From contig CALISO010000018.1 in NCBI GenBank assembly GCA_938041445.1, forward strand, positions 20,385 through 84,384: a DNA stretch of 64,000 nucleotides. The letters run 5' to 3'. The DNA is from an uncultured Saprospiraceae bacterium (GTDB lineage: Bacteria; Bacteroidota; Bacteroidia; Chitinophagales; Saprospiraceae). The position numbers and the translations under genes were made by a program. This document shows, piece by piece, positions 1 through 64,000 of this stretch; within the stretch, counting starts at the first letter, position 1, and every line of letters starts with the position of its first letter. Below the pieces are notes generated by a model that was given only the letters and a program-made list of their open reading frames with translations, made no database searches and was not told the origin of the DNA.

Positions 1-25
1 TCATCTACTAACCTTTGATCAACTT

Positions 26-1576
26 ATGGAATTCTCTTACGGCAAGGACCACCTTACTGCCTCCATCGCTCTGCAGATAGCAAGAGGTACATTACACGGA
101 ACCATCTCCGATGATACTCGACAAGCAGTCAACAAATCTTATGCCGCAGTAGTCTCAATTGCTGATGGATCAGATGCAGTATATGGTATCAATACAGGCT
201 TCGGACCATTATGCAATACGATTGTATCGGCTAATGATACCAGCAAATTACAAGAAAATCTATTACTTAGCCATTCGGTAGGAGTAGGCAATCCAATACC
301 TGTAGAAGTGGCCAAATTGATGCTCATACTTAAGGTACATGCCTTATGTAAAGGATTCTCAGGTATTTCTATGCAAATTATAGAACGTATCATTTGGCAC
401 ATTAACGAAGATGTCATACCTCTTGTTCCAGAACAAGGCTCAGTCGGAGCATCTGGTGATCTAGCTCCTCTTTCACATCTATTCTTACCTCTCCTCGGAG
501 AAGGAAAAGTCTATCACAATGGAGAATATAAAGAGACTTCAGCAGTCCTTCTAAAATACAACATAGAAGCCTTAAAACTCCATCCTAAGTCCGGATTGGC
601 GTTAATTAATGGGACGCAATTCATCGCTGCTCATGCCATAAAGGTGATTGAGACGTTACACAATTGTCTGACACATGCAGACATCATAGCTGCTATGATG
701 ATAGAAGGTCTCCTAGGTTCACAGAGTCCCTTTGACCCAAAGCTCCATGCTGTCAGACCTCATCCAGGCAACTTGTTTGTAGCACACCGGATCAACACAT
801 TACTAGATGGTTCAGAGATTATGAAGTCTCATGCTGACTGTGATAAAGTCCAAGATCCTTATTCTCTGAGATGTATACCACAGGTACATGGATCATCACG
901 TCAGGCTTGGAGACATCTCAAAGAAGCGGTAGAAATAGAAATCAACTCTGTCACAGACAATCCAATTATCATTAGTGCCGATTATACAATTAGCGGTGGT
1001 AATTTTCACGGTCAACCCCTAGCCTTACCGATTGACTATGCTTGTCTTGCAGCAGCAGAATTGGGAAGTATCTCTGATAGACGATGCTACTATGCACTAG
1101 AAGGTAGTGCTGATACGCCAAAACTGTTGGTGAAAGAAACAGGGATTAACTCAGGATTTATGATCCTGCAGTACACTTCTGCAGCACTCGTCAGTGAAAA
1201 TAAAGGACTCTGCTTTCCATCAAGTGCTGACAGTATCCCTACTTCACTTGGCCAAGAAGATCATGTGAGTATGGGTTCTATCGGCAGTCGTAAAGCACTG
1301 CAGGTTTGCAACAATCTCACCAAGATATTGGCAATAGAATTACTCCATGCTACACAGGCGATGGATTTCAGAAGACCACTTAAGTCTAATAAGATTATTG
1401 ATGCAGTTCATCATAAAGTCAGATCTCAAATATCTCACGTAACCGATGATCGGATATTTAGTGTGGATATAGAGCAAGCAATTGCAATGATTGAGAGCAA
1501 GGAACTCCTAGGTATTGATGGCATCCAATCATTCGATAATAGCCATGATCTTTATCCAGTATTTGGCGTTTACTAA
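26..1576 (+). CDS. hutH: Histidine ammonia-lyase
   Basis: MIO-forming motif GSVGASGDLAPLSH; followed by hutU. Confidence 0.96.
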   Translation: MEFSYGKDHLTASIALQIARGTLHGTISDDTRQAVNKSYAAVVSIADGSDAVYGINTGFGPLCNTIVSANDTSKLQENLLLSHSVGVGNPIPVEVAKLMLILKVHALCKGFSGISMQIIERIIWHINEDVIPLVPEQGSVGASGDLAPLSHLFLPLLGEGKVYHNGEYKETSAVLLKYNIEALKLHPKSGLALINGTQFIAAHAIKVIETLHNCLTHADIIAAMMIEGLLGSQSPFDPKLHAVRPHPGNLFVAHRINTLLDGSEIMKSHADCDKVQDPYSLRCIPQVHGSSRQAWRHLKEAVEIEINSVTDNPIIISADYTISGGNFHGQPLALPIDYACLAAAELGSISDRRCYYALEGSADTPKLLVKETGINSGFMILQYTSAALVSENKGLCFPSSADSIPTSLGQEDHVSMGSIGSRKALQVCNNLTKILAIELLHATQAMDFRRPLKSNKIIDAVHHKVRSQISHVTDDRIFSVDIEQAIAMIESKELLGIDGIQSFDNSHDLYPVFGVY

Positions 1577-1597
1577 CCAAGTAGAACACTAACTAAT

Positions 1598-3616
1598 ATG
1601 CAGACTACCTCTCTATCATTCAAGGCACAGATCACTCAAGGGATTCCCACAGAATTACCAAAAGCGGCACTATACCCGCAAGGTGGCAATCCAGCTCCTA
1701 AGCGAAAAGATATCCTTTCAGCAGATGAAAAGAAATTAGCATTACAAAATGCATTGAGATATTTTCCAGCGGAATGGCATCAAACCTTAGCTGAAGAATT
1801 TTTATATGAGCTCAATACACTTGGACGTATCTATATGCATCGGTTTAGGCCATCTTATGAGATGTATGCAAGACCTATAGGTGACTACCCTTGCAAGACA
1901 CCTCAAGCTGCGGCTATTATGTTGATGATTCAGAATAATCTTGATCCCGCAGTGGCACAACATCCATATGAGTTAATCACGTACGGAGGTAATGGTGCAG
2001 TATTTCAAAATTGGGCTCAATATCTGCTTACTATGCAGTACCTCTCAGAGATGACAGAAGAGCAGACTCTGCATATGTATTCAGGTCACCCGATGGGACT
2101 ATTCCCTTCTTCAGCTTCTGCACCCAGAGTTGTTGTCACTAATGGGATGATGATCCCTAACTACTCTAAGCCAGATGATTGGGAAAAATATAATGCTCTA
2201 GGAGTCACTCAATATGGTCAGATGACAGCTGGGTCGTATATGTACATCGGTCCTCAAGGCATCGTCCATGGCACTACGATCACTGTGATGAATGCCTTCA
2301 GGAATATCCTAGAAGCAGGTGATACACCCCGAGGAAAAGTCTTTCTTACAGCAGGACTAGGTGGTATGAGTGGAGCACAACCAAAAGCTGGAAATATCTC
2401 CGAATGTATTACAGTCTGTGCCGAAGTCAATCCTAATGCAGCACGTAAGCGACACGAACAGGGGTGGGTTGACGAGTTGGTAGATAATACTGATGACTTG
2501 CTTGTCAGAGTAAGACAAGCGATGAAAAACAAGGAGATTGTCTCTATCGCCTTCATCGGCAATATTGTCGAAGTTTGGCAGGCATTCCTTGACCACGACA
2601 TCTATATCAGTGTGGGCTCCGATCAGACCTCACTACACAATCCATGGGCAGGTGGCTACTATCCAATGGGATACTCTTATGCTGAGGCAAATGCCTTAAT
2701 GGCAAATGATATAGACACATTCAAAGCTGAAGTGGAAAAAACACTTGTCAAGCATGCTGAACTCATCAATGCGCATACCGCTAAAGGCACTTACTTCTTC
2801 GATTATGGAAATGCCTTCTTACTAGAATCATCACGAGCAGGTGCTGATATCCTTGCGGAAAATGGTATAGACTTCAAGTATCCATCTTATGTGCAAGACA
2901 TCTTGGGACCGATGTGCTTTGATTATGGCTTTGGACCATTCAGGTGGGTCTGTGCATCTGGTAAACCGACAGACTTGGATATGACTGATCAGATTGCCTG
3001 TGATGTACTTGAGGACATCAGGACTACAGTTACCGAAGATATCAAGCAACAACTCGACGACAATATCAAGTGGATCAAAGAAGCTAAATCCAATAAACTC
3101 GTAGTCGGATCACAAGCTCGTATCCTCTATGCAGATGCACTTGGCAGAATCAGAATCGCCAAAGCATTCAACAAAGCAGTAGCGGATGGCACTCTCTCTG
3201 GCCCAGTCATTCTAGGTAGAGACCACCACGATGTGAGTGGGACCGATTCTCCGTACAGAGAAACAAGCAATATCTATGATGGCAGTAAGTTCACTGCTGA
3301 TATGGCGATACATAATGTGATCGGCGATAGCTTCCGAGGTGCTACCTGGGTGAGTATCCACAATGGTGGTGGCGTTGGATGGGGAGAGGTGATCAACGGT
3401 GGATTCGGGATGCTACTAGATGGTTCTGCAGATGCTGATAGGAGACTAGAGTCAATGCTCTTCTACGATGTCAACAATGGAATATCTAGAAGAAGTTGGG
3501 CTCGGAATCCGGGTGCCATCGATGCCATCAATCGAGAAATGCAAAGAACACCAAACCTCAAAGTAACTGTGCCTAATCTTGTAGATGATGAGGTGCTTAG
3601 GAAGTTGGAGATGTGA
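1598..3616 (+). CDS. hutU: Urocanate hydratase
   Basis: Urocanase-like sequence (YGGNGAVFQNWAQY, MYSGHPMGLFPSS, SIHNGGGVGWGEVINGGFGM); adjacent to hutH. Confidence 0.96.
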   Translation: MQTTSLSFKAQITQGIPTELPKAALYPQGGNPAPKRKDILSADEKKLALQNALRYFPAEWHQTLAEEFLYELNTLGRIYMHRFRPSYEMYARPIGDYPCKTPQAAAIMLMIQNNLDPAVAQHPYELITYGGNGAVFQNWAQYLLTMQYLSEMTEEQTLHMYSGHPMGLFPSSASAPRVVVTNGMMIPNYSKPDDWEKYNALGVTQYGQMTAGSYMYIGPQGIVHGTTITVMNAFRNILEAGDTPRGKVFLTAGLGGMSGAQPKAGNISECITVCAEVNPNAARKRHEQGWVDELVDNTDDLLVRVRQAMKNKEIVSIAFIGNIVEVWQAFLDHDIYISVGSDQTSLHNPWAGGYYPMGYSYAEANALMANDIDTFKAEVEKTLVKHAELINAHTAKGTYFFDYGNAFLLESSRAGADILAENGIDFKYPSYVQDILGPMCFDYGFGPFRWVCASGKPTDLDMTDQIACDVLEDIRTTVTEDIKQQLDDNIKWIKEAKSNKLVVGSQARILYADALGRIRIAKAFNKAVADGTLSGPVILGRDHHDVSGTDSPYRETSNIYDGSKFTADMAIHNVIGDSFRGATWVSIHNGGGVGWGEVINGGFGMLLDGSADADRRLESMLFYDVNNGISRRSWARNPGAIDAINREMQRTPNLKVTVPNLVDDEVLRKLEM

Positions 3617-3617
3617 A

Positions 3618-3668
3618 TTAATGCGTAATGGTTAATTGCGAACTTGCACTTCGCTTAAAGGTTAATGG
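3618..3668 (+). repeat. Degenerate heptanucleotide tandem array (AATGCGT AATGGTT AATTGCG AACTTGC ...)
   Basis: Period-7 reading directly after the hutU stop; first units share AAT(G). Confidence 0.4.
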
Positions 3669-3755
3669 GATTCGAGTTTTGGTATGCTTACAATAATTTC
3701 AATTACGTCCTAACCCCTTCGATCAAGAACTTTCAGGTTCGTTGAAGTTTTCATC

Positions 3756-4670
3756 TTAAAAAATCGACAGCCGCGATTTAGTCGTAAACGCCTCTAAAAA
3801 TTTCATTCCTTTGTAAGAGTTACCTTTTGGATTGAGTCTGGGGCTCCATACTGCTATGCTGTATTGATCTGGATGTACAGCGACTATGCCACCACTGACT
3901 CCACTCTTGCCAGGCAGCCCTACTTTGAATGCAAATTCTCCAGATTCGTCGTAAAATCCACATGTCTGCATCAGTGCATTGACCCGCTTAGACTGGCTTT
4001 CTGTTAGAAGTTCACGATTATTCTTGGGACTTATCCCATTATTTGAGAGATAGAGAAAAGTTCTTGAGAGTTCTTCGCATGTCATCTCAATAGAACAAAG
4101 TGTAAAGTAAAAGTCCAAAACATCTGATGGCTCGTTATCTATGAGACCGAATGACTTAATGAAGTTACACAACGCGATATTACGATAACCAACTTCCTTT
4201 TCTGATTGTGCAATCTTTCTAGAATAGGCAATCTGATTATTATCATCGATACTACGGACAAAATCTAAGAAGTCATCTTTAGGGTTACTCAAATTACTAA
4301 TCAAGATATCTGAGATGACAATTGCGCCAGCATTTAGAAAGGGGTTTCTTGGCTTACCATAATCTGCCTCTAACTGTACTAGGGAATTGAACGCTGTACC
4401 AGATGGCTCGACGCCAACTTTCTCCCATATCTTATCACCTAACATCTGATATGCATATGTAACAGATAATGTCTTGGCTATACTCTGTATCGAAAATTTT
4501 TCTTGATAGTTACCGATACCGCAACTCTTCCCATCTAAGGTAGAAATGTGTACTCCAAAAAGGTCTGGGTCTACTCCTGCTAATTCAGGGATATAACTTG
4601 CCGTCTCTCCTATGTTTTCAAATCCTATGACTTCATTATAGGTCTCTTGTAATATCGCCTCTATCTTCAA
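3756..4670 (-). CDS. glsA: Glutaminase (serine-dependent beta-lactamase-like fold)
   Basis: SIQSIAKTLS, NPFLNAGAIVIS, LPGKSGVSGGIVAVHP motifs. Confidence 0.95.
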   Translation of the reverse strand: MKIEAILQETYNEVIGFENIGETASYIPELAGVDPDLFGVHISTLDGKSCGIGNYQEKFSIQSIAKTLSVTYAYQMLGDKIWEKVGVEPSGTAFNSLVQLEADYGKPRNPFLNAGAIVISDILISNLSNPKDDFLDFVRSIDDNNQIAYSRKIAQSEKEVGYRNIALCNFIKSFGLIDNEPSDVLDFYFTLCSIEMTCEELSRTFLYLSNNGISPKNNRELLTESQSKRVNALMQTCGFYDESGEFAFKVGLPGKSGVSGGIVAVHPDQYSIAVWSPRLNPKGNSYKGMKFLEAFTTKSRLSIF

Positions 4671-4710
4671 ACTTGTAATGTTAATTTCCTCAAGTTAAAC
4701 CGATTCCAAC

Positions 4711-4740
4711 AAAAAAGGTGACACCATAATGGTATCACCT
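4711..4740 (-). terminator. Intrinsic terminator of the tonB-family gene
   Basis: AGGTGACACCA-TAA-TGGTATCACCT with A-tract on + side (U-tract on -); single asymmetric pair is U.G on the minus RNA. Confidence 0.8.
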
Positions 4741-4773
4741 TTCATTTATACTTCTAGTTGGAGCAGTAGTACA

Positions 4774-5700
4774 TTATCCTTCCAACTTAAATCTTACTGG
4801 TAGTGTATAAAGAACCTTTACAGGTCTTCCTCTTTGCTTTCCAGGTGTCCATTTTTCAGGTAAATTGTTCATACCATTGACAACTAGCTCAGCAGCTGTT
4901 CCACATCCTGCTCCGATATCTCTTACGATTTTTACGTCTTCAACTGCTCCGTCTGTACCGACAACAAATTGTAGTACACACATTCCCTCAACGCCATTCT
5001 CTCTTGCGATAGCTGGGTATTTGAGGTTCTTATAGATGTATTGAAGCATTTTGCCTTTAGCACACTCTTCCTTCGCTTTATTATCACCTGGTTCATTTTC
5101 ACAACCTGGGAATCTTGGCATCTGCTCCACAACTTTGAAGATTTCTTCCTCTTTTGGTGGCGGTGGTGGTGGTGGAGGCGGTGGTGGTGGTGCTTCTTCC
5201 TTTTCTATGACCGGCTCTGGCTCTTCTACCACAGTCTCTTCATCAATTGATGTATCCTCAAATACAGGCTCTTCTTCCTCTTCAATTTCTTCTTCTGGCA
5301 CCTCCTCAATTACCGGTGGTGGTGGTGGCGGTGGCGGCGGTGGCGGCTCAGCAGTACGAGGCGGTTCGATTTCGATTTCTTCATCTAATTCGAGTGCATC
5401 ATCTGGAATAAAAATTTCCTCTGCGTAATTCGTCCAGCTAAATGCAAATATTGTTGTCAATAATGCTGCTGAAAGCCCAAATAACCAAATAGGTCTTGAA
5501 AATCCAAATGCATTGACATCAGGATATTTAGCTCTGGCCTGTAATGGTGAAGACCATTCTTTATCAGCATACTTCTCAGTCAAGCCAACAGACTTAGACT
5601 TGAAGAAGGATTTGAATCCGACAATGATCAAAATGACTATCACTGCCAAGGCAATTATGCCTAGGAAGACCATAGTTCCAGTTAAGGATATATCATTCAT
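4774..5700 (-). CDS. TonB-family energy transducer with two polyproline tracts
   Basis: N-terminal TM, PPPPPPPPPPP x2 with acidic linkers, C-terminal TonB domain (YPAIARENGVEGMCVLQFVVGTDGAVEDVKIVRDIG). Confidence 0.9.
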   Translation of the reverse strand: MNDISLTGTMVFLGIIALAVIVILIIVGFKSFFKSKSVGLTEKYADKEWSSPLQARAKYPDVNAFGFSRPIWLFGLSAALLTTIFAFSWTNYAEEIFIPDDALELDEEIEIEPPRTAEPPPPPPPPPPPVIEEVPEEEIEEEEEPVFEDTSIDEETVVEEPEPVIEKEEAPPPPPPPPPPPPKEEEIFKVVEQMPRFPGCENEPGDNKAKEECAKGKMLQYIYKNLKYPAIARENGVEGMCVLQFVVGTDGAVEDVKIVRDIGAGCGTAAELVVNGMNNLPEKWTPGKQRGRPVKVLYTLPVRFKLEG

Positions 5701-5755
5701 AGTTAGTAAATTTCTGCGTTTTCTTATTCTTAGTTGAAGGTAAGCAAATAGATTA

Positions 5756-6127
5756 TCATCTTACTCTTCTTCCAAGAAACCAAATTAACCAAATTCCGAC
5801 GAGACTACCAATAATATTCGCAAGAATATCATAAATATCAAGCATCCGATAACTTGTCATACTTTCTTGCAAGTATTCTAGCAAAATTCCTAATCCAATG
5901 GCTCCAAGTAATGGGTAGATTAATCGAGACTTTGGAAGGCTCAAGGCAAATAATATACTCATCACTAGATATGCTCCAATGTGTAGAAGTTTATCGATGC
6001 CTATATCGGTCATCTCTTCCATGCTATCTATCCTCGTTAGGCTTCCCCAGCATATCACTATCACTGCAAAGAGAGTCATTACCCTAATCGGGATGAGATA
6101 CTTCGCAGTAATACTAGGAAGATGCAA
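5756..6127 (-). CDS. VanZ-like family membrane protein
   Basis: TM helices plus IDKLLHIGAYLVMS and EYLQESMTSYRMLDIYDILANIIGSLVG. Confidence 0.8.
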   Translation of the reverse strand: MHLPSITAKYLIPIRVMTLFAVIVICWGSLTRIDSMEEMTDIGIDKLLHIGAYLVMSILFALSLPKSRLIYPLLGAIGLGILLEYLQESMTSYRMLDIYDILANIIGSLVGIWLIWFLGRRVR

Positions 6128-6169
6128 CTAGAGTATTTTTTGGTGTATGAGTCTGAAAAAAAGTGACCA

Positions 6170-6562
6170 TTAACTAATCAAGGCACCATATGCCTCATCA
6201 GATAATAGCTCTTCCAGTTGGCTAGCGTCAGTAATCTCGACCTTTACTATCCAACCTTCACCATAGGCATCGCTATTGATAAGGCCTGGTTCATCTTCTT
6301 CGTCTTCATCCAACTTCGGATTAAACTCTAAGATCTTGCCACTGATAGGCATATACAAGTCAGAAGTTGTCTTTACTGCTTCAACAGTGCCAAATACCTC
6401 ATCTTTTTGAAGTTCGTCACCTACAGTATCTATCTCGACGTATACGATTTCACCTAATTCGCCTTGAGCAAAATCTGTGATACCAATGACAGCCGTATTA
6501 TCATCATTGATACGAATCCACTCATGTTCTTTAGTGTATTTGAGAGTAGCTGGTATATTCAT
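6170..6562 (-). CDS. gcvH: Glycine cleavage system H protein
   Basis: KYTKEHEWIR, GITDFAQGELGEIVYVE, GTVEAVKTTSDLYMPISG lipoyl site. Confidence 0.97.
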   Translation of the reverse strand: MNIPATLKYTKEHEWIRINDDNTAVIGITDFAQGELGEIVYVEIDTVGDELQKDEVFGTVEAVKTTSDLYMPISGKILEFNPKLDEDEEDEPGLINSDAYGEGWIVKVEITDASQLEELLSDEAYGALIS

Positions 6563-6565
6563 TAC

Positions 6566-7879
6566 TTATGCTTTTGCAGAACTTACGATTTCTTTCATTT
6601 TGTCAAATGTGTGAGACTTTGGTCTCTCTAGTGGGAATCCTAGTGCTCTTGACCAACAACTATTAGCCAATACTCCTAGTGCTCTTGACACACCGAATAG
6701 TACTGTGTAGTATCCATATTCTTTAAGCCCATAGTGTACTAAGAGTGCTCCAGAATGCGCATCTACATTAGGCCAAGGATTCTTTACCTTACCCAGAGAA
6801 TCTAGTATGCCTGGTACAACATCGAAGAGATTCCAAACAATATTGACATAGTCGTCATCTTTGATGTATTCCTCAGCGAAAGTCTTCTGAGCGGTGAACC
6901 TTGGATCTGGTTGACGTAGTACAGCATGACCGTATCCCGGTATCACCTGTCCACTATCCAATGTCTCTTGCACATATTGTGCTATTTGTTCCTTGCTAGG
7001 TTTCGTAGTGCCTAGCTTATCTGTCATTTTGAATATCCACTTTATCACTTCTTGATTGGCAAGACCGTGAAGTGGACCAGCTAGAGAACACATCCCTCCA
7101 GCAAAACTGAGATACACGTCACTTAATGTACTATTCACCAAGTGTACTGTATGTGCCGAAGCATTACCACCTTCATGATCAGCATGAATTGTAAGATACA
7201 ATCTCATCAAACTCTTGAAATCATCGTGAGAATGGCCTAACATATGTGCATAGTTCGCTGCCCAATCTAAAGATTCGTCCGGAGCGATATGATCACCACC
7301 GTGGTATGACTTTCGGTAGATATAAGCTGCTACTCTAGGTAATTTTGCAACTAGGTTCATCGTGTCCTCATATGTTGCATCCCAATAATCATGCTTTGAC
7401 ATACCTTCAGCATAACGCTTAGAAAATATACTGTCACTTTGCATCGCTGTGATTGCTAGTACAAACTGTGTCATTGGATGTGTATCGTCTGGCAATGTAT
7501 CCAATACCTTGAATACACTCTGATCTACTTTCGCTCTTTTTTCCCACTCGTCAGATAGCCAATTGACTTCTTCTTGAGTTGGTACCTCTCCAATTAACAT
7601 TAACCAAAACAATCCTTCTGGTAGAGGCTCTTTACCACCTTCTGCCTTTGGTAGAATTTTCTTTAATTCAGGGATAGAGTACCCTCTAAACCTAATTCCT
7701 TCTATCGCATCTAACTGAGATGCCTCCCATATCATACTTTTCACTCCTCTCATTCCTCCAAACACTTGTGACACCTTGACTTCGCCAACGACCACATCCG
7801 CATTCTCTTTACTAAAAGCTCTCATTTCGGCTTTTAGAGCCATTGCTTTTTCTTCAAATTTTTTCTTCAGTATGTCCAT
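6566..7879 (-). CDS. gltA: Citrate synthase, eukaryotic/mitochondrial-type
   Basis: GPLHGLANQEV, GYGHAVLRQPDPRF, KNPWPNVDAHSG, YYTVLFGVSRALGVLANSCWSRALGFPLERPKS. Confidence 0.95.
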   Translation of the reverse strand: MDILKKKFEEKAMALKAEMRAFSKENADVVVGEVKVSQVFGGMRGVKSMIWEASQLDAIEGIRFRGYSIPELKKILPKAEGGKEPLPEGLFWLMLIGEVPTQEEVNWLSDEWEKRAKVDQSVFKVLDTLPDDTHPMTQFVLAITAMQSDSIFSKRYAEGMSKHDYWDATYEDTMNLVAKLPRVAAYIYRKSYHGGDHIAPDESLDWAANYAHMLGHSHDDFKSLMRLYLTIHADHEGGNASAHTVHLVNSTLSDVYLSFAGGMCSLAGPLHGLANQEVIKWIFKMTDKLGTTKPSKEQIAQYVQETLDSGQVIPGYGHAVLRQPDPRFTAQKTFAEEYIKDDDYVNIVWNLFDVVPGILDSLGKVKNPWPNVDAHSGALLVHYGLKEYGYYTVLFGVSRALGVLANSCWSRALGFPLERPKSHTFDKMKEIVSSAKA

Positions 7880-8053
7880 GGAATTATTCGGATTTTTACG
7901 GTTTCAGTAATGTAATATGTTAGGAGTCGCAATATAATGCAAACATAGATGTGATGCATAGCGACTTGACAGAATTTACACAGCAAATAATTAAGAATTA
8001 ACTTTACCGACATAAGCGTAATCTCAAATTACTAACTAGAGTTTTCCAAACCA

Positions 8054-8638
8054 TTGATTTTAATTGACGAAGTACTGATCGAATCCCCTGTGGCTGAAGC
8101 ATATTTTGCTTGCAACTTAGATGCTTGCAAGGGAGCATGTTGTTGGGAAGGTGACTATGGAGCACCACTTGACGCTGATGAGGTAGAGCAGGTAGAGGCA
8201 CTTTTACCTGTAGTATTACCATTACTTGGCTCGGAGGCCAAAAAAGTACTAGCCAAAGAAGGTCACGTTACATACTACCCAGAAATGAAAAAGGAAGGTA
8301 CGCCACTGATGGAGGACAAGTCATGTGTATACTTGATTCAAGAAGGTGATATCGCCAAATGTGCCTTTGAGGTACTCCATCAAGAAGGAAAGTCTGAATG
8401 GAGAAAACCAATCAGTTGCCACCTTTACCCTATCCGTATCGAGGAGCAATATCAATCTGGATTTACCCAATTGCGCTATGATCAGTGGGATATCTGCTCT
8501 CCAGCTTGCAGTAATGGAAAGAAGTCCAATACTCGTCTCTTTGAATTTGCAAAAGCTGCTCTCATTAGAAAATATGGGCAAGAGTGGTATGATAGGCTTG
8601 AATGGGTCGCTAATGAAGATAATCACACTGAATCTTAG
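8054..8638 (+). CDS. DUF3109 family protein (Cys-rich)
   Basis: CNLDACKGACCWEGDYGAPLD...; TTG start as in ORF track. Confidence 0.8.
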   Translation: MILIDEVLIESPVAEAYFACNLDACKGACCWEGDYGAPLDADEVEQVEALLPVVLPLLGSEAKKVLAKEGHVTYYPEMKKEGTPLMEDKSCVYLIQEGDIAKCAFEVLHQEGKSEWRKPISCHLYPIRIEEQYQSGFTQLRYDQWDICSPACSNGKKSNTRLFEFAKAALIRKYGQEWYDRLEWVANEDNHTES

Positions 8639-8737
8639 AAAGGATTGTTAAGACAGGATAATCTCGGTTAAATTGCCGTTAAACTAAATCAAAGAACTAA
8701 CGAATTACTACCAGATTATGTACTCTAGTTGTATGGA

Positions 8738-8769
8738 TTGAGTTATTGTAATTAGAAATCCTATTTTTG
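8738..8769 (+). promoter_or_regulatory. Bacteroidota-type promoter upstream of ompH/skp gene
   Basis: TTG (8738-8740) - N21 - TATTTTTG (8762-8769), matching TTG-N19..21-TAnnTTTG. Confidence 0.6.
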
Positions 8770-8791
8770 CACCTTTAATAAACCTACTACT

Positions 8792-9295
8792 ATGAAAAAA
8801 TCATTCTTAACACTCGCAATCGCTGCCTTTCTATCTATCGCGGCATTTGGTCAAAGAATTGCTATCGTTGATGTCAATTCATTATTAGAAGGTATGTCCG
8901 AATATACCGCTGCGCAAAGTGATATCGATCAGGTATCGGCAGAGTGGAGACAGGATATTGCTGCCGACTATGATAAGATCAAGAGTATGTATAATAAGTA
9001 CCAAGCAGAGCAAGTACTGCTCAGTGATGATGCTAGAAAACAAAGAGAAGACGAAATTATGGATTTTGAAAAGTCTGTGAGAGAAAAGCAAAAGCAACGT
9101 TTCGGGGCAGAAGGAGACCTCTTCAGAAAGAGACAAGAGCTTGTCAGACCTATACAGGATAAAGTATTCGCTGCTATTGATGAATATGCTCAGGATAGAG
9201 GATATGACCTCATTTTTGACAAAGCTGGATCAACTGGTCTACTATTTGCAACAGACGAATTTGATAAAACAGAAGACATCCGTAGAAAACTTTAA
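8792..9295 (+). CDS. OmpH/Skp family periplasmic chaperone
   Basis: Signal peptide, RIAIVDVNSLLEGMSEY..., central coiled coil, YDLIFDKAGSTGLLFA. Confidence 0.88.
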   Translation: MKKSFLTLAIAAFLSIAAFGQRIAIVDVNSLLEGMSEYTAAQSDIDQVSAEWRQDIAADYDKIKSMYNKYQAEQVLLSDDARKQREDEIMDFEKSVREKQKQRFGAEGDLFRKRQELVRPIQDKVFAAIDEYAQDRGYDLIFDKAGSTGLLFATDEFDKTEDIRRKL

Positions 9296-9346
9296 TCCAC
9301 TATTGGGCTAAATAACACTACAGTATTTCGATAATTAATAAAAGAA

Positions 9347-9853
9347 ATGAAAACACTACAATTCATCGTACTTATAGTTGCGATTACACTTGGGTCAATG
9401 ACCTCAGCAACTGCTCAGAAATTTGCCTACATCAATTCTCAAGAGTTGATTAATGATTTACCAGAGGTAAAAGAGGCTAATTCCAATATTGAAGCATTCC
9501 AAGCTCAACTACAACGTAAGGGTCAGGAAATGATCAAAGTCTTGCAGGATAAGTATGCAGCTATCGAAAGAGATAGAGATAACTATTCTCCAATGCAACT
9601 AGAGGAGGAAGGGAAGAAGCTACAAGCTGAGGAAGCTAAGATTTTAGAATTTGAGCAGAGTAGTCAGCAAAAGATTCTTGAGAAAAGTGAAACATTATTA
9701 GCGCCTATAAGAACTAAGATTGAGAATGCAATCAAGGAAGTATCTGATGAGAATGGTTATGATTATGTATTTGACTATAGTACAGGTATGGTGCTTTACG
9801 CAAGTGAAGAGACGAATATCGGACCACTTGTCAAAGCGAAGTTAGGCTTATAG
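9347..9853 (+). CDS. OmpH/Skp family periplasmic chaperone (second copy)
   Basis: FAYINSQELINDLPEVKEAN..., coiled coil, YDYVFDYSTGMVLYA. Confidence 0.9.
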   Translation: MKTLQFIVLIVAITLGSMTSATAQKFAYINSQELINDLPEVKEANSNIEAFQAQLQRKGQEMIKVLQDKYAAIERDRDNYSPMQLEEEGKKLQAEEAKILEFEQSSQQKILEKSETLLAPIRTKIENAIKEVSDENGYDYVFDYSTGMVLYASEETNIGPLVKAKLGL

Positions 9854-9880
9854 CCAGCATCGTATAATTGAGAATTACCT

Positions 9881-9918
9881 AATGGGAAATGATACTGAAG
9901 TATTGTTTCCCATTTTTT
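9881..9918 (+). terminator. Intrinsic terminator after ompH pair
   Basis: AATGGGAAA..ATACT-GA-AGTAT..TTTCCCATT then TTTT. Confidence 0.85.
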
Positions 9919-9921
9919 GTT

Positions 9922-10602
9922 CTACCCCTCTTCTAGAATAGTATCCGAGAGGACTGAAGGATCTTCATTCTCTTCAGTAGATTCCTTCTTTTTGTCTTTG
10001 AATAGATCTGTATAGAAGAGAAGTATCATTGCGACACCTACGGATATTGCACTATCTGCAACATTAAATACAGGTCTAAAAAACAAGAATGGTTTGCCAC
10101 CCCAGATTGGCACCCAATCCGGCAATATGGTATCTATCATCGGAAAGTAGAACATATCAACTACTCTACCTTGAAGAAAACCTGCATAACCTCCTCCCTC
10201 AGGAAATAATTCTGCCATTTGTCCAGTGTGATGACTCTCCGAAAATATCATCCCATAAAACATTGAGTCTATGATATTGCCAATTGCTCCAGCGATAATC
10301 AACGAAAAGCATATAATGACACCCTTTCGTTCTTTAGCCTTGACCATTCCATTAATGATGTAGAATAGAAAGCCAACCATACATATACGAAAAACGGAGA
10401 GAGCATACTTGCCTATCACACCGCCAAACTCTAGGCCGAAAGCCATTCCTTTATTCTCAATAAATAGGATGCGAGCCCAATCGAGGCCAAGGATATTGAA
10501 TCCATCTCGGTAGGGAATGTTGAGCTTGATATAAAATTTCAAGAGTTGGTCTATAACCAATACCGAAATAATGACCAGTGCAATGATTGTCTTTCTCTTC
10601 AA
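9922..10602 (-). CDS. lspA: Lipoprotein signal peptidase
   Basis: GAIGNIIDSMFYG, GRVVDMFYFP, FNVADSAISVGV. Confidence 0.93.
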   Translation of the reverse strand: MKRKTIIALVIISVLVIDQLLKFYIKLNIPYRDGFNILGLDWARILFIENKGMAFGLEFGGVIGKYALSVFRICMVGFLFYIINGMVKAKERKGVIICFSLIIAGAIGNIIDSMFYGMIFSESHHTGQMAELFPEGGGYAGFLQGRVVDMFYFPMIDTILPDWVPIWGGKPFLFFRPVFNVADSAISVGVAMILLFYTDLFKDKKKESTEENEDPSVLSDTILEEG

Positions 10603-10641
10603 GTCCTAAGTGTTTTAGCCTTGCAAAGAAAAGTAAAAATA

Positions 10642-11013
10642 TTAACCTTTTTGTTTAGCGTCAATACTCAGTGTCGCATGCGGCACTGCCATTAGTCGTT
10701 TCTTGGCAATAAGTTTGCCTGACTCTCTACATACACCATAGACTTTATTATCTACTCTAGTTCGAGCATTTTCAAGGTGGTGGATAAGTTTTCGTTGACG
10801 AGCTGCCAGTGTCATCATACGTTCTTGCTCTACAGACATAGTGCAATTGTCAAGACCTCTTACTCTTGCCTCTTCATTTTCTCCAAATTCAGAAAGACTC
10901 TTGGTGTAGAAATCTAATTGATTTTTAGCTTCTATGAGCTTACTATCAATCAATTCGCCAAATTCCTTTAACTCTTCATCGGAATAACGGGTTACGGATG
11001 CTTGCATTTTCAT
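10642..11013 (-). CDS. TraR/DksA-family protein lacking most zinc cysteines
   Basis: YGVCRESGKLIAKKRLMAVPHATLSIDAKQ; coiled-coil N-terminal part. Confidence 0.8.
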   Translation of the reverse strand: MKMQASVTRYSDEELKEFGELIDSKLIEAKNQLDFYTKSLSEFGENEEARVRGLDNCTMSVEQERMMTLAARQRKLIHHLENARTRVDNKVYGVCRESGKLIAKKRLMAVPHATLSIDAKQKG

Positions 11014-11155
11014 AATATATTTCGTTGAAATCCAATACGCTATAAACCCAAAAAATGTTCCTCACTTGGTTCGATAGCCTTATATTTGTGTTGATTATGT
11101 AGTGAACGCTACATATTAAGACTTTATTACTGACTTCGGGTTTAATGCAAAAGCC

Positions 11156-12202
11156 ATGAAAACACTCCATAATAAAGTAGACAAGACTGTCTTGAAGGCC
11201 AAAATCCTTAAAGACAATAGAGAACGAAAGACTCTCTCCTTCTATGTCTACTACCACCTTCCTAACACTCAGATTTTTAGAGATCACTTATACACTTTAC
11301 TGGCCAGCTGTGAAGTCTTAGGAAGAATCTATGTGGCCAATGAAGGTGTTAATGGACAAATATCGGTGCCAAGTGACCGTCTATCTGCATTTGAAAAAGC
11401 GATGGACAACATTACCTTCTTTCAAGGACTGAGACATAACTATGCGATTGAGGATGATGGCAAATCATTTTACAAGCTAGCAATCAAGATTAGAAATAAG
11501 ATTGTTGCAGATGGACTAAACGATGCTGACTTTGATGTGACTGATAAGGGTACACACCTATCTGCTGCAGAATTTAATCAACTGGTAGCCAAAGACAACA
11601 CCCTTGTCGTCGATATGCGAAATCACTATGAGAGTGAAGTTGGTAAATTCAAGCAAGCGATTACACCTGATGTCGAAACATTCAAGGAAGCTCTCCCACT
11701 TGTAGAGGATATGCTCAAGGACAAAAAGGAAGACCACAACATCGTGATGTATTGCACAGGTGGTATCAGATGTGAAAAGGCATCAGCATACTATAAGCAT
11801 AAGGGATTCAAATATGTCTATCAACTCGAAGGTGGCATCATCGAATATGCAAGACAAGCCAAAGAACAAGGATTAGAAAATCACTTCATAGGAAAGAATT
11901 TTGTCTTTGACGAACGTCTAGGTGAACGAATTACTGAAGACGTTATCTCTTATTGCCATCAATGTGGTAAACCGTCCGACATACACAGAAACTGTCGCAA
12001 TGATGCCTGTCACATCCTCTTCATCCAATGTGATGAATGTGCTACAACATATGAAGAGGCATGTTCTATTACCTGTAAAGATTTTCTTCATCTCCCAGAA
12101 GAAGACCAACAAACATTAAAAACCCAGATGGAATTCAATGGGACAAAGTTTGGTAAAGGACGGTACAAGGCTGCTAGAAATGCAGAGTTAGATAACAGTT
12201 GA
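11156..12202 (+). CDS. trhO: tRNA uridine(34) hydroxylase, rhodanese domain (YceA/TrhO)
   Basis: Rhodanese CTGGIRCEKAS loop; RIYVANEGVNGQISVP; C-terminal Cys-rich segment. Confidence 0.93.
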   Translation: MKTLHNKVDKTVLKAKILKDNRERKTLSFYVYYHLPNTQIFRDHLYTLLASCEVLGRIYVANEGVNGQISVPSDRLSAFEKAMDNITFFQGLRHNYAIEDDGKSFYKLAIKIRNKIVADGLNDADFDVTDKGTHLSAAEFNQLVAKDNTLVVDMRNHYESEVGKFKQAITPDVETFKEALPLVEDMLKDKKEDHNIVMYCTGGIRCEKASAYYKHKGFKYVYQLEGGIIEYARQAKEQGLENHFIGKNFVFDERLGERITEDVISYCHQCGKPSDIHRNCRNDACHILFIQCDECATTYEEACSITCKDFLHLPEEDQQTLKTQMEFNGTKFGKGRYKAARNAELDNS

Positions 12203-12209
12203 TTGAAGT

Positions 12210-13472
12210 CTACACCTTAGACTCTTCTCCCTCTATCTCAATAACTCTGACTATCACAACTTCAATCTTTGTATCAGACATTTCTTCGATGGTATAGATA
12301 GTGTTTTCGTGGACAATTTCTTCGCCCTCTTCTGGAATATTACCTGTATGTGTCACTAAGAATCCTGATAGTGTCTGATATTCTCCCTCAGGTATATTGA
12401 GTGAGTTGTACTTCTCATTGAGGTGATCAATCTCTAGTCTTCCAGAGAATCTCCAGTGGTTCTCATCTAAGGTGTCTTCAAGATGATCTTCGTTATCATG
12501 CTCATCCTCTATCTCACCAAAAATTTCCTCAAGGATATCTTCAAGAGTAATAATGCCGGCAGTACTCCCAAATTCATCTACAACTACAGCAATAGACGTC
12601 TGCTCTCTGATAAATCGATGAAGTAGGTCATTCAGATTCATCGTCTCAGGGACAAATGGCAGATCAAGAACCAGTGACTTGAAGGAGGTGGGATTATCTA
12701 GCAACTGTTGATGATGAATATACCCTTCTACATCTTCTATGTCGTCATTGACCAAGATGATCCTCGACAACTTAGTCTCCGTAATCACTTCAATAAGGTC
12801 TGATACATCTCCAGACACGTCAAAGTGAATAATCTCAGTACGAGGCACCATACAATCTCTCACCTTACTATCCTTAAGGTTGATGGCATTGGTCAATATC
12901 TCCTTATCGATATCTTCGTTCTCCTCTGAAATGTTTTTTTCAAGATAGTTTTCAAGGTCGACTTCACTTAGTCTATAATCTAACTTCTCTGCTTCTACCT
13001 TGAATACTTTCAAGATCACATTAGTCAATCCTGACATAATCCAAGTTGGTATCAAGAGTAACCACTTAAAAAACAGTAGTGGATATGTCAGGAGTGACAA
13101 CGCTTGATTAGAATAGAGACTAAAAAACGTCTTGGGAATAAACTCTCCAAATACCAACACAACCAAAGTGATGATGAGTGTAAATACGATCAACGATGGG
13201 AGTGGAAGTTCTGCCAATCCAGGAAAAATCTGCTCTAGCAATGCCGTCATACAAAATGTGAAAGCAACAAGCGCAATATTATTACCTATCAACATCGATC
13301 CAAGAAATTCCTTAGGTTTTTGATAGAAGCGGTTAATGATATTGCTCTTTGCCGATCCTTCTTCGTTTTGGATGGCAATTCCTAGCTTATTCGCTGAGAC
13401 AAATGCAATCTCCGACCCACTAAAAAATGCGGACAGTAAGAGAAAGACTATTATGAGTAGTATCAATGACAT
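12210..13472 (-). CDS. CNNM/CBS-domain hemolysin family (CorC/HlyC-like) protein
   Basis: DUF21 TM region, VRDCMVPRTEI, VVDEFGSTAGIITLEDILEEIFGEIEDEHD. Confidence 0.92.
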   Translation of the reverse strand: MSLILLIIVFLLLSAFFSGSEIAFVSANKLGIAIQNEEGSAKSNIINRFYQKPKEFLGSMLIGNNIALVAFTFCMTALLEQIFPGLAELPLPSLIVFTLIITLVVLVFGEFIPKTFFSLYSNQALSLLTYPLLFFKWLLLIPTWIMSGLTNVILKVFKVEAEKLDYRLSEVDLENYLEKNISEENEDIDKEILTNAINLKDSKVRDCMVPRTEIIHFDVSGDVSDLIEVITETKLSRIILVNDDIEDVEGYIHHQQLLDNPTSFKSLVLDLPFVPETMNLNDLLHRFIREQTSIAVVVDEFGSTAGIITLEDILEEIFGEIEDEHDNEDHLEDTLDENHWRFSGRLEIDHLNEKYNSLNIPEGEYQTLSGFLVTHTGNIPEEGEEIVHENTIYTIEEMSDTKIEVVIVRVIEIEGEESKV

Positions 13473-13736
13473 ATAACAAATGTAAGATGTTATTGTGTAA
13501 GAATTGTTGACTAACGCTAGGGATGGGTAAAAAATAGTTGTCCCTAAAGCTCATTAAGCAGTTGCCAATGGTAACTGTTTAAAACTTCAGCCTCTGTCCT
13601 CTCTAGGGGGAAAAGTGCCAATTGTTACCCTTGGAGGATAGCTAGGTGAAATTCATATATGGCCCCATTTATCCTAAATCATGGGTGGATACATAAAAGT
13701 ACAGGCAGCACACCTATCCTCAACTGATTAATAGAA

Positions 13737-13773
13737 TTTATTGGAGACGAGCAAATTGCTCGTCTCCAATAAA
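13737..13773. repeat. Long perfect inverted repeat (18 bp arms), likely transcription stop
   Basis: TTTATTGGAGACGAGCAA-A-TTGCTCGTCTCCAATAAA. Confidence 0.75.
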
Positions 13774-13810
13774 AAAATTATTATTTTCTGTCAAAGTCTA
13801 TTACCCAGCC

Positions 13811-14488
13811 CTATTTGCCACTATTCTTACGTTTCAGATCAATATCATATCTAATCGTAAGTTGAGCTACCATGTAGTGTACCCTATCATGATCCAAAAA
13901 ATCGTTTGGACAACTATTAGATATTCTTTGATATGGCTTGAGCATTGGATTGAGTCTGAGGTTTAAGCCAACACTAAAGTTTCTATAAAACGCATACTTA
14001 ATATTTGTTGACACTAATGGACTAAAAGCATTGAAACCATAACACGTCCTAGGTTCCCAAGTGTGAATAATAATGTTATCTACATATGCGCCGATAGGTG
14101 CATCATTATAGGTCACTCCAAGGGTGAAACGAGCAGATATTCTATCAAAATCTCTCTCTAAGCCAGCCAAGAGTGAATAAGATTCCACTTTAAGCCTAAG
14201 TATACTCGCTAGATTTAGATCATTATAATTCAATATCAGAGTATAGTATGTCTCGAATCCTACATACAATCCATTTCTCATTAATCCAACTCTTAGGTTT
14301 GGAATAAAATAATCATTGGAATAATACCCATTAAACCCACGATCTAAGCTCGAAAGGCTGCTAATATCATAAGATAGTAGCGGTAATTCTATTGTCAGTT
14401 TTGTCTCTTGACCATATGAATAATTTGCAATTGCTAAAAGTGCAAATACTTTACTCCATTTTAATAAATCTGCTATTCTGAATTTCAT
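13811..14488 (-). CDS. Predicted outer-membrane beta-barrel/secreted hypothetical protein
   Basis: Signal peptide and alternating aromatic beta-strand pattern; overlaps upstream protease 3' end by 38 nt. Confidence 0.6.
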   Translation of the reverse strand: MKFRIADLLKWSKVFALLAIANYSYGQETKLTIELPLLSYDISSLSSLDRGFNGYYSNDYFIPNLRVGLMRNGLYVGFETYYTLILNYNDLNLASILRLKVESYSLLAGLERDFDRISARFTLGVTYNDAPIGAYVDNIIIHTWEPRTCYGFNAFSPLVSTNIKYAFYRNFSVGLNLRLNPMLKPYQRISNSCPNDFLDHDRVHYMVAQLTIRYDIDLKRKNSGK

Positions 14489-16742
14489 TATTTTCTGTTT
14501 GAATTAATATTGTATAGTAACCATCGATTAGATCATCTACCTCAATTACACCAAGTTCAACAATGCCACTCTTAACGAGAATCCCTGATGAACTATAAAT
14601 TGAAAAAGGATTATTAATAAAGCTTGTGGACACTGAAAGAAAAGATTTCACAGGATTTGGATAAATTTGAAAGGTTTTCTTGTCTTCCTCTCCATGTTGA
14701 TAGTCTCTCTGTGTGGTCATATTGTCATTGCAATAATTTATTTGATCTTCATCACTTGGTCCATCAATATTTGGACAAAATACCATTCTAAATCTAACTA
14801 CACCTTTATTACCCATCACATCCTCATATAAGAAAAATAACCAATTGCTTAATTGTTGATTGTCTGGTATATCCGTAATTGTTAACGTGTTATTATTATC
14901 ACCAGAAGTAATAAACGTCCAATCTGTTGTAGAACCTTTTAACCCTACCCACGGAATACTGAAATCAATTGGAGTCCATACTAAGTCTCCACCTATCACA
15001 TTATTGACTACTACACTCATAGGCAAATTTCTTTGATCATGGCAAATTAAATTTTCAGTGTAGGTGACCATACAACTCTCTACAGTACCCACACCAACTG
15101 CTTCCCAAGCTAGCATAGTTTGAATATGTTCTGTACTGCATTCTCCAAATAGGTCAATCGCTGCTTCAACTGCGCCATTTCTTGAATCACCATAATCTGA
15201 GGTCTGTTCTATGTAATTTTCTAAATTGCGGAAAGTAATTTCAGCAGCTTTATCGATTCCAATACCATTTACTAATATTCCATTATTTACACCACCCTGA
15301 GAAAGAAGATAAAACCATCTATTTTGGACACCTGAGTTTTTGTGTGGAGAATTACTAGTAATAAAGTCCCAATTATCATCATGGTAATAAATTGGCTGAG
15401 ATCCACTAGGCGAATTAAGAGGATTCATGATATCTCTTAATTCATAACTTCCGGCAGAAACAATCCAATCCCAACTTGCTGGCAGAGACTCTTTCTCTAT
15501 TAAAGTTCCAAATATATCAGAGAAAGACTCGTTCAAGTTATCAGCATCTCGGTTATCGGAAACATCACCTCCCAAGTTATTTAGTTCATCAATAACAAAG
15601 TGAGTGAACTCGTGACCGACAATAACATTTGAACCAAGATATTCGTCACCTTCAAATGAAAATGTTAACCAATCTTCTGAATCAGAGTATTGAGCCCCAG
15701 ACCCAGGAAAAACATTCGACTTGACTCTCAAGGTCCTAGTTGAAGAGCCTGCAGAATAATCGAATACATCTCTGTAAAAATCATAAGATTCCAATACAGC
15801 CCAATGCGTTTGTGTATGCAAAATTTCATCCTCCGACCATAAGTTACCATCACTCTTATTCATAGTTATCTTTCTAGCCTTACGCCAATCTTCCTCCTTT
15901 AGACCACTTTCAGCATCCCGAGTTTTAATCCTTAGATCACTATATTCTGTTTTCAATCTATGTTTTCCAAAACTGAGTCGCGTCGACATTTCTTTAACAC
16001 CATCAAATGTATGCCCATGGGTAGTCTCATTAGATCCCAACAATAGTTGCTTTTCGCTCGTATTATTACCCTGAGTCCGCTTATTGCATCCTTCATCCTT
16101 GGTATGATTATGAAAACAATTTCTTACATCAGAGGTCTTGCTGATTATTAAGCCCGTTTTACTATCAATCTTATATGTTAAGGTAGTGTCCGAAGCGAAC
16201 ATAATGAATTTATAAACTAAGGTGGTATCACAGTCAATAACCAATTCTGGACTAGGAAAAAAAGTTGCTTCTGTATCCTCCTCTTCTTCCTTATATTCTG
16301 CTTCAGATATTGGATCATTCCATAAAAATTCTCTACCAGGTAGATCAGAAATCGCAATTTGGATTGCATCCTCAGACGAAATGTTTGTGGTTGTGTCTAA
16401 ATCAATACCACATATAAAATTACCATTTATCGAAGTTAACAAGCATTCTCTAAAGTGCTCGATTAGTGTGCCACATTCTACAGGTATGTCAGAATAATAT
16501 TGCTGGTAGATAAAATGCTCATCGTCGTTATTACCTTGAGACATTCTTTCAAGTCGCATTTCATCATTTGACGACATTCCAAATTCTTGCTTGTATATAG
16601 AAAGCAAATCTCCCGGTTGGAATACCCCTAAAGGCATAAAGTATATCCACCCACTAGAATCAATATCAACTGATATGTTATCAACAAACTCATTTGATTC
16701 TGAAAAGATACAATGATTATTATCGTTTCTCTGCCCATGCAA
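14451..16742 (-). CDS. M4 (thermolysin-like) metallopeptidase with T9SS type A sorting domain
   Basis: VGHEFTHFVID, NLNESFSDIFG; C-term YPNPVKSFLSV...DGYYTILIQT. True N-terminus probably at ATG 16797 but out of frame by 1 nt (see findings). Confidence 0.9.
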   Translation of the reverse strand: MHGQRNDNNHCIFSESNEFVDNISVDIDSSGWIYFMPLGVFQPGDLLSIYKQEFGMSSNDEMRLERMSQGNNDDEHFIYQQYYSDIPVECGTLIEHFRECLLTSINGNFICGIDLDTTTNISSEDAIQIAISDLPGREFLWNDPISEAEYKEEEEDTEATFFPSPELVIDCDTTLVYKFIMFASDTTLTYKIDSKTGLIISKTSDVRNCFHNHTKDEGCNKRTQGNNTSEKQLLLGSNETTHGHTFDGVKEMSTRLSFGKHRLKTEYSDLRIKTRDAESGLKEEDWRKARKITMNKSDGNLWSEDEILHTQTHWAVLESYDFYRDVFDYSAGSSTRTLRVKSNVFPGSGAQYSDSEDWLTFSFEGDEYLGSNVIVGHEFTHFVIDELNNLGGDVSDNRDADNLNESFSDIFGTLIEKESLPASWDWIVSAGSYELRDIMNPLNSPSGSQPIYYHDDNWDFITSNSPHKNSGVQNRWFYLLSQGGVNNGILVNGIGIDKAAEITFRNLENYIEQTSDYGDSRNGAVEAAIDLFGECSTEHIQTMLAWEAVGVGTVESCMVTYTENLICHDQRNLPMSVVVNNVIGGDLVWTPIDFSIPWVGLKGSTTDWTFITSGDNNNTLTITDIPDNQQLSNWLFFLYEDVMGNKGVVRFRMVFCPNIDGPSDEDQINYCNDNMTTQRDYQHGEEDKKTFQIYPNPVKSFLSVSTSFINNPFSIYSSSGILVKSGIVELGVIEVDDLIDGYYTILIQTENNEIQNSRFIKME

Positions 16743-16764
16743 TAGACTAGCAGAAACTGTAATT

Positions 16765-16792
16765 AAAAAAAATAAAAAATAAAAAATAAAAA
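16765..16792 (-). repeat. A/T homopolymer array (A8-T-A6-T-A6-T-A5 on +)
   Basis: Direct reading; lies within a predicted signal-peptide coding stretch of the M4 peptidase. Confidence 0.9.
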
Positions 16793-17410
16793 CGCATAAT
16801 TTAAAGGTTTACCATCTACCAACCCTTACTCTATAAAAAGCAACCTAAAATTTGCAGTCTCAATGTGACGTTGAGTTGAGGCTGCACTATACATTTCAAT
16901 GTTATCGTGGGCTCTTTTAATTGTTTAGAATCGGTTTCTGGGTTAAAAAAATAATTGTTTTAAAGTAAATCAATAGTCAAAATATAAGAGATATAGTTGA
17001 GTTTAGATAGCACCACTTTGGGGCAAAAAAACCTTTTTACTATTTCATTTAAATCCATCAATTAATTACCTTATTAATTGATTTACTGTTACTTAAAACA
17101 TCACTTAGAAAGTGCTTTTAACATATGAAAAAGTACTTAATATGATTCTATACGTCAAGCTAATCACGGTTTTATTAAAGTAAGATGATATTTGTCTGAA
17201 GTCAAAGAATGTAAGAAGTGGTACTATCAAGCCACTTATCTCTCTCCTCCTTGGTCGAGATAAACATCCACTCATGCTTCAGTCGAGATATAAAAAAGAC
17301 CCTGTAGCTTTTTGAGGAATTCTTCGATTACTTCTTCAAACTGCCGAATATTTCAGACTAGAATTAGATGCTTTTAGGACACCAGTCAACCTTATTAAAA
17401 TACGGACAAT

Positions 17411-17445
17411 CATTGCACATTGACCATTATGCATTTACCATTCAC
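17411..17445 (+). repeat. Five tandem CATTNNN heptads
   Basis: CATTGCA CATTGAC CATTATG CATTTAC CATTCAC. Confidence 0.75.
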
Positions 17446-17463
17446 AAATGCCTTCAGCATTCG

Positions 17464-17471
17464 TACCTTTG
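17464..17471 (+). promoter_or_regulatory. -7 element TAnnTTTG upstream of rlmN
   Basis: TACCTTTG nine nt upstream of ATG 17480; no clear -33 box. Confidence 0.45.
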
Positions 17472-17479
17472 CACTCAGA

Positions 17480-18526
17480 ATGGAGCAAGTAAAGATTGAC
17501 ATCAGACAACTATCGAAGGAAGATATCCAAGAGGCGATTAAGTCATTGGGCCAACCCAAGTTCAGAGCCAAGCAAGTCTATGAGTGGCTGTGGAAGCATG
17601 GTGTCACGACATTCGAACAGATGACTAACTTGTCTAAGTCACTACGAGAACAACTTGACCAGCACTATAGCATCAATCCGATTACGCTTGACAAGCAACA
17701 AGTAAGTAGCGACGGGACAATCAAATGCCGATATAAACTATATGATGGTGCGATGATTGAGACGGTGCTAATTCCAGTGCCGGATGATGATAGATATACG
17801 GTCTGTGTCTCCTCGCAAGTCGGATGCAGTCTGACGTGTAAGTTCTGTGCGACTGGCCAGATGAAACGTGTCAGAAATCTTGATGCTAGTGAGATCTATG
17901 ATCAAGTCGCAATGACTAATGCCATGTGTATCGAACGCTATGATCACCCAATTACTAACATCGTCTATATGGGTATGGGAGAACCCCTCCTCGCTTATCG
18001 ACCAGTTTTGAAATCTATAGAATACATTACCTCGGATGATGGTCTTGCCATGTCACCTCGAAGGATTACAGTATCGACAGCAGGTATCGCAAAAATGATT
18101 ACTAAGCTTGCTGATGAAGGCATCAAGTGTAACCTTGCCCTTTCTCTCCACGCCGCTGACGATACGAAGCGGAACGAGATTATGCCTATCAATGAACAGA
18201 ATAATCTGGAAGTATTGATGGAGTCACTAGAATACTTTTTTAGCAAGACCAAGAATATGATCTACTATGAGTATATCGCATTCAACGACTTCAATATCAC
18301 TCGACAAGATGCGAATAACCTCATCAAGCTCTGCAGGCAATTTCCTGTAAAGGTCAACATCATCGAGTACAATCCGGTGGATGGCGTAGACTTTACTCGA
18401 GCACCTGAGCAAGATGTTGATGCTTTTGCAAAAATGATTCGCGATGCAGGAATAATGGTTACAGTAAGACGTAGTCGAGGTAAGGATATCGATGCCGCTT
18501 GTGGTCAATTAGCTAATAAGGAGTAA
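17480..18526 (+). CDS. rlmN: 23S rRNA (adenine2503-C2)-methyltransferase, radical SAM
   Basis: CVSSQVGCSLTCKFCATGQMK, NIVYMGMGEPL; start MEQVKIDIRQ preferred over ORF-track start 17420. Confidence 0.95.
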   Translation: MEQVKIDIRQLSKEDIQEAIKSLGQPKFRAKQVYEWLWKHGVTTFEQMTNLSKSLREQLDQHYSINPITLDKQQVSSDGTIKCRYKLYDGAMIETVLIPVPDDDRYTVCVSSQVGCSLTCKFCATGQMKRVRNLDASEIYDQVAMTNAMCIERYDHPITNIVYMGMGEPLLAYRPVLKSIEYITSDDGLAMSPRRITVSTAGIAKMITKLADEGIKCNLALSLHAADDTKRNEIMPINEQNNLEVLMESLEYFFSKTKNMIYYEYIAFNDFNITRQDANNLIKLCRQFPVKVNIIEYNPVDGVDFTRAPEQDVDAFAKMIRDAGIMVTVRRSRGKDIDAACGQLANKE

Positions 18527-19195
18527 ATGTCAGCAACCACTCATCAAGATTATCTAGAGACAACTATCAAGGATGAGGTAGTTTGGCTCCTGCCAGAAAA
18601 AGCCATTTATCTACCTAGGTATCAAGTCTGTGTGATTGCTGACCTACATATCGGTAAGCTTTCTACTTTTCGAAAGGCGGGGATAGGGATTCCGCTCGAA
18701 GGCGAAAATGAAAACTGGCAACAACTCACCTATCTTCTACTCAACTATCCCATAAAAACTTGTGTCTTTCTAGGTGACTTGATTCACTCGGATTATAATG
18801 CTGAGTGCAATACTTTAGAAGAGATTCTCGTGCAATTTCCTGATGTCAAGTTTATCTTGACCGAAGGGAATCACGATGTCCATAGCAAGTATCATCTAGA
18901 ACGCATTGATCAACTAGTAATCGTGGCTGAATATGTCTTAGGGCCATTTTTATTTACACACATACCTCTGGAATCACCAGAAGTCGGACGCTATAATGTT
19001 GCTGGGCATATTCACCCAGCTGTCAGATTGAGAGGTCGAGGTCGCGATCGGATGAAGCTACCTTGTTTTTTTGTTTCTTCGAGTCAGATGCTACTTCCTG
19101 CCTTTGGTAATTTTACGGGAAGTAAGTCACTCAATCCTCACAAAGATGACCGTATCTTTGCCTGCACTGGCAATAAGGTGATACAAGTCCAATAA
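18527..19195 (+). CDS. pdeM: Ligase-associated DNA damage response endonuclease PdeM (metallophosphoesterase)
   Basis: VIADLHIGKLSTFRKAGIGIP, VFLGDLIHSDYN, LTEGNHD, VAGHIHPAVRLRGRGR. Confidence 0.88.
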   Translation: MSATTHQDYLETTIKDEVVWLLPEKAIYLPRYQVCVIADLHIGKLSTFRKAGIGIPLEGENENWQQLTYLLLNYPIKTCVFLGDLIHSDYNAECNTLEEILVQFPDVKFILTEGNHDVHSKYHLERIDQLVIVAEYVLGPFLFTHIPLESPEVGRYNVAGHIHPAVRLRGRGRDRMKLPCFFVSSSQMLLPAFGNFTGSKSLNPHKDDRIFACTGNKVIQVQ

Positions 19196-19214
19196 CAGAA
19201 TAACACAATCCACA

Positions 19215-20624
19215 ATGGGTAGAAAAAGAGCAAAAGATGTGATCGTAAACGATGTCAAGTTTAGCGGAATTGCAGATAGAGGTAAAGCGGTAGGACGAGA
19301 TGCAGAGGGCAAGGTCTACTTTGTCGATGGAGCCGTGCCTGGTGATACTGCTGACATCCTCCGTATGCGTAAGCGCAAAGGTGTCTACCAAGGCAAAGTC
19401 GTCAAGGTTACTGACCCTTCTCCTCATCGAATAGAGCCATTCTGTGAGCACTTTGGGATGTGTGGTGGCTGCAAGTGGCAGCACCTCAACTACGAGACAC
19501 AGCTATCAGAGAAGCAAAGAGTAGTCGCTGATGCGATGAGGAGGATAGGTGGTATTGATACTGATGTAAACGCCATCCTCGGTAGTGAGAAAGAAACATT
19601 CTACAGAAACAAAGTCGAATATAGCTTTAGCACTAAGAGATGGTTGACTGACGAAGAAATCAAGAGTGACAAGACTATCACACAACAGCCCGCCGTGGGA
19701 TTTCATAGCCCAGGTGCCTTTGACCGAGTCGTAGATATCGATAAGTGCTATCTACAACATGACGTCTCCAATGAAATCAGAAATCACCTCCGAGAAGCAT
19801 CTATAGAACATGGTTGGGAGTTCTACGATGCGAGAACACATCAAGGATTTCTGCGCAATATCTACCTCCGCAATAACCGTAAAGGACAATGGATGCTCAC
19901 TGTCTGTTTCAATCACAAAAAGGATAACTTACATATTGTTGTGATGGAGAACCTCATTGCGAAGTTTCCACAAATCTCTTCAATGCACTATGTCATCAAT
20001 CAGAAAGTCAATGACAGCATATCAGACCAAGAAGCGATACACTACTGGGGAGATACTCATCTAGAGGAATCGCTTGACCACGTCGCCTTCGACATCGGAC
20101 CAAAGTCATTCTTCCAGACGAACACCTATCAAGCAGAAGTAATGTACCAACAAGTCGTACGTATGGCTAATCTATCTGCAGATGACAATGTCTATGATCT
20201 TTATACAGGTATTGGTAGTATTGGCCTCTATCTAGCGAAGAATGCAGGACACATCGTAGGGATAGAAGCAATCCCAGAAGCAATCGAAGATGCCAAAATC
20301 AATATGACTAAGAATGGTATCACCAACTGTACATTTTACGCTGGCGATGTCAAAGAAATACTGTCCTCCGCATTCTGGGAAAAGCATGGTCGACCAGATG
20401 TCTTAATTACTGACCCACCTAGAGCAGGAATGCATGCAAATGTCGTAGATATGCTGCTGACATTAGAGTCACCTCGAATAGTTTATGTCAGTTGCAACCC
20501 AGCAACACAAGCAAGGGATCTCAAACTTTTGGCAGAAAAGTATGATGTCAAAGAATTACAACCGATAGACATGTTCCCACATACTCATCATATTGAGAAT
20601 ATCGCATTGTTAAAACTTAAGTAA
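19215..20624 (+). CDS. rlmD: 23S rRNA (uracil1939-C5)-methyltransferase RlmD/RumA-type
   Basis: TRAM domain, CGGCKWQHL, DLYTGIGSIGLYLA, DPPRAGMH, VYVSCNPATQARDL. Confidence 0.93.
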   Translation: MGRKRAKDVIVNDVKFSGIADRGKAVGRDAEGKVYFVDGAVPGDTADILRMRKRKGVYQGKVVKVTDPSPHRIEPFCEHFGMCGGCKWQHLNYETQLSEKQRVVADAMRRIGGIDTDVNAILGSEKETFYRNKVEYSFSTKRWLTDEEIKSDKTITQQPAVGFHSPGAFDRVVDIDKCYLQHDVSNEIRNHLREASIEHGWEFYDARTHQGFLRNIYLRNNRKGQWMLTVCFNHKKDNLHIVVMENLIAKFPQISSMHYVINQKVNDSISDQEAIHYWGDTHLEESLDHVAFDIGPKSFFQTNTYQAEVMYQQVVRMANLSADDNVYDLYTGIGSIGLYLAKNAGHIVGIEAIPEAIEDAKINMTKNGITNCTFYAGDVKEILSSAFWEKHGRPDVLITDPPRAGMHANVVDMLLTLESPRIVYVSCNPATQARDLKLLAEKYDVKELQPIDMFPHTHHIENIALLKLK

Positions 20625-20664
20625 ACAAGTACTAATGCATCATAACTGGCATCATCTGAAAACT

Positions 20665-21981
20665 ATGAAAACTTTATTACTTTCTATCCTTCTCATTCTG
20701 TTATCGATTAATACGCAACTATTTGGTCAGTTGACAATTACCGAACTAGGTAAACTGCCAGAACCAGTCGCTAACAATGCTGTGACAGAAGGATTCATAG
20801 ATGGAGTACCGTATCTGTTTTCTTTCGCAGGAATCGACAGTACTAAAACCTTCTCAAGTACACATCTAAAAAGTTTCAAGGTAAATCTAGAAACTGGAGA
20901 ATCTGAACGTATTGCAGATCTACCTGGAGATCAAGGACTACTAGGTGTCGGTGCAAGTAGGATTGGTAATATCATCTACATCGTTGGCGGCTATACGGTC
21001 AATAGTGACGGTAGTGAAGTGTCGTCTCCCAAAGTGAGAAGGTATGACATCGAAAATAATATCTTCTTGGAAGATGCTGCAGACTTAATCATTGCTACAG
21101 ATGATCATGTACAAACAGTATGGAATGATAGTCTACTTTATGTCATCACTGGATGGAGTAATACTGGCAATATCAGAAATACTCAAATTTATAATCCTAC
21201 TACAGATATATGGACAGAAGGAACATTGGTACCCAATATTCTGTATCGAGCCTTCGGTGCAAGTGGTACGATCTTGAATGATACCATATACTATTTTGGT
21301 GGAGCTACTTCATCAGGAAGTTTCGGTATCCAAAATAGACTTATCAAAGGTGCTATTAACCTCAACGATCCGTCCGAAATCACTTGGTCAATCTCTACAC
21401 CCAATCCAGATATTGATGGATATAGAATGGCATCTACAGTCGTGGGAGAAGAAGTGCATTGGGTAGGTGGATCGAATAATACCTACAACTACAACGGGAT
21501 CGCTTATGATGGGTCTGGTGGAGTATCTCCATCCAATCAAGACATTACACTAGATGTTAATGAAGGAAACTTAGATAGAATTATTTATCCCAAGATCCCA
21601 ATGGACCTGAGAGGTATTGCAAATATTTCTGACAGGATAAAATACATTGCTGGTGGTATGGAAGACGACCAAGTAGTATCGGACAAAGTGCTAAAACTTG
21701 AGTGGGCAAGTACACCAAGCAGTACTTCTAAACATTTAGATACCAAGAAGTCTATCGAGGTGTTCCCAAATCCTGCCACTAGTCATCTCAATATCAGCAA
21801 TCAAGGAAGTGAACTCATAATTAGTTATCGTCTCATCAATATCAATGGTCAGACTATCCTAAAAGGACCAAGACAGGAAACGATTAATATAAGAGCACTA
21901 CCTCCCGGGGTCTATCATCTCGAGATAGAGCTTGAGTCTGGTAAACTGGTTACAGAAATTGTTCAGATTATTGATCTCTAA
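20665..21981 (+). CDS. Kelch-repeat secreted protein with T9SS sorting domain
   Basis: Kelch-type repeats (GNIIYIVGGYTVNS, NDTIYYFGGATSS); FPNPATSHLNISNQGS...GVYHLEIELESGKLVTEIVQI. Confidence 0.82.
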   Translation: MKTLLLSILLILLSINTQLFGQLTITELGKLPEPVANNAVTEGFIDGVPYLFSFAGIDSTKTFSSTHLKSFKVNLETGESERIADLPGDQGLLGVGASRIGNIIYIVGGYTVNSDGSEVSSPKVRRYDIENNIFLEDAADLIIATDDHVQTVWNDSLLYVITGWSNTGNIRNTQIYNPTTDIWTEGTLVPNILYRAFGASGTILNDTIYYFGGATSSGSFGIQNRLIKGAINLNDPSEITWSISTPNPDIDGYRMASTVVGEEVHWVGGSNNTYNYNGIAYDGSGGVSPSNQDITLDVNEGNLDRIIYPKIPMDLRGIANISDRIKYIAGGMEDDQVVSDKVLKLEWASTPSSTSKHLDTKKSIEVFPNPATSHLNISNQGSELIISYRLININGQTILKGPRQETINIRALPPGVYHLEIELESGKLVTEIVQIIDL

Positions 21982-22089
21982 GTTTGATTGTAGATACTAC
22001 ATTTTACTGTTAATAAGATATCACCAAAAACTCATACCAATACCCATACTTATTGTCGTTAAGTATATTCTAAATCTAATTTTTTATCC

Positions 22090-22449
22090 ATGAGTGTCAC
22101 AGAACGCATCCTCATCATCGAAAAAGAGCTGAAGGTCTACAACCATATCATCTCACAGGCAAAGCAAACCATCCTTGATCAAGATGTCACTAAGTACCCA
22201 ATCTTTGTGGCAAGCAAGTCAACAATAGAGTTAGGTATCAACATCATTGATCATAAAACAACTACTGCGCTATGGTCTATCAATGCTAGTTCACTTGAAG
22301 AATTCGTTGCTAAAAATGTGATTGACTCTTCCAAGATTGACAATTTCAAGCAGACGTATAAAAGTGTAGACACCTTTAATTGCTACTTCATCGTAAGTGA
22401 CATCGGCAATCAATTTGCCTATCTACCGACTATCACAAAGTCTACTTAA
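22090..22449 (+). CDS. Hypothetical protein
   Basis: Complete ORF collinear with downstream gene. Confidence 0.6.
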   Translation: MSVTERILIIEKELKVYNHIISQAKQTILDQDVTKYPIFVASKSTIELGINIIDHKTTTALWSINASSLEEFVAKNVIDSSKIDNFKQTYKSVDTFNCYFIVSDIGNQFAYLPTITKST

Positions 22450-22452
22450 TCG

Positions 22453-23292
22453 ATGCGGATCTATAATATATCGAGATTACTAGCCGCACCATTTTTAGCT
22501 GGAGCGGTCTACTGTGGATATGCAGCATCTGGTAATTTTCCGAATAAGGCAATGAGCAATTACATCTTGCCGTTGGGTCTTGTTGTGATGCTGATCTACG
22601 TCTTTCATAACCAGATAAATATCTGGTGGCTTAAGAAATATCCGATTCCACTTGATGAAAGGGATAGAGATATTCTGAATAGATATTCTGCTTACTATCG
22701 AGAATTGACAGTACAAGAAAGAATAGAAGTGGAGAATAATATCTTCCTAATGATCAAGACTAAGGAGTTTTCAGCGATGGGCTCTCAAAAAGAAGAAATT
22801 CCATATGATTTCAAACTTATCATCGCGATGTTAGGGGTAGAAATGGCTCACCATACGCGGACACCACTATTAGAAAACTTTGATAAGGTGATCTTGTATA
22901 AGCACCCTTTCCCAACACCTGTAATCAAGCAACTTCATACAGTAGAGATTAATGGTGAAGATGGAGTCGTTCTCTTCGCAATGGATCATCTCAGCGCAGC
23001 GACACATAATCCTGAGATGTACTATCACATTGGGTACCATGGATGGGCAGAAGCCTTTATGTATGAAAACCCCAATCTCGATTATCCAACTGAAGTACAA
23101 TGGCAGACAATAGAAGCTGTAAGTGGATTCTCTACTGCTGCGATTAGTGGAGCATTGGGATTACCACAAATTGACACACTGCCGATTGGCATAAGCCTAT
23201 ACTTTGTTAATGGTGAAAAGATGAAAGTAGTTGATCGCAAGCTGTATGATCAGTTAGAATCTATCTTTCATCGGTATGAGGCCATCGCATAG
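22453..23292 (+). CDS. MtfA-like (M90 zincin-related) membrane protein with degenerate active site
   Basis: N-terminal TM pair; Y..L...ER..VENNIFLMIKTKEF pattern and NPEMYYHIGYHGWAEAF where M90 has HExxH. Confidence 0.55.
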   Translation: MRIYNISRLLAAPFLAGAVYCGYAASGNFPNKAMSNYILPLGLVVMLIYVFHNQINIWWLKKYPIPLDERDRDILNRYSAYYRELTVQERIEVENNIFLMIKTKEFSAMGSQKEEIPYDFKLIIAMLGVEMAHHTRTPLLENFDKVILYKHPFPTPVIKQLHTVEINGEDGVVLFAMDHLSAATHNPEMYYHIGYHGWAEAFMYENPNLDYPTEVQWQTIEAVSGFSTAAISGALGLPQIDTLPIGISLYFVNGEKMKVVDRKLYDQLESIFHRYEAIA

Positions 23293-23317
23293 AATTCCTT
23301 CTAGATTAGGAATAAAT

Positions 23318-23352
23318 AAAAAGGCTTGACCTCTACACAGAGATCAAGCCTT
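23318..23352 (-). terminator. Intrinsic terminator of the 23396-24667 gene
   Basis: AAGGCTTGACCTCT-ACAC-AGAGATCAAGCCTT; U-tract on minus strand. Confidence 0.82.
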
Positions 23353-23395
23353 ATGCTTTATAAAAAGCTATGTCGTGTTGACTATAACGTCAAGC

Positions 23396-24667
23396 TTACT
23401 TCTTAATATCGAATGTATAGCTATCGTTGTTGTCAGTCGCAGTTGCGTTGATGTTAGTTACTTCTAGTAAATAGTATTGGCCATTAGCAAATACCGTGAA
23501 CAAGTCTCCTACAAGCACAACATTACCTGAATAAGTTGTTCCGTTATTATTATGGAAAATTGCAATATCTTCTATGAATGCCACATCGTCAAATGCAAAG
23601 AATTCAGACAAACCATTTTGACCTGGAGTCAATGTTCTAATTACTGCTCCATTTACAGGAGAAATCGTTTGTCTCCAATTAGTTGAATTTGGTTGCCCAG
23701 TATCAATACCATTATCTGCAATCTCCGCAGCAATATCAGTAGAACCTGTACTAGATCCATTATCAAGATCAAGACCCCCTGTTCCTGATGGTCCAGCTTG
23801 GTTAAGTAAGATTCCTAATAATGAAGTAACTGGTGTTCCAGATGAAACAGTACCAACATTCACTGTTTTGACAAACTCAGCAGTACCACCAGCGCTATCA
23901 GCGATGACAACTCTGTAATTTGCACTGCCTGAATCTTGAACTCTGATCAATAAGCTTAAATCCGCAAATCCACTTGTGTACTGAGAAGCAAATGGATTAG
24001 GATTAGCCGTGAAATCTGTAAAGTCAAACTCTAATCTAGAAAGATCAGAAATCAATACATCATCTTCATATACTGCAATTGACGCTAATTCACCAGTAAG
24101 TGGCGTAGCAGAAATGTTGATTGAATATAACGCATTAGGATCAAGATCAATAGACGCTGCTCCACCGACAGTTACATCTGGTGCATCTCCACCACCAGTC
24201 ACGCCTGCATCTGTATCAATAAAAATAGATGATGTCTGAGCACTTACTCCCGCAGCATCAGTCACTTCGAATGCGTAAGCACTTATCACTCCTTCTTCAT
24301 GAGCAGTGATAGTTACATCATAAGTAAATCCATTTCTATCGTCTCCAAATAGCAATACCGTCTCAGTTGAAGCCTGAACTCCATCAATTTGGAATCTAGA
24401 TCTGTCTACTAACGAACCATCTTGAAAAACTTCGAATGTATTAAGCTCTGCATCTCCTGCTAGTGCTGATACTCTTACCGTAAATTCTGTATTTGCGGCA
24501 ACAGCTGCATCTGAAGATATTACATCTGTACCTTCTAATAATGCAATCGTAGGGTCACCATCAAGGCCTCCACCTCCGCCTCCTGTATCGATAATGTCGT
24601 CCTCACAAGAAGTCATGAGCATAGCAGACATTGCTAACAAGAGTCCAAATAATTTGATTTGTTTCAT
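23396..24667 (-). CDS. Predicted lipoprotein with beta-rich repeats
   Basis: Lipobox LLLAMSAMLMTSC; Gly-rich linker; extracellular-type composition. Confidence 0.7.
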   Translation of the reverse strand: MKQIKLFGLLLAMSAMLMTSCEDDIIDTGGGGGGLDGDPTIALLEGTDVISSDAAVAANTEFTVRVSALAGDAELNTFEVFQDGSLVDRSRFQIDGVQASTETVLLFGDDRNGFTYDVTITAHEEGVISAYAFEVTDAAGVSAQTSSIFIDTDAGVTGGGDAPDVTVGGAASIDLDPNALYSINISATPLTGELASIAVYEDDVLISDLSRLEFDFTDFTANPNPFASQYTSGFADLSLLIRVQDSGSANYRVVIADSAGGTAEFVKTVNVGTVSSGTPVTSLLGILLNQAGPSGTGGLDLDNGSSTGSTDIAAEIADNGIDTGQPNSTNWRQTISPVNGAVIRTLTPGQNGLSEFFAFDDVAFIEDIAIFHNNNGTTYSGNVVLVGDLFTVFANGQYYLLEVTNINATATDNNDSYTFDIKK

Positions 24668-24781
24668 ACTTAACTAATTTTGTTTTGTGTTTAGATGTAT
24701 TATAGACGCAAAAGTAACTTGATTCCTTGCCTTAAGCACCTTCTTAACAACCTTTTAATACAAATCTAGGATAAACACTTA

Positions 24782-26218
24782 GTGAAATACCACTTTTACC
24801 AAAATATTGGGCTATTAATCTTGATTAATCTGTTGATCAAGCCACTCTATATATTCTGTATTGAGGCTGAAGTGCAGAACCAAATTGGTGACCAAGCTTA
24901 TGGTTTATACTTTGCAATATTCAACTTTCTCTTCATCTTTCAATGGATTCTTGATCCAGGCATTCAAAATTTCAACTCACAATTACTTTCCAAGGAGCGA
25001 ACCCTCTTACAAGAGACTATTAAGCATACAATTACAGCAAAAGTCATCACTGCTGCTGTATTTTTCATAGGTATTGGGTTTATCGGTTGTCTGATTTTCG
25101 GATGGCACTTGCTCCCTATCATTCTATTGATGTTAGGTAATATGATCCTCCTCTCTTTTGCTGTTTTCCTGAGATCGCATTTTTCTATTGTCGGATCGTA
25201 TGTGACAGATAGCATATTATCTTCTGTAGACAAGTTACTCTTAGTCTTAGCGCTGGGCTATGTCTTATACGTAAGTCCAACTGAGATAACAGTGTTGCGA
25301 TTTGTACAGATTCAAACTATTGTACTCATAGCTAGCGTGCTTGTAATCGGCATATGCTTTTTAAGACGATTTTCAGGAGTCGAGCTCAAATTTGAATTAC
25401 CACAGATCAAATCCATCATACAGAAGTCCTTCCCATTTGCCTTAATATTTATCTTAATGTCGCTTTACAATCGGATGGATGGTATTATGCTGAAGTTTTT
25501 GGTTGATGACAATTCTTTATCGGCAGGAATCTATGCTGCAGGATTCAGAGTATACGATGCGATGAATATGATCGGCTACCTATTCGCAGGCTTACTATTA
25601 CCTATGTACGCCAATGCGATAACCCACTCAGAGCGGCTTCACAACCTTTATGATGAGTCTCTCAGACTTATGCTTGTCATCGCCATATTGGCAAGTTTTG
25701 GTACATTCTTCTACAGTGGCGAGATATTGAGTATGATTTATGACAATGTTGATGATCGCCATATTGGTGTCTTTAGAGTGTTATCGTTGAGTTTTTTCTC
25801 TGTTGCATTGACATATATCTACAGCACTCTGATGACGGCTTCCGCCAAATTGAAGATCTTTAATCGGTTACTAGGGCTCGGAGTGGTCGTCAATTTTGGT
25901 CTCAACCTATACCTTATCCCACGTCTACAAGCAGAAGGTGCTGCTATTGCCACTTTTATCACTCAAGGATTACTCCTCATAGGACAGATTGTCCTTGTCT
26001 TCTCAACATTTGCCTTCAAGGTGGACTATCGACTCTTCTTTCAGGTATTAAGCATTATTGCCGTGACGATTGCCGCTTACCTAATAATTCAATCATATCT
26101 ACCTATTCACTTCATTTTTCAGCTCTGTTTAGGTGCAATAATTAGTTTGGCATACATATTGGCACTTAACTTTTTACGTTTAGACACTATCAAGGCAAGA
26201 AACCTAAAAGAAAACTGA
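24782..26218 (+). CDS. Polysaccharide flippase (Wzx/MATE-like)
   Basis: About 12-14 predicted TM segments, oligosaccharide flippase pattern; GTG start; followed by Wzz-like and O-antigen ligase-like genes. Confidence 0.8.
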   Translation: MKYHFYQNIGLLILINLLIKPLYIFCIEAEVQNQIGDQAYGLYFAIFNFLFIFQWILDPGIQNFNSQLLSKERTLLQETIKHTITAKVITAAVFFIGIGFIGCLIFGWHLLPIILLMLGNMILLSFAVFLRSHFSIVGSYVTDSILSSVDKLLLVLALGYVLYVSPTEITVLRFVQIQTIVLIASVLVIGICFLRRFSGVELKFELPQIKSIIQKSFPFALIFILMSLYNRMDGIMLKFLVDDNSLSAGIYAAGFRVYDAMNMIGYLFAGLLLPMYANAITHSERLHNLYDESLRLMLVIAILASFGTFFYSGEILSMIYDNVDDRHIGVFRVLSLSFFSVALTYIYSTLMTASAKLKIFNRLLGLGVVVNFGLNLYLIPRLQAEGAAIATFITQGLLLIGQIVLVFSTFAFKVDYRLFFQVLSIIAVTIAAYLIIQSYLPIHFIFQLCLGAIISLAYILALNFLRLDTIKARNLKEN

Positions 26219-26234
26219 GAAAACTACACCAATC

Positions 26235-27332
26235 TTGAATTCAACCGATACTAATCATCAGATACTAAGGCCACTACTACTATTGTGGGATCAGAAGTTC
26301 AAGATACTTGGGTGGAGCTTCTTGATATCCGTGATTGCGGCTGTCCTAGTACTTCTCAAGCCTAACTACTACGAGTCATCGAGCTTATTCTATCCTGCAA
26401 GCACAGATCTTGCTAAGCCACTCCCAATTGGCAATATGTCTAAAGACATCGAATACTATGGCGAAGCAGAGGATCTTGATAGATTACTAGCTATAGCGAG
26501 TTCTGGAGAACTGAAAGAATATCTAATAGATAAATTTGACCTCTATGATCACTATGATATAGATACATCTAGCTCCAAGGCAAGATATGCAATGGACCTA
26601 ATGCTCAACAAGCACTACAATTCCACTAAGACAAAGTTGGATGCAGTGAAGCTTTCTGTGGAAGACAAAGATCCTGAATTTGCAAGAGATATGGTCAATG
26701 CCGCAACGCATAAACTCAGTGAAATTGCACAGCGAATAGTCAAGGAAGGCCAAAAAATCCAACTCGGCAGTTACAAGTCCACAGTCATTCAAAAAGAAAA
26801 AGGTTTGAAAACACTGACCGATACGATCGGCAGATTAAGAGATAAATATCAGATCTACGACCTCCAGAGTCAAAGTCAAGCTTATTCAGAATTACTTCCA
26901 CAAGCGGAGGCGAATCTATCCAATGTCACAAGTAGGTATCTATCACTGAAGAATAGTGGTATTCATAGAGATACACTCTCCGTCCTCAAATCGAAAGTAG
27001 ATGGCTACGAAGCTCAAATCGCAGACCTTAGAATTAAGCTAAAGAATTTCAATGAAGGATATCTACCATTGCAATCCCTTCAAGAAGAACAAGAAGATTA
27101 CCTCACTCAACTTAACCTCGATAAGCAACGAGTAGCGCAATTGGAGTCGGCATATCAGTCCCCATTCAATGCAATTCACTTGATAGAATTGGGTGAGGTT
27201 CCATTCATCAAGTCTAGACCTAAGCGGACCTTTGTTGTCTTAGGCGTTGCGATAGCAAGTGTTCTGTTTTTAAGTCTACTCGTCTTGATTCAAGACTTCA
27301 TAAAGTCTATTAAGATTAACAAACCAGAGTAA
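26235..27332 (+). CDS. Wzz-like polysaccharide chain-length/export protein
   Basis: N- and C-terminal TM, long coiled coil, IKSRPKRTFVVLGVAIASVL C-terminal motif; TTG start. Confidence 0.82.
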   Translation: MNSTDTNHQILRPLLLLWDQKFKILGWSFLISVIAAVLVLLKPNYYESSSLFYPASTDLAKPLPIGNMSKDIEYYGEAEDLDRLLAIASSGELKEYLIDKFDLYDHYDIDTSSSKARYAMDLMLNKHYNSTKTKLDAVKLSVEDKDPEFARDMVNAATHKLSEIAQRIVKEGQKIQLGSYKSTVIQKEKGLKTLTDTIGRLRDKYQIYDLQSQSQAYSELLPQAEANLSNVTSRYLSLKNSGIHRDTLSVLKSKVDGYEAQIADLRIKLKNFNEGYLPLQSLQEEQEDYLTQLNLDKQRVAQLESAYQSPFNAIHLIELGEVPFIKSRPKRTFVVLGVAIASVLFLSLLVLIQDFIKSIKINKPE

Positions 27333-27337
27333 GTCTT

Positions 27338-28774
27338 ATGCTTGCCTTAGCACGTCAACAGTCAAGTATTTTTCTAGGTGGCACAGCACTACTGGTGATC
27401 AGTGTGATTACAGCAATCTTAACAGACACTTGGATATTGCTAGTCGTACCCTTTATTTGTATAGCTGCCGTATTTGTTGTTTTGCGACCAGCAAGCATCT
27501 ATTACATCTTGTTTGCAGTCTTGCCATTCTCTACAGAAGTAACTCTGCCAGGAGGAATTGGAATGGACCTCCCAGCAGAACCATTGATGATTATCTCTTC
27601 TGGATTGCTCATTTTGATGGCAATCAGTCATGGACTGAAGTGGGATAGTAGATACTTTGTGAATAGTCTTACACTTACAATCCTTGGGGTGCTAGTATGG
27701 ACAGTCATCACGACGCTATTCTCTACAGAACCCGTGATCTCCGTCAAATATCTGCTTGCCAAACTGTGGTATATCATACCATTCTTTCTTGGTACAATCG
27801 TGATTTTTCACCAAGATCAAGATCGAATCAGAGCATTGATCAAGGTTATTGTCGGATCAACAATCATAGCGCTTTGCTATGTTGTAGCAAGGCATAGTCT
27901 GAGTGGTTTTGACTTTACAACTATCAATAGAGCAGGTAGACCATTCTTCAGAAATCATGTGAACTATGGTGCTTTACTCGTATTGATTCTACCCTATCTA
28001 GGGTATTTGTATAAAACGTCTAGGAATTCTATCAAAGGATTATTCTATGCAATAGCTCTTTGTCTCATATTATTTGCAATCTACACAACATACACAAGAG
28101 CTGCCTATGTCTGTGTATTTGGTATTATAGCCGGATATTTGATGATTAAGTACCGGTTAACGACAATTGCTTTTGTACTTGCTGGACTTGTTACTGTTAT
28201 TGGATTAGGGAGTATGGTTAAGCATAATGCCTATCTAGAGTATGCCCCAAATTATCAAAACACCATCTCCCATCACAATATTGACAACCTGATGGAGGCG
28301 ACGATCAAAGGTGAAGATGTATCAACAATGGAACGGGTATATCGTTGGGTGGCAGGAGTTAGAATGATTGCTGAAAAACCAATTGTAGGTTTTGGCCCCG
28401 GAGCATTCTTTGAGTCTTATGAGCCATATACTGTGAGAAGTTTTGAAACTTATGTCAGTAACAATCCAGAGAAATCAGGTATCCACAATTACTATTTAAT
28501 GGTAACCTGCGAACAAGGGATTATAGGGTTACTATTCTTTTTATTGATGACAGCCATGCCGCTATTGCTTGCTGAAAGAGTATTTGCTACCGCTAAAGAA
28601 GAACAAATCAGATACATTGCGATGGCAAGTGCCTTATCCTTAATTACTATTGACTTACTCTTATTGATCAATGACTTGCTAGAAGCTGACAAAGTCGGAC
28701 CTTACTATTTCTTAAGTATCGGATTAGTAACAATCTGCTATGTGCATACACAGGTGACCAATAAAGCATCGTAG
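27338..28774 (+). CDS. O-antigen ligase/polymerase family protein
   Basis: Multi-TM; RVYRWVAGVRMIAEKPIVGFGPGAFFESYEPY, GIHNYYLMVTCEQGIIGLL (Wzy_C). Confidence 0.85.
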   Translation: MLALARQQSSIFLGGTALLVISVITAILTDTWILLVVPFICIAAVFVVLRPASIYYILFAVLPFSTEVTLPGGIGMDLPAEPLMIISSGLLILMAISHGLKWDSRYFVNSLTLTILGVLVWTVITTLFSTEPVISVKYLLAKLWYIIPFFLGTIVIFHQDQDRIRALIKVIVGSTIIALCYVVARHSLSGFDFTTINRAGRPFFRNHVNYGALLVLILPYLGYLYKTSRNSIKGLFYAIALCLILFAIYTTYTRAAYVCVFGIIAGYLMIKYRLTTIAFVLAGLVTVIGLGSMVKHNAYLEYAPNYQNTISHHNIDNLMEATIKGEDVSTMERVYRWVAGVRMIAEKPIVGFGPGAFFESYEPYTVRSFETYVSNNPEKSGIHNYYLMVTCEQGIIGLLFFLLMTAMPLLLAERVFATAKEEQIRYIAMASALSLITIDLLLLINDLLEADKVGPYYFLSIGLVTICYVHTQVTNKAS

Positions 28775-28799
28775 AATTTCCATACCACTAATAATGGTG

Positions 28800-28807
28800 T
28801 ATTTTTG
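28800..28807 (+). promoter_or_regulatory. -7 element TATTTTTG upstream of sigma factor
   Basis: TAnnTTTG match 17 nt before TTG start; no clear -33 box. Confidence 0.4.
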
Positions 28808-28824
28808 TTCAAAACAAGTACGAT

Positions 28825-29424
28825 TTGTCAGAAACTAAACCAGACTATTCTAAGATATTCGATACAGAATTTTTACCTCATGCTGATGCATTGAAAACAT
28901 TCGCCTATCACCTCGCATATAATGAGGAAGATGCCAATGATCTTGTGCAAGAGACTTTTATGAAGGCGCATAGATTTATAGATCGGTACATCGCAGGAAC
29001 TAATGCGAAGGCATGGTTGTTTAAAATTTTGAAGAACGCTTACATCAATCAATACCGTAAGCGTTCGAAACAGCCAACAAAGGTTGACTTTGAAGATTTT
29101 ATAAATTATCATGATACTGATGAGGATGGCGGAGCGACTGGCTACCTAGATCTCAGAGAGGAATTGTTTCAAAGTATGATGGGTGATGAAGTCACTAACG
29201 CAATCAACGCGTTACCTGTAGACTTTAGGACTGTCATATTGCTCTGTGATATTGAAGGTTTTAAGTACGAAGAGATCGCCAAAATCATCGATATCCCTAT
29301 CGGAACAGTGAGATCTCGATTATTCAGAGCAAGGAATATGCTCAAGGAAAAATTGAAAGGATACGCTGATAAACTTGGTTACCACGACAAGCGAGGAATC
29401 AAAGAAAAATCCGAAGAAGAGTAG
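28825..29424 (+). CDS. ECF-type RNA polymerase sigma factor
   Basis: YNEEDANDLVQETFMKAHRFIDRY, LLCDIEGFKYEEIAKIIDIPIGTVRSRLFRAR. Confidence 0.93.
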   Translation: MSETKPDYSKIFDTEFLPHADALKTFAYHLAYNEEDANDLVQETFMKAHRFIDRYIAGTNAKAWLFKILKNAYINQYRKRSKQPTKVDFEDFINYHDTDEDGGATGYLDLREELFQSMMGDEVTNAINALPVDFRTVILLCDIEGFKYEEIAKIIDIPIGTVRSRLFRARNMLKEKLKGYADKLGYHDKRGIKEKSEEE

Positions 29425-29481
29425 ACTAGAATTAGAATTATTACTATTTTGTTATTGAATAAGATAAACTGATAAGCTGAA

Positions 29482-29724
29482 ATGGGAAGTCCAACAAATA
29501 CGTACTCTGTAGAAAAGAATGTGAGTCTGTACTTTGATAGTGCTCTGAGCAAAGAAGATGAGATTCAATTAATTCAAAAAATAGGGACTGATCCCCAAAG
29601 TCATCTTCTCTTCCAAAAAGAGAAATCCGCAAGAGACTTCCTCAGAAATAATTTAAAGAGATCTTGTTGTTCTGAAGACCTCATTAGGAATCTTCGTGAT
29701 ACTTACGTAGCTAACAACCCTTAG
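29482..29724 (+). CDS. Small anti-sigma-like protein (RsrA/zf-HC2-like fold without zinc ligands)
   Basis: Immediately downstream of ECF sigma; VSLYFDSALSKEDEIQLIQKI...LLFQKEKSARDFLRNNLKRSCCSEDLIRNLRD spacing as in ECF anti-sigma ASD. Confidence 0.6.
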   Translation: MGSPTNTYSVEKNVSLYFDSALSKEDEIQLIQKIGTDPQSHLLFQKEKSARDFLRNNLKRSCCSEDLIRNLRDTYVANNP

Positions 29725-29734
29725 CTACTTTTTT
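29707..29734 (+). terminator. Terminator embedded in the 3' end of the anti-sigma-like gene
   Basis: GTAGCTAA-CAACCC-TTAGCTAC-TTTTTT; includes stop codon TAG. Confidence 0.85.
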
Positions 29735-29754
29735 AATTTATACAGATATTTATC

Positions 29755-29804
29755 TTTAAGTGGTAGTCTACCGCTTAAGAATCATATGGATACACTGTCC
29801 ATAT
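29755..29804 (+). ncRNA. Two-hairpin structured leader upstream of prfA (candidate)
   Basis: TTAAGTGGTAG-T-CTACCGCTTAA (U.G on + RNA) and ATATGGA-TACACTG-TCCATAT. Confidence 0.35.
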
Positions 29805-29859
29805 CCTGCGTTAATCAACCTATACTCTCTTAAGCTACTTATCAAGAACCTCCTTTCTT

Positions 29860-30936
29860 ATGCTACTCAATAAACTCGAAGCAATACACCATAAATTTCT
29901 TGAGACTCAAGAAAAACTCTCAGATCCTGAAATTGTATCTGATGTGAAGCGATTCGCTAAACTTAATAAAGAATATAAGAAGCTCGACGAGGTAAATAAT
30001 ATTTACCAAGAGTATAAAACTCTGCTCAGCAATAAAGAGGAAGCATTAGAAATGCTCAAGGACGATGATCCTGAGATGAAAGAAATGGCAAAGATGGAGC
30101 TAGAATCAGCGAATCCTGCTATTGAAGCAATGGAAGAAAAGATTAAGGTCATCTTGATGCCAAAAGATCCAGACGATGATAAAGATGTCATCATGGAAAT
30201 CAGATCAGGTGCCGGTGGAGATGAGGCAAGTATATTCGCTGGAGACCTCTATCGGATGTACAATAAATACTTCGAGACTAAGAAATTCAAGACAGAGATT
30301 CTTGATATCAACGAAGGAAGCTCTGGTGGCTATAATAAAATCGTTCTAGAGATAACTGGTACAGATGTATATGGTGAACTCAAGTTTGAGTCTGGAGCTC
30401 ATAGAGTACAGAGGGTGCCTAAGACTGAATCACAAGGTCGTGTGCATACAAGTGCTGCTACTGTAGCCATCATCCCTATGTATGAACCAGATGAAATAAC
30501 AATTAAAAAAGAAGATCTTAGATGTGACCTATTCCGTGCAAGTGGTGCAGGTGGTCAGCACGTCAACAAGACTGAGTCAGGTGTGAGATTTACTCACTTG
30601 CCGACGGGAATAGTGGCAGAAAGTACTGACTCTAGGTCGCAGCACAAGAACCGTGGTATCGCGATGACCAGGCTCCAGATTAAAATCCAAAAAGCACAAG
30701 AAGAAGCAGTCTACAAAGAACAAAAAGCACAACGTAAATCACTGGTAGGTACAGGTGACAGGTCAGACAAAATCAGGACATACAATTATCCTCAGAATAG
30801 GGTCACTGATCATCGTATCAATCTTACACTATACAGTCTTGACAAGATCATAGAAGGTGACTTGGCTCCTGTAACTTCGGCATTAATACTCGCGGAAAAT
30901 GCTAGTAAAATGCAAGAAGAAGAAAGCCTTAGTTAG
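29860..30936 (+). CDS. prfA: Peptide chain release factor 1
   Basis: RASGAGGQHVNKTESGVRFTHLPTGIV GGQ motif; RSGAGGDEASIFAGDLYRMY. Confidence 0.96.
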   Translation: MLLNKLEAIHHKFLETQEKLSDPEIVSDVKRFAKLNKEYKKLDEVNNIYQEYKTLLSNKEEALEMLKDDDPEMKEMAKMELESANPAIEAMEEKIKVILMPKDPDDDKDVIMEIRSGAGGDEASIFAGDLYRMYNKYFETKKFKTEILDINEGSSGGYNKIVLEITGTDVYGELKFESGAHRVQRVPKTESQGRVHTSAATVAIIPMYEPDEITIKKEDLRCDLFRASGAGGQHVNKTESGVRFTHLPTGIVAESTDSRSQHKNRGIAMTRLQIKIQKAQEEAVYKEQKAQRKSLVGTGDRSDKIRTYNYPQNRVTDHRINLTLYSLDKIIEGDLAPVTSALILAENASKMQEEESLS

Positions 30937-31006
30937 GAGATTGGCATTTTATCAGTTGATGGATTACCATAGCTCCTAAAAAAGCGTAAATTTGCCTCGC
31001 ATTTGA

Positions 31007-31090
31007 GCCCAAGTGCTGGAACTGGTAGACAGGCATGGTTGAGGGCCATGTGTCCTTCGGGACGTGAAGGTTCGATTCCTTTCTTGGGCA
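31007..31090 (+). tRNA. tRNA-Leu (GAG)
   Basis: GCCCAAG/CTTGGGC acceptor, anticodon arm CATGG-TTGAGGG-CCATG, long variable arm, GGTTCGATTCC; discriminator A, CCA not encoded. Confidence 0.95.
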
Positions 31091-31103
31091 CTCAGTAAAT
31101 TAC

Positions 31104-31144
31104 AAAGGCAAATAGATCATACCTAGACTCTATTTGCCTTTTTT
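31104..31144 (+). terminator. tRNA-Leu(GAG) terminator
   Basis: AAAGGCAAATAGA...TCTATTTGCCTTT + T-run. Confidence 0.88.
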
Positions 31145-31254
31145 AATGATTACAAAAAGGGTTAAAATCCGATTATAACGAATGCAATAGTGGTAATCTT
31201 CGTTTCGATTATAGTCAAATGACAACCTACAGTTTATTTTAAAATATCACCGAC

Positions 31255-31911
31255 ATGTCAACATTCTTAAAAACAGTCAAGCTCTCTACTCTACTTTTAA
31301 TGGTTTCTCTCCTATTCGTCCAATGTTGGAAAAGCCCTGAGAAGTTACCCAAGTATAAAAAAGAGTTCAAAGCTCAAATTGAGAAATTTGAAAAGCAAAA
31401 GGATAAAACTGATAAGAAAATTGAAGAAGGAGTAAGTGAGCTTACAGGTATAGAGAAGGCACTCGCTGACGCTAAGAATGTAGATAAAGAATTCAACAGA
31501 GTGTACACAGACTGGAAGCGAGTGGATAATAACGTTCAGTCTCTCTACAAAGACTATGAAAAACTTAAAGAAGATGCAGACAACCTCTTTAATGCAATGA
31601 CAGAGCAGACGGCATCTATCCGAGATCAGACGAGCAAGTCGCAGCTAATGTCTGCAATCACAAAGATCAGAGCTGACTATGATGTCAACTTGAAAAGAAC
31701 CTCTGTAGCTGTCAACAAACTAAAAAACCTCCACGTCGAAGCACTTGATATTATCAAAGGGCTAGAAGTGGCTGTAGCTCTTGGTCAGATATCAGAAATT
31801 AATTCTGGACTACAGGGAATCGAAGATCGTGTAGCAGATATAATGACTGATCTTAATCAGAGTATCGCTGAGAGCAAGGCTTTGTATGACGAAAAAATTG
31901 GGAACTTCTAA
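31255..31911 (+). CDS. Predicted coiled-coil lipoprotein
   Basis: LLLMVSLLFVQC lipobox, Lys/Glu-rich heptads. Confidence 0.65.
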   Translation: MSTFLKTVKLSTLLLMVSLLFVQCWKSPEKLPKYKKEFKAQIEKFEKQKDKTDKKIEEGVSELTGIEKALADAKNVDKEFNRVYTDWKRVDNNVQSLYKDYEKLKEDADNLFNAMTEQTASIRDQTSKSQLMSAITKIRADYDVNLKRTSVAVNKLKNLHVEALDIIKGLEVAVALGQISEINSGLQGIEDRVADIMTDLNQSIAESKALYDEKIGNF

Positions 31912-31946
31912 TTGAATTCTATTTTCTTGTATCAAATCATATCACT

Positions 31947-32474
31947 TTGAAAGTGCTCAATATTCATCGACGTAAAATCAATCAACCTAAGGTTGAGGTC
32001 GTCAATATATTGAGAACACTCTCCACTGAGGATGATCTGATATGGCCAAAAAAACACTGGCCAAGGATTAAATTCAACGATGGTATGCAGGTGGGAGCAG
32101 CTGGTGGACATGGCCCGATTAGGTACTCTATCGAGAAGTGCAATCTGGAAGGATTAGTTCTATTTAGATTCTCAAAGCCACTTGGTTTTAATGGAATTCA
32201 CAAATTTGAAATTGAAGCAGTAGATGAATATGAGACTATGGTAACTCATACCATTGATATTCACACTGAAGGCAAAGGCACACTTCAGTGGCTATTTGCG
32301 GTCAAACCTCTTCACAATGCGTTGATTGAAGATTTACTTGACAATATTGAAAATCATTTTTCGGAAACTAAGAAATCCACCCAGTGGAGTCCGTGGGTTA
32401 AATTATTGAGGAGGCAGATTAAATCTAGAGTTGAGAAAAAGAAGATCAAAAAAAGAAATGCGCAAATTGCCTGA
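31947..32474 (+). CDS. SRPBCC-like hypothetical protein
   Basis: WPKKHWPRIKFNDGMQVGAAGGHGPIRYSIE...; TTG start. Confidence 0.5.
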   Translation: MKVLNIHRRKINQPKVEVVNILRTLSTEDDLIWPKKHWPRIKFNDGMQVGAAGGHGPIRYSIEKCNLEGLVLFRFSKPLGFNGIHKFEIEAVDEYETMVTHTIDIHTEGKGTLQWLFAVKPLHNALIEDLLDNIENHFSETKKSTQWSPWVKLLRRQIKSRVEKKKIKKRNAQIA

Positions 32475-32504
32475 TTTACACAAGTAATTCGGATTTTACA
32501 CTCG

Positions 32505-33647
32505 ATGCATTTACCACCATATTATTCTCCAGACTCTGCTAGCCTTTATTTACACATTCCATTTTGCCGTAAGGCTTGTCACTATTGTAATTTCCACTTC
32601 TCAACTCAGACCTCTTATCAAGACGAAATGATACAAGCGATAGTTGCTGAACTGACACTACGCAAGGATGAGATGAAGAATAAGTGTATTACTACGATAT
32701 ACTTTGGTGGAGGTACGCCTTCTGTGATGACGTCCAATCAATTGACGCAAATATTAGAAACAATCAATTCTCACTACTCCGTGGCGACTGATGTCGAAAT
32801 TACATTCGAAGCAAATCCGGATGACTTGTCCCATGATTACTTATCAATGTTGCATCGTGTAGGAGTAAATCGACTCAGCATAGGGCTGCAATCATTCCAC
32901 GAGAAAGAGCTCATCTGGATGAATCGAAGTCATTCTGCAGATCAGAGCATTGCCATCTTAGATATTTTAGAGTCGGACTTTGACTTTGATTATTCGGCAG
33001 ATTTGATATTCGGGATTCCGGGGAGTTCACTTCAAGATTGGGAAGACAACCTTAACACTCTTTCTAGATATCGAGCTCCTCATATCAGTTGCTACAATCT
33101 CACAGTAGAACCAGGTACTGCTCTATACCAAAATACTCAATCAGGTAAGAACGTACCGCTCACTGACGAAGTCCAATCAAGGTTATACATTCTGACACAT
33201 CAGTATCTTACAAGTAAGAAATACGACCACTATGAGATTAGTAATTATGCTCAAGAAGGCAAGTTTTCCAAGCACAATACTGGATACTGGTTTGGTAATC
33301 ATTATATCGGCATTGGCCCAGGAGCACACTCTTATAATGGAACATCGCGATCTTGGAATGTAGCAAATAATGCTCTATATCTTACAAGTCTCAGTGAGCA
33401 ACACCTTCCCAAAGAACAAGAAATGCTCTCTATGTCTAATCAGTACAATGAACGCATTATGGTAGGGCTTCGCACTAAGTGGGGAGTAGATTCAAGGACT
33501 CTTAATCTAAATGCTACACAAAGTGAATTTGTCAAAGAACTTTCAGCAACCGATAAAGCAATTCTATCAAATGATCGGATCATCCTTACAGAAGAAGGGC
33601 GGCTACAGAGTGATAGTATATCAGCACAGTTATTTCTAGAAGAATAA
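32505..33647 (+). CDS. hemW: Radical SAM heme chaperone HemW (coproporphyrinogen III oxidase-like)
   Basis: YLHIPFCRKACHYCNFHFS, YFGGGTPSVM, RLSIGLQSFHEKEL. Confidence 0.94.
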   Translation: MHLPPYYSPDSASLYLHIPFCRKACHYCNFHFSTQTSYQDEMIQAIVAELTLRKDEMKNKCITTIYFGGGTPSVMTSNQLTQILETINSHYSVATDVEITFEANPDDLSHDYLSMLHRVGVNRLSIGLQSFHEKELIWMNRSHSADQSIAILDILESDFDFDYSADLIFGIPGSSLQDWEDNLNTLSRYRAPHISCYNLTVEPGTALYQNTQSGKNVPLTDEVQSRLYILTHQYLTSKKYDHYEISNYAQEGKFSKHNTGYWFGNHYIGIGPGAHSYNGTSRSWNVANNALYLTSLSEQHLPKEQEMLSMSNQYNERIMVGLRTKWGVDSRTLNLNATQSEFVKELSATDKAILSNDRIILTEEGRLQSDSISAQLFLEE

Positions 33648-33668
33648 AAAGACCAAAAGCTATAAAAC

Positions 33669-33703
33669 AAAAAACTGCAGAGCCCAGTGACTCTGCGTTT
33701 TTT
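33669..33703 (+). terminator. Terminator after hemW
   Basis: GCAGAG-CCCAGTGA-CTCTGC-GTTTTTT. Confidence 0.8.
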
Positions 33704-33747
33704 GGATGTAAGATGACAATTACAAAATCAGGTATTATCTTTCAAGT

Positions 33748-36700
33748 ATGAAACATATCTTCTTCCTGATACTTTGCTTCTTTGTCACTAACATCACGCA
33801 TGGCCAATCTTGGGAAACTGACCGAGCCAAATTACAATCGGATGGATCACTAACCTACTCAGAAGATGCAGATCGCAATCGTATTCCAGACTTCAGTCAC
33901 GCGGGATATCGTGGCGGAGGAGTGGCCATACCCAATGTGCCAGTAAAGCAGATCATAACACCTATTGAAGGAGATAATACCACTCATATCCAAGATGCAA
34001 TAGATGCAGTCAGTGCCTTGGACCAAGATAGCAATGGCTTCAGAGGAGCTGTCTTACTAGAAGCTGGCCAATACCCAGTTAGTGGTCAGATATTCATTGA
34101 TACTGATGGCGTTGTACTCAGAGGAATAGGTGATGGCAGAGATACACAAGACTCAACTGTCATCTTCGGTACAGGTAATATCCCAAATCAGCGAGACCTT
34201 ATCGTCATAGGTGGGGGAAGTGAGACTCGATGGGCAGATGATGCACCTAATACACGTCAAAATATCACTTCTGACTTCGTACAGATAGGAAGTCGATCGA
34301 TGGATGTGGAAGACGGATCTACCTATAATGTCGGAGACAATATCATCATCTTTCATCCTTGTACTGCAGAGTGGTTAGCAGCCATCGATGGTGGAGGGAC
34401 AGACGATGATCCCAACTGGTCAGTGGGTCAATATCCCATCGTCTATAATCGCTACATCACGGACATTTCAGAGAATACTATCACGGTAGATGCACCTGTA
34501 TATAATCACCTTGATAGAAACCTTGCACAATCATATATCTACGTCTATAGCAGAGAAGGACTAGTCACTAACGTAGGTATCGAGAACCTCAATGTCCAAA
34601 TCGAATCCCTAGGAGGAACAGACGAAAATCATATTTGGAATAGTATCCAATTTACACAAGTGGAAGATGCGTGGGTAAGAAATGTTACTGTTTCAGGATT
34701 CGGCTTATCAGGCATCAGAACAAGTACTGCAAGTAGGATCAGCGTCATCAATGTACAGTCTGTCGACCCAGTAGCCCAAGTCACTGGAGCACGTATGTAC
34801 AACTTTAATGCCTATCGTAATTCTAATGGTATCCTCTTCGACAATTGTTATGCTCGGAATGGTCGACACCACTATGTCTCTAATGGTACCTCTACAGCAT
34901 CAGGGATCGTTGTTCTCAGAAGCATATCCGAACATCCTAAGTCCACAAGTGAGGGTCACCGTCACTGGTCTACGGGGATGCTATTCGACAATCTGATAGA
35001 TATTGGTAGTTTCCCGAGTAGTATAAACACATTGGCGTTTTATAATCGTGGTGATGCAGGGACAGGACACGGTTGGTCTGCTGCTCACTCAGTGATGTGG
35101 AATTGTGAAACTGATAGACCAGGTACCGATGCTGGTATCATCATCGAACAGCCACCCACAGCACAAAACTATGCGATCGGCTGCAAGGGCAACCTCACAT
35201 TAGAAGGACCATTCAATCAGCCTAAAGGATATATCGAAGGAGCTAATAATCCTGATCAACTCATTCCAGTTTCACTTTACGAAGCACAGCTACTGCATCG
35301 TACTGAGACAGTCATTAGCAACTTCGAAGCATCAGAGACTATAGCAGCAGTGGGAGAGCCGATTACATTTTTGCCCGATATCCAAGGGAATCCCACAACC
35401 TCTGTATGGCACTTCGGAGACGGTGCTACACCACCAACAATCACAGGTGATGGACCTCACCAAGTATCATACTCATCAGAAGGTGCAAAGACAATCACAC
35501 TGACAATCAGTAATGGCACTAGTAGTCACTCAGAGACCAAGACAGCCTATGTCACTATAGACAATACTGACTTCTTTGCAAGAGATGATACCGATGAAGT
35601 ACTTCCAAATGCTGGGGTCAATACTCCAGTGTTGGATAATGACTCTACGCCTGTCGTTAATGAGAATTTCAGTATCGAACTAGACGGTGTGAATGATTAT
35701 ATCGTTTATGACGCTACCACTATCCTCGAGCACTATCCATTCTCGATGATGGTATGGGTCAAGACAACAAGTGCTGCTGATCAAACTGTTCTCTATAATG
35801 GTAACGCCAACTCAAATATCTCTGGCAACACCCTCTCTATTCGGTCAGGTAGAGCTACTCTTGAGGCTGGGTTGTTCGTAACGTCAACTACACGAGAGAC
35901 TATCTCCGATAGCAACACAATTAATGATGGGATGTGGCACCATATCGCAGGGGTATTCATAAGCCCGACTGAGAGGCACCTCTATGTAGATGGTGTACTC
36001 GTGGCTTCAGATGATGCTCCACTGGAGAATATCAGTGCTCGACTTTGGAGATGGAGTGTGGGCAATCGCATAGATGCAGACCCAGATGATGACTGGGTAG
36101 AAGGAGAGGTAGACGAGGTCCGAGCATACAACGCTATATTGACGGCTAATGAAATCCAAGAGGTGATGTTAGGCGGTGATTGCAATAATTCAGATCGACT
36201 CTTTTACTGGAACTTTGATAATCAACCTACTGTGGCTGTCCAGGATGAATTCAACTTCTTCGATGGAGATATCGAAGGTGGAATTATTAGACTCACTGAT
36301 CTGCCGATAAATGTCCTAGAGATTGTCATATCCGATCTGCCGTCAAATGGAACTGCGACTATTACTGAAGACCTTGAAATACGGTATGAGCCTAATGAAA
36401 ATTTCTTGGGGATGGATAGTCTAACATATACCCTATTCCTAGGTGAATGTGATAGTACTTCTGCTATAGTAGTCTATGAAGTCACTGAAGATGCCATATC
36501 CTCAACAGATGACTCATCTTCTTCTGCACAACCAGTTATCCTCTACCCTAATCCAACGAATGGAATCATCCACATCAATATCGATGATATCAAACGTATC
36601 CAACTATATGATAAAGCAGGTAGGTATATCGATGATTTCCCTCTACAACCAACTATCAATCTCAGCCACTTAGATGATGGAGTCTATATTATCAACATAG

Positions 36701-36750
36701 AAGATTCCAAGGGTAATATCTCAAGTGAACAGGTAATCAAGATGCAATAA
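33748..36750 (+). CDS. Large secreted T9SS protein: parallel beta-helix (pectate-lyase-like) + PKD + LamG + sorting domain
   Basis: DGVVLRGIGDGRDTQDSTVIFG; VWHFGDGATPPTI..GAKTITLTISNG; FSIELDGVNDYIVYD..WHHIAGVF; LYPNPTNGIIHI. Confidence 0.8.
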   Translation: MKHIFFLILCFFVTNITHGQSWETDRAKLQSDGSLTYSEDADRNRIPDFSHAGYRGGGVAIPNVPVKQIITPIEGDNTTHIQDAIDAVSALDQDSNGFRGAVLLEAGQYPVSGQIFIDTDGVVLRGIGDGRDTQDSTVIFGTGNIPNQRDLIVIGGGSETRWADDAPNTRQNITSDFVQIGSRSMDVEDGSTYNVGDNIIIFHPCTAEWLAAIDGGGTDDDPNWSVGQYPIVYNRYITDISENTITVDAPVYNHLDRNLAQSYIYVYSREGLVTNVGIENLNVQIESLGGTDENHIWNSIQFTQVEDAWVRNVTVSGFGLSGIRTSTASRISVINVQSVDPVAQVTGARMYNFNAYRNSNGILFDNCYARNGRHHYVSNGTSTASGIVVLRSISEHPKSTSEGHRHWSTGMLFDNLIDIGSFPSSINTLAFYNRGDAGTGHGWSAAHSVMWNCETDRPGTDAGIIIEQPPTAQNYAIGCKGNLTLEGPFNQPKGYIEGANNPDQLIPVSLYEAQLLHRTETVISNFEASETIAAVGEPITFLPDIQGNPTTSVWHFGDGATPPTITGDGPHQVSYSSEGAKTITLTISNGTSSHSETKTAYVTIDNTDFFARDDTDEVLPNAGVNTPVLDNDSTPVVNENFSIELDGVNDYIVYDATTILEHYPFSMMVWVKTTSAADQTVLYNGNANSNISGNTLSIRSGRATLEAGLFVTSTTRETISDSNTINDGMWHHIAGVFISPTERHLYVDGVLVASDDAPLENISARLWRWSVGNRIDADPDDDWVEGEVDEVRAYNAILTANEIQEVMLGGDCNNSDRLFYWNFDNQPTVAVQDEFNFFDGDIEGGIIRLTDLPINVLEIVISDLPSNGTATITEDLEIRYEPNENFLGMDSLTYTLFLGECDSTSAIVVYEVTEDAISSTDDSSSSAQPVILYPNPTNGIIHINIDDIKRIQLYDKAGRYIDDFPLQPTINLSHLDDGVYIINIEDSKGNISSEQVIKMQ

Positions 36751-37089
36751 ATGACACCAGAAGAAATCGTACAACAGCAGGTCATCGCCTATAATGCTAG
36801 AGATATAGAAGCCTTCTCTAGATGCCACCATAAGGATGTAGAGCTCTACAGACTTGGGGAATTAAAACCATTCGTCAAAGGTCGTGATGCACTATATGAC
36901 CGATATAAATCTATATTTGAAGAGTCCCCTAATCTACATACTGATGTTGTACAAAGGATGGTACTAGGAGATACCGTAATTGACAAGGAAGTGATTGTGG
37001 GTCGATCAGGTGTGGGCACCTCCCACTTCATCGCAATTTATCAGGTAGAAAAGTCTATGATCTACAGAGTGCATTTTGTTAGCCAATAA
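36751..37089 (+). CDS. SnoaL/NTF2-like protein
   Basis: QVIAYNARDIEAFSRCHHKDVELYRLGE...GRDALYDRYKSIFEESPNLHTDV. Confidence 0.75.
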   Translation: MTPEEIVQQQVIAYNARDIEAFSRCHHKDVELYRLGELKPFVKGRDALYDRYKSIFEESPNLHTDVVQRMVLGDTVIDKEVIVGRSGVGTSHFIAIYQVEKSMIYRVHFVSQ

Positions 37090-37095
37090 ATAAAA

Positions 37096-37121
37096 AAAGC
37101 AGAGCCTATCGACTCTGCTTT
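37096..37121. terminator. Convergent terminator between NTF2-like gene and typA
   Basis: AAAGCAGAG-CCTATCGA-CTCTGCTTT. Confidence 0.82.
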
Positions 37122-37144
37122 CTTATAAATTAGTGTAGCGCAGC

Positions 37145-38941
37145 CTATCTACTTGCTCGCTTTCTATCATGTTCTTTCAAGAGTATCTTTCTAAGTCTTA
37201 GACTCTCTGGAGTCACTTCTACGTATTCATCCGCTTGGATGTACTCAAGTGCTTCCTCAAGAGTGAAGATGATTGGTGGAGCTAACTTCACCTTTGCATC
37301 TGCGCCTGATGATCTCATATTGGACATCTTTTTAGTCTTAGTGACATTGATTGCGATATCCATTGGTCTTGTATTCTCACCGATTACTTGACCCTCATAG
37401 ATTGCTTCGTTAGACTCTACGAAGAACTTACCTCTATCTTGTAGGTTGTTGAGTGAGTAAGGAATCGCCTTACCCATCTCCATACTGATGAGTGATCCGT
37501 TGATTCTTCCTGTTATCTCTCCTTTATGTGGTTGATACTCAAGGTACCTGTGTGACATAATTGCCTGACCTGCAGTTGCAGTCATCATATATGTTCTCAA
37601 TCCAATAATACCTCTTGATGGGATGTGAAATTCGATGACAGTTCTATCACCTTTCTGTTCCATCGTGAGCATTTCACCTTTACGCTGAGTGACGGACTCG
37701 ATTGCCTTACCCGATAACTCTGTGGGTAAGTCAACAGTAAGGAACTCGATTGGCTCACACTTACGACCATCTATCTCCTTGATGATCACCTGAGGTTGCC
37801 CGATCTGTAGTTCATATCCTTCTCTACGCATTGTCTCGATCAGTACTGAGAGGTGAAGAACACCTCTACCAAATACTGTAAACGTATCTGCCGTAGCTCC
37901 TGGCTCTACTCTGAGTGCTAGATTCTTCTCTAGTTCTTTTTCTAATCTTTCCTTGATGTGTCTTGATGTCACGAACTTTCCTTCCTTACCAAAGAATGGC
38001 GAGTCGTTAATCGAGAAGACCATTGACATCGTTGGCTCATCAATCTTGATTGTCTCAAGTGCTTCTGGATTCTCGAAGTCAGCAACGGTATCACCAATCT
38101 CAAATCCTTCTAGCCCTAGAATAGCACAGATATCACCTGCATTGACAACTTTAGCCTTAGTCTTATTGAACCCTTCAAATGTGTAGAGTTCTTTGATCTT
38201 TGACTTCACTATTGACCCATCTCTCTTCACGAGTGAGACATTCTGATTATCCAAGAGTGTCCCTCTTCTGAGTTTACCGACAGCTATCCTTCCCTTGAAT
38301 GTTGAAAAATCTAGTGATGTGATTAATAGTTGTGGTGTACCTTCATCAACCTTAGGATAAGGCACATGCTCGATGATTTGATCCATCAAGTATGTGATAT
38401 TAGTAGTTGGTGTAGCGTGGTCTTCTCCCATCCAACCAAACTTAGCCGAACCAAATACTGTAGGGAAGTCAAGTTGTTCCTCAGAAGCATCTAGACTAAA
38501 CATCAAGTCAAACACCTTATCTACTGCCTCATCTGGAGTACAGTTTTCTTTATCTACCTTATTGACGACTACAATAACTTTAAGGTCAAGTTCTATTGCT
38601 TTCTGCAATACGAATCTTGTCTGTGGCATCGGCCCTTCAAATGCATCAACTAGAAGGACTACGCCATCAGCCATATTCAATACTCTCTCTACCTCACCAC
38701 CAAAATCGGCGTGACCAGGGGTATCAATAATGTTGATCTTATGATCCTTATAGTTTACTGAGACATTCTTTGCCAATATGGTAATTCCTCTTTCTCTCTC
38801 GAGGTCGTTATTATCCATAATGAGCTCACCTGGAGTCTCATGATCTCCGAAGAGTTTTCCTGCCAGAAGCATCTTGTCTACTAGTGTCGTTTTACCGTGA
38901 TCGACGTGAGCAATAATGGCAATGTTCTTAATCTTTTGCAT
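37145..38941 (-). CDS. typA: Translational GTPase TypA/BipA
   Basis: IIAHVDHGKTTLVDKML, RGITILAKNVS, DTPGHADFGGEVERVL. Confidence 0.96.
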   Translation of the reverse strand: MQKIKNIAIIAHVDHGKTTLVDKMLLAGKLFGDHETPGELIMDNNDLERERGITILAKNVSVNYKDHKINIIDTPGHADFGGEVERVLNMADGVVLLVDAFEGPMPQTRFVLQKAIELDLKVIVVVNKVDKENCTPDEAVDKVFDLMFSLDASEEQLDFPTVFGSAKFGWMGEDHATPTTNITYLMDQIIEHVPYPKVDEGTPQLLITSLDFSTFKGRIAVGKLRRGTLLDNQNVSLVKRDGSIVKSKIKELYTFEGFNKTKAKVVNAGDICAILGLEGFEIGDTVADFENPEALETIKIDEPTMSMVFSINDSPFFGKEGKFVTSRHIKERLEKELEKNLALRVEPGATADTFTVFGRGVLHLSVLIETMRREGYELQIGQPQVIIKEIDGRKCEPIEFLTVDLPTELSGKAIESVTQRKGEMLTMEQKGDRTVIEFHIPSRGIIGLRTYMMTATAGQAIMSHRYLEYQPHKGEITGRINGSLISMEMGKAIPYSLNNLQDRGKFFVESNEAIYEGQVIGENTRPMDIAINVTKTKKMSNMRSSGADAKVKLAPPIIFTLEEALEYIQADEYVEVTPESLRLRKILLKEHDRKRASR

Positions 38942-38962
38942 AGGGTGTATTCATTGAAGCCG

Positions 38963-38970
38963 CAAAAGTA
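38963..38970 (-). promoter_or_regulatory. -7 element of typA
   Basis: CAAAAGTA on + (TACTTTTG on -); no clear -33. Confidence 0.4.
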
Positions 38971-39132
38971 CTCTTATTATTGATATACAGTCGATTATGG
39001 TTGTGACTATTATGGTTTCTAGTGTAAAGAGTAGCGCTATTTAACTAATAATCTTGATAATTGAATAAAGATGCGAATAGAATTCTTATCTAAGATTGTT
39101 GATTACTGGTATTACCATCATCTATGTAGTCA

Positions 39133-39744
39133 CTACTTTCCACCATATATAGCTGCAACAGATTTACCTGCGAGTATGTGGGGAACAATCTTTTCAAGTC
39201 GTTTTCTTTTGGTGGATTCTTGCTTAGCACTTGCAATATAGTCAGCATAACCTCTTTTTTTAGCTTGACTAAGTGAGTCAAATGCTGCTGAAAGACTTGA
39301 ATCTTTCTTAAGTGCTTTCTCTAGGTACTCAGGTAAGATTAAGGGTTTATGACCTGTGGTTACCTTCTTGGTAGGTGGAACAACTTTACCATCTCGCTGA
39401 TTTTGGATTGCCTCTTCCATATAAAAGATAATGTCCTTATCTGGTAATTTTCCAACTTCATCAAACTTCCAATGTCTCATCGCCTTAGTCTTACCCTCTT
39501 GTGCATTGGTCAATACACCTCTCGGATCAGACAAAAAGACACCTTGAAAAAACCATATCCCATACCAATCCTTGAACTGGGCTAGAGCAAATACATTCTT
39601 GCCATTTAAAGTATAAGTAGGAAACTGCCATTTGTAAGTTTCCTCTACTTCAGTTGATAGAGCAAGATGGCGCAAATGATTAATACTATCTTTCCAAGCT
39701 GATTCTTTACTAAAGAATTGATCTAATTGCTGTTGCTTAGTCAT
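39133..39744 (-). CDS. DUF1801 + YdeI/OmdA-like protein
   Basis: WQFPTYTLNGKNVFALAQFKDWYGIWFF; C-term KKRGYADYIASAKQESTKRKRLEKIVPHI. Confidence 0.78.
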   Translation of the reverse strand: MTKQQQLDQFFSKESAWKDSINHLRHLALSTEVEETYKWQFPTYTLNGKNVFALAQFKDWYGIWFFQGVFLSDPRGVLTNAQEGKTKAMRHWKFDEVGKLPDKDIIFYMEEAIQNQRDGKVVPPTKKVTTGHKPLILPEYLEKALKKDSSLSAAFDSLSQAKKRGYADYIASAKQESTKRKRLEKIVPHILAGKSVAAIYGGK

Positions 39745-39894
39745 TGTTAGTTAGATGATTTCTCTTGAGTGTTCAAATGACTCTAAAATACTTCATTTGC
39801 ACTTCATTTGACATTCTATTTCATTCTAAAGATAGGATTCAGTACGTTTGTACGGCAAAGAGATTGATTATAAATTTAAATACAATAAACGACT

Positions 39895-40734
39895 ATGAGC
39901 ACAGATAAAAAAGTATGGTTTATCACTGGAGTATCTTCAGGATTGGGAAAGCAATTAGCGGAAGAAGTCTTATCTCAGGGACAAATCGTCGTAGGTACAT
40001 TCAGAAAACAAGAGCAGATAGAAGCGTTTAATAATCAAAGCCCGGGAAATTCTTTCGGAGTATTAATAGATGTCACTTCTACACAGATGATCATTGATGG
40101 TGTCAAAACTGTGTATGATAAATTTGGTAAGATTGATGTTGTCGTCAATAATGCTGGATATGGTGCAATGGGAAGTATTGAAGAAATTTCGGATGAAGAA
40201 GTAAGAAGACAATTTGAGGTAAACGTGTTTGGAGTATTGACAACGATCAGAGAAATATTACCACATATGCGTAAGCAACGTTCAGGACACATTATCAATG
40301 TTACTTCTATCGCTGGACGTATTGGGTCGCAAGGATTAGGTATCTACAACGGTTCTAAGTTTGCCCTAGAAGGCATCGGTGAAGCTCTGGCGGCAGAACT
40401 AAAACCTCTCAACATCAAGGTGACAAATGTAGAACCAGGACCATTCAGAACTGAATGGGCAGGAAGTTCAGCATCGTACGATAATACGAATATTGAAGAC
40501 TATGAAAGCACTGTAGGAGAACGTATCAGAGGATTACAAAAATTGAGTGGTAACCAACCTGGTGACCCTGTAAAAGCTGCGGCAGCAATCTACAAACTGG
40601 CACAATTAGAAGAGCCACCAGTTCATCTACCACTTGGTAAGATTGCTTATGAAGTATTTGCAAAGGTGAACAATGGCCTTATCGCAGAACTAGAAAAGTT
40701 TGAGAGTCTTGGTAAGGAATGTGATTTTTCTTAG
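39895..40734 (+). CDS. SDR family oxidoreductase
   Basis: FITGVSSGLGKQLAEE, VNNAGYGAMG, YNGSKFALEGI. Confidence 0.93.
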   Translation: MSTDKKVWFITGVSSGLGKQLAEEVLSQGQIVVGTFRKQEQIEAFNNQSPGNSFGVLIDVTSTQMIIDGVKTVYDKFGKIDVVVNNAGYGAMGSIEEISDEEVRRQFEVNVFGVLTTIREILPHMRKQRSGHIINVTSIAGRIGSQGLGIYNGSKFALEGIGEALAAELKPLNIKVTNVEPGPFRTEWAGSSASYDNTNIEDYESTVGERIRGLQKLSGNQPGDPVKAAAAIYKLAQLEEPPVHLPLGKIAYEVFAKVNNGLIAELEKFESLGKECDFS

Positions 40735-40780
40735 TTAGAAATATTCTATAAGACATAGATCGAAACTGACGATCAACTAT

Positions 40781-40820
40781 TAAAAAAGTAAGCCACCGAA
40801 ATCGGTGGCTTACTTTTTTA
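40781..40820. terminator. Bidirectional terminator (19-bp perfect stem)
   Basis: TAAAAAAGTAAGCCACCGA-AA-TCGGTGGCTTACTTTTTTA. Confidence 0.9.
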
Positions 40821-40842
40821 ATCTACACATCAGAATTATACA

Positions 40843-41230
40843 CTAAGTACATAAAACCAACCTTATTTCGTGCTGCTGAATCGTATATTGGAAATCCTTG
40901 TTTTTGAAAAATGTGTTACTTCCCTCAAACCTACAATCAACATTGATGATCGATGTTGAAGACGAGATGTTATGTTGTATGTCTTGTAGTAGTGTGCTTC
41001 CGATAAATTGACTACGCATATTTTGCTTGACAGCTATCTGAAGTATTCGATTGTTGGTAGTATTAATAATGCAGTAGCCGCAAACAACTGACAAATTCTT
41101 CATTGGTAACTTGACTAAGATTTTTGAATTTGATCATCTAGGTTCTGGATTATTCGATTTATTCCGAAAACTGAAGATAAGCACTTAAGACTCGACTTGA
41201 TATACTTTGTTGATTACCATATATATTTTT
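40843..41230 (-). pseudogene. GNAT acetyltransferase remnant
   Basis: GYCIINTTNNRILQIAVKQNMRSQFIGSTLLQDIQ...SNTFFKNKDFQ resembles GNAT motifs A/B; N-terminal part absent from frame (in-frame TGA just upstream). Confidence 0.45.
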
Positions 41231-41304
41231 GTAACCAATCAAGACCATTCACGTCCTAACTATCAGATATTCTCTTTAATTTGTAAGTCGCTAAATAAAT
41301 AGAT

Positions 41305-41820
41305 ATGAAACGCATAATCATACTCCTCATAGTTCTAAGTCAAATCTCGTGTATCACTCAAAAGAAGCAAAATGCTTTGCTAGAAGGATATCGCACAGAA
41401 CTTAGTTCAGCACTTGGCAATAACATCGGCACAGAGCAAAAGGTAGACATCCTTGGAGAATCACTCGTCTCTATGATGAGCCAAAGCCTTGAATTCAAAT
41501 CGACAATCAAGGCTGGAAAGTTTGTTAAGAAATTTGGTGAGCAAAATGCCGATATCATCCAACAAGTGATGAACGAAGTACAAAATGGTGTATCTGATGA
41601 CCCAATGTCACAAATGGGATTCGCGATGAGCTTGATGAAAAAACCTTACGTAGGAGAACTGATGGAACTCATTCCACAGTTTGAGAAAAAATTCAAACGT
41701 ATCGCTTGGGTAGCAAAGATGACTGGTAGACTTAGTAAACCACTTGGATTACTCAATGGTATAAAAGGTGGAGGCGGAGGACTTAACTTGGGAGATTTGC
41801 TTGGACAAGAAGAGGAGTAA
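41305..41820 (+). CDS. Hypothetical lipoprotein
   Basis: MKRIIILLIVLSQISC lipobox; Gly-rich C-term. Confidence 0.6.
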   Translation: MKRIIILLIVLSQISCITQKKQNALLEGYRTELSSALGNNIGTEQKVDILGESLVSMMSQSLEFKSTIKAGKFVKKFGEQNADIIQQVMNEVQNGVSDDPMSQMGFAMSLMKKPYVGELMELIPQFEKKFKRIAWVAKMTGRLSKPLGLLNGIKGGGGGLNLGDLLGQEEE

Positions 41821-41822
41821 CC

Positions 41823-42386
41823 TTACACTCCCTTTACCCTACTTGGATTTTTTGAAATAAACGCTTTCCATGACTTTGCAGAAGAAAGTCCTGCCATAGG
41901 ATTATTCATTTCGTGATACTTTGTCACAGCGGCTGCAAGGGCATCCGAACTATCAAGATACTTGCTGTTGATTTTAATCTTTAGCATTCTCGACAGCATT
42001 GCACTTACTTGTTCTTTGGAGGCGTTTCCGTTTCCTGTTATCGCTTTTTTAATCTTCTTTGGACTGTACTCAGTAATATTGAGACCCATAGTCATAGCGG
42101 CAGCCATTGCCACACCTTGAGCTCGTCCTAGCTTAAGCATAGATTGGACATTCTTACCAAAAAATGGAGCCTCAACTGACATCTCAGCAGGCAAGTATGT
42201 TTCGATGACCTCTTGTAGCTGGAGAAAAATTTCTTTTAACTTCTCTTGATGAGTATCAAACTTGGTAAGGTGCATCTCTCCCATCGTAATTACCCTAAGA
42301 TTCTTACCGTCTACTTCAAGGACCGCATACCCGAGAATATTAGTACCTGGATCAACTCCGAGAATCTTATATGGCAGTTTACTCAT
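41823..42386 (-). CDS. ruvC: Crossover junction endodeoxyribonuclease RuvC
   Basis: KILGVDPGTNILGYAV, MSVEAPFFGKNVQSMLKLGRAQGV, DSSDALAAAVTKYH; start MSKLPYK preferred. Confidence 0.93.
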   Translation of the reverse strand: MSKLPYKILGVDPGTNILGYAVLEVDGKNLRVITMGEMHLTKFDTHQEKLKEIFLQLQEVIETYLPAEMSVEAPFFGKNVQSMLKLGRAQGVAMAAAMTMGLNITEYSPKKIKKAITGNGNASKEQVSAMLSRMLKIKINSKYLDSSDALAAAVTKYHEMNNPMAGLSSAKSWKAFISKNPSRVKGV

Positions 42387-42421
42387 ATTGCATTTTGCAT
42401 TAATATGTAAATGTAGTGATT

Positions 42422-42832
42422 CTATGCTGATCTTTCTGCATCCTGCACGAGTTCTATCAATATCCCTCCAGTGGTCTTTGGATGAAGAAAACATACAATC
42501 TTTCCGTCAGCACCAGGTTGAGGGCTTTGAGATAATAAGGTAAACCCCTCTTTCTCCAAACGCTTCATCTCCGATCGAATATCACTCACAGCAAATGCCA
42601 CATGATGTAGACCTTCTCCCTTCTTAGAGATATACTTATCAATTACATTATCCGGTTGGCTCCCAGCTACTAGCTCAATCTTATTGGCACCACACTTGAT
42701 AAAAGATGTAGTTACACCTTGGCTAGGGACTTCTTCCCGCTTGTAAACTTTGGTATTGAATAGACTCTCATAAAGTTGTTCACTTGCTTTGAGATCTGAT
42801 ACAGCTATACCGAGATGTTCTATTTTTTGCAT
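42422..42832 (-). CDS. mce: Methylmalonyl-CoA epimerase
   Basis: IEHLGIAVSDLKASEQLYESLF, GEGLHHVAFAVSDI, FLHPKTTGGILIELVQ; start MQKIEH preferred. Confidence 0.9.
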   Translation of the reverse strand: MQKIEHLGIAVSDLKASEQLYESLFNTKVYKREEVPSQGVTTSFIKCGANKIELVAGSQPDNVIDKYISKKGEGLHHVAFAVSDIRSEMKRLEKEGFTLLSQSPQPGADGKIVCFLHPKTTGGILIELVQDAERSA

Positions 42833-42962
42833 TGAATGAGGTTGTTTATTTAAATGAACTTTACTTTGTTGATTCACAAATTAACCCAAATTGATAAAAC
42901 TTCTCAACCGTTCTCTTTATCTATAACAATTAGCCTCTAATGGTTTACCCTTAAGTGAATTT

Positions 42963-42993
42963 TTGAGTCACTTCAATATATTTACTATATTTG
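42963..42993 (+). promoter_or_regulatory. Bacteroidota-type promoter facing toward htrA 3' end
   Basis: TTTTG (TTG 42963-42965) - N20 - TATATTTG (42986-42993). Confidence 0.5.
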
Positions 42994-42994
42994 G

Positions 42995-43099
42995 ATGTTG
43001 GAACAAAAGAAAACGTCCACCTCTGGGAAAGGCGGACGCATCAAAACAAAACGAAAAACCAACTTTTTCTTCAGAGCTTTCGCTCTTATAATAGTATAA
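42995..43099 (+). CDS. Candidate 34-aa basic small protein
   Basis: MLEQKKTSTSGKGGRIKTKRKTNFFFRAFALIIV*; ATG adjacent to promoter-like TATATTTG; below ORF-track length cut-off. Confidence 0.35.
   Translation: MLEQKKTSTSGKGGRIKTKRKTNFFFRAFALIIV
43004..43038 (-). terminator. htrA terminator
   Basis: Minus RNA CGUCCGCC-UUUCCCAGA-GGUGGACG-UUUUCUUUU; the one asymmetric pair is G.U on minus, A/C mismatch on plus. Confidence 0.8.
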
Positions 43100-43111
43100 C
43101 GAATCCGTATA

Positions 43112-44272
43112 CTAAATAGTTTTCTTTATCTTAACTGGTATTGTCTTCGACTTACCATTTCGCATAATTTTCAATTCTACGGTGTCTCCAACCTTGGAGA
43201 ATCTCATTAATCTTCTCATATCTTCAAAATTCTTTACTACCTCGCCACTAAGACCAATCACCACATCTCCAGGTAATATTCCTGAAAATTGAGCACCACT
43301 TCCTGGAGTGACATCCGCCACATAGATTCCAGTTTTGGTTTTCAACTTTTGTTCTTTTATTAATTCTTCATCAACATCATAACCTGCAATTCCCAAGTGA
43401 GCTCTTTCTATATCACCATTTTCGATTATATCAGCAGTAATCAACTTTACTAGGTTAGATGGTATTGCAAAAGAGTACCCTGCAAAGACTCCTGTTGGAG
43501 TTGCAATCGCCGTATTGATTCCTATCAAGTTACCATCTACGTCAACTAAAGCGCCTCCACTATTTCCTGGATTCACAGCTGCATCCGTCTGGATAAATTC
43601 TTCAATTGTCTTTTGACCTGAAATCAAATCAAGGTCTCTACCTAGTGCACTCACGATACCTGCAGTCACTGTTGAAGAGAGATAGCTGAATGGATTTCCA
43701 ATTGCTAATACCCATTGTCCAACTTTCACATTATCACTATCTGCTAGCTCTAAGTAATCAAGACCCGTATCTTGTATCTTGATAACAGCTAAATCGCTGC
43801 TTGGGTCTGTTCCTATTTTGGTAGCCTCGTATACTTTTCCATTTTCTAGAGTAACTTTCAACACATCTGCGAAACCAACTACGTGGTTATTCGTAACGAT
43901 GTATCCGTCCTCACTGATAATCACACCAGAGCCATTTCCTTTCTTAGGACCAAAGTATCCTTGTCCAAAAAAATCTCCTAAACCAAACATTCCTGGTTGA
44001 TCTTGTTGTCTTTCATTTGATGCAAGAGTACTTTCTTCTGCATCTATCTGAACAACTGCACTTGTAGATTTTTCAGAAGCTTTGACGAAATCAAATGGAG
44101 CACCTACGCCAAAAGGACTAACATTAGTCGGTTGCGTATGCATCGCTACTGGACTTGCTTGAACTGCGTTGTCAGGTATTGTAGCAATGTCTTTCTGAGT
44201 AAATTCTTGGATTCCATAAAATGTGCATCCTCCGACTATCCCAGCAATTATATATGTTATGATATGCTTCAT
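43112..44272 (-). CDS. HtrA/DegQ-like serine protease with PDZ domain
   Basis: TNNHVV, DLAVIKI, AVNPGNSGGALVD, PDZ GIYVADVTPGSGAQFSGILPGDVVIG. Confidence 0.94.
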   Translation of the reverse strand: MKHIITYIIAGIVGGCTFYGIQEFTQKDIATIPDNAVQASPVAMHTQPTNVSPFGVGAPFDFVKASEKSTSAVVQIDAEESTLASNERQQDQPGMFGLGDFFGQGYFGPKKGNGSGVIISEDGYIVTNNHVVGFADVLKVTLENGKVYEATKIGTDPSSDLAVIKIQDTGLDYLELADSDNVKVGQWVLAIGNPFSYLSSTVTAGIVSALGRDLDLISGQKTIEEFIQTDAAVNPGNSGGALVDVDGNLIGINTAIATPTGVFAGYSFAIPSNLVKLITADIIENGDIERAHLGIAGYDVDEELIKEQKLKTKTGIYVADVTPGSGAQFSGILPGDVVIGLSGEVVKNFEDMRRLMRFSKVGDTVELKIMRNGKSKTIPVKIKKTI

Positions 44273-44463
44273 CTCATTTTGGTTTTAACAGATACAGCGA
44301 TTGTTATTTTCTATTAAAAGGTTGTGCTAGTATTAACCAATATGACAAAGAAAAAGATATTGAAATTATTCGTTTAACATCATATTAACAGCAAAATGCG
44401 CAATGAGAATAACTAAAAAACATCAATAAACAACTATCCAATTCTTCTCCCAAGGGTGCCCCC

Positions 44464-44623
44464 TCATCTCTTGGTACGACCATTCAGCGTGACTTTTTCA
44501 GCGTCTCCTATACTTTTGGTAAATTTATACTGTACTGTAAACCTTATCGATATAGCTCTGATAAAGAATCCGATAGGACTCTTTATCTCCGTCAATCATC
44601 TTCTTAAATATGTCTCCCTCGTT
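44464..44623 (-). pseudogene. ECF sigma factor remnant (region 2), frameshifted
   Basis: NEGDIFKKMIDGDKESYRILYQSYIDKVYSTV* then next frame YKFTKSIGDAEKVTLNGRTKR*. Confidence 0.5.
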
Positions 44624-44802
44624 CTACAATGTCATCCAGAAGTTGTAGGCTATTGCAATAGTAGCACCGCAGTGTTTGTTAACACTTTACTACTTCTATT
44701 ACATTACATCAATACAGCACATGAGTACTAAATGCATTTTCATCACACTAGACAGTACCCTAGTATAGAAAGAAGGATTATAGCACTTTAAGAGTCCTCA
44801 GA

Positions 44803-46911
44803 CTACCAGATATACACTCTCTCGTCCTCTGATCTATACATCGCATCACCTTCTTTGACATCAAAGGCCTTGTAGAATGTCTCCATATTGGAGATAGGAC
44901 CATTAGCACGATAGATAGATGGTGAATGTGGGTCAGTCTTAATTCTATTAATCAGAGCCTCGTCACGAATCTTTCCTCTCCAGATTGTTCCCCAAGAGAT
45001 AAATAGTCTTTGCTCAGGTGTGTATCCATCGATGAGTTCAGGTCTTCCTTCGTCAGCAAGGTAAAGTTGTAGTGCATCGTATGCCACATTGATACCACCA
45101 AGATCTCCGATATTCTCTCCCAGTGTAAATTCACCATTGACGAATACTCCTGGTAAAGGCTCGTAAGCATCAAACTGCTCAACCAACTTTGTATTTTGCT
45201 TTTTGAACGCATCATTATCTGCATCTGACCACCAGTTAACCATATTGCCCTGAGCATCAAATCGACTTCCTTGATCGTCAAATCCGTGTGAAATCTCGTG
45301 ACCGATAACTGCACCGATACCACCATAATTCACAGCTTCATCCGCTTTGTAATCATAAAATGGTGGTTGTAATATAGCAGCAGGGAATACAATCTCATTG
45401 TTAAGTGGATTATAATAAGCATTGACTGTTTGTGGCGACATTCCCCACTCGCTTTTATCTACTGGCTTGCCTAGTTTGTTCATCATATCATGATATTGCC
45501 ATTTGCCTACAGCAAGTAGATTCCCTGCATATGATCCACCATCTTGTGATGACTTAATCTCTAGTTGACTGTAATCTTTCCATTTGTCAGGGTAACCAAT
45601 TTTTACGGTAAAGTTGTTAAGCTTGTCAAGTGCTCTGACCTTCGTCTCAGCTGTCATCCATTCTACGTCGTTGATTCGCTGTTCAAATGCAACCATGATA
45701 TTGTCGATCATCGCTTGAGCTTTGACCTTTGCTTCAGGTGGAAAATACTTGTCAACATATAACTTCCCTATCGGCTCACCAATCATCCTACCGGCTTGAG
45801 AGAGTGCTCGTTCCCATCTTGGTTGCTGCTGCTCTTGTCCTCTGAGTGTCTTGCCATAGAAGTCAAAGTTTGCAAGTTCTATTTCTTCGCTCAGGTATCC
45901 TGCTGAACCATTGAACTCTGACCAAGTATAGAAGTCTTTAATCGTCTCTATATCCGTAGTTCTCAGTATGTCATTCAACGCTGCGATATACTTAGGTTGC
46001 AGAACGATGATAGACTCCAGTTGACCCATTCCAATATCTGACATATAAGATTTCCAATCTACTACTGGTGACATTGTTTGAATCTCAGCGATTGTCATTG
46101 GATTGTATAAGTTCGTAGGGTTACGTGACTCTTCTTTTGTCAACATTGGCTCTGCTAAGCTAGTCTCTAGGGCTAGTATTCTTGTCGCCTTATCTTTTGC
46201 ATCAGCGGCATCCACTCCTAAGAATCCAAACATCCTAGCAATATGCGCCTCGTACTGAGCTCGTGTCTCCACAGACTTATCGTCTGTCGCCACATAATAA
46301 TCTCTATCTGGCAATCCCAAATCAGCGCCACCTAGATATGCGCCATTCATTGTACTATTCATAAGGTCAGCAAAGACTGCTGGGCCCATAAAACCTGCTG
46401 CACCATACTCGGCATTTTTGACACTATAGCTGATGGCATCTTGAAGTGTTTCAATTGCTTTTATTTCATCCAGAAATCCCTGAATTGGTGTCAATCCTGC
46501 AACATTGATTGCTTGCGTATCTATTGCACTTTTGTAAAATTCAACTGCCTTATATTGATCAGTTCCTTTTGGATATTTATTACTTGCGATCGCTTCATTA
46601 AGTACCTCCATCACATTCTCACTAGATCGCTTTCTCAACATATCAAACGATCCCCACCTAGTTCTATCTGCAGGTATCTCAGTGCTTTCCATCCACTTAC
46701 CGTTGACAAATTGGTAAAAGTCCTCTGCAGGATCTACGGATGTATCCATATACTGGAGGTTAATGCCACTGCTCTCTTGCATTGTCTCTTCTACAATCAT
46801 AACTTCGTCTACAACTTCGGTTAATGATGTTGTCGACTTCTTGGGTGTACAACTGAGGATGACGATCAAAGAAAAAGCGATAAGTTCTAGAACTAGGTAT
46901 TTTTTTAGCAT
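44803..46911 (-). CDS. M13 family (neprilysin-like) metallopeptidase lipoprotein
   Basis: VIGHEISHGFDDQGSRFDAQGN, LGENIGDLGG, lipobox LIVILSC. Confidence 0.95.
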   Translation of the reverse strand: MLKKYLVLELIAFSLIVILSCTPKKSTTSLTEVVDEVMIVEETMQESSGINLQYMDTSVDPAEDFYQFVNGKWMESTEIPADRTRWGSFDMLRKRSSENVMEVLNEAIASNKYPKGTDQYKAVEFYKSAIDTQAINVAGLTPIQGFLDEIKAIETLQDAISYSVKNAEYGAAGFMGPAVFADLMNSTMNGAYLGGADLGLPDRDYYVATDDKSVETRAQYEAHIARMFGFLGVDAADAKDKATRILALETSLAEPMLTKEESRNPTNLYNPMTIAEIQTMSPVVDWKSYMSDIGMGQLESIIVLQPKYIAALNDILRTTDIETIKDFYTWSEFNGSAGYLSEEIELANFDFYGKTLRGQEQQQPRWERALSQAGRMIGEPIGKLYVDKYFPPEAKVKAQAMIDNIMVAFEQRINDVEWMTAETKVRALDKLNNFTVKIGYPDKWKDYSQLEIKSSQDGGSYAGNLLAVGKWQYHDMMNKLGKPVDKSEWGMSPQTVNAYYNPLNNEIVFPAAILQPPFYDYKADEAVNYGGIGAVIGHEISHGFDDQGSRFDAQGNMVNWWSDADNDAFKKQNTKLVEQFDAYEPLPGVFVNGEFTLGENIGDLGGINVAYDALQLYLADEGRPELIDGYTPEQRLFISWGTIWRGKIRDEALINRIKTDPHSPSIYRANGPISNMETFYKAFDVKEGDAMYRSEDERVYIW

Positions 46912-47019
46912 AGTCAGATTTATTAAAGATGTTAGATATTATAATCTCGAAAATAACACTAAACCCTATGATTCAGGACTTTCCTTAGGAAAATTTCTAC
47001 AGAATACAGTTAAATTACG

Positions 47020-47868
47020 TCAAGATTGCGGTACAGTACGGACAAATGCCGTTTTGTCCATTGAACCATAGACTACCCATAAGATGATGCAGTAGCAAAG
47101 GCCTTCTATTGGAAGTGTTACGTGGAAGGTAATCGTACCAGCATCAATTGTCTTCCAAAAGCCATATGGAACTTCACGGACTAATGTCCACAGAGGGTCG
47201 ATTCCTTCAGTTGGAAAATATGCCAAATACCCCAATCCAATCAAAATTGTCAAAATTAAGATTAACCCAAAGATCGTCAGACTTTGCCACGACATTACAA
47301 TCGACTTCAATGTGGTATATGTTGTCTTAATTTGATAGCTCCAAAGCCATAACAACCCGCAAGCTCCACCTAGTGTATTGAAGATGACATCATTCAAGTC
47401 GTAGTAGTCTGTTCGCTGAGGAGAAAGATAGAAGTATTGATAAGCTTCGTCCATCGCTCCAAACAAACTTGTGAAGAGTAACGTGACAGTATAGCCGCCC
47501 ATTAAGGGATAAGCTAATATTGCAAATACTCCATATTGAATGATATGAATCAATTCAATATTGACGATAATAATCGCATTAAATGTGAGGGTGATAAGTC
47601 CAATCAAACTCAGGAGATAAGCAAAGCCTAATCCACGTCGAGGATGCTTAATAAGTCTCAATAGAAATGGTACTAAGACGGCTATTGCTATAGTACTAGC
47701 CAATGCTAAAATGACACCGTTGTAATATGCTCTAGACTTACCTTCAAAAATGCCAGCGATTGTCACTCCAACAAATTCATGCGGAAGAACAACCAAGCAG
47801 TAGTAAGCAATTAGGGTAACTATATTCCATATTGGATGCTGCTTTAGCCATTGAAATAATCTCAGCAT
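47020..47868 (-). CDS. VanZ-like multi-TM protein
   Basis: IELIHIIQYGVFAIL, DEAYQYFYLSPQRTDYYDLNDVIFNTLGG; start MLRLFQW preferred. Confidence 0.75.
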   Translation of the reverse strand: MLRLFQWLKQHPIWNIVTLIAYYCLVVLPHEFVGVTIAGIFEGKSRAYYNGVILALASTIAIAVLVPFLLRLIKHPRRGLGFAYLLSLIGLITLTFNAIIIVNIELIHIIQYGVFAILAYPLMGGYTVTLLFTSLFGAMDEAYQYFYLSPQRTDYYDLNDVIFNTLGGACGLLWLWSYQIKTTYTTLKSIVMSWQSLTIFGLILILTILIGLGYLAYFPTEGIDPLWTLVREVPYGFWKTIDAGTITFHVTLPIEGLCYCIILWVVYGSMDKTAFVRTVPQS

Positions 47869-47875
47869 TGGGTGA

Positions 47876-49105
47876 TTAGTATTGTGATGAGATGTCTTGG
47901 ATACTAGTAACAAGTTTGTCTAGGTCAGCTTCTAGCGTAAATAGATTTGGAGTAATCCTAATAAACCCCTTTCCCGGATAACCACTTGGTTTTGCATGAA
48001 CTTGATACTCTTCTTGTAGGGTCTTGAGAAGATTCATAGTACCGATGCCTTTTATTGAAAATGCTGATACTGCACCATACTTTTCTTTGCCTCTAGGTGT
48101 GTGAAATCTGATGTTTGGCAAGTCTTCAACCCTATCAACCCAGTAATCGGTCAATTTTTTTAGTCTCTTACATTTCTTCTTTAACCCAATTGCTTCTTGG
48201 AACTTTAAGGCATAATTAATCCCAACTTCATTCTGAAATGCTCTTGTGCCAAGATGAGAAAACTTTTCAATTCCTTTGTCTTCATCTATCAATGACAATG
48301 GTGGGTTAATCGCCTCTATCTCTTCCTCTGATATATACAATAGACCTGATCCGTGCGGTGCTGTTAGCCATTTATGCAGACTCGTTGCATAGAAATCAAC
48401 ACCTAAATCCTTAACATCATGGGGTATATGACAATATGTATGCGCCGCATCTAGTAAGACTTTAGCACCATTCTCGTGTGCTAGATGGGTTATCTCCTTT
48501 ACAGGAAGTACGCGACCTTCGCGGAATGACATATGACTTAACACAAGCAATTTTGCTCCAGCTCGAAGATTATGTCGATATCTCTCTATCATCTCATCGT
48601 CCGATATAGAATCTATGTCATCAAGGGGTATAATTGTGAGATCTGCCTTAGTCTTCTTAGCTAACATTTTCATGGAGCCAACAGCATAAGGATAATCGGA
48701 AGAAGCACAGACAATACGGTCATTACTACTTATCGAGATTCCATGCACTATAAGATTAATGGCTTCAGTTGTATTTCTTACAACAGCCACCTCTGATGAT
48801 TGAGCACCTATAATACTTGCGAGCTTTCGACGATTATCTTCTCTAATCTTGACTAACCCATCCCATATCTCATAAGGAGGATTTTGATTGAGTTGATCTA
48901 TGACTTTCTCTAGTTGCAATCTGACGGCTGTGGGCATGATACCTGCACTACCACTATTAAGATGCAGATAAGGGTACTTGTCAATATCATAGAGAGCCTT
49001 GATCTTAGTCCAATCTGAGGCATCAAACTTAGGTAATGTAGGTAAAGTCATACTTCCAATCATAATGGGTAATGAAGATATGAATGTACGACGACTGAAG
49101 GACAT
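47876..49105 (-). CDS. Class V aminotransferase (PLP), predicted Tat-exported
   Basis: MSFSRRTFISSLP twin-arginine motif; VLLDAAHTYCHIPHDVKDLGVDFYATSLHKWLTAPHGSG Lys site. Confidence 0.88.
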   Translation of the reverse strand: MSFSRRTFISSLPIMIGSMTLPTLPKFDASDWTKIKALYDIDKYPYLHLNSGSAGIMPTAVRLQLEKVIDQLNQNPPYEIWDGLVKIREDNRRKLASIIGAQSSEVAVVRNTTEAINLIVHGISISSNDRIVCASSDYPYAVGSMKMLAKKTKADLTIIPLDDIDSISDDEMIERYRHNLRAGAKLLVLSHMSFREGRVLPVKEITHLAHENGAKVLLDAAHTYCHIPHDVKDLGVDFYATSLHKWLTAPHGSGLLYISEEEIEAINPPLSLIDEDKGIEKFSHLGTRAFQNEVGINYALKFQEAIGLKKKCKRLKKLTDYWVDRVEDLPNIRFHTPRGKEKYGAVSAFSIKGIGTMNLLKTLQEEYQVHAKPSGYPGKGFIRITPNLFTLEADLDKLVTSIQDISSQY

Positions 49106-49128
49106 CTGAGATAGTCTTTAAGTGTTGA

Positions 49129-50016
49129 TCATATAGGCACCTTGACCTTGTAAGTATTATTGATGACAGTTAACTTAGAATCTATAATCCAAGGATTATA
49201 AAACTTGAGCATTCTATAAGTCAACCCATGAGAATGGGCAAATTCCTTCCAGCTTGGTACTGACTTGTCTACCACTACTTCCTTGAGGCTCACTTCAGGT
49301 TGATAATAATCTGCTGGGTCAAGATAAAATCCATATTGCTCAGGGTTCTTTAATATCTCCTTAATCGCCAATAGTCTAAATACATATCTACTCGTCTCTA
49401 AGTTGAGATTGAGGTTATAATAACTTTCCTCACCTTGAGACTTCATTTCTTTAGTAAACTTCGTGGGACCGACATTATAGGCGCCAGCTGCATTAGTATA
49501 ATTACCAAATTTATTATACATCCACTTGATATACTTAGCCGCAGCTCTTGTTGATTTTTCTAGATGATAGCGTTCATCGACCTCGCTATTGATTTCTAGT
49601 CCATATTCTTTTCCTGTACCTGTCATAAATTGCCAATACCCTTTTGCACCAGCATGTGACCCTACATTTCTAAGTCCACTTTCTGCAACTGCTAGATACT
49701 TAAAGTCATCAGGAATACCTTCTTCACTCAGAATCCGCTCGATCATTGGAAAGTGCTTGTATGCCAACTTGATATTGAGCAAGGTTGAAGACTGCCAATA
49801 GGCGTTGACTGACAATTCTCTATCAAGTCTCTCTCGAGTATCTGGATTCAGTGGCATCGCTTCTCCTGCAAAGTCAAACGTTTTCTCGACTTTGACAGCC
49901 TTAACAACTTGAGGTAGCATATATGTGGTCGTAATCGTGTATGTCGCAGATATGAGGACTAGAGACAACACAACTATTGTTACAACATTAGAAACGGTTT
50001 GAAATATGGGTTTCAT
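49129..50016 (-). CDS. Lytic transglycosylase (SLT domain)
   Basis: AVAESGLRNVGSHAGAKGYWQFMTGTGKEYGL, AAGAYNVGP; start MKPIFQTVSN preferred. Confidence 0.9.
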   Translation of the reverse strand: MKPIFQTVSNVVTIVVLSLVLISATYTITTTYMLPQVVKAVKVEKTFDFAGEAMPLNPDTRERLDRELSVNAYWQSSTLLNIKLAYKHFPMIERILSEEGIPDDFKYLAVAESGLRNVGSHAGAKGYWQFMTGTGKEYGLEINSEVDERYHLEKSTRAAAKYIKWMYNKFGNYTNAAGAYNVGPTKFTKEMKSQGEESYYNLNLNLETSRYVFRLLAIKEILKNPEQYGFYLDPADYYQPEVSLKEVVVDKSVPSWKEFAHSHGLTYRMLKFYNPWIIDSKLTVINNTYKVKVPI

Positions 50017-50078
50017 TTTAATAATTACAATGCATGATTGAATACCGCCAACAAAAGTAAAACTGAAATTTACGACTT

Positions 50079-50585
50079 TTATTTTGGCTTTTTGTAGATG
50101 GGTACCGCACTGCACGCTTCTCCATACATTACAGACTTAGCAACGGACTTGAGCTTGATGGCCATTCGGCTATATGCTTCAGGCGGTACAGAATTATCTC
50201 CACAACCTTTGAGTATCATCGGTTTTCCTTCATATAGTGATACATCTAGGTTGTCTATCACTGAGACATACCTCGCTTTGATGTACTCTTCCTGACTTCC
50301 TACAAAAATATCTGAAGCAACTTCTGATAACGTATTCGCAATCAACGCATATGCCCATTGTGGGATGATAGCATCCGTACTACAAGAGACTAATACTATC
50401 TTGCCAGCGTACTTGGTCCAATCTTCAGTTTTCATCGCTGAACGAAAGTCTTTTTCTTTGAGGATGAGCTCTTGCCATAGATAATCCTTAATATCAAAAC
50501 CAGCAAAAGCCTCCCTTGGCAAATACTCACTGAGGTCCAAAGTGATTATTGGACTATTGGCAACTCTATTGACTAATGTATCCAT
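50079..50585 (-). CDS. DUF2480 family protein
   Basis: LDLSEYLPREAFAGFDIKDYLWQELILKEKDFR...; KGCGDNSVPPEAY. Confidence 0.82.
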   Translation of the reverse strand: MDTLVNRVANSPIITLDLSEYLPREAFAGFDIKDYLWQELILKEKDFRSAMKTEDWTKYAGKIVLVSCSTDAIIPQWAYALIANTLSEVASDIFVGSQEEYIKARYVSVIDNLDVSLYEGKPMILKGCGDNSVPPEAYSRMAIKLKSVAKSVMYGEACSAVPIYKKPK

Positions 50586-50639
50586 GCTGTTGTAAATAAC
50601 TTGTGATCAGAATAACAAAAGAATGCGAAGAGAAACAGT

Positions 50640-51230
50640 TTACTCTTCTTCACTTACGGCTGGAGCCCTTTCGCCTCCTACTTCGCCATAATCTTCAAGC
50701 TTCAGTTCCTTAAGCTTAGGTAAGTCTTCAATGGAATTTAGACCAAAATGGTTCATAAATTTATCACTAGTACTATACAATAGTGGCTTTCCTAAAGCTT
50801 CTGACCTACCGCTAATTTCAATCAATTCTTTCTCCATCAACTTCTGTATAGCATAATCTGCGGATACTCCTCTGATTGCTTCGATTTCGCCTTTTGTGAT
50901 TGGTTGTTTGTATGCAACAATGGAGATCGTTTCCAAAGCTGTACGTGTGAGCTTTTTCTTACTTTGTTTCTTAAGTACTTGACCATTGATTTCATGGTAT
51001 GCTCCCTTTGTCATAAAGGTGTACCCACCGCTGATTTTCTTTACTTCGAATGAGAAGTCATCAGCAAGATATTTTTCGGTCAAGGCATCAATATGACTTT
51101 GAATCTCATCAGCTTTCATCGAAGTATTGAGGTATTCATTGATAGCAGATGTCAATTCTTTGAGAGACATCGGGTTCGTTGACACGAAAATGAGGCTTTC
51201 TATATATGTGCTAATTCTATGCTGATCCAC
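50640..51230 (-). CDS. scpB: SMC-Scp complex subunit ScpB
   Basis: IESLIFVSTNPMSLKEL, ALETISIVAYKQPITKGEIEAIRGVSADYAIQKL. Confidence 0.93.
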   Translation of the reverse strand: MDQHRISTYIESLIFVSTNPMSLKELTSAINEYLNTSMKADEIQSHIDALTEKYLADDFSFEVKKISGGYTFMTKGAYHEINGQVLKKQSKKKLTRTALETISIVAYKQPITKGEIEAIRGVSADYAIQKLMEKELIEISGRSEALGKPLLYSTSDKFMNHFGLNSIEDLPKLKELKLEDYGEVGGERAPAVSEEE

Positions 51231-51250
51231 AATGGTCTAAAATTACTCTT

Positions 51251-53629
51251 CTATTTAATCTTGATTTCTACCAAGCTGAAATTTCGTGAGATAGTCGTGT
51301 CTATAGTATCAAGTTTTTCACCATCAACATTGACGGACTCTACAGAATCTCCTCCTCTCAGCTTGATTGCAAAGGTCGTAAATCCTGCTTCATAATCACC
51401 ATCAATCACTACTCTTTGCAATTGAATCGTATGGTCATCAATTCTACGGACAGTAAATTCAGTATATCGATACTGACCATTCTCATATGCATAATCTTCA
51501 TAATTGTCAGTGTATAGATAGCTCTTGACCTCTCCCTCACTTGTTGGATAGACGTGCAAAGTCACAGTGTCAATCGTTTTCTCACCTACATATTGCTGGC
51601 TCGGAAAGGTGGGAATGACGGCCCCTTGTCTGATGAATAGTGGAATTTGATCTATCGGTGTCAATATTGCTTGTTCAGTCCGCCCCGGATACAGCCGATC
51701 ATTCCAATAGTCATACCAACTGCCTTGTGGCAAATAAACTGTACGAGACTTAGATTCTTGTTGCACGACTGGACATACCAGTAAGTGGTCGCCACACATA
51801 AATTCGTGATCCCGATCTTTAGTCTCTGGACTTGCTTGATCTTCGAAAACTAGAGGTCTAGAAATTGGTAAACCTTCCTTATGGTACTGATAGAATGCTG
51901 TGTAGTGATATGGCAATAGCTCATAGCGTAGCTCCACAAACTTCCTAAACATCTCAACACATAGATCTCCAAATGACCAAGGCTCCTGATCACCGTGGTC
52001 ACCAGATGAATGCACCCTGCAAAATGGATGGAACACACCCAATTGAATCCACCTAATCATCAGCTCAGCGCTTGGTTGTTCTATGAAACCTCCAATATCC
52101 GATCCAGCAAATGAAACACCTGAGATAGCAAGTCTTTGCGTCTGCACATCAGCTATGACTAAGTGATCCCAATTCGCGATATTATCACCGGTCCATACAC
52201 TTGAGAATCGTTGCATTCCGGCGTAGCCTGATCGAGTAATGATTAAAGACCGCTTGCCTCCAGCGTGTCGCCTAACACCTTCAGCTGTAGCTCTAGCCAT
52301 CTGCATTCCATAGATGTTATGAGCCTTGCGATGACTGGTAGGATGACCATCATAATCGTGGACAACATCAAGTGGAAATGTCTTGCTTTCCACCTCAAAT
52401 AATGCTGGTTCATTCATATCATTCCAGACTCCAGCGACACCAATATCTTCTATGAGTTCTTTATAGAGTCCTGCCCACCATTCTCTGACCTCAGGATTGG
52501 TGAAATCCGGGAAATAACATTCTCCAGGCCATACCTTACCCTCTACATACGGACCATCGACTCGCCGGCAAAAATATCCTTTCTCAAGTCCTTCCTTGAA
52601 GACTGAATATTCCATATCTCTCTTGATGCCTGGATCAATAATCACCATAGTCTTATATCCGTCATCAGCTAACTCAGCCACCATTCTTTTTGGGTCTGGA
52701 AACTTTTCTTTGTCCCAAGTAAAGCATCTGAATCCATCCATATAATCAATATCAAGGTAGATAGCATCACAAGGTATTTTGAGTTCTCGCATCTTGCTAG
52801 TGACTTCCTTCACATTGGACTCAGGATAATAGCTCCACTTACACTGTTGATATCCTAGCGACCATAATGGGGGCATTTCAGGCGTACCTGTCATCAATGT
52901 ATATCTTTTGCAGACGTCCATCAGATTTGGACCAGCGATAAAGTAATAGTTCATCTCCCCTCCTTGGGCCCAGAAACTCATCACATTAACTCTTTCTCGA
53001 CCAAAGTCAAACTCAGATTTGAAAGAATTGTCAAAGAAAATTCCGTATCCTCTGCCATCTCTCAAGCCATAGTAAAATGGTATGCTCTTATATAGAGGAT
53101 CAGTATCTCTAGTATAGCCATACTGGTCACTACCCCAATTCTCAAATCTAAATCCCCTAAGATTGAGGTCAACGGGTTTGTCACCAAGACCATAGTATGC
53201 TTCCGTCAAAGACATCCGCTTAGTCATCTGTACAATGTGCCCTCCGTATGTCTCATTCTTTTCCCAGTGGAAGCCTTTCTCATCTTCGTTGATGACGAAT
53301 CCTTCTTTATCAAAAATGGTAATTCCACAATCAATCTTATCTATGCGACACGTAATTGCCGCAGTCTTCAAGTACAAGTGATCCGCAGTTTCATCTATTT
53401 CAGGTATGATCTTCTCTGATTTGAAATCTGGACTTATTGCATAAGAGAAGTCTTTATCAAAATAGCCTTCAATAGAATATCTAAATCTCAAAATGTAGTC
53501 AGAGATAAAATAGACTTGCATTAAGACACCATTTTCGTCTTTGCACTCGAGAAAGTCGTCGGTAAGTTGATATGAATCCAACTTCATCAAAAACAGTTCT
53601 CTATCACTGTATACTACTTGCTTACTCAT
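51251..53629 (-). CDS. GH31 alpha-glucosidase
   Basis: GVWNDMNEPALFE catalytic Asp, WTGDNIANWDHL, SFAGSDIGGF. Confidence 0.95.
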   Translation of the reverse strand: MSKQVVYSDRELFLMKLDSYQLTDDFLECKDENGVLMQVYFISDYILRFRYSIEGYFDKDFSYAISPDFKSEKIIPEIDETADHLYLKTAAITCRIDKIDCGITIFDKEGFVINEDEKGFHWEKNETYGGHIVQMTKRMSLTEAYYGLGDKPVDLNLRGFRFENWGSDQYGYTRDTDPLYKSIPFYYGLRDGRGYGIFFDNSFKSEFDFGRERVNVMSFWAQGGEMNYYFIAGPNLMDVCKRYTLMTGTPEMPPLWSLGYQQCKWSYYPESNVKEVTSKMRELKIPCDAIYLDIDYMDGFRCFTWDKEKFPDPKRMVAELADDGYKTMVIIDPGIKRDMEYSVFKEGLEKGYFCRRVDGPYVEGKVWPGECYFPDFTNPEVREWWAGLYKELIEDIGVAGVWNDMNEPALFEVESKTFPLDVVHDYDGHPTSHRKAHNIYGMQMARATAEGVRRHAGGKRSLIITRSGYAGMQRFSSVWTGDNIANWDHLVIADVQTQRLAISGVSFAGSDIGGFIEQPSAELMIRWIQLGVFHPFCRVHSSGDHGDQEPWSFGDLCVEMFRKFVELRYELLPYHYTAFYQYHKEGLPISRPLVFEDQASPETKDRDHEFMCGDHLLVCPVVQQESKSRTVYLPQGSWYDYWNDRLYPGRTEQAILTPIDQIPLFIRQGAVIPTFPSQQYVGEKTIDTVTLHVYPTSEGEVKSYLYTDNYEDYAYENGQYRYTEFTVRRIDDHTIQLQRVVIDGDYEAGFTTFAIKLRGGDSVESVNVDGEKLDTIDTTISRNFSLVEIKIK

Positions 53630-53662
53630 CTTCTGCTACTATATTAAATAAAAATAGGGGTG

Positions 53663-53694
53663 CAAATGTAATTTTGTTTGACCCTCAATGCCAA
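53663..53694 (-). promoter_or_regulatory. Promoter of GH31 gene
   Basis: On minus: TTG (53694-53692) - N21 - TACATTTG (53670-53663). Confidence 0.55.
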
Positions 53695-53708
53695 GAAAAG
53701 ACAGAATA

Positions 53709-54992
53709 TTATACGCCTATTATGGTGTTAGCGTAGATTACTGCATTTTTCTTTATGATTACTATCCCGTCTCTGATACAATATGTCTCTGTTTCTGTAT
53801 CCTCTAGCTGGGCACCACCTCTAATGCTCACATTGTTGGAAACTCTGACATTTTTATCTAGAATTGCATTTTCAATTATGCAATTATTTCCGATACCTAG
53901 CAATTGGTTTTTAGGCAATTGCTCAATATCATCAACAGTCTGATAATAGTCATTACCCATCACAATAGATTCTCTGATAATGGTGTTTTGGCCAATCCTA
54001 GATCGGATACCAATTACACATCTACTGATTTCTTCAGCGTGAATAATACACCCAGCTGTAATCATTGCATTTTGGATTCTGGTACCAAACACCTTAGATG
54101 GTGCAAGCATCCGACTATGGGTATAGATTTTTTTGAGATTATCATATAAGTGAAACTTTGGCAAGAAGTCAGTCAACTTCAAGTTGGCATCAAGGAATGA
54201 TGCTATTGTTCCAATGTCTGCCCAGTACCCATCATAAGAGTAACTAGCTACTCTCAAATCTTCAGAATTTACTGCAAAAGGAATAATCTCCTTTCCAAAA
54301 TCATTTGCATCAATATGATCGCTAAATAATTGCTTTATAATCTCTTTCTTAAAAACATAGATGCCCATGGAAGCCAAATAATCTTTCCCTAAGGTTGTGT
54401 ACTTTTTGGGGAGTGGTGACTTCCAATCTTCGACAACATCTTCATTAGGTTTTTCGATAAAACTATCAATAATTCCGTTTTCATCGACTTTCATAATACC
54501 GAAGCTCGTAGCATCACTCTTGACTACAGGTATAGTCGCAATAGTAATATCCGCGTCTTGATCAACATGATAGTTAAGGATCTCGTCAAAGTCCATATTA
54601 TACAATTGATCGCCAGACAAAATGAGCACATGTTCATAAGTCACACTTGCCAATCTAGGCATTGTCTTTCTCACTGCATCAGCTGTCCCTTGAAACCAAT
54701 CAGATGTATCCCTAGTTTGCTCAGCGGCCATAATATCTACAAACCCCTTAGAAAACATATCAAAGTGATATGTATTCTTGATGTGCTTATTAAGCGATGC
54801 AGAGTTGAACATTGTCATCACAAAAATCTTACGAATGTCACTATTCAGGCAATTACTTATCGGAATATCAATGAGACGATACTTGCCAGCAATAGGTACT
54901 GCTGGCTTTGATCTTGTAGCAGTTAGAGGGTACAACCTTGAACCAACGCCGCCACCTAGGATGAGGGCTACTGTATTTTCTGTGATCATCAT
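53709..54992 (-). CDS. glgC: Glucose-1-phosphate adenylyltransferase
   Basis: LILGGGVGSRLYPLTATRSKPAVPIAGKYRLIDIPISNCLNS. Confidence 0.95.
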   Translation of the reverse strand: MMITENTVALILGGGVGSRLYPLTATRSKPAVPIAGKYRLIDIPISNCLNSDIRKIFVMTMFNSASLNKHIKNTYHFDMFSKGFVDIMAAEQTRDTSDWFQGTADAVRKTMPRLASVTYEHVLILSGDQLYNMDFDEILNYHVDQDADITIATIPVVKSDATSFGIMKVDENGIIDSFIEKPNEDVVEDWKSPLPKKYTTLGKDYLASMGIYVFKKEIIKQLFSDHIDANDFGKEIIPFAVNSEDLRVASYSYDGYWADIGTIASFLDANLKLTDFLPKFHLYDNLKKIYTHSRMLAPSKVFGTRIQNAMITAGCIIHAEEISRCVIGIRSRIGQNTIIRESIVMGNDYYQTVDDIEQLPKNQLLGIGNNCIIENAILDKNVRVSNNVSIRGGAQLEDTETETYCIRDGIVIIKKNAVIYANTIIGV

Positions 54993-54996
54993 AGAA

Positions 54997-56433
54997 CTAT
55001 AGTTTTAAAAGTTGACGATAGATACTTGCATAAATTGACGCAGATTGGTCCCAGGAATAATCTAGGTCTATAATATGCCTGCGTAATCTATTGAATTTTG
55101 TTTTCTTTTGATACAACTCACAAGATCTTGAGATCGCTTCAGATATTCCGGATTGAGATACTTCGTTGAGTAAGATTCCTGTCCCTTTCTTATTATCAAT
55201 ATCTATGACGGTATCCACCAAGCCACCTACAGGAGAAGCGATTGGAATAGTACCATATCTATAAGAGAATAATTGATTGAGACCACAAGGTTCAAATCTA
55301 GACGGCATAATCATATAATCGCATCCTGCATACAAGGACCTAGCAATACTTTCATTGTATGCAATAATTGTATGTACATAACCAGGATATTTTTCTGCAA
55401 GTAGAGACAATTCATTCTCTACATAACTATCACCTGAACCTAGAATAATCGCACAGAATGATTTTGAAACTTCCAGATTTTCTTCTATTGCCTTGGCAAG
55501 CAAATCAGCACCTTTCTGGTGGGCCATCCTGCCGATGAATCCTATCAATGGTCGTCTTGACTTTAGTTTGTAGGTTGAAAGCAGCGATTTCTTATTCGTT
55601 GCTTTGAATCCTGTGAGATTATCACCTTCCATCTTATTGTCAAGATACTTATCTGTCTTAGGATTCCAGAGGTTTGTATCCACACCATTCAAGATACCCA
55701 TACATTTGTGTCCTTCTGACATATAGAGGTATCTGAATGAATCCGGTGTCTGCATAATCTCCTCCATATAATTGGGAGATACTGTATTGACCTTGTCAGC
55801 ACACTTGATAGCTGTAGCTAAACTATTGAGTCGGCCATCCCAATCAAGAATACCACGATGGGCAAAATCAAATTTTGGCAGAAGCATCCCTATATCCCAT
55901 GGAAATGATCCATGATACATCCCGTTGTGTATGGTGAACATTGTAGGAATATCACTTATCGGCTTATACCTAGTTCCATACTTCAAAAAGAAAGGAATCA
56001 TCCCAGTCATATGATCATGACAATGGACTATATCGTAGACGTTTTGCTCTAGTAGCCATTCGCAAACTATCGTTTGAAACGCGATATTTCTAACTGGTTC
56101 ATCATGATAACCTTCACCATTGGTATCTAGGTAAATGGATGGACGATCAAATAATCCAGGCATATCAATTACGTACAATGGATAGCCAAGATTATTATTT
56201 TTTACTTTCTGAACAGTATAATTGAGACTAAGACCTCCGATGTGAATTCCCCCATCTTTGACTTTCTGATACTTTTGAGATTTGAACCACGGCAACCCAT
56301 ACTTTGGTATGATGACACTTGCTTCGACACCTTGCTTAGGCAAATAAATAGGTACAGCTCCTACAACATCGCCCATTCCTCCTGCCTTAGCAGCTGGATA
56401 GCACTCTGAAGATACGTGAAGGACTTTGATCAT
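54997..56433 (-). CDS. glgA: Glycogen synthase (GT5)
   Basis: PAAKAGGMGDVVGAVP; MPSRFEPCGLNQLFSYRYGTIPI. Confidence 0.95.
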   Translation of the reverse strand: MIKVLHVSSECYPAAKAGGMGDVVGAVPIYLPKQGVEASVIIPKYGLPWFKSQKYQKVKDGGIHIGGLSLNYTVQKVKNNNLGYPLYVIDMPGLFDRPSIYLDTNGEGYHDEPVRNIAFQTIVCEWLLEQNVYDIVHCHDHMTGMIPFFLKYGTRYKPISDIPTMFTIHNGMYHGSFPWDIGMLLPKFDFAHRGILDWDGRLNSLATAIKCADKVNTVSPNYMEEIMQTPDSFRYLYMSEGHKCMGILNGVDTNLWNPKTDKYLDNKMEGDNLTGFKATNKKSLLSTYKLKSRRPLIGFIGRMAHQKGADLLAKAIEENLEVSKSFCAIILGSGDSYVENELSLLAEKYPGYVHTIIAYNESIARSLYAGCDYMIMPSRFEPCGLNQLFSYRYGTIPIASPVGGLVDTVIDIDNKKGTGILLNEVSQSGISEAISRSCELYQKKTKFNRLRRHIIDLDYSWDQSASIYASIYRQLLKL

Positions 56434-58364
56434 TTCTTAATAGGTTTAAGGATAATACCTGCAAGAGGAGGTAAATTAAGCCTGACAGATTGATCTCTTC
56501 CATGCTTTGGTGTTTTTTCTATCTTGACCTTGTCTACAGGCCGATATCCACTTCCACAATATTGACTCTCATCACTATTCAGTAAGGTACTGTATGCTTT
56601 TAAATTATCTGGGACACCTATTCTATAATCGTCTCTGGTAACAGGAGAAAAATTGAGAATAAAGAGAAGGTGGTCATCTTGGGACTTCCTCATAAATACC
56701 AAAATAGAATTTTCAGCATCTTGATAGTCTATCCATTCGAATCCTTCTTGGCTATAATTGTGAGCTGTAAAAGGTCGTTCGGTTTTATAGAGTTTATTCA
56801 ACTCTTTGACTAATCTTTGGATCCCCCTATGCGGTGCAAAATCAAGTAGATGCCATGGCACTTGTCCATTGACATCCCACTCTGTAGTCTGTCCAATCTC
56901 ACAACCCATAAAGAGTAATTTCTGACCAGGGTGAGCATACATATACATATAGAGTAATCGCAGATTGGCAAATTTCTGCCATTCATCTCCTGGCATTTTA
57001 TAAATCAATGGTTGCTTACCGTGTACGACTTCATCATGAGATAATGGTAAGACATAGTTTTCACTAAAGGCGTATGTAAGACTTCTACTGATATCTCCTT
57101 GATGATACTTTCTATGAATCGGGTCTCTTTCAAAATATTCAAGTGTATCATTCATCCAACCCATCATCCACTTCAGACCGAATCCCAAACCTCCGTCATG
57201 AACAGGTGAGGTTACCCCTGGAAATGCTGTTGATTCTTCAGCAATCATTTGAATGCCATCACCATTATCGTAGATCGTTTTGTTGAGATCTTTTACAAAG
57301 TCAACTGCAGCAAGGTATTCATTGCCCCCATACATATTTGGAGACCACTCCCCATCTTTTCTTGAATAATCTAAATAAAGCATTGATGCTACTGCATCTA
57401 CACGTAGACCATCAGCATGGAAGAGTTTCTTCCAATACTGAGCACTACTCAATAAGAATGATCTAACTTGAGGTCGTTCAAAATTAAAGATAAAACTATT
57501 CCAATCTGGGTGAAACCCTTTAGCCTTCTGAGGGTGCTCATAGAGTGCTGATCCATCAAAATTCGCTAGTGCAAATTCATCACTAGGAAAATGCGCTGGA
57601 ACCCAATCTAGGATCACACCGATATTAGCATTGTGCAATTCATCTATCAAGTACTTGAGATCTTCTGGGTCTCCGAATCTACTAGACGGTGCAAAATATC
57701 CAGTACTTAGATATCCCCAAGATGGATAGTATGGATGTTCCATGACAGGCATAAACTCTACATGCGTAAAGCCCATCTCAGTAATGTATTTGACAAGTTC
57801 TACAGCTAATTCTCGATAGCTAAGAGACAAGTGACTATCAACTTGCTTTCGCCAACTGCCAATATGCATTTCATAGATTGACATTGGGCTAGCTAATGTA
57901 TTGGTATTAGCTCTATCTACTCTCCATTGAATATCTGACCATTCATAGTCATCCGTCCATACCACACTAGCCGTTTTTGGTGGCACTTCATACTTCCGAG
58001 CAAATGGATCAGTCTTGTCCCTAACTTCACTATCATGATGAGAGTAGATTCGATATTTATACAGCTCGCTCTTACCAATATTAGGAATAAATCCTTCCCA
58101 GATACCTGAGCCATCCCATCTCACATTGAGTTCGTGACGATGACCGTTCCAATAGTTGAAATCACCAATCACCTCAACTTTCCTTGCTGATGGTGCATAC
58201 ACAGCAAAGTATACTCCATCATCCCCATCCACATTAGTAATATGGCTACCGAGCTTATCATATAATTGGGTATGATGTCCAGATGAGAATAAATCTATAT
58301 CAAAGTCAGTAAAAAAACTATGCGGTACGATCGGATTTGACATATTGGTTTGTTCTGAATTCAA
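56430..58364 (-). CDS. glgB: 1,4-alpha-glucan branching enzyme (GH13)
   Basis: GLRVDAVASMLYLDYSR, MIAEESTAFPGVT, LPLSHDEVVHGK; ATGA overlap with glgA. Confidence 0.96.
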   Translation of the reverse strand: MNSEQTNMSNPIVPHSFFTDFDIDLFSSGHHTQLYDKLGSHITNVDGDDGVYFAVYAPSARKVEVIGDFNYWNGHRHELNVRWDGSGIWEGFIPNIGKSELYKYRIYSHHDSEVRDKTDPFARKYEVPPKTASVVWTDDYEWSDIQWRVDRANTNTLASPMSIYEMHIGSWRKQVDSHLSLSYRELAVELVKYITEMGFTHVEFMPVMEHPYYPSWGYLSTGYFAPSSRFGDPEDLKYLIDELHNANIGVILDWVPAHFPSDEFALANFDGSALYEHPQKAKGFHPDWNSFIFNFERPQVRSFLLSSAQYWKKLFHADGLRVDAVASMLYLDYSRKDGEWSPNMYGGNEYLAAVDFVKDLNKTIYDNGDGIQMIAEESTAFPGVTSPVHDGGLGFGLKWMMGWMNDTLEYFERDPIHRKYHQGDISRSLTYAFSENYVLPLSHDEVVHGKQPLIYKMPGDEWQKFANLRLLYMYMYAHPGQKLLFMGCEIGQTTEWDVNGQVPWHLLDFAPHRGIQRLVKELNKLYKTERPFTAHNYSQEGFEWIDYQDAENSILVFMRKSQDDHLLFILNFSPVTRDDYRIGVPDNLKAYSTLLNSDESQYCGSGYRPVDKVKIEKTPKHGRDQSVRLNLPPLAGIILKPIKK

Positions 58365-58475
58365 TGTAAGGAATATTCATAACTCTACACTTAGTTCTAT
58401 TTCTAAATCCTTCCAGATTACATAGAATTGACTAGAGTAGTAAGAGTTGATTATCTTGTGATATACCAAGTATCA

Positions 58476-59438
58476 ATGATCATGCTCAAACTCAGCCATC
58501 TACTCTTGTTTATTTTATGTATCACTTTGGGGGAAGCACAAACACCTTATCGTGTGATTCCATTTATGAATAAGGTCATTGCCAAAAGTGGTCTGAATCT
58601 GCGATCAGCTCCCAACACCAAAAGTGATGTGGTACAGAGACTACCATTTGGTGCATTGGTAGACATCTCACAAGATGATGACTATGGTTATGACACTTTG
58701 GAGGTCATCAAGACAGAAGTCAATACATTCAATATCTGTGGATACTGGATCAAGGTCAGTTATAAAGGTAAGACTGGCTATATCAATAATGCCTACCTCC
58801 ATCTCAATGACAAAAAATGGCCTCAAGATGATGCTGGATTATACAACAATTCTGTAGTATTCCTAGAATATCAAAAAACTTGTCACACAAATTCTCATCC
58901 AGTTCACCCCTATAAGTGGTATGGTTATTATAGTGACGATTGTGAATTGAGACCGATTAAAATCCAGTATGGTCGCAACATATCTGATATGACAGACTTC
59001 TACATTATTGTCAAAGAGGATGATGGCCTTGATTGGATAGTTGGTAGCAAGGACCCACTCCCAACTGGTCCTGTTGACTACCTAGTAAAGGATTTTACCT
59101 TTAGCACTTCAATACCTTATGATGAGAAGACAGAAACCTATTCTTCATACACTGAGCCTAACTTTGAGGTGCTCTACACCAAGTTGGAAAATAGTGTTCA
59201 TAGCTACGATTTAAAAATCAAGCACGGTCTCGAATCTCAACTCATAATGGATGCCAAATATGACGGTGATCTCAAGGGTATCCGCTGGATGGGTGACCTG
59301 GACCAAGATGGAAGGATGGATTATATCTTACAGTACGGAGAGAAAGATGGTCGCACCCTACTCTATCTCAGCAGTAAACGCATATCACAACGCCTCATCT
59401 TACCGGTAGGTTGCTACTATACTGGATACTGCTGTTAG
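58476..59438 (+). CDS. SH3-domain secreted/lipid-anchored hypothetical protein
   Basis: Signal peptide; SH3b SGLNLRSAPNTKSDVVQRLPFGALVDI. Confidence 0.75.
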   Translation: MIMLKLSHLLLFILCITLGEAQTPYRVIPFMNKVIAKSGLNLRSAPNTKSDVVQRLPFGALVDISQDDDYGYDTLEVIKTEVNTFNICGYWIKVSYKGKTGYINNAYLHLNDKKWPQDDAGLYNNSVVFLEYQKTCHTNSHPVHPYKWYGYYSDDCELRPIKIQYGRNISDMTDFYIIVKEDDGLDWIVGSKDPLPTGPVDYLVKDFTFSTSIPYDEKTETYSSYTEPNFEVLYTKLENSVHSYDLKIKHGLESQLIMDAKYDGDLKGIRWMGDLDQDGRMDYILQYGEKDGRTLLYLSSKRISQRLILPVGCYYTGYCC

Positions 59439-60190
59439 ACCAGTTTTCGGTGCAAATCATCGACCTTTGTCTTAATCTCTGATAACTTAGACTCTACTGA
59501 TTGAAAAAAACCTGCATGATCATCGTTGAAGGAGATATTAGCTTGATATTGCCAAAGTTCATGGACTTCTTCATATGGAATAGAATAAGGAAGGTATGAA
59601 GTATTGTCCGAAATCAAGATTAATTGATTATTGGTTTCATCCTTTCTGACTCTCTTGTAAACTAACCCTTCATTGCGACTAACGACGATGTAAGTCTTAT
59701 CATCTTTTACTTGATCAATCGACTCTACGTATTGGGTAATGATAATGGTACCTGACTCCAATGGCAACATACTATCACCTTGTATCTCAAACCCTCTAAA
59801 TGTCCCTTCAGTCATCCTAGGCAGTGAGATTTTTGGTAAGTCCCGGATATATTCTGGATCAGAAAAACTCTCCAGGTATCCTGCTTCAGCTTTGGTATCT
59901 ACTAGTTCAATATTGGCTTGATTGGTATTGCTATCAATGGATACAGCCAGAACTTTGAGTTTGTCATCTTGCGCTATCTTGAATTCCTCTTGTTGTAACT
60001 TAGAAGTCAGAAGTGAATCAAGTGATACCTTGAAATAATTGCTCAGCCTTACTAGATTGGACACATTTGGCTCAGTCTTGCCCCGTTCGTAATCGCCTAG
60101 TGTAGTACGCGGGATATCAAAGATCTCGGAGAGTTCTTGTTGAGATAAGTTGAATTGCTTTCTGAGGTATTTTAGGTTTTGTGCAAGCAT
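59435..60190 (-). CDS. XRE-HTH + S24 (LexA/CI-like) transcriptional regulator
   Basis: LSQQELSEIFDIPRTTLGDYERGKTEP; AEAGYL cleavage-site-like; GDSMLP Ser and VYKRV Lys. Confidence 0.88.
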   Translation of the reverse strand: MLAQNLKYLRKQFNLSQQELSEIFDIPRTTLGDYERGKTEPNVSNLVRLSNYFKVSLDSLLTSKLQQEEFKIAQDDKLKVLAVSIDSNTNQANIELVDTKAEAGYLESFSDPEYIRDLPKISLPRMTEGTFRGFEIQGDSMLPLESGTIIITQYVESIDQVKDDKTYIVVSRNEGLVYKRVRKDETNNQLILISDNTSYLPYSIPYEEVHELWQYQANISFNDDHAGFFQSVESKLSEIKTKVDDLHRKLV

Positions 60191-60294
60191 AGTGGATTGA
60201 TAAGCTTACGCAAAAATACAAAATTGTTGAGAATGTCGACTCTAATAGCTCGGCTTAATCGACATGCTGGAATGAATTTTACTTTGGAGAGGCC

Positions 60295-60873
60295 TTACAC
60301 CTTAAATCTCGTATCGATGATCCGTAATCTAGCTCCTTTCTTAAGGTTGTAAAAATCATATCTAAACCAACGATTCAAGATAAACCCAGTCCCTATTGCA
60401 AATCCTCCAATAGCTACTTCTCGCCCTTTAAACTCAAAATCAGTAAAGATTCCGGCCACTAAACCAAAAGCCGTCCAAGCAACACCAAAAGCCGTCAGCA
60501 TTGTAGCCATTCCTCTAACTGGTCGATTGACTAACCGCATTGCAGTAAAATCTTTGAGAGAAATAAAATCATAGTCAAACATAATTACTTGTTCGTCTAC
60601 AAGTATGGTCTTGATGCGTTCTATTCGCCAATCTCCGTCTCTGGAAGTCTTGAATTCTATCAAGTCGCCAGCAACAAACTTGATTACATCTTCTGAATGT
60701 ACCTCTTCAATTTGTAGAAAAACACCCAACTGAGCCGTGAGGCTTGTCGTCTGAAAGAGCATAAAACAACTGACAATGATTATTGAAAATATGGTAGAAA
60801 GACCTTTAGTGTGCATTTTACTTCGAAGATTTGTGGAGGTTATCAACTTAATGACGATGTGACTAAATAACAA
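60295..60873 (-). CDS. Hypothetical membrane/exported protein
   Basis: Complete ORF; signal-like N-term and TM. Confidence 0.55.
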   Translation of the reverse strand: MLFSHIVIKLITSTNLRSKMHTKGLSTIFSIIIVSCFMLFQTTSLTAQLGVFLQIEEVHSEDVIKFVAGDLIEFKTSRDGDWRIERIKTILVDEQVIMFDYDFISLKDFTAMRLVNRPVRGMATMLTAFGVAWTAFGLVAGIFTDFEFKGREVAIGGFAIGTGFILNRWFRYDFYNLKKGARLRIIDTRFKV

Positions 60874-60884
60874 CTTGGGTGTAA

Positions 60885-60915
60885 CAAAAAAGAGAGTCCA
60901 AAATGGACTCTCTTT
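60885..60915 (-). terminator. Terminator of DUF3127 gene
   Basis: AAAGAGAGTCCA-AAA-TGGACTCTCTTT, A-tract on + side. Confidence 0.85.
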
Positions 60916-60946
60916 GTATATTTATTAGATTAAAATGTGCTACTTA

Positions 60947-61339
60947 TTAGAATGGTAGATCATCTAGTGCCGTATCTACATTAGCAGGCTCACTTGGAGG
61001 TGGTGGAGAACTAGAAGATTGATCTAAAGATGAAAATTCTTGGTTAGTCGGCGGCATTGAAGTAGATCCTTCTCCTCCAGCTTCCAGTTTCCATGCATTG
61101 AGATTAGTGAAGTACTTTCCTTGCCATTCTCTTCCTCTGAGGTCAAATGCAACTTTTATCGTTTGACCTTCTTGATAATTGTCAAGCATATCACACTTAT
61201 CTTGAGTCAACTGAAACTTGACAAACTGAGGATATTGACCCTCTGTTTCAATCACGAATTCTCTGACTTGAAAGTTCTTTGCTCCCTTCGTCTCTGTCGG
61301 AAATTTTTTATGCAGCTTACCGCTAGTCTCTAATGCCAT
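60947..61339 (-). CDS. DUF3127 protein with SSB-like acidic C-terminal tip
   Basis: FQVREFVIETEGQYPQFVKFQLTQDKCDMLDNYQEGQTIKVAFDLRGREW; C-term ...DTALDDLPF. Confidence 0.8.
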   Translation of the reverse strand: MALETSGKLHKKFPTETKGAKNFQVREFVIETEGQYPQFVKFQLTQDKCDMLDNYQEGQTIKVAFDLRGREWQGKYFTNLNAWKLEAGGEGSTSMPPTNQEFSSLDQSSSSPPPPSEPANVDTALDDLPF

Positions 61340-61351
61340 TTGCTTGTTAGG

Positions 61352-61909
61352 TTAAATTTGTACGTATCTATTTTCTAATAGATTCACAAAGTTACCATAT
61401 GTAGTTTGAAATTCATTTATCAATGAATACATTTCTGATTGAGAAATTTTCGCAGTATTGACATCGTATCCAACAGCCTCTATACGGTTAGCGATTTGAA
61501 GAATTCGATTATTCATTACGGAGAGACTAGTAATGTCATCATGCGTAAGGTCGAAGTATCCATATCCATTATTGTTTTCTTTTAAGAATTGTAGATATTC
61601 ATCTGGTGGATAACTCATCTTGTTATTCGCAAGATCAATATTAGCTCCGAGGGACTGTGCAAGACTAGCCTGAGTCATAAATCCACTAGCCTTTCCTTTC
61701 GCTCTGAAAAGCAATTTAGCCAGCTCACCTGACGTGATGGTAGACACTTTTGAATCTCGGCTGTTAGCGTCAACCTCTCCGAGACGACTTTCAATGTCAG
61801 TAAGTTGTTCTACGTGGCTATCCAATAAATAGGCGCCTGAATAAACAATTTGAGAGAAGCCTGCTGTCGCTAGCAAGCTAAATAGTAGTACTGTAGCTAT
61901 TCTTATCAT
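61352..61909 (-). CDS. Hypothetical exported protein
   Basis: Signal peptide MIRIATVLLFSLLATAGFSQ. Confidence 0.55.
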   Translation of the reverse strand: MIRIATVLLFSLLATAGFSQIVYSGAYLLDSHVEQLTDIESRLGEVDANSRDSKVSTITSGELAKLLFRAKGKASGFMTQASLAQSLGANIDLANNKMSYPPDEYLQFLKENNNGYGYFDLTHDDITSLSVMNNRILQIANRIEAVGYDVNTAKISQSEMYSLINEFQTTYGNFVNLLENRYVQI

Positions 61910-61935
61910 TTTAAAAAAATTCTATTGTTTTAAAA

Positions 61936-62526
61936 TTACATATTTTCTAATGCCTTCAACTCTGTTAGTAGTTGGTCAGGCTTTTTGAAACCCGGAGACA
62001 CTTTGATTTTATTCATATTCTTGTCAAGGTACACTAGCGAAGGATAACTCATCCTTCCACCGAGCAACTCTACTGCAAGCTTATTGATTCCTTTTCTTCC
62101 ACCCGGCATCCACTCATACTCCTTTCCATTGAATGGAATCGGAGTCTTCCTCTCTGCATCAAATTTCACTGGATGGAAGTTCTCTGCTACGTAGTCTTTC
62201 ACACCATCGTCTGTAAATGTCTGCTTATCCATAACTTTACACCATCCACACCAGCTCGTATAGACATCGACTAGGTACTTCTTTCCATCTTTATTACCCA
62301 TCTGCTCCACTTCGTCAAATGATAACCACTCCATACCTCCTTCTATAGGAGTAGAAGTTTTAGGCTTCTTGACAGGAGTTGTATTTACCGTTTTCGTGGT
62401 AGTAGTTTCTGTCTTTTTAGTCGCTTCATTAGTCTTTGCAACAGCAGAAGCATCTCCACTATCGCAATTAGTAAAGACTAACAAACATGCCATTATAGCT
62501 AAAGCAAGATATCTCAAACGCATCAT
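61936..62526 (-). CDS. Thioredoxin-fold lipoprotein
   Basis: Lipobox LLVFTNC; VDVYTSWCGWCKVMDKQTF CxxC. Confidence 0.88.
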   Translation of the reverse strand: MMRLRYLALAIMACLLVFTNCDSGDASAVAKTNEATKKTETTTTKTVNTTPVKKPKTSTPIEGGMEWLSFDEVEQMGNKDGKKYLVDVYTSWCGWCKVMDKQTFTDDGVKDYVAENFHPVKFDAERKTPIPFNGKEYEWMPGGRKGINKLAVELLGGRMSYPSLVYLDKNMNKIKVSPGFKKPDQLLTELKALENM

Positions 62527-62695
62527 AAATTTATAGTGTTGAATACCATACGAAGATACTTTGTATGATTTTATTCGGGTGGAGGGAGTGTTCCACTATA
62601 CCAAATATAACAAAACTTTAAGCTTTAGGTGACTTATGCGGTCATAAATAATTGAGCAATCTGTATTTCTAATTATCAAAATAACAAGAATCGAC

Positions 62696-62703
62696 TATAT
62701 TTG
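62696..62703 (+). promoter_or_regulatory. -7 element of tRNA-Leu(CAA)
   Basis: TATATTTG 15 nt before tRNA 5' end; no clear -33. Confidence 0.5.
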
Positions 62704-62717
62704 CGACCCAAATCGAT

Positions 62718-62799
62718 GCCTCGGTGGCGGAATTGGTAGACGCGTTGGATTCAAAATCCAATTTCTTCGGAAGTGGGGGTTCGATTCCCCCCCGGGGTA
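62718..62799 (+). tRNA. tRNA-Leu (CAA)
   Basis: GCCTCGG/CCGGGGT acceptor (two G.U), anticodon arm TTGGA-TTCAAAA-TCCAA, variable arm, GGGGGTTCGATTCCCCC. Confidence 0.94.
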
Positions 62800-62838
62800 C
62801 TTTTTTTAAAAGCCTAGCAAGTGTTGCTAGGCTTTTGT
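62730..62838 (+). repeat. Direct repeat copy A (tRNA-Leu D-arm to terminator)
   Basis: Collinear with 63092-63200 at constant 362-nt offset. Confidence 0.95.
62808..62838 (+). terminator. Terminator, copy A
   Basis: AAAAGCCTAGCAA-GTG-TTGCTAGGCTTTT (13 bp perfect). Confidence 0.88.
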
Positions 62839-62866
62839 CCTTGCAGGCCAAAAGTAAATCACGCTT

Positions 62867-63115
62867 ATGTTTTACGTTTACATCCTTTATTCAATGTCTG
62901 TTGATAAATTTTATATCGGTCAAACTAATGATTTAGACAAGCGAATTATTAGGCATAACAGAGGCTATGTAAAATCAACAAAGTCATATAAGCCTTGGAA
63001 ACTTGTACATTTCGAATCTTATAACACTAGAAGTGAAGCTGTAAAACGAGAACTCGAAATTAAACGATGGAAATCATCTAAACGCATAATTGAATTGGTA
63101 GACGCGTCCCGATAA
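62867..63115 (+). CDS. GIY-YIG nuclease domain protein (82 aa)
   Basis: FYVYILYSMSVDKFYIGQTNDLDKRIIRHNRG...RSEAVKRELEIKRWKSSKRI; C-terminus ELVDASR encoded by tRNA-like D-arm. Confidence 0.92.
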   Translation: MFYVYILYSMSVDKFYIGQTNDLDKRIIRHNRGYVKSTKSYKPWKLVHFESYNTRSEAVKRELEIKRWKSSKRIIELVDASR

Positions 63116-63161
63116 TATCGGGATGTCTTCGGAAGTGGGGGTTCGATTCCCCCCCGGGGTA
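63092..63161 (+). pseudogene. Partial tRNA-Leu-like copy lacking acceptor 5' strand, altered anticodon arm
   Basis: gaattggtagacgcg-TCCCGATAATATCGGGA-tgtcttcggaagtgggggttcgattcccccccggggta. Confidence 0.9.
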
Positions 63162-63168
63162 CTTTTTT

Positions 63169-63200
63169 AAAAGCCTAGCAAGTGATTGCTAGGCTTTTGT
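63169..63200 (+). terminator. Terminator, copy B
   Basis: AAAAGCCTAGCAA-GTGA-TTGCTAGGCTTTT. Confidence 0.88.
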
Positions 63201-63221
63201 TATGTCTCATGATGGCTAGCG

Positions 63222-63644
63222 CTATCCATCAGACCGATGATATCCAATGACACGAAAGTTATGGTTAGTCTTTAGTAAATCAATCAGGTATGCTTCACTA
63301 AGCGATTCATTATCATAATGCAAGCCTTTTGGCCTTGGATGCGTTTGTATGTGTTTTTTGAAAGATTCTAACATGTCGGACAGAAAATATAGGTACCATG
63401 TTGGCTGTAAAAAAGACTTCCTACATCCGAACGATATCTTTTTGCCAACAGAAACTTTAGCGCCTGGAGATACTACATCAAGTATGCGAGCAGTAAATAG
63501 CAAGTTTTCATGTGTCTCGAATCGATCGAATAATCCAATGATATACCAATCCTGCCCATGGATGTAGATGTACCGCTTATGAAGTGGAGTCAACCCAGCT
63601 GGAGTACGAATACATTTGAGATGTTCTCTATATTCTGGTACCAT
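63222..63644 (-). CDS. Hypothetical protein
   Basis: Complete ORF, paired with the next gene. Confidence 0.5.
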   Translation of the reverse strand: MVPEYREHLKCIRTPAGLTPLHKRYIYIHGQDWYIIGLFDRFETHENLLFTARILDVVSPGAKVSVGKKISFGCRKSFLQPTWYLYFLSDMLESFKKHIQTHPRPKGLHYDNESLSEAYLIDLLKTNHNFRVIGYHRSDG

Positions 63645-63652
63645 ATCTCTGC

Positions 63653-63988
63653 CTAGTTAAGATTATCTAGCTGCACATTTCTGATATACTTCTTGGGAAT
63701 TATCTTCTGAGCAAGTACGTCTTCAAAGTCATCAGGCTCCACAAGTGAGATTTGATCTATGCGTTCTGCATTGTGCTCTGGATCTATCTCTTTCATATGC
63801 TTCCATTCTCCATCCTTGCCTCTACACATAGTCGCCTTGCACCACACGTAAGGTGGATCGACACTTTCGACTACTGAGATAGAACATAGGTTTTTACCAG
63901 TGTATTTGATGAGACTACCTTCTGAGAGCATCTTGGGAGTAAGCGACTTGGTTCTTTGTCTAGGAGTAAGGATACGATTGCTTGACAT
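63653..63988 (-). CDS. Hypothetical protein
   Basis: Complete ORF, 8 nt from the neighbouring ORF on same strand. Confidence 0.5.
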   Translation of the reverse strand: MSSNRILTPRQRTKSLTPKMLSEGSLIKYTGKNLCSISVVESVDPPYVWCKATMCRGKDGEWKHMKEIDPEHNAERIDQISLVEPDDFEDVLAQKIIPKKYIRNVQLDNLN

Positions 63989-64000
63989 TGGTACTGAATG

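Follow-up and report, generated by a model that had tools for sequence, protein, structure and literature searches.

A lone GIY-YIG nuclease gene beside bacterial tRNA genes: what seems to be a widespread class of selfish DNA, apparently not described before

The window, that is, the whole stretch of 64,000 nucleotides analysed here, comes from a metagenome-assembled genome (MAG) of the Saprospiraceae. Near its end, all on the forward strand, lie in this order an intact tRNA-Leu(CAA), retained as the functional copy (62718-62800, called by ARAGORN), an intrinsic terminator hairpin (62807-62837; RNA fold z -4.6; direct repeat D1/D4), an open reading frame for a GIY-YIG nuclease of 82 amino acids (62867-63115; Pfam PF01541, E 2e-17), a partial tRNA-Leu, and the terminator once more (63168-63199; RNA fold z -6.4). 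RNA folding gives the same 14-bp stem in both terminators. The partial tRNA-Leu is made of three parts. Its D-arm, GAATTGGTAGACGCGT (63092-63107; direct repeat D3, 16/16), overlaps the end of the nuclease gene and encodes the last residues of the enzyme, ELVDASR. A palindrome, TCCCGATAATATCGGGA (63107-63123), stands in place of the anticodon arm, and the variable arm, T arm and 3' acceptor strand follow (63123-63162; direct repeat D1, 96%).

The original prediction for this DNA described a direct repeat of about 109 nt at an offset of 362 nt, with the nuclease gene between its copies. The gene, the offset and the coordinates were right, but the repeat does not run unbroken through the tRNA. 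It comprises three blocks, 62730-62745 with 63092-63107 (16/16), 62761-62810 with 63123-63172 (96%) and 62824-62838 with 63186-63200 (15/15), and the palindrome substitutes for the anticodon arm in the second copy; by BLASTN, the two copies align over 109 nt at 89%. That the second copy would not be a normal tRNA agrees with our results: ARAGORN calls none there, and the 5' acceptor strand is missing, with AAACGCA where the intact tRNA has GCCTCGG. The core of the palindrome, CCCGATAATATCGGG (63108-63122), has a chance expectation of 0.00 in the window and occurs once in the whole source genome. The stop codon of the nuclease gene falls within the palindrome, which by RNA folding keeps a stem at the position of the former anticodon arm. 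Leu-type relatives (L002, L003, L005 and L006) have a palindrome with the same position and motif. The source genome harbours a single nuclease of this type.

As for the enzyme, it has a GIY-YIG domain with the conserved Tyr, Tyr, Arg and Glu residues, and Y5, Y16, G18, R26, H30 and E62 are invariant in an alignment of 19 relatives. No DNA-binding domain is recognisable besides GIY-YIG. The best structural matches of the AlphaFold model (pLDDT 92.8) are UPF0213 BH0048 and Slx1, with the catalytic domain of I-TevI more distant, and sequence searches agree. UPF0213/YhbQ-like proteins and Slx1 share the fold and catalytic residues, although Slx1 is a housekeeping structure-specific nuclease without a cassette context. 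The enzyme is under selection, with dN/dS values mostly of 0.06-0.27 among closely related elements of the Pro type.

Searching the family with the protein yielded relatives of the nuclease in 116 of 199 genomes, and with a profile they were detected in 196 of the 297 genomes of the phylum. The query for the wide collection was an alignment of the five-sequence Leu set. Loci were picked by protein similarity alone, and tRNAs were sought afterwards, in three sets (a few loci are in two sets). A tRNA gene lies within 400 nt of the nuclease gene in 173 of 219 loci (80/110, 26/29 and 67/80 per set), and the two genes are co-oriented in all 173. Searched in the same manner, a sister clade of GIY-YIG nucleases had a tRNA gene within 400 nt in none of 30 loci. 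The elements use 17 tRNA isotypes, bearing out the expectation of analogous cases at other tRNAs, and they occur in several phyla. Outside the Bacteroidota, they were found in Balneolota, Ignavibacteriota/Chlorobiota, Neomarinimicrobiota (Pro), Marinamargulisbacteria (Tyr), a deltaproteobacterial MAG (Asn) and several Patescibacteria (Gln, Arg, Ser, Met), of which single cases may be binning errors because many of these genomes are MAGs. Some complete genomes contain 8-22 matches to the nuclease profile, a large share of them at tRNAs. An assembly artefact, which the original prediction had named as a possible refutation, is excluded, as the units are also present in single-contig genomes and in numerous assemblies unrelated to one another. 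A prophage or phage gene is rejected as well, with only three weak matches in 2.9 million viral contigs and no tRNA called beside them.

Two nucleases, L279 (443-801) and L290 (403-797), are found directly 3' of tmRNA genes, whose end is formed by a domain resembling a tRNA. Another GIY-YIG gene, in L175 at about 940-1205, has terminal inverted repeats of about 12 bp, ACCCCGTCAAAT and ATTTGACGGGGT, and this element is apparently inserted within a gene resembling that of a four-helix-bundle protein.

Among the non-redundant tRNA-adjacent loci, 149 of 178 have a partial tRNA on the far side of the nuclease gene, a partial tRNA being called when its score exceeded the 99th percentile of reversed sequence. 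Two mirror forms exist. Form A (n=109) consists of an intact tRNA, the nuclease gene and a 3' tRNA fragment, which extends to the 3' end of the tRNA in 94% of cases and is without the 5' end in about 90%. Form B (n=40, mostly Arg and Ser) consists of a 5' tRNA fragment, the nuclease gene and an intact tRNA. In 92% of cases, the fragment opens with position 1-3 of the tRNA; it extends to the 3' end in 10%. The stop codon of the nuclease gene lies within the partial tRNA in 74 of 109 form A loci and within the intact tRNA in 26 of 40 form B loci. In form B loci such as L020, L021 and L104, stop codons cluster 9 and 22 nt into the intact tRNA.

Inserts in the partial copies contain a stem of at least 5 bp in 93 of 169 cases, against 26 expected from shuffles. 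They are found mainly in the anticodon arm and T-loop in form A and in the D-arm in form B, and the palindromes of the elements are of the type TCCCGA..TCGGGA or CCTGCC..GGCAGG. In G102, G054 and G153, the CCTGCC..GGCAGG palindromes are confined to these loci and therefore belong to the element there, whereas G105, G136, G443 and G512 have further copies dispersed in the genome. Invasion of a pseudo-tRNA by a dispersed REP is rejected for the window, given the single occurrence of its palindrome and the confinement to these loci in G102, G054 and G153. Nor is the unit a REPtron, which combines an HUH/Y1 transposase with GTAG palindromes, as its only open reading frame is the GIY-YIG gene.

Arrays of 2-7 units are common. 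After removal of one duplicate locus, the unit adjoining the intact tRNA resembles a tRNA most closely in 23 arrays, and in 3 it is the outermost unit that does. Such a gradient is expected if new units are added at the intact tRNA while those farther out decay. In L274 (G453:C1:119200-123300), five identical units of 450 nt and a fragment lie beside a tRNA-Leu(CAG) in a single-contig genome, apparently the result of recent amplification. L295 (G443:C1:540900-545300) is an array of seven units with a period of 381 nt, each with a GIY-YIG gene and a hairpin-bearing repeat, and no tRNA was detected near it. The arrays, the mirror architecture, the palindrome in place of the anticodon arm and the spread across phyla all go beyond the original prediction.

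That prediction also called for empty sites, which we found in Flavobacterium. The locus made up of ParA, a spacer of 200 nt and tRNA-Pro(TGG) is without a nuclease in L305, L306 and L308 and equally spaced but occupied in L307, L228 (F. undicola) and L231 (F. glycines). The next gene, trxB, is common to L308, which is empty, and to L307 and L231, which are occupied. The distance from the end of the tRNA to the start of trxB is 197 nt in L308 as against 508 nt in L307 and 552 nt in L231, so that the insertion measures about 311-355 nt. Occupied sites have two copies of the terminator native to the empty one, and the intact tRNA-Pro is identical to the letter in empty and occupied loci, the sole difference being an added CCA end in the empty L305. 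Among 30 ParA loci examined, 3 have a nuclease and 14 have the tRNA-Pro without one. One of the three, L326, has a nuclease of a distant lineage at the same tRNA-Pro, which indicates an independent insertion. The arrangement is not fixed in the genus of the source genome either, since other members have a tRNA-Leu(CAA) without the element. Within a species, the repeat copies agree with each other past the terminator; from one species to another, they differ. This suggests concerted evolution or local tandem duplication and makes the insertion junction less distinct. In L307, read from ParA towards the tRNA, the second copy of the repeat continues at about 670-690 into ATGTTTTT, which resembles the start of the nuclease gene and is possibly the scar of a lost or collapsed second tandem unit.

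Kinship among the nucleases tracks the tRNA isotype more than the host family. In the nuclease tree, which rests on 78 columns and has many weak forks, the isotype changes 62 times, compared with at least 131 times in 200 shuffles, and the host family 53 times, compared with at least 66. The nearest relative in another genus is at the same isotype in 118 of 189 cases (9.5% by chance), and that in another host family in 79 of 153. This clustering is in part the outcome expected from vertical inheritance at one locus. Within genomes, no pair of nucleases at different isotypes exceeds 55% identity, and nothing thus indicates that elements have recently jumped freely from one tRNA gene to another. 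The best explanation is that the elements keep to one isotype and move between hosts, but not freely among the tRNA genes of one genome.

How might such a unit spread? We consider it probable, if by no means certain, that these are selfish nucleases specific to tRNA genes, propagated by break repair that copies a tRNA-rebuilding unit. The nuclease, presumably expressed largely from the transcription unit of the tRNA itself, would cut a tRNA gene of the isotype it prefers, within a part that can form a hairpin. The break would be repaired from an element-bearing chromosome, one end pairing with the intact tRNA of the donor and the other with its partial copy, so that the two would serve as homology arms, mirrored between forms A and B. 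Synthesis would then copy the nuclease gene and the tRNA fragment, and the geometry suggests that one complete tRNA would always remain. The palindrome would spoil the partial copy as a tRNA, and probably also as a cut site or recombination partner; alternatively, it might be a hairpin recognised by the enzyme. The original prediction of a minimal mobile unit that restores its tRNA is supported by the empty sites and the 17 isotypes, with cutting of the tRNA gene by the nuclease and the route of insertion as putative steps.

The existence of empty and occupied alleles at one site, as at the Flavobacterium tRNA-Pro, is typical of homing endonucleases. However, homing normally alters the site and thereby confers immunity, and here only the partial copy is altered. 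As empty and occupied sites do not differ in their intact tRNA, the usual protection is missing, and we do not class the enzyme as a classical homing endonuclease. A classical homing model is challenged above all by the unchanged tRNA, which could instead account for the arrays: this tRNA would stay a target, units would be added next to it, and the outer ones would decay. Because the working principle is probably homing-like, we place the elements among the selfish nuclease elements of tRNA genes.

The TnpA enzymes of IS200/IS605 and the RAYTs nick single-stranded hairpins. By analogy, the GIY-YIG enzyme might nick single-stranded tRNA hairpins and its own palindromes as recognised ends, and the unit might move through replication. 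Such hairpin-driven transposition seems unlikely to us, but it would fit the palindromes in D-, anticodon- and T-loops, the proximity of the fold to UPF0213 and the branched-DNA nuclease Slx1, the sister clade located between REP-like palindromes, some of them perfect inverted repeats of 30-31 nt, the L175 element with its 12-bp terminal inverted repeats within a protein gene, and the two members directly after tmRNA. It is at odds with the lack of recent jumps between different tRNAs of one genome and with palindromes that vary by lineage and are, in some genomes, confined to these loci. Moreover, recognition of hairpins alone would not call for tRNA parts that are homologous over such long stretches.

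Selfish spread by break repair also has to be weighed against a system operating at the level of RNA, which we regard as improbable. The partial tRNA would be co-transcribed with the nuclease mRNA, and the tRNA-like RNA would guide, anchor or restrain the enzyme, in a manner similar to toxin-antitoxin systems or omega-RNA. The stop codons inside the partial tRNA, or inside the intact one in the mirror form, the stem kept by the palindrome and the total co-orientation would be in line with this, but co-orientation also follows from a need for the tRNA promoter. Partial copies that keep very different parts, 3' or 5', and distal array copies that decay are not expected of a functional RNA partner. 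Quite improbable is passive duplication, in which a domesticated, immobile nuclease gene would lie downstream of tRNAs and the fragments would stem from ordinary tandem duplication. Arrays of identical units and repeats homogenised within species speak for it, but it does not account for the palindromic inserts, and the seventeen isotypes, two mirror architectures and several phyla argue against it, as do the empty and occupied alleles and the two unrelated nuclease lineages at one tRNA-Pro. Lastly, the elements might be remnants of integrase-driven islands that left a duplicate of the tRNA 3' end and carried the nuclease as cargo. This is very improbable: intact and partial tRNAs at the two ends are the usual island signature (PMC9897764), but the whole unit is about 300-450 nt long without an integrase, the mirror form duplicates the 5' end, and only this nuclease recurs.

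The nearest experimental precedent is SegB of T-even phages, a free-standing GIY-YIG homing endonuclease that reportedly uses recombination to amplify a tRNA segment of T6 (PMC13096335). Like our elements, it combines a lone GIY-YIG nuclease with neighbouring tRNA genes and tandem amplification of the tRNA-containing segment, and in phages it is co-localised with tRNAs (PMC13096335). SegB is, however, phage-borne, and the accessible text describes neither a partial, palindrome-bearing tRNA nor a tRNA-rebuilding geometry (PMC13096335), whereas the element nuclease is chromosomal, 82 residues long and has few viral matches. Integrative and conjugative elements and islands in tRNA genes likewise have an intact tRNA at one end and a partial copy at the other, but they contain many genes, along with one for a tyrosine or serine recombinase. 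In our elements, the nuclease is the sole gene of a unit of about 360 nt that lacks a site-specific recombinase, has palindromes and also occurs in a mirror form with the 5' end. Those bacterial group I introns that lie in tRNA genes and encode GIY-YIG homing endonucleases share the target and the type of enzyme. Nevertheless, such introns interrupt a tRNA that is then spliced, while the tRNA-Leu(CAA) of the window is continuous, and in the elements the functional tRNA adjoins the nuclease gene.

A search of mainly open-access literature found no published description of the tRNA-nuclease cassette, and the element looks like a widespread, apparently undescribed class of selfish DNA. If so, some 360 nt with one enzyme of about 80 residues would have spread beside essential tRNA genes over many phyla, always sparing one working tRNA. 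It would account for many entries in annotations, both partial tRNAs and short genes of the 'GIY-YIG nuclease family', provide a cellular counterpart to SegB-driven tRNA amplification, and be a source of tiny nucleases with a preference for a tRNA isotype.

The sister clade of small GIY-YIG nucleases (L335-L364 and L280-L284; for example L337, L340, L343 and L355) lies between REP-like palindromes. REP/RAYT systems (REPtrons) and CGTC-tagged REPs resemble our elements in that palindromes bracket a small nuclease gene, but RAYTs are HUH Y1 enzymes and the tRNA-type elements use tRNA fragments; the sister clade is closer to the REP group. CGTC-tagged REPs 'apparently lack a dedicated transposase' (PMC3733652). 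The sister-clade palindromes fit this type of repeat, for which no mobilising enzyme is known; we regard this as a lead rather than a result, and the clade makes testable what moves CGTC-type REP repeats. It is tempting to speculate that lone GIY-YIG enzymes recognising DNA hairpins represent a categorically new kind of mobile DNA, with one branch housed in and rebuilding tRNA and tmRNA genes and a sister branch lying between CGTC-type REP palindromes, which it may also disperse; we put this forward as a tentative possibility. In the sister clade, the flanks share at least 12 nt in 27 of 38 loci, 8 of the 38 having been picked for lacking tRNAs (the shuffled median is 8 nt). L337 and L340 have perfect inverted repeats of 30-31 nt, TGTCATTCCCGCGAAGGCGGGAATCCATCC.
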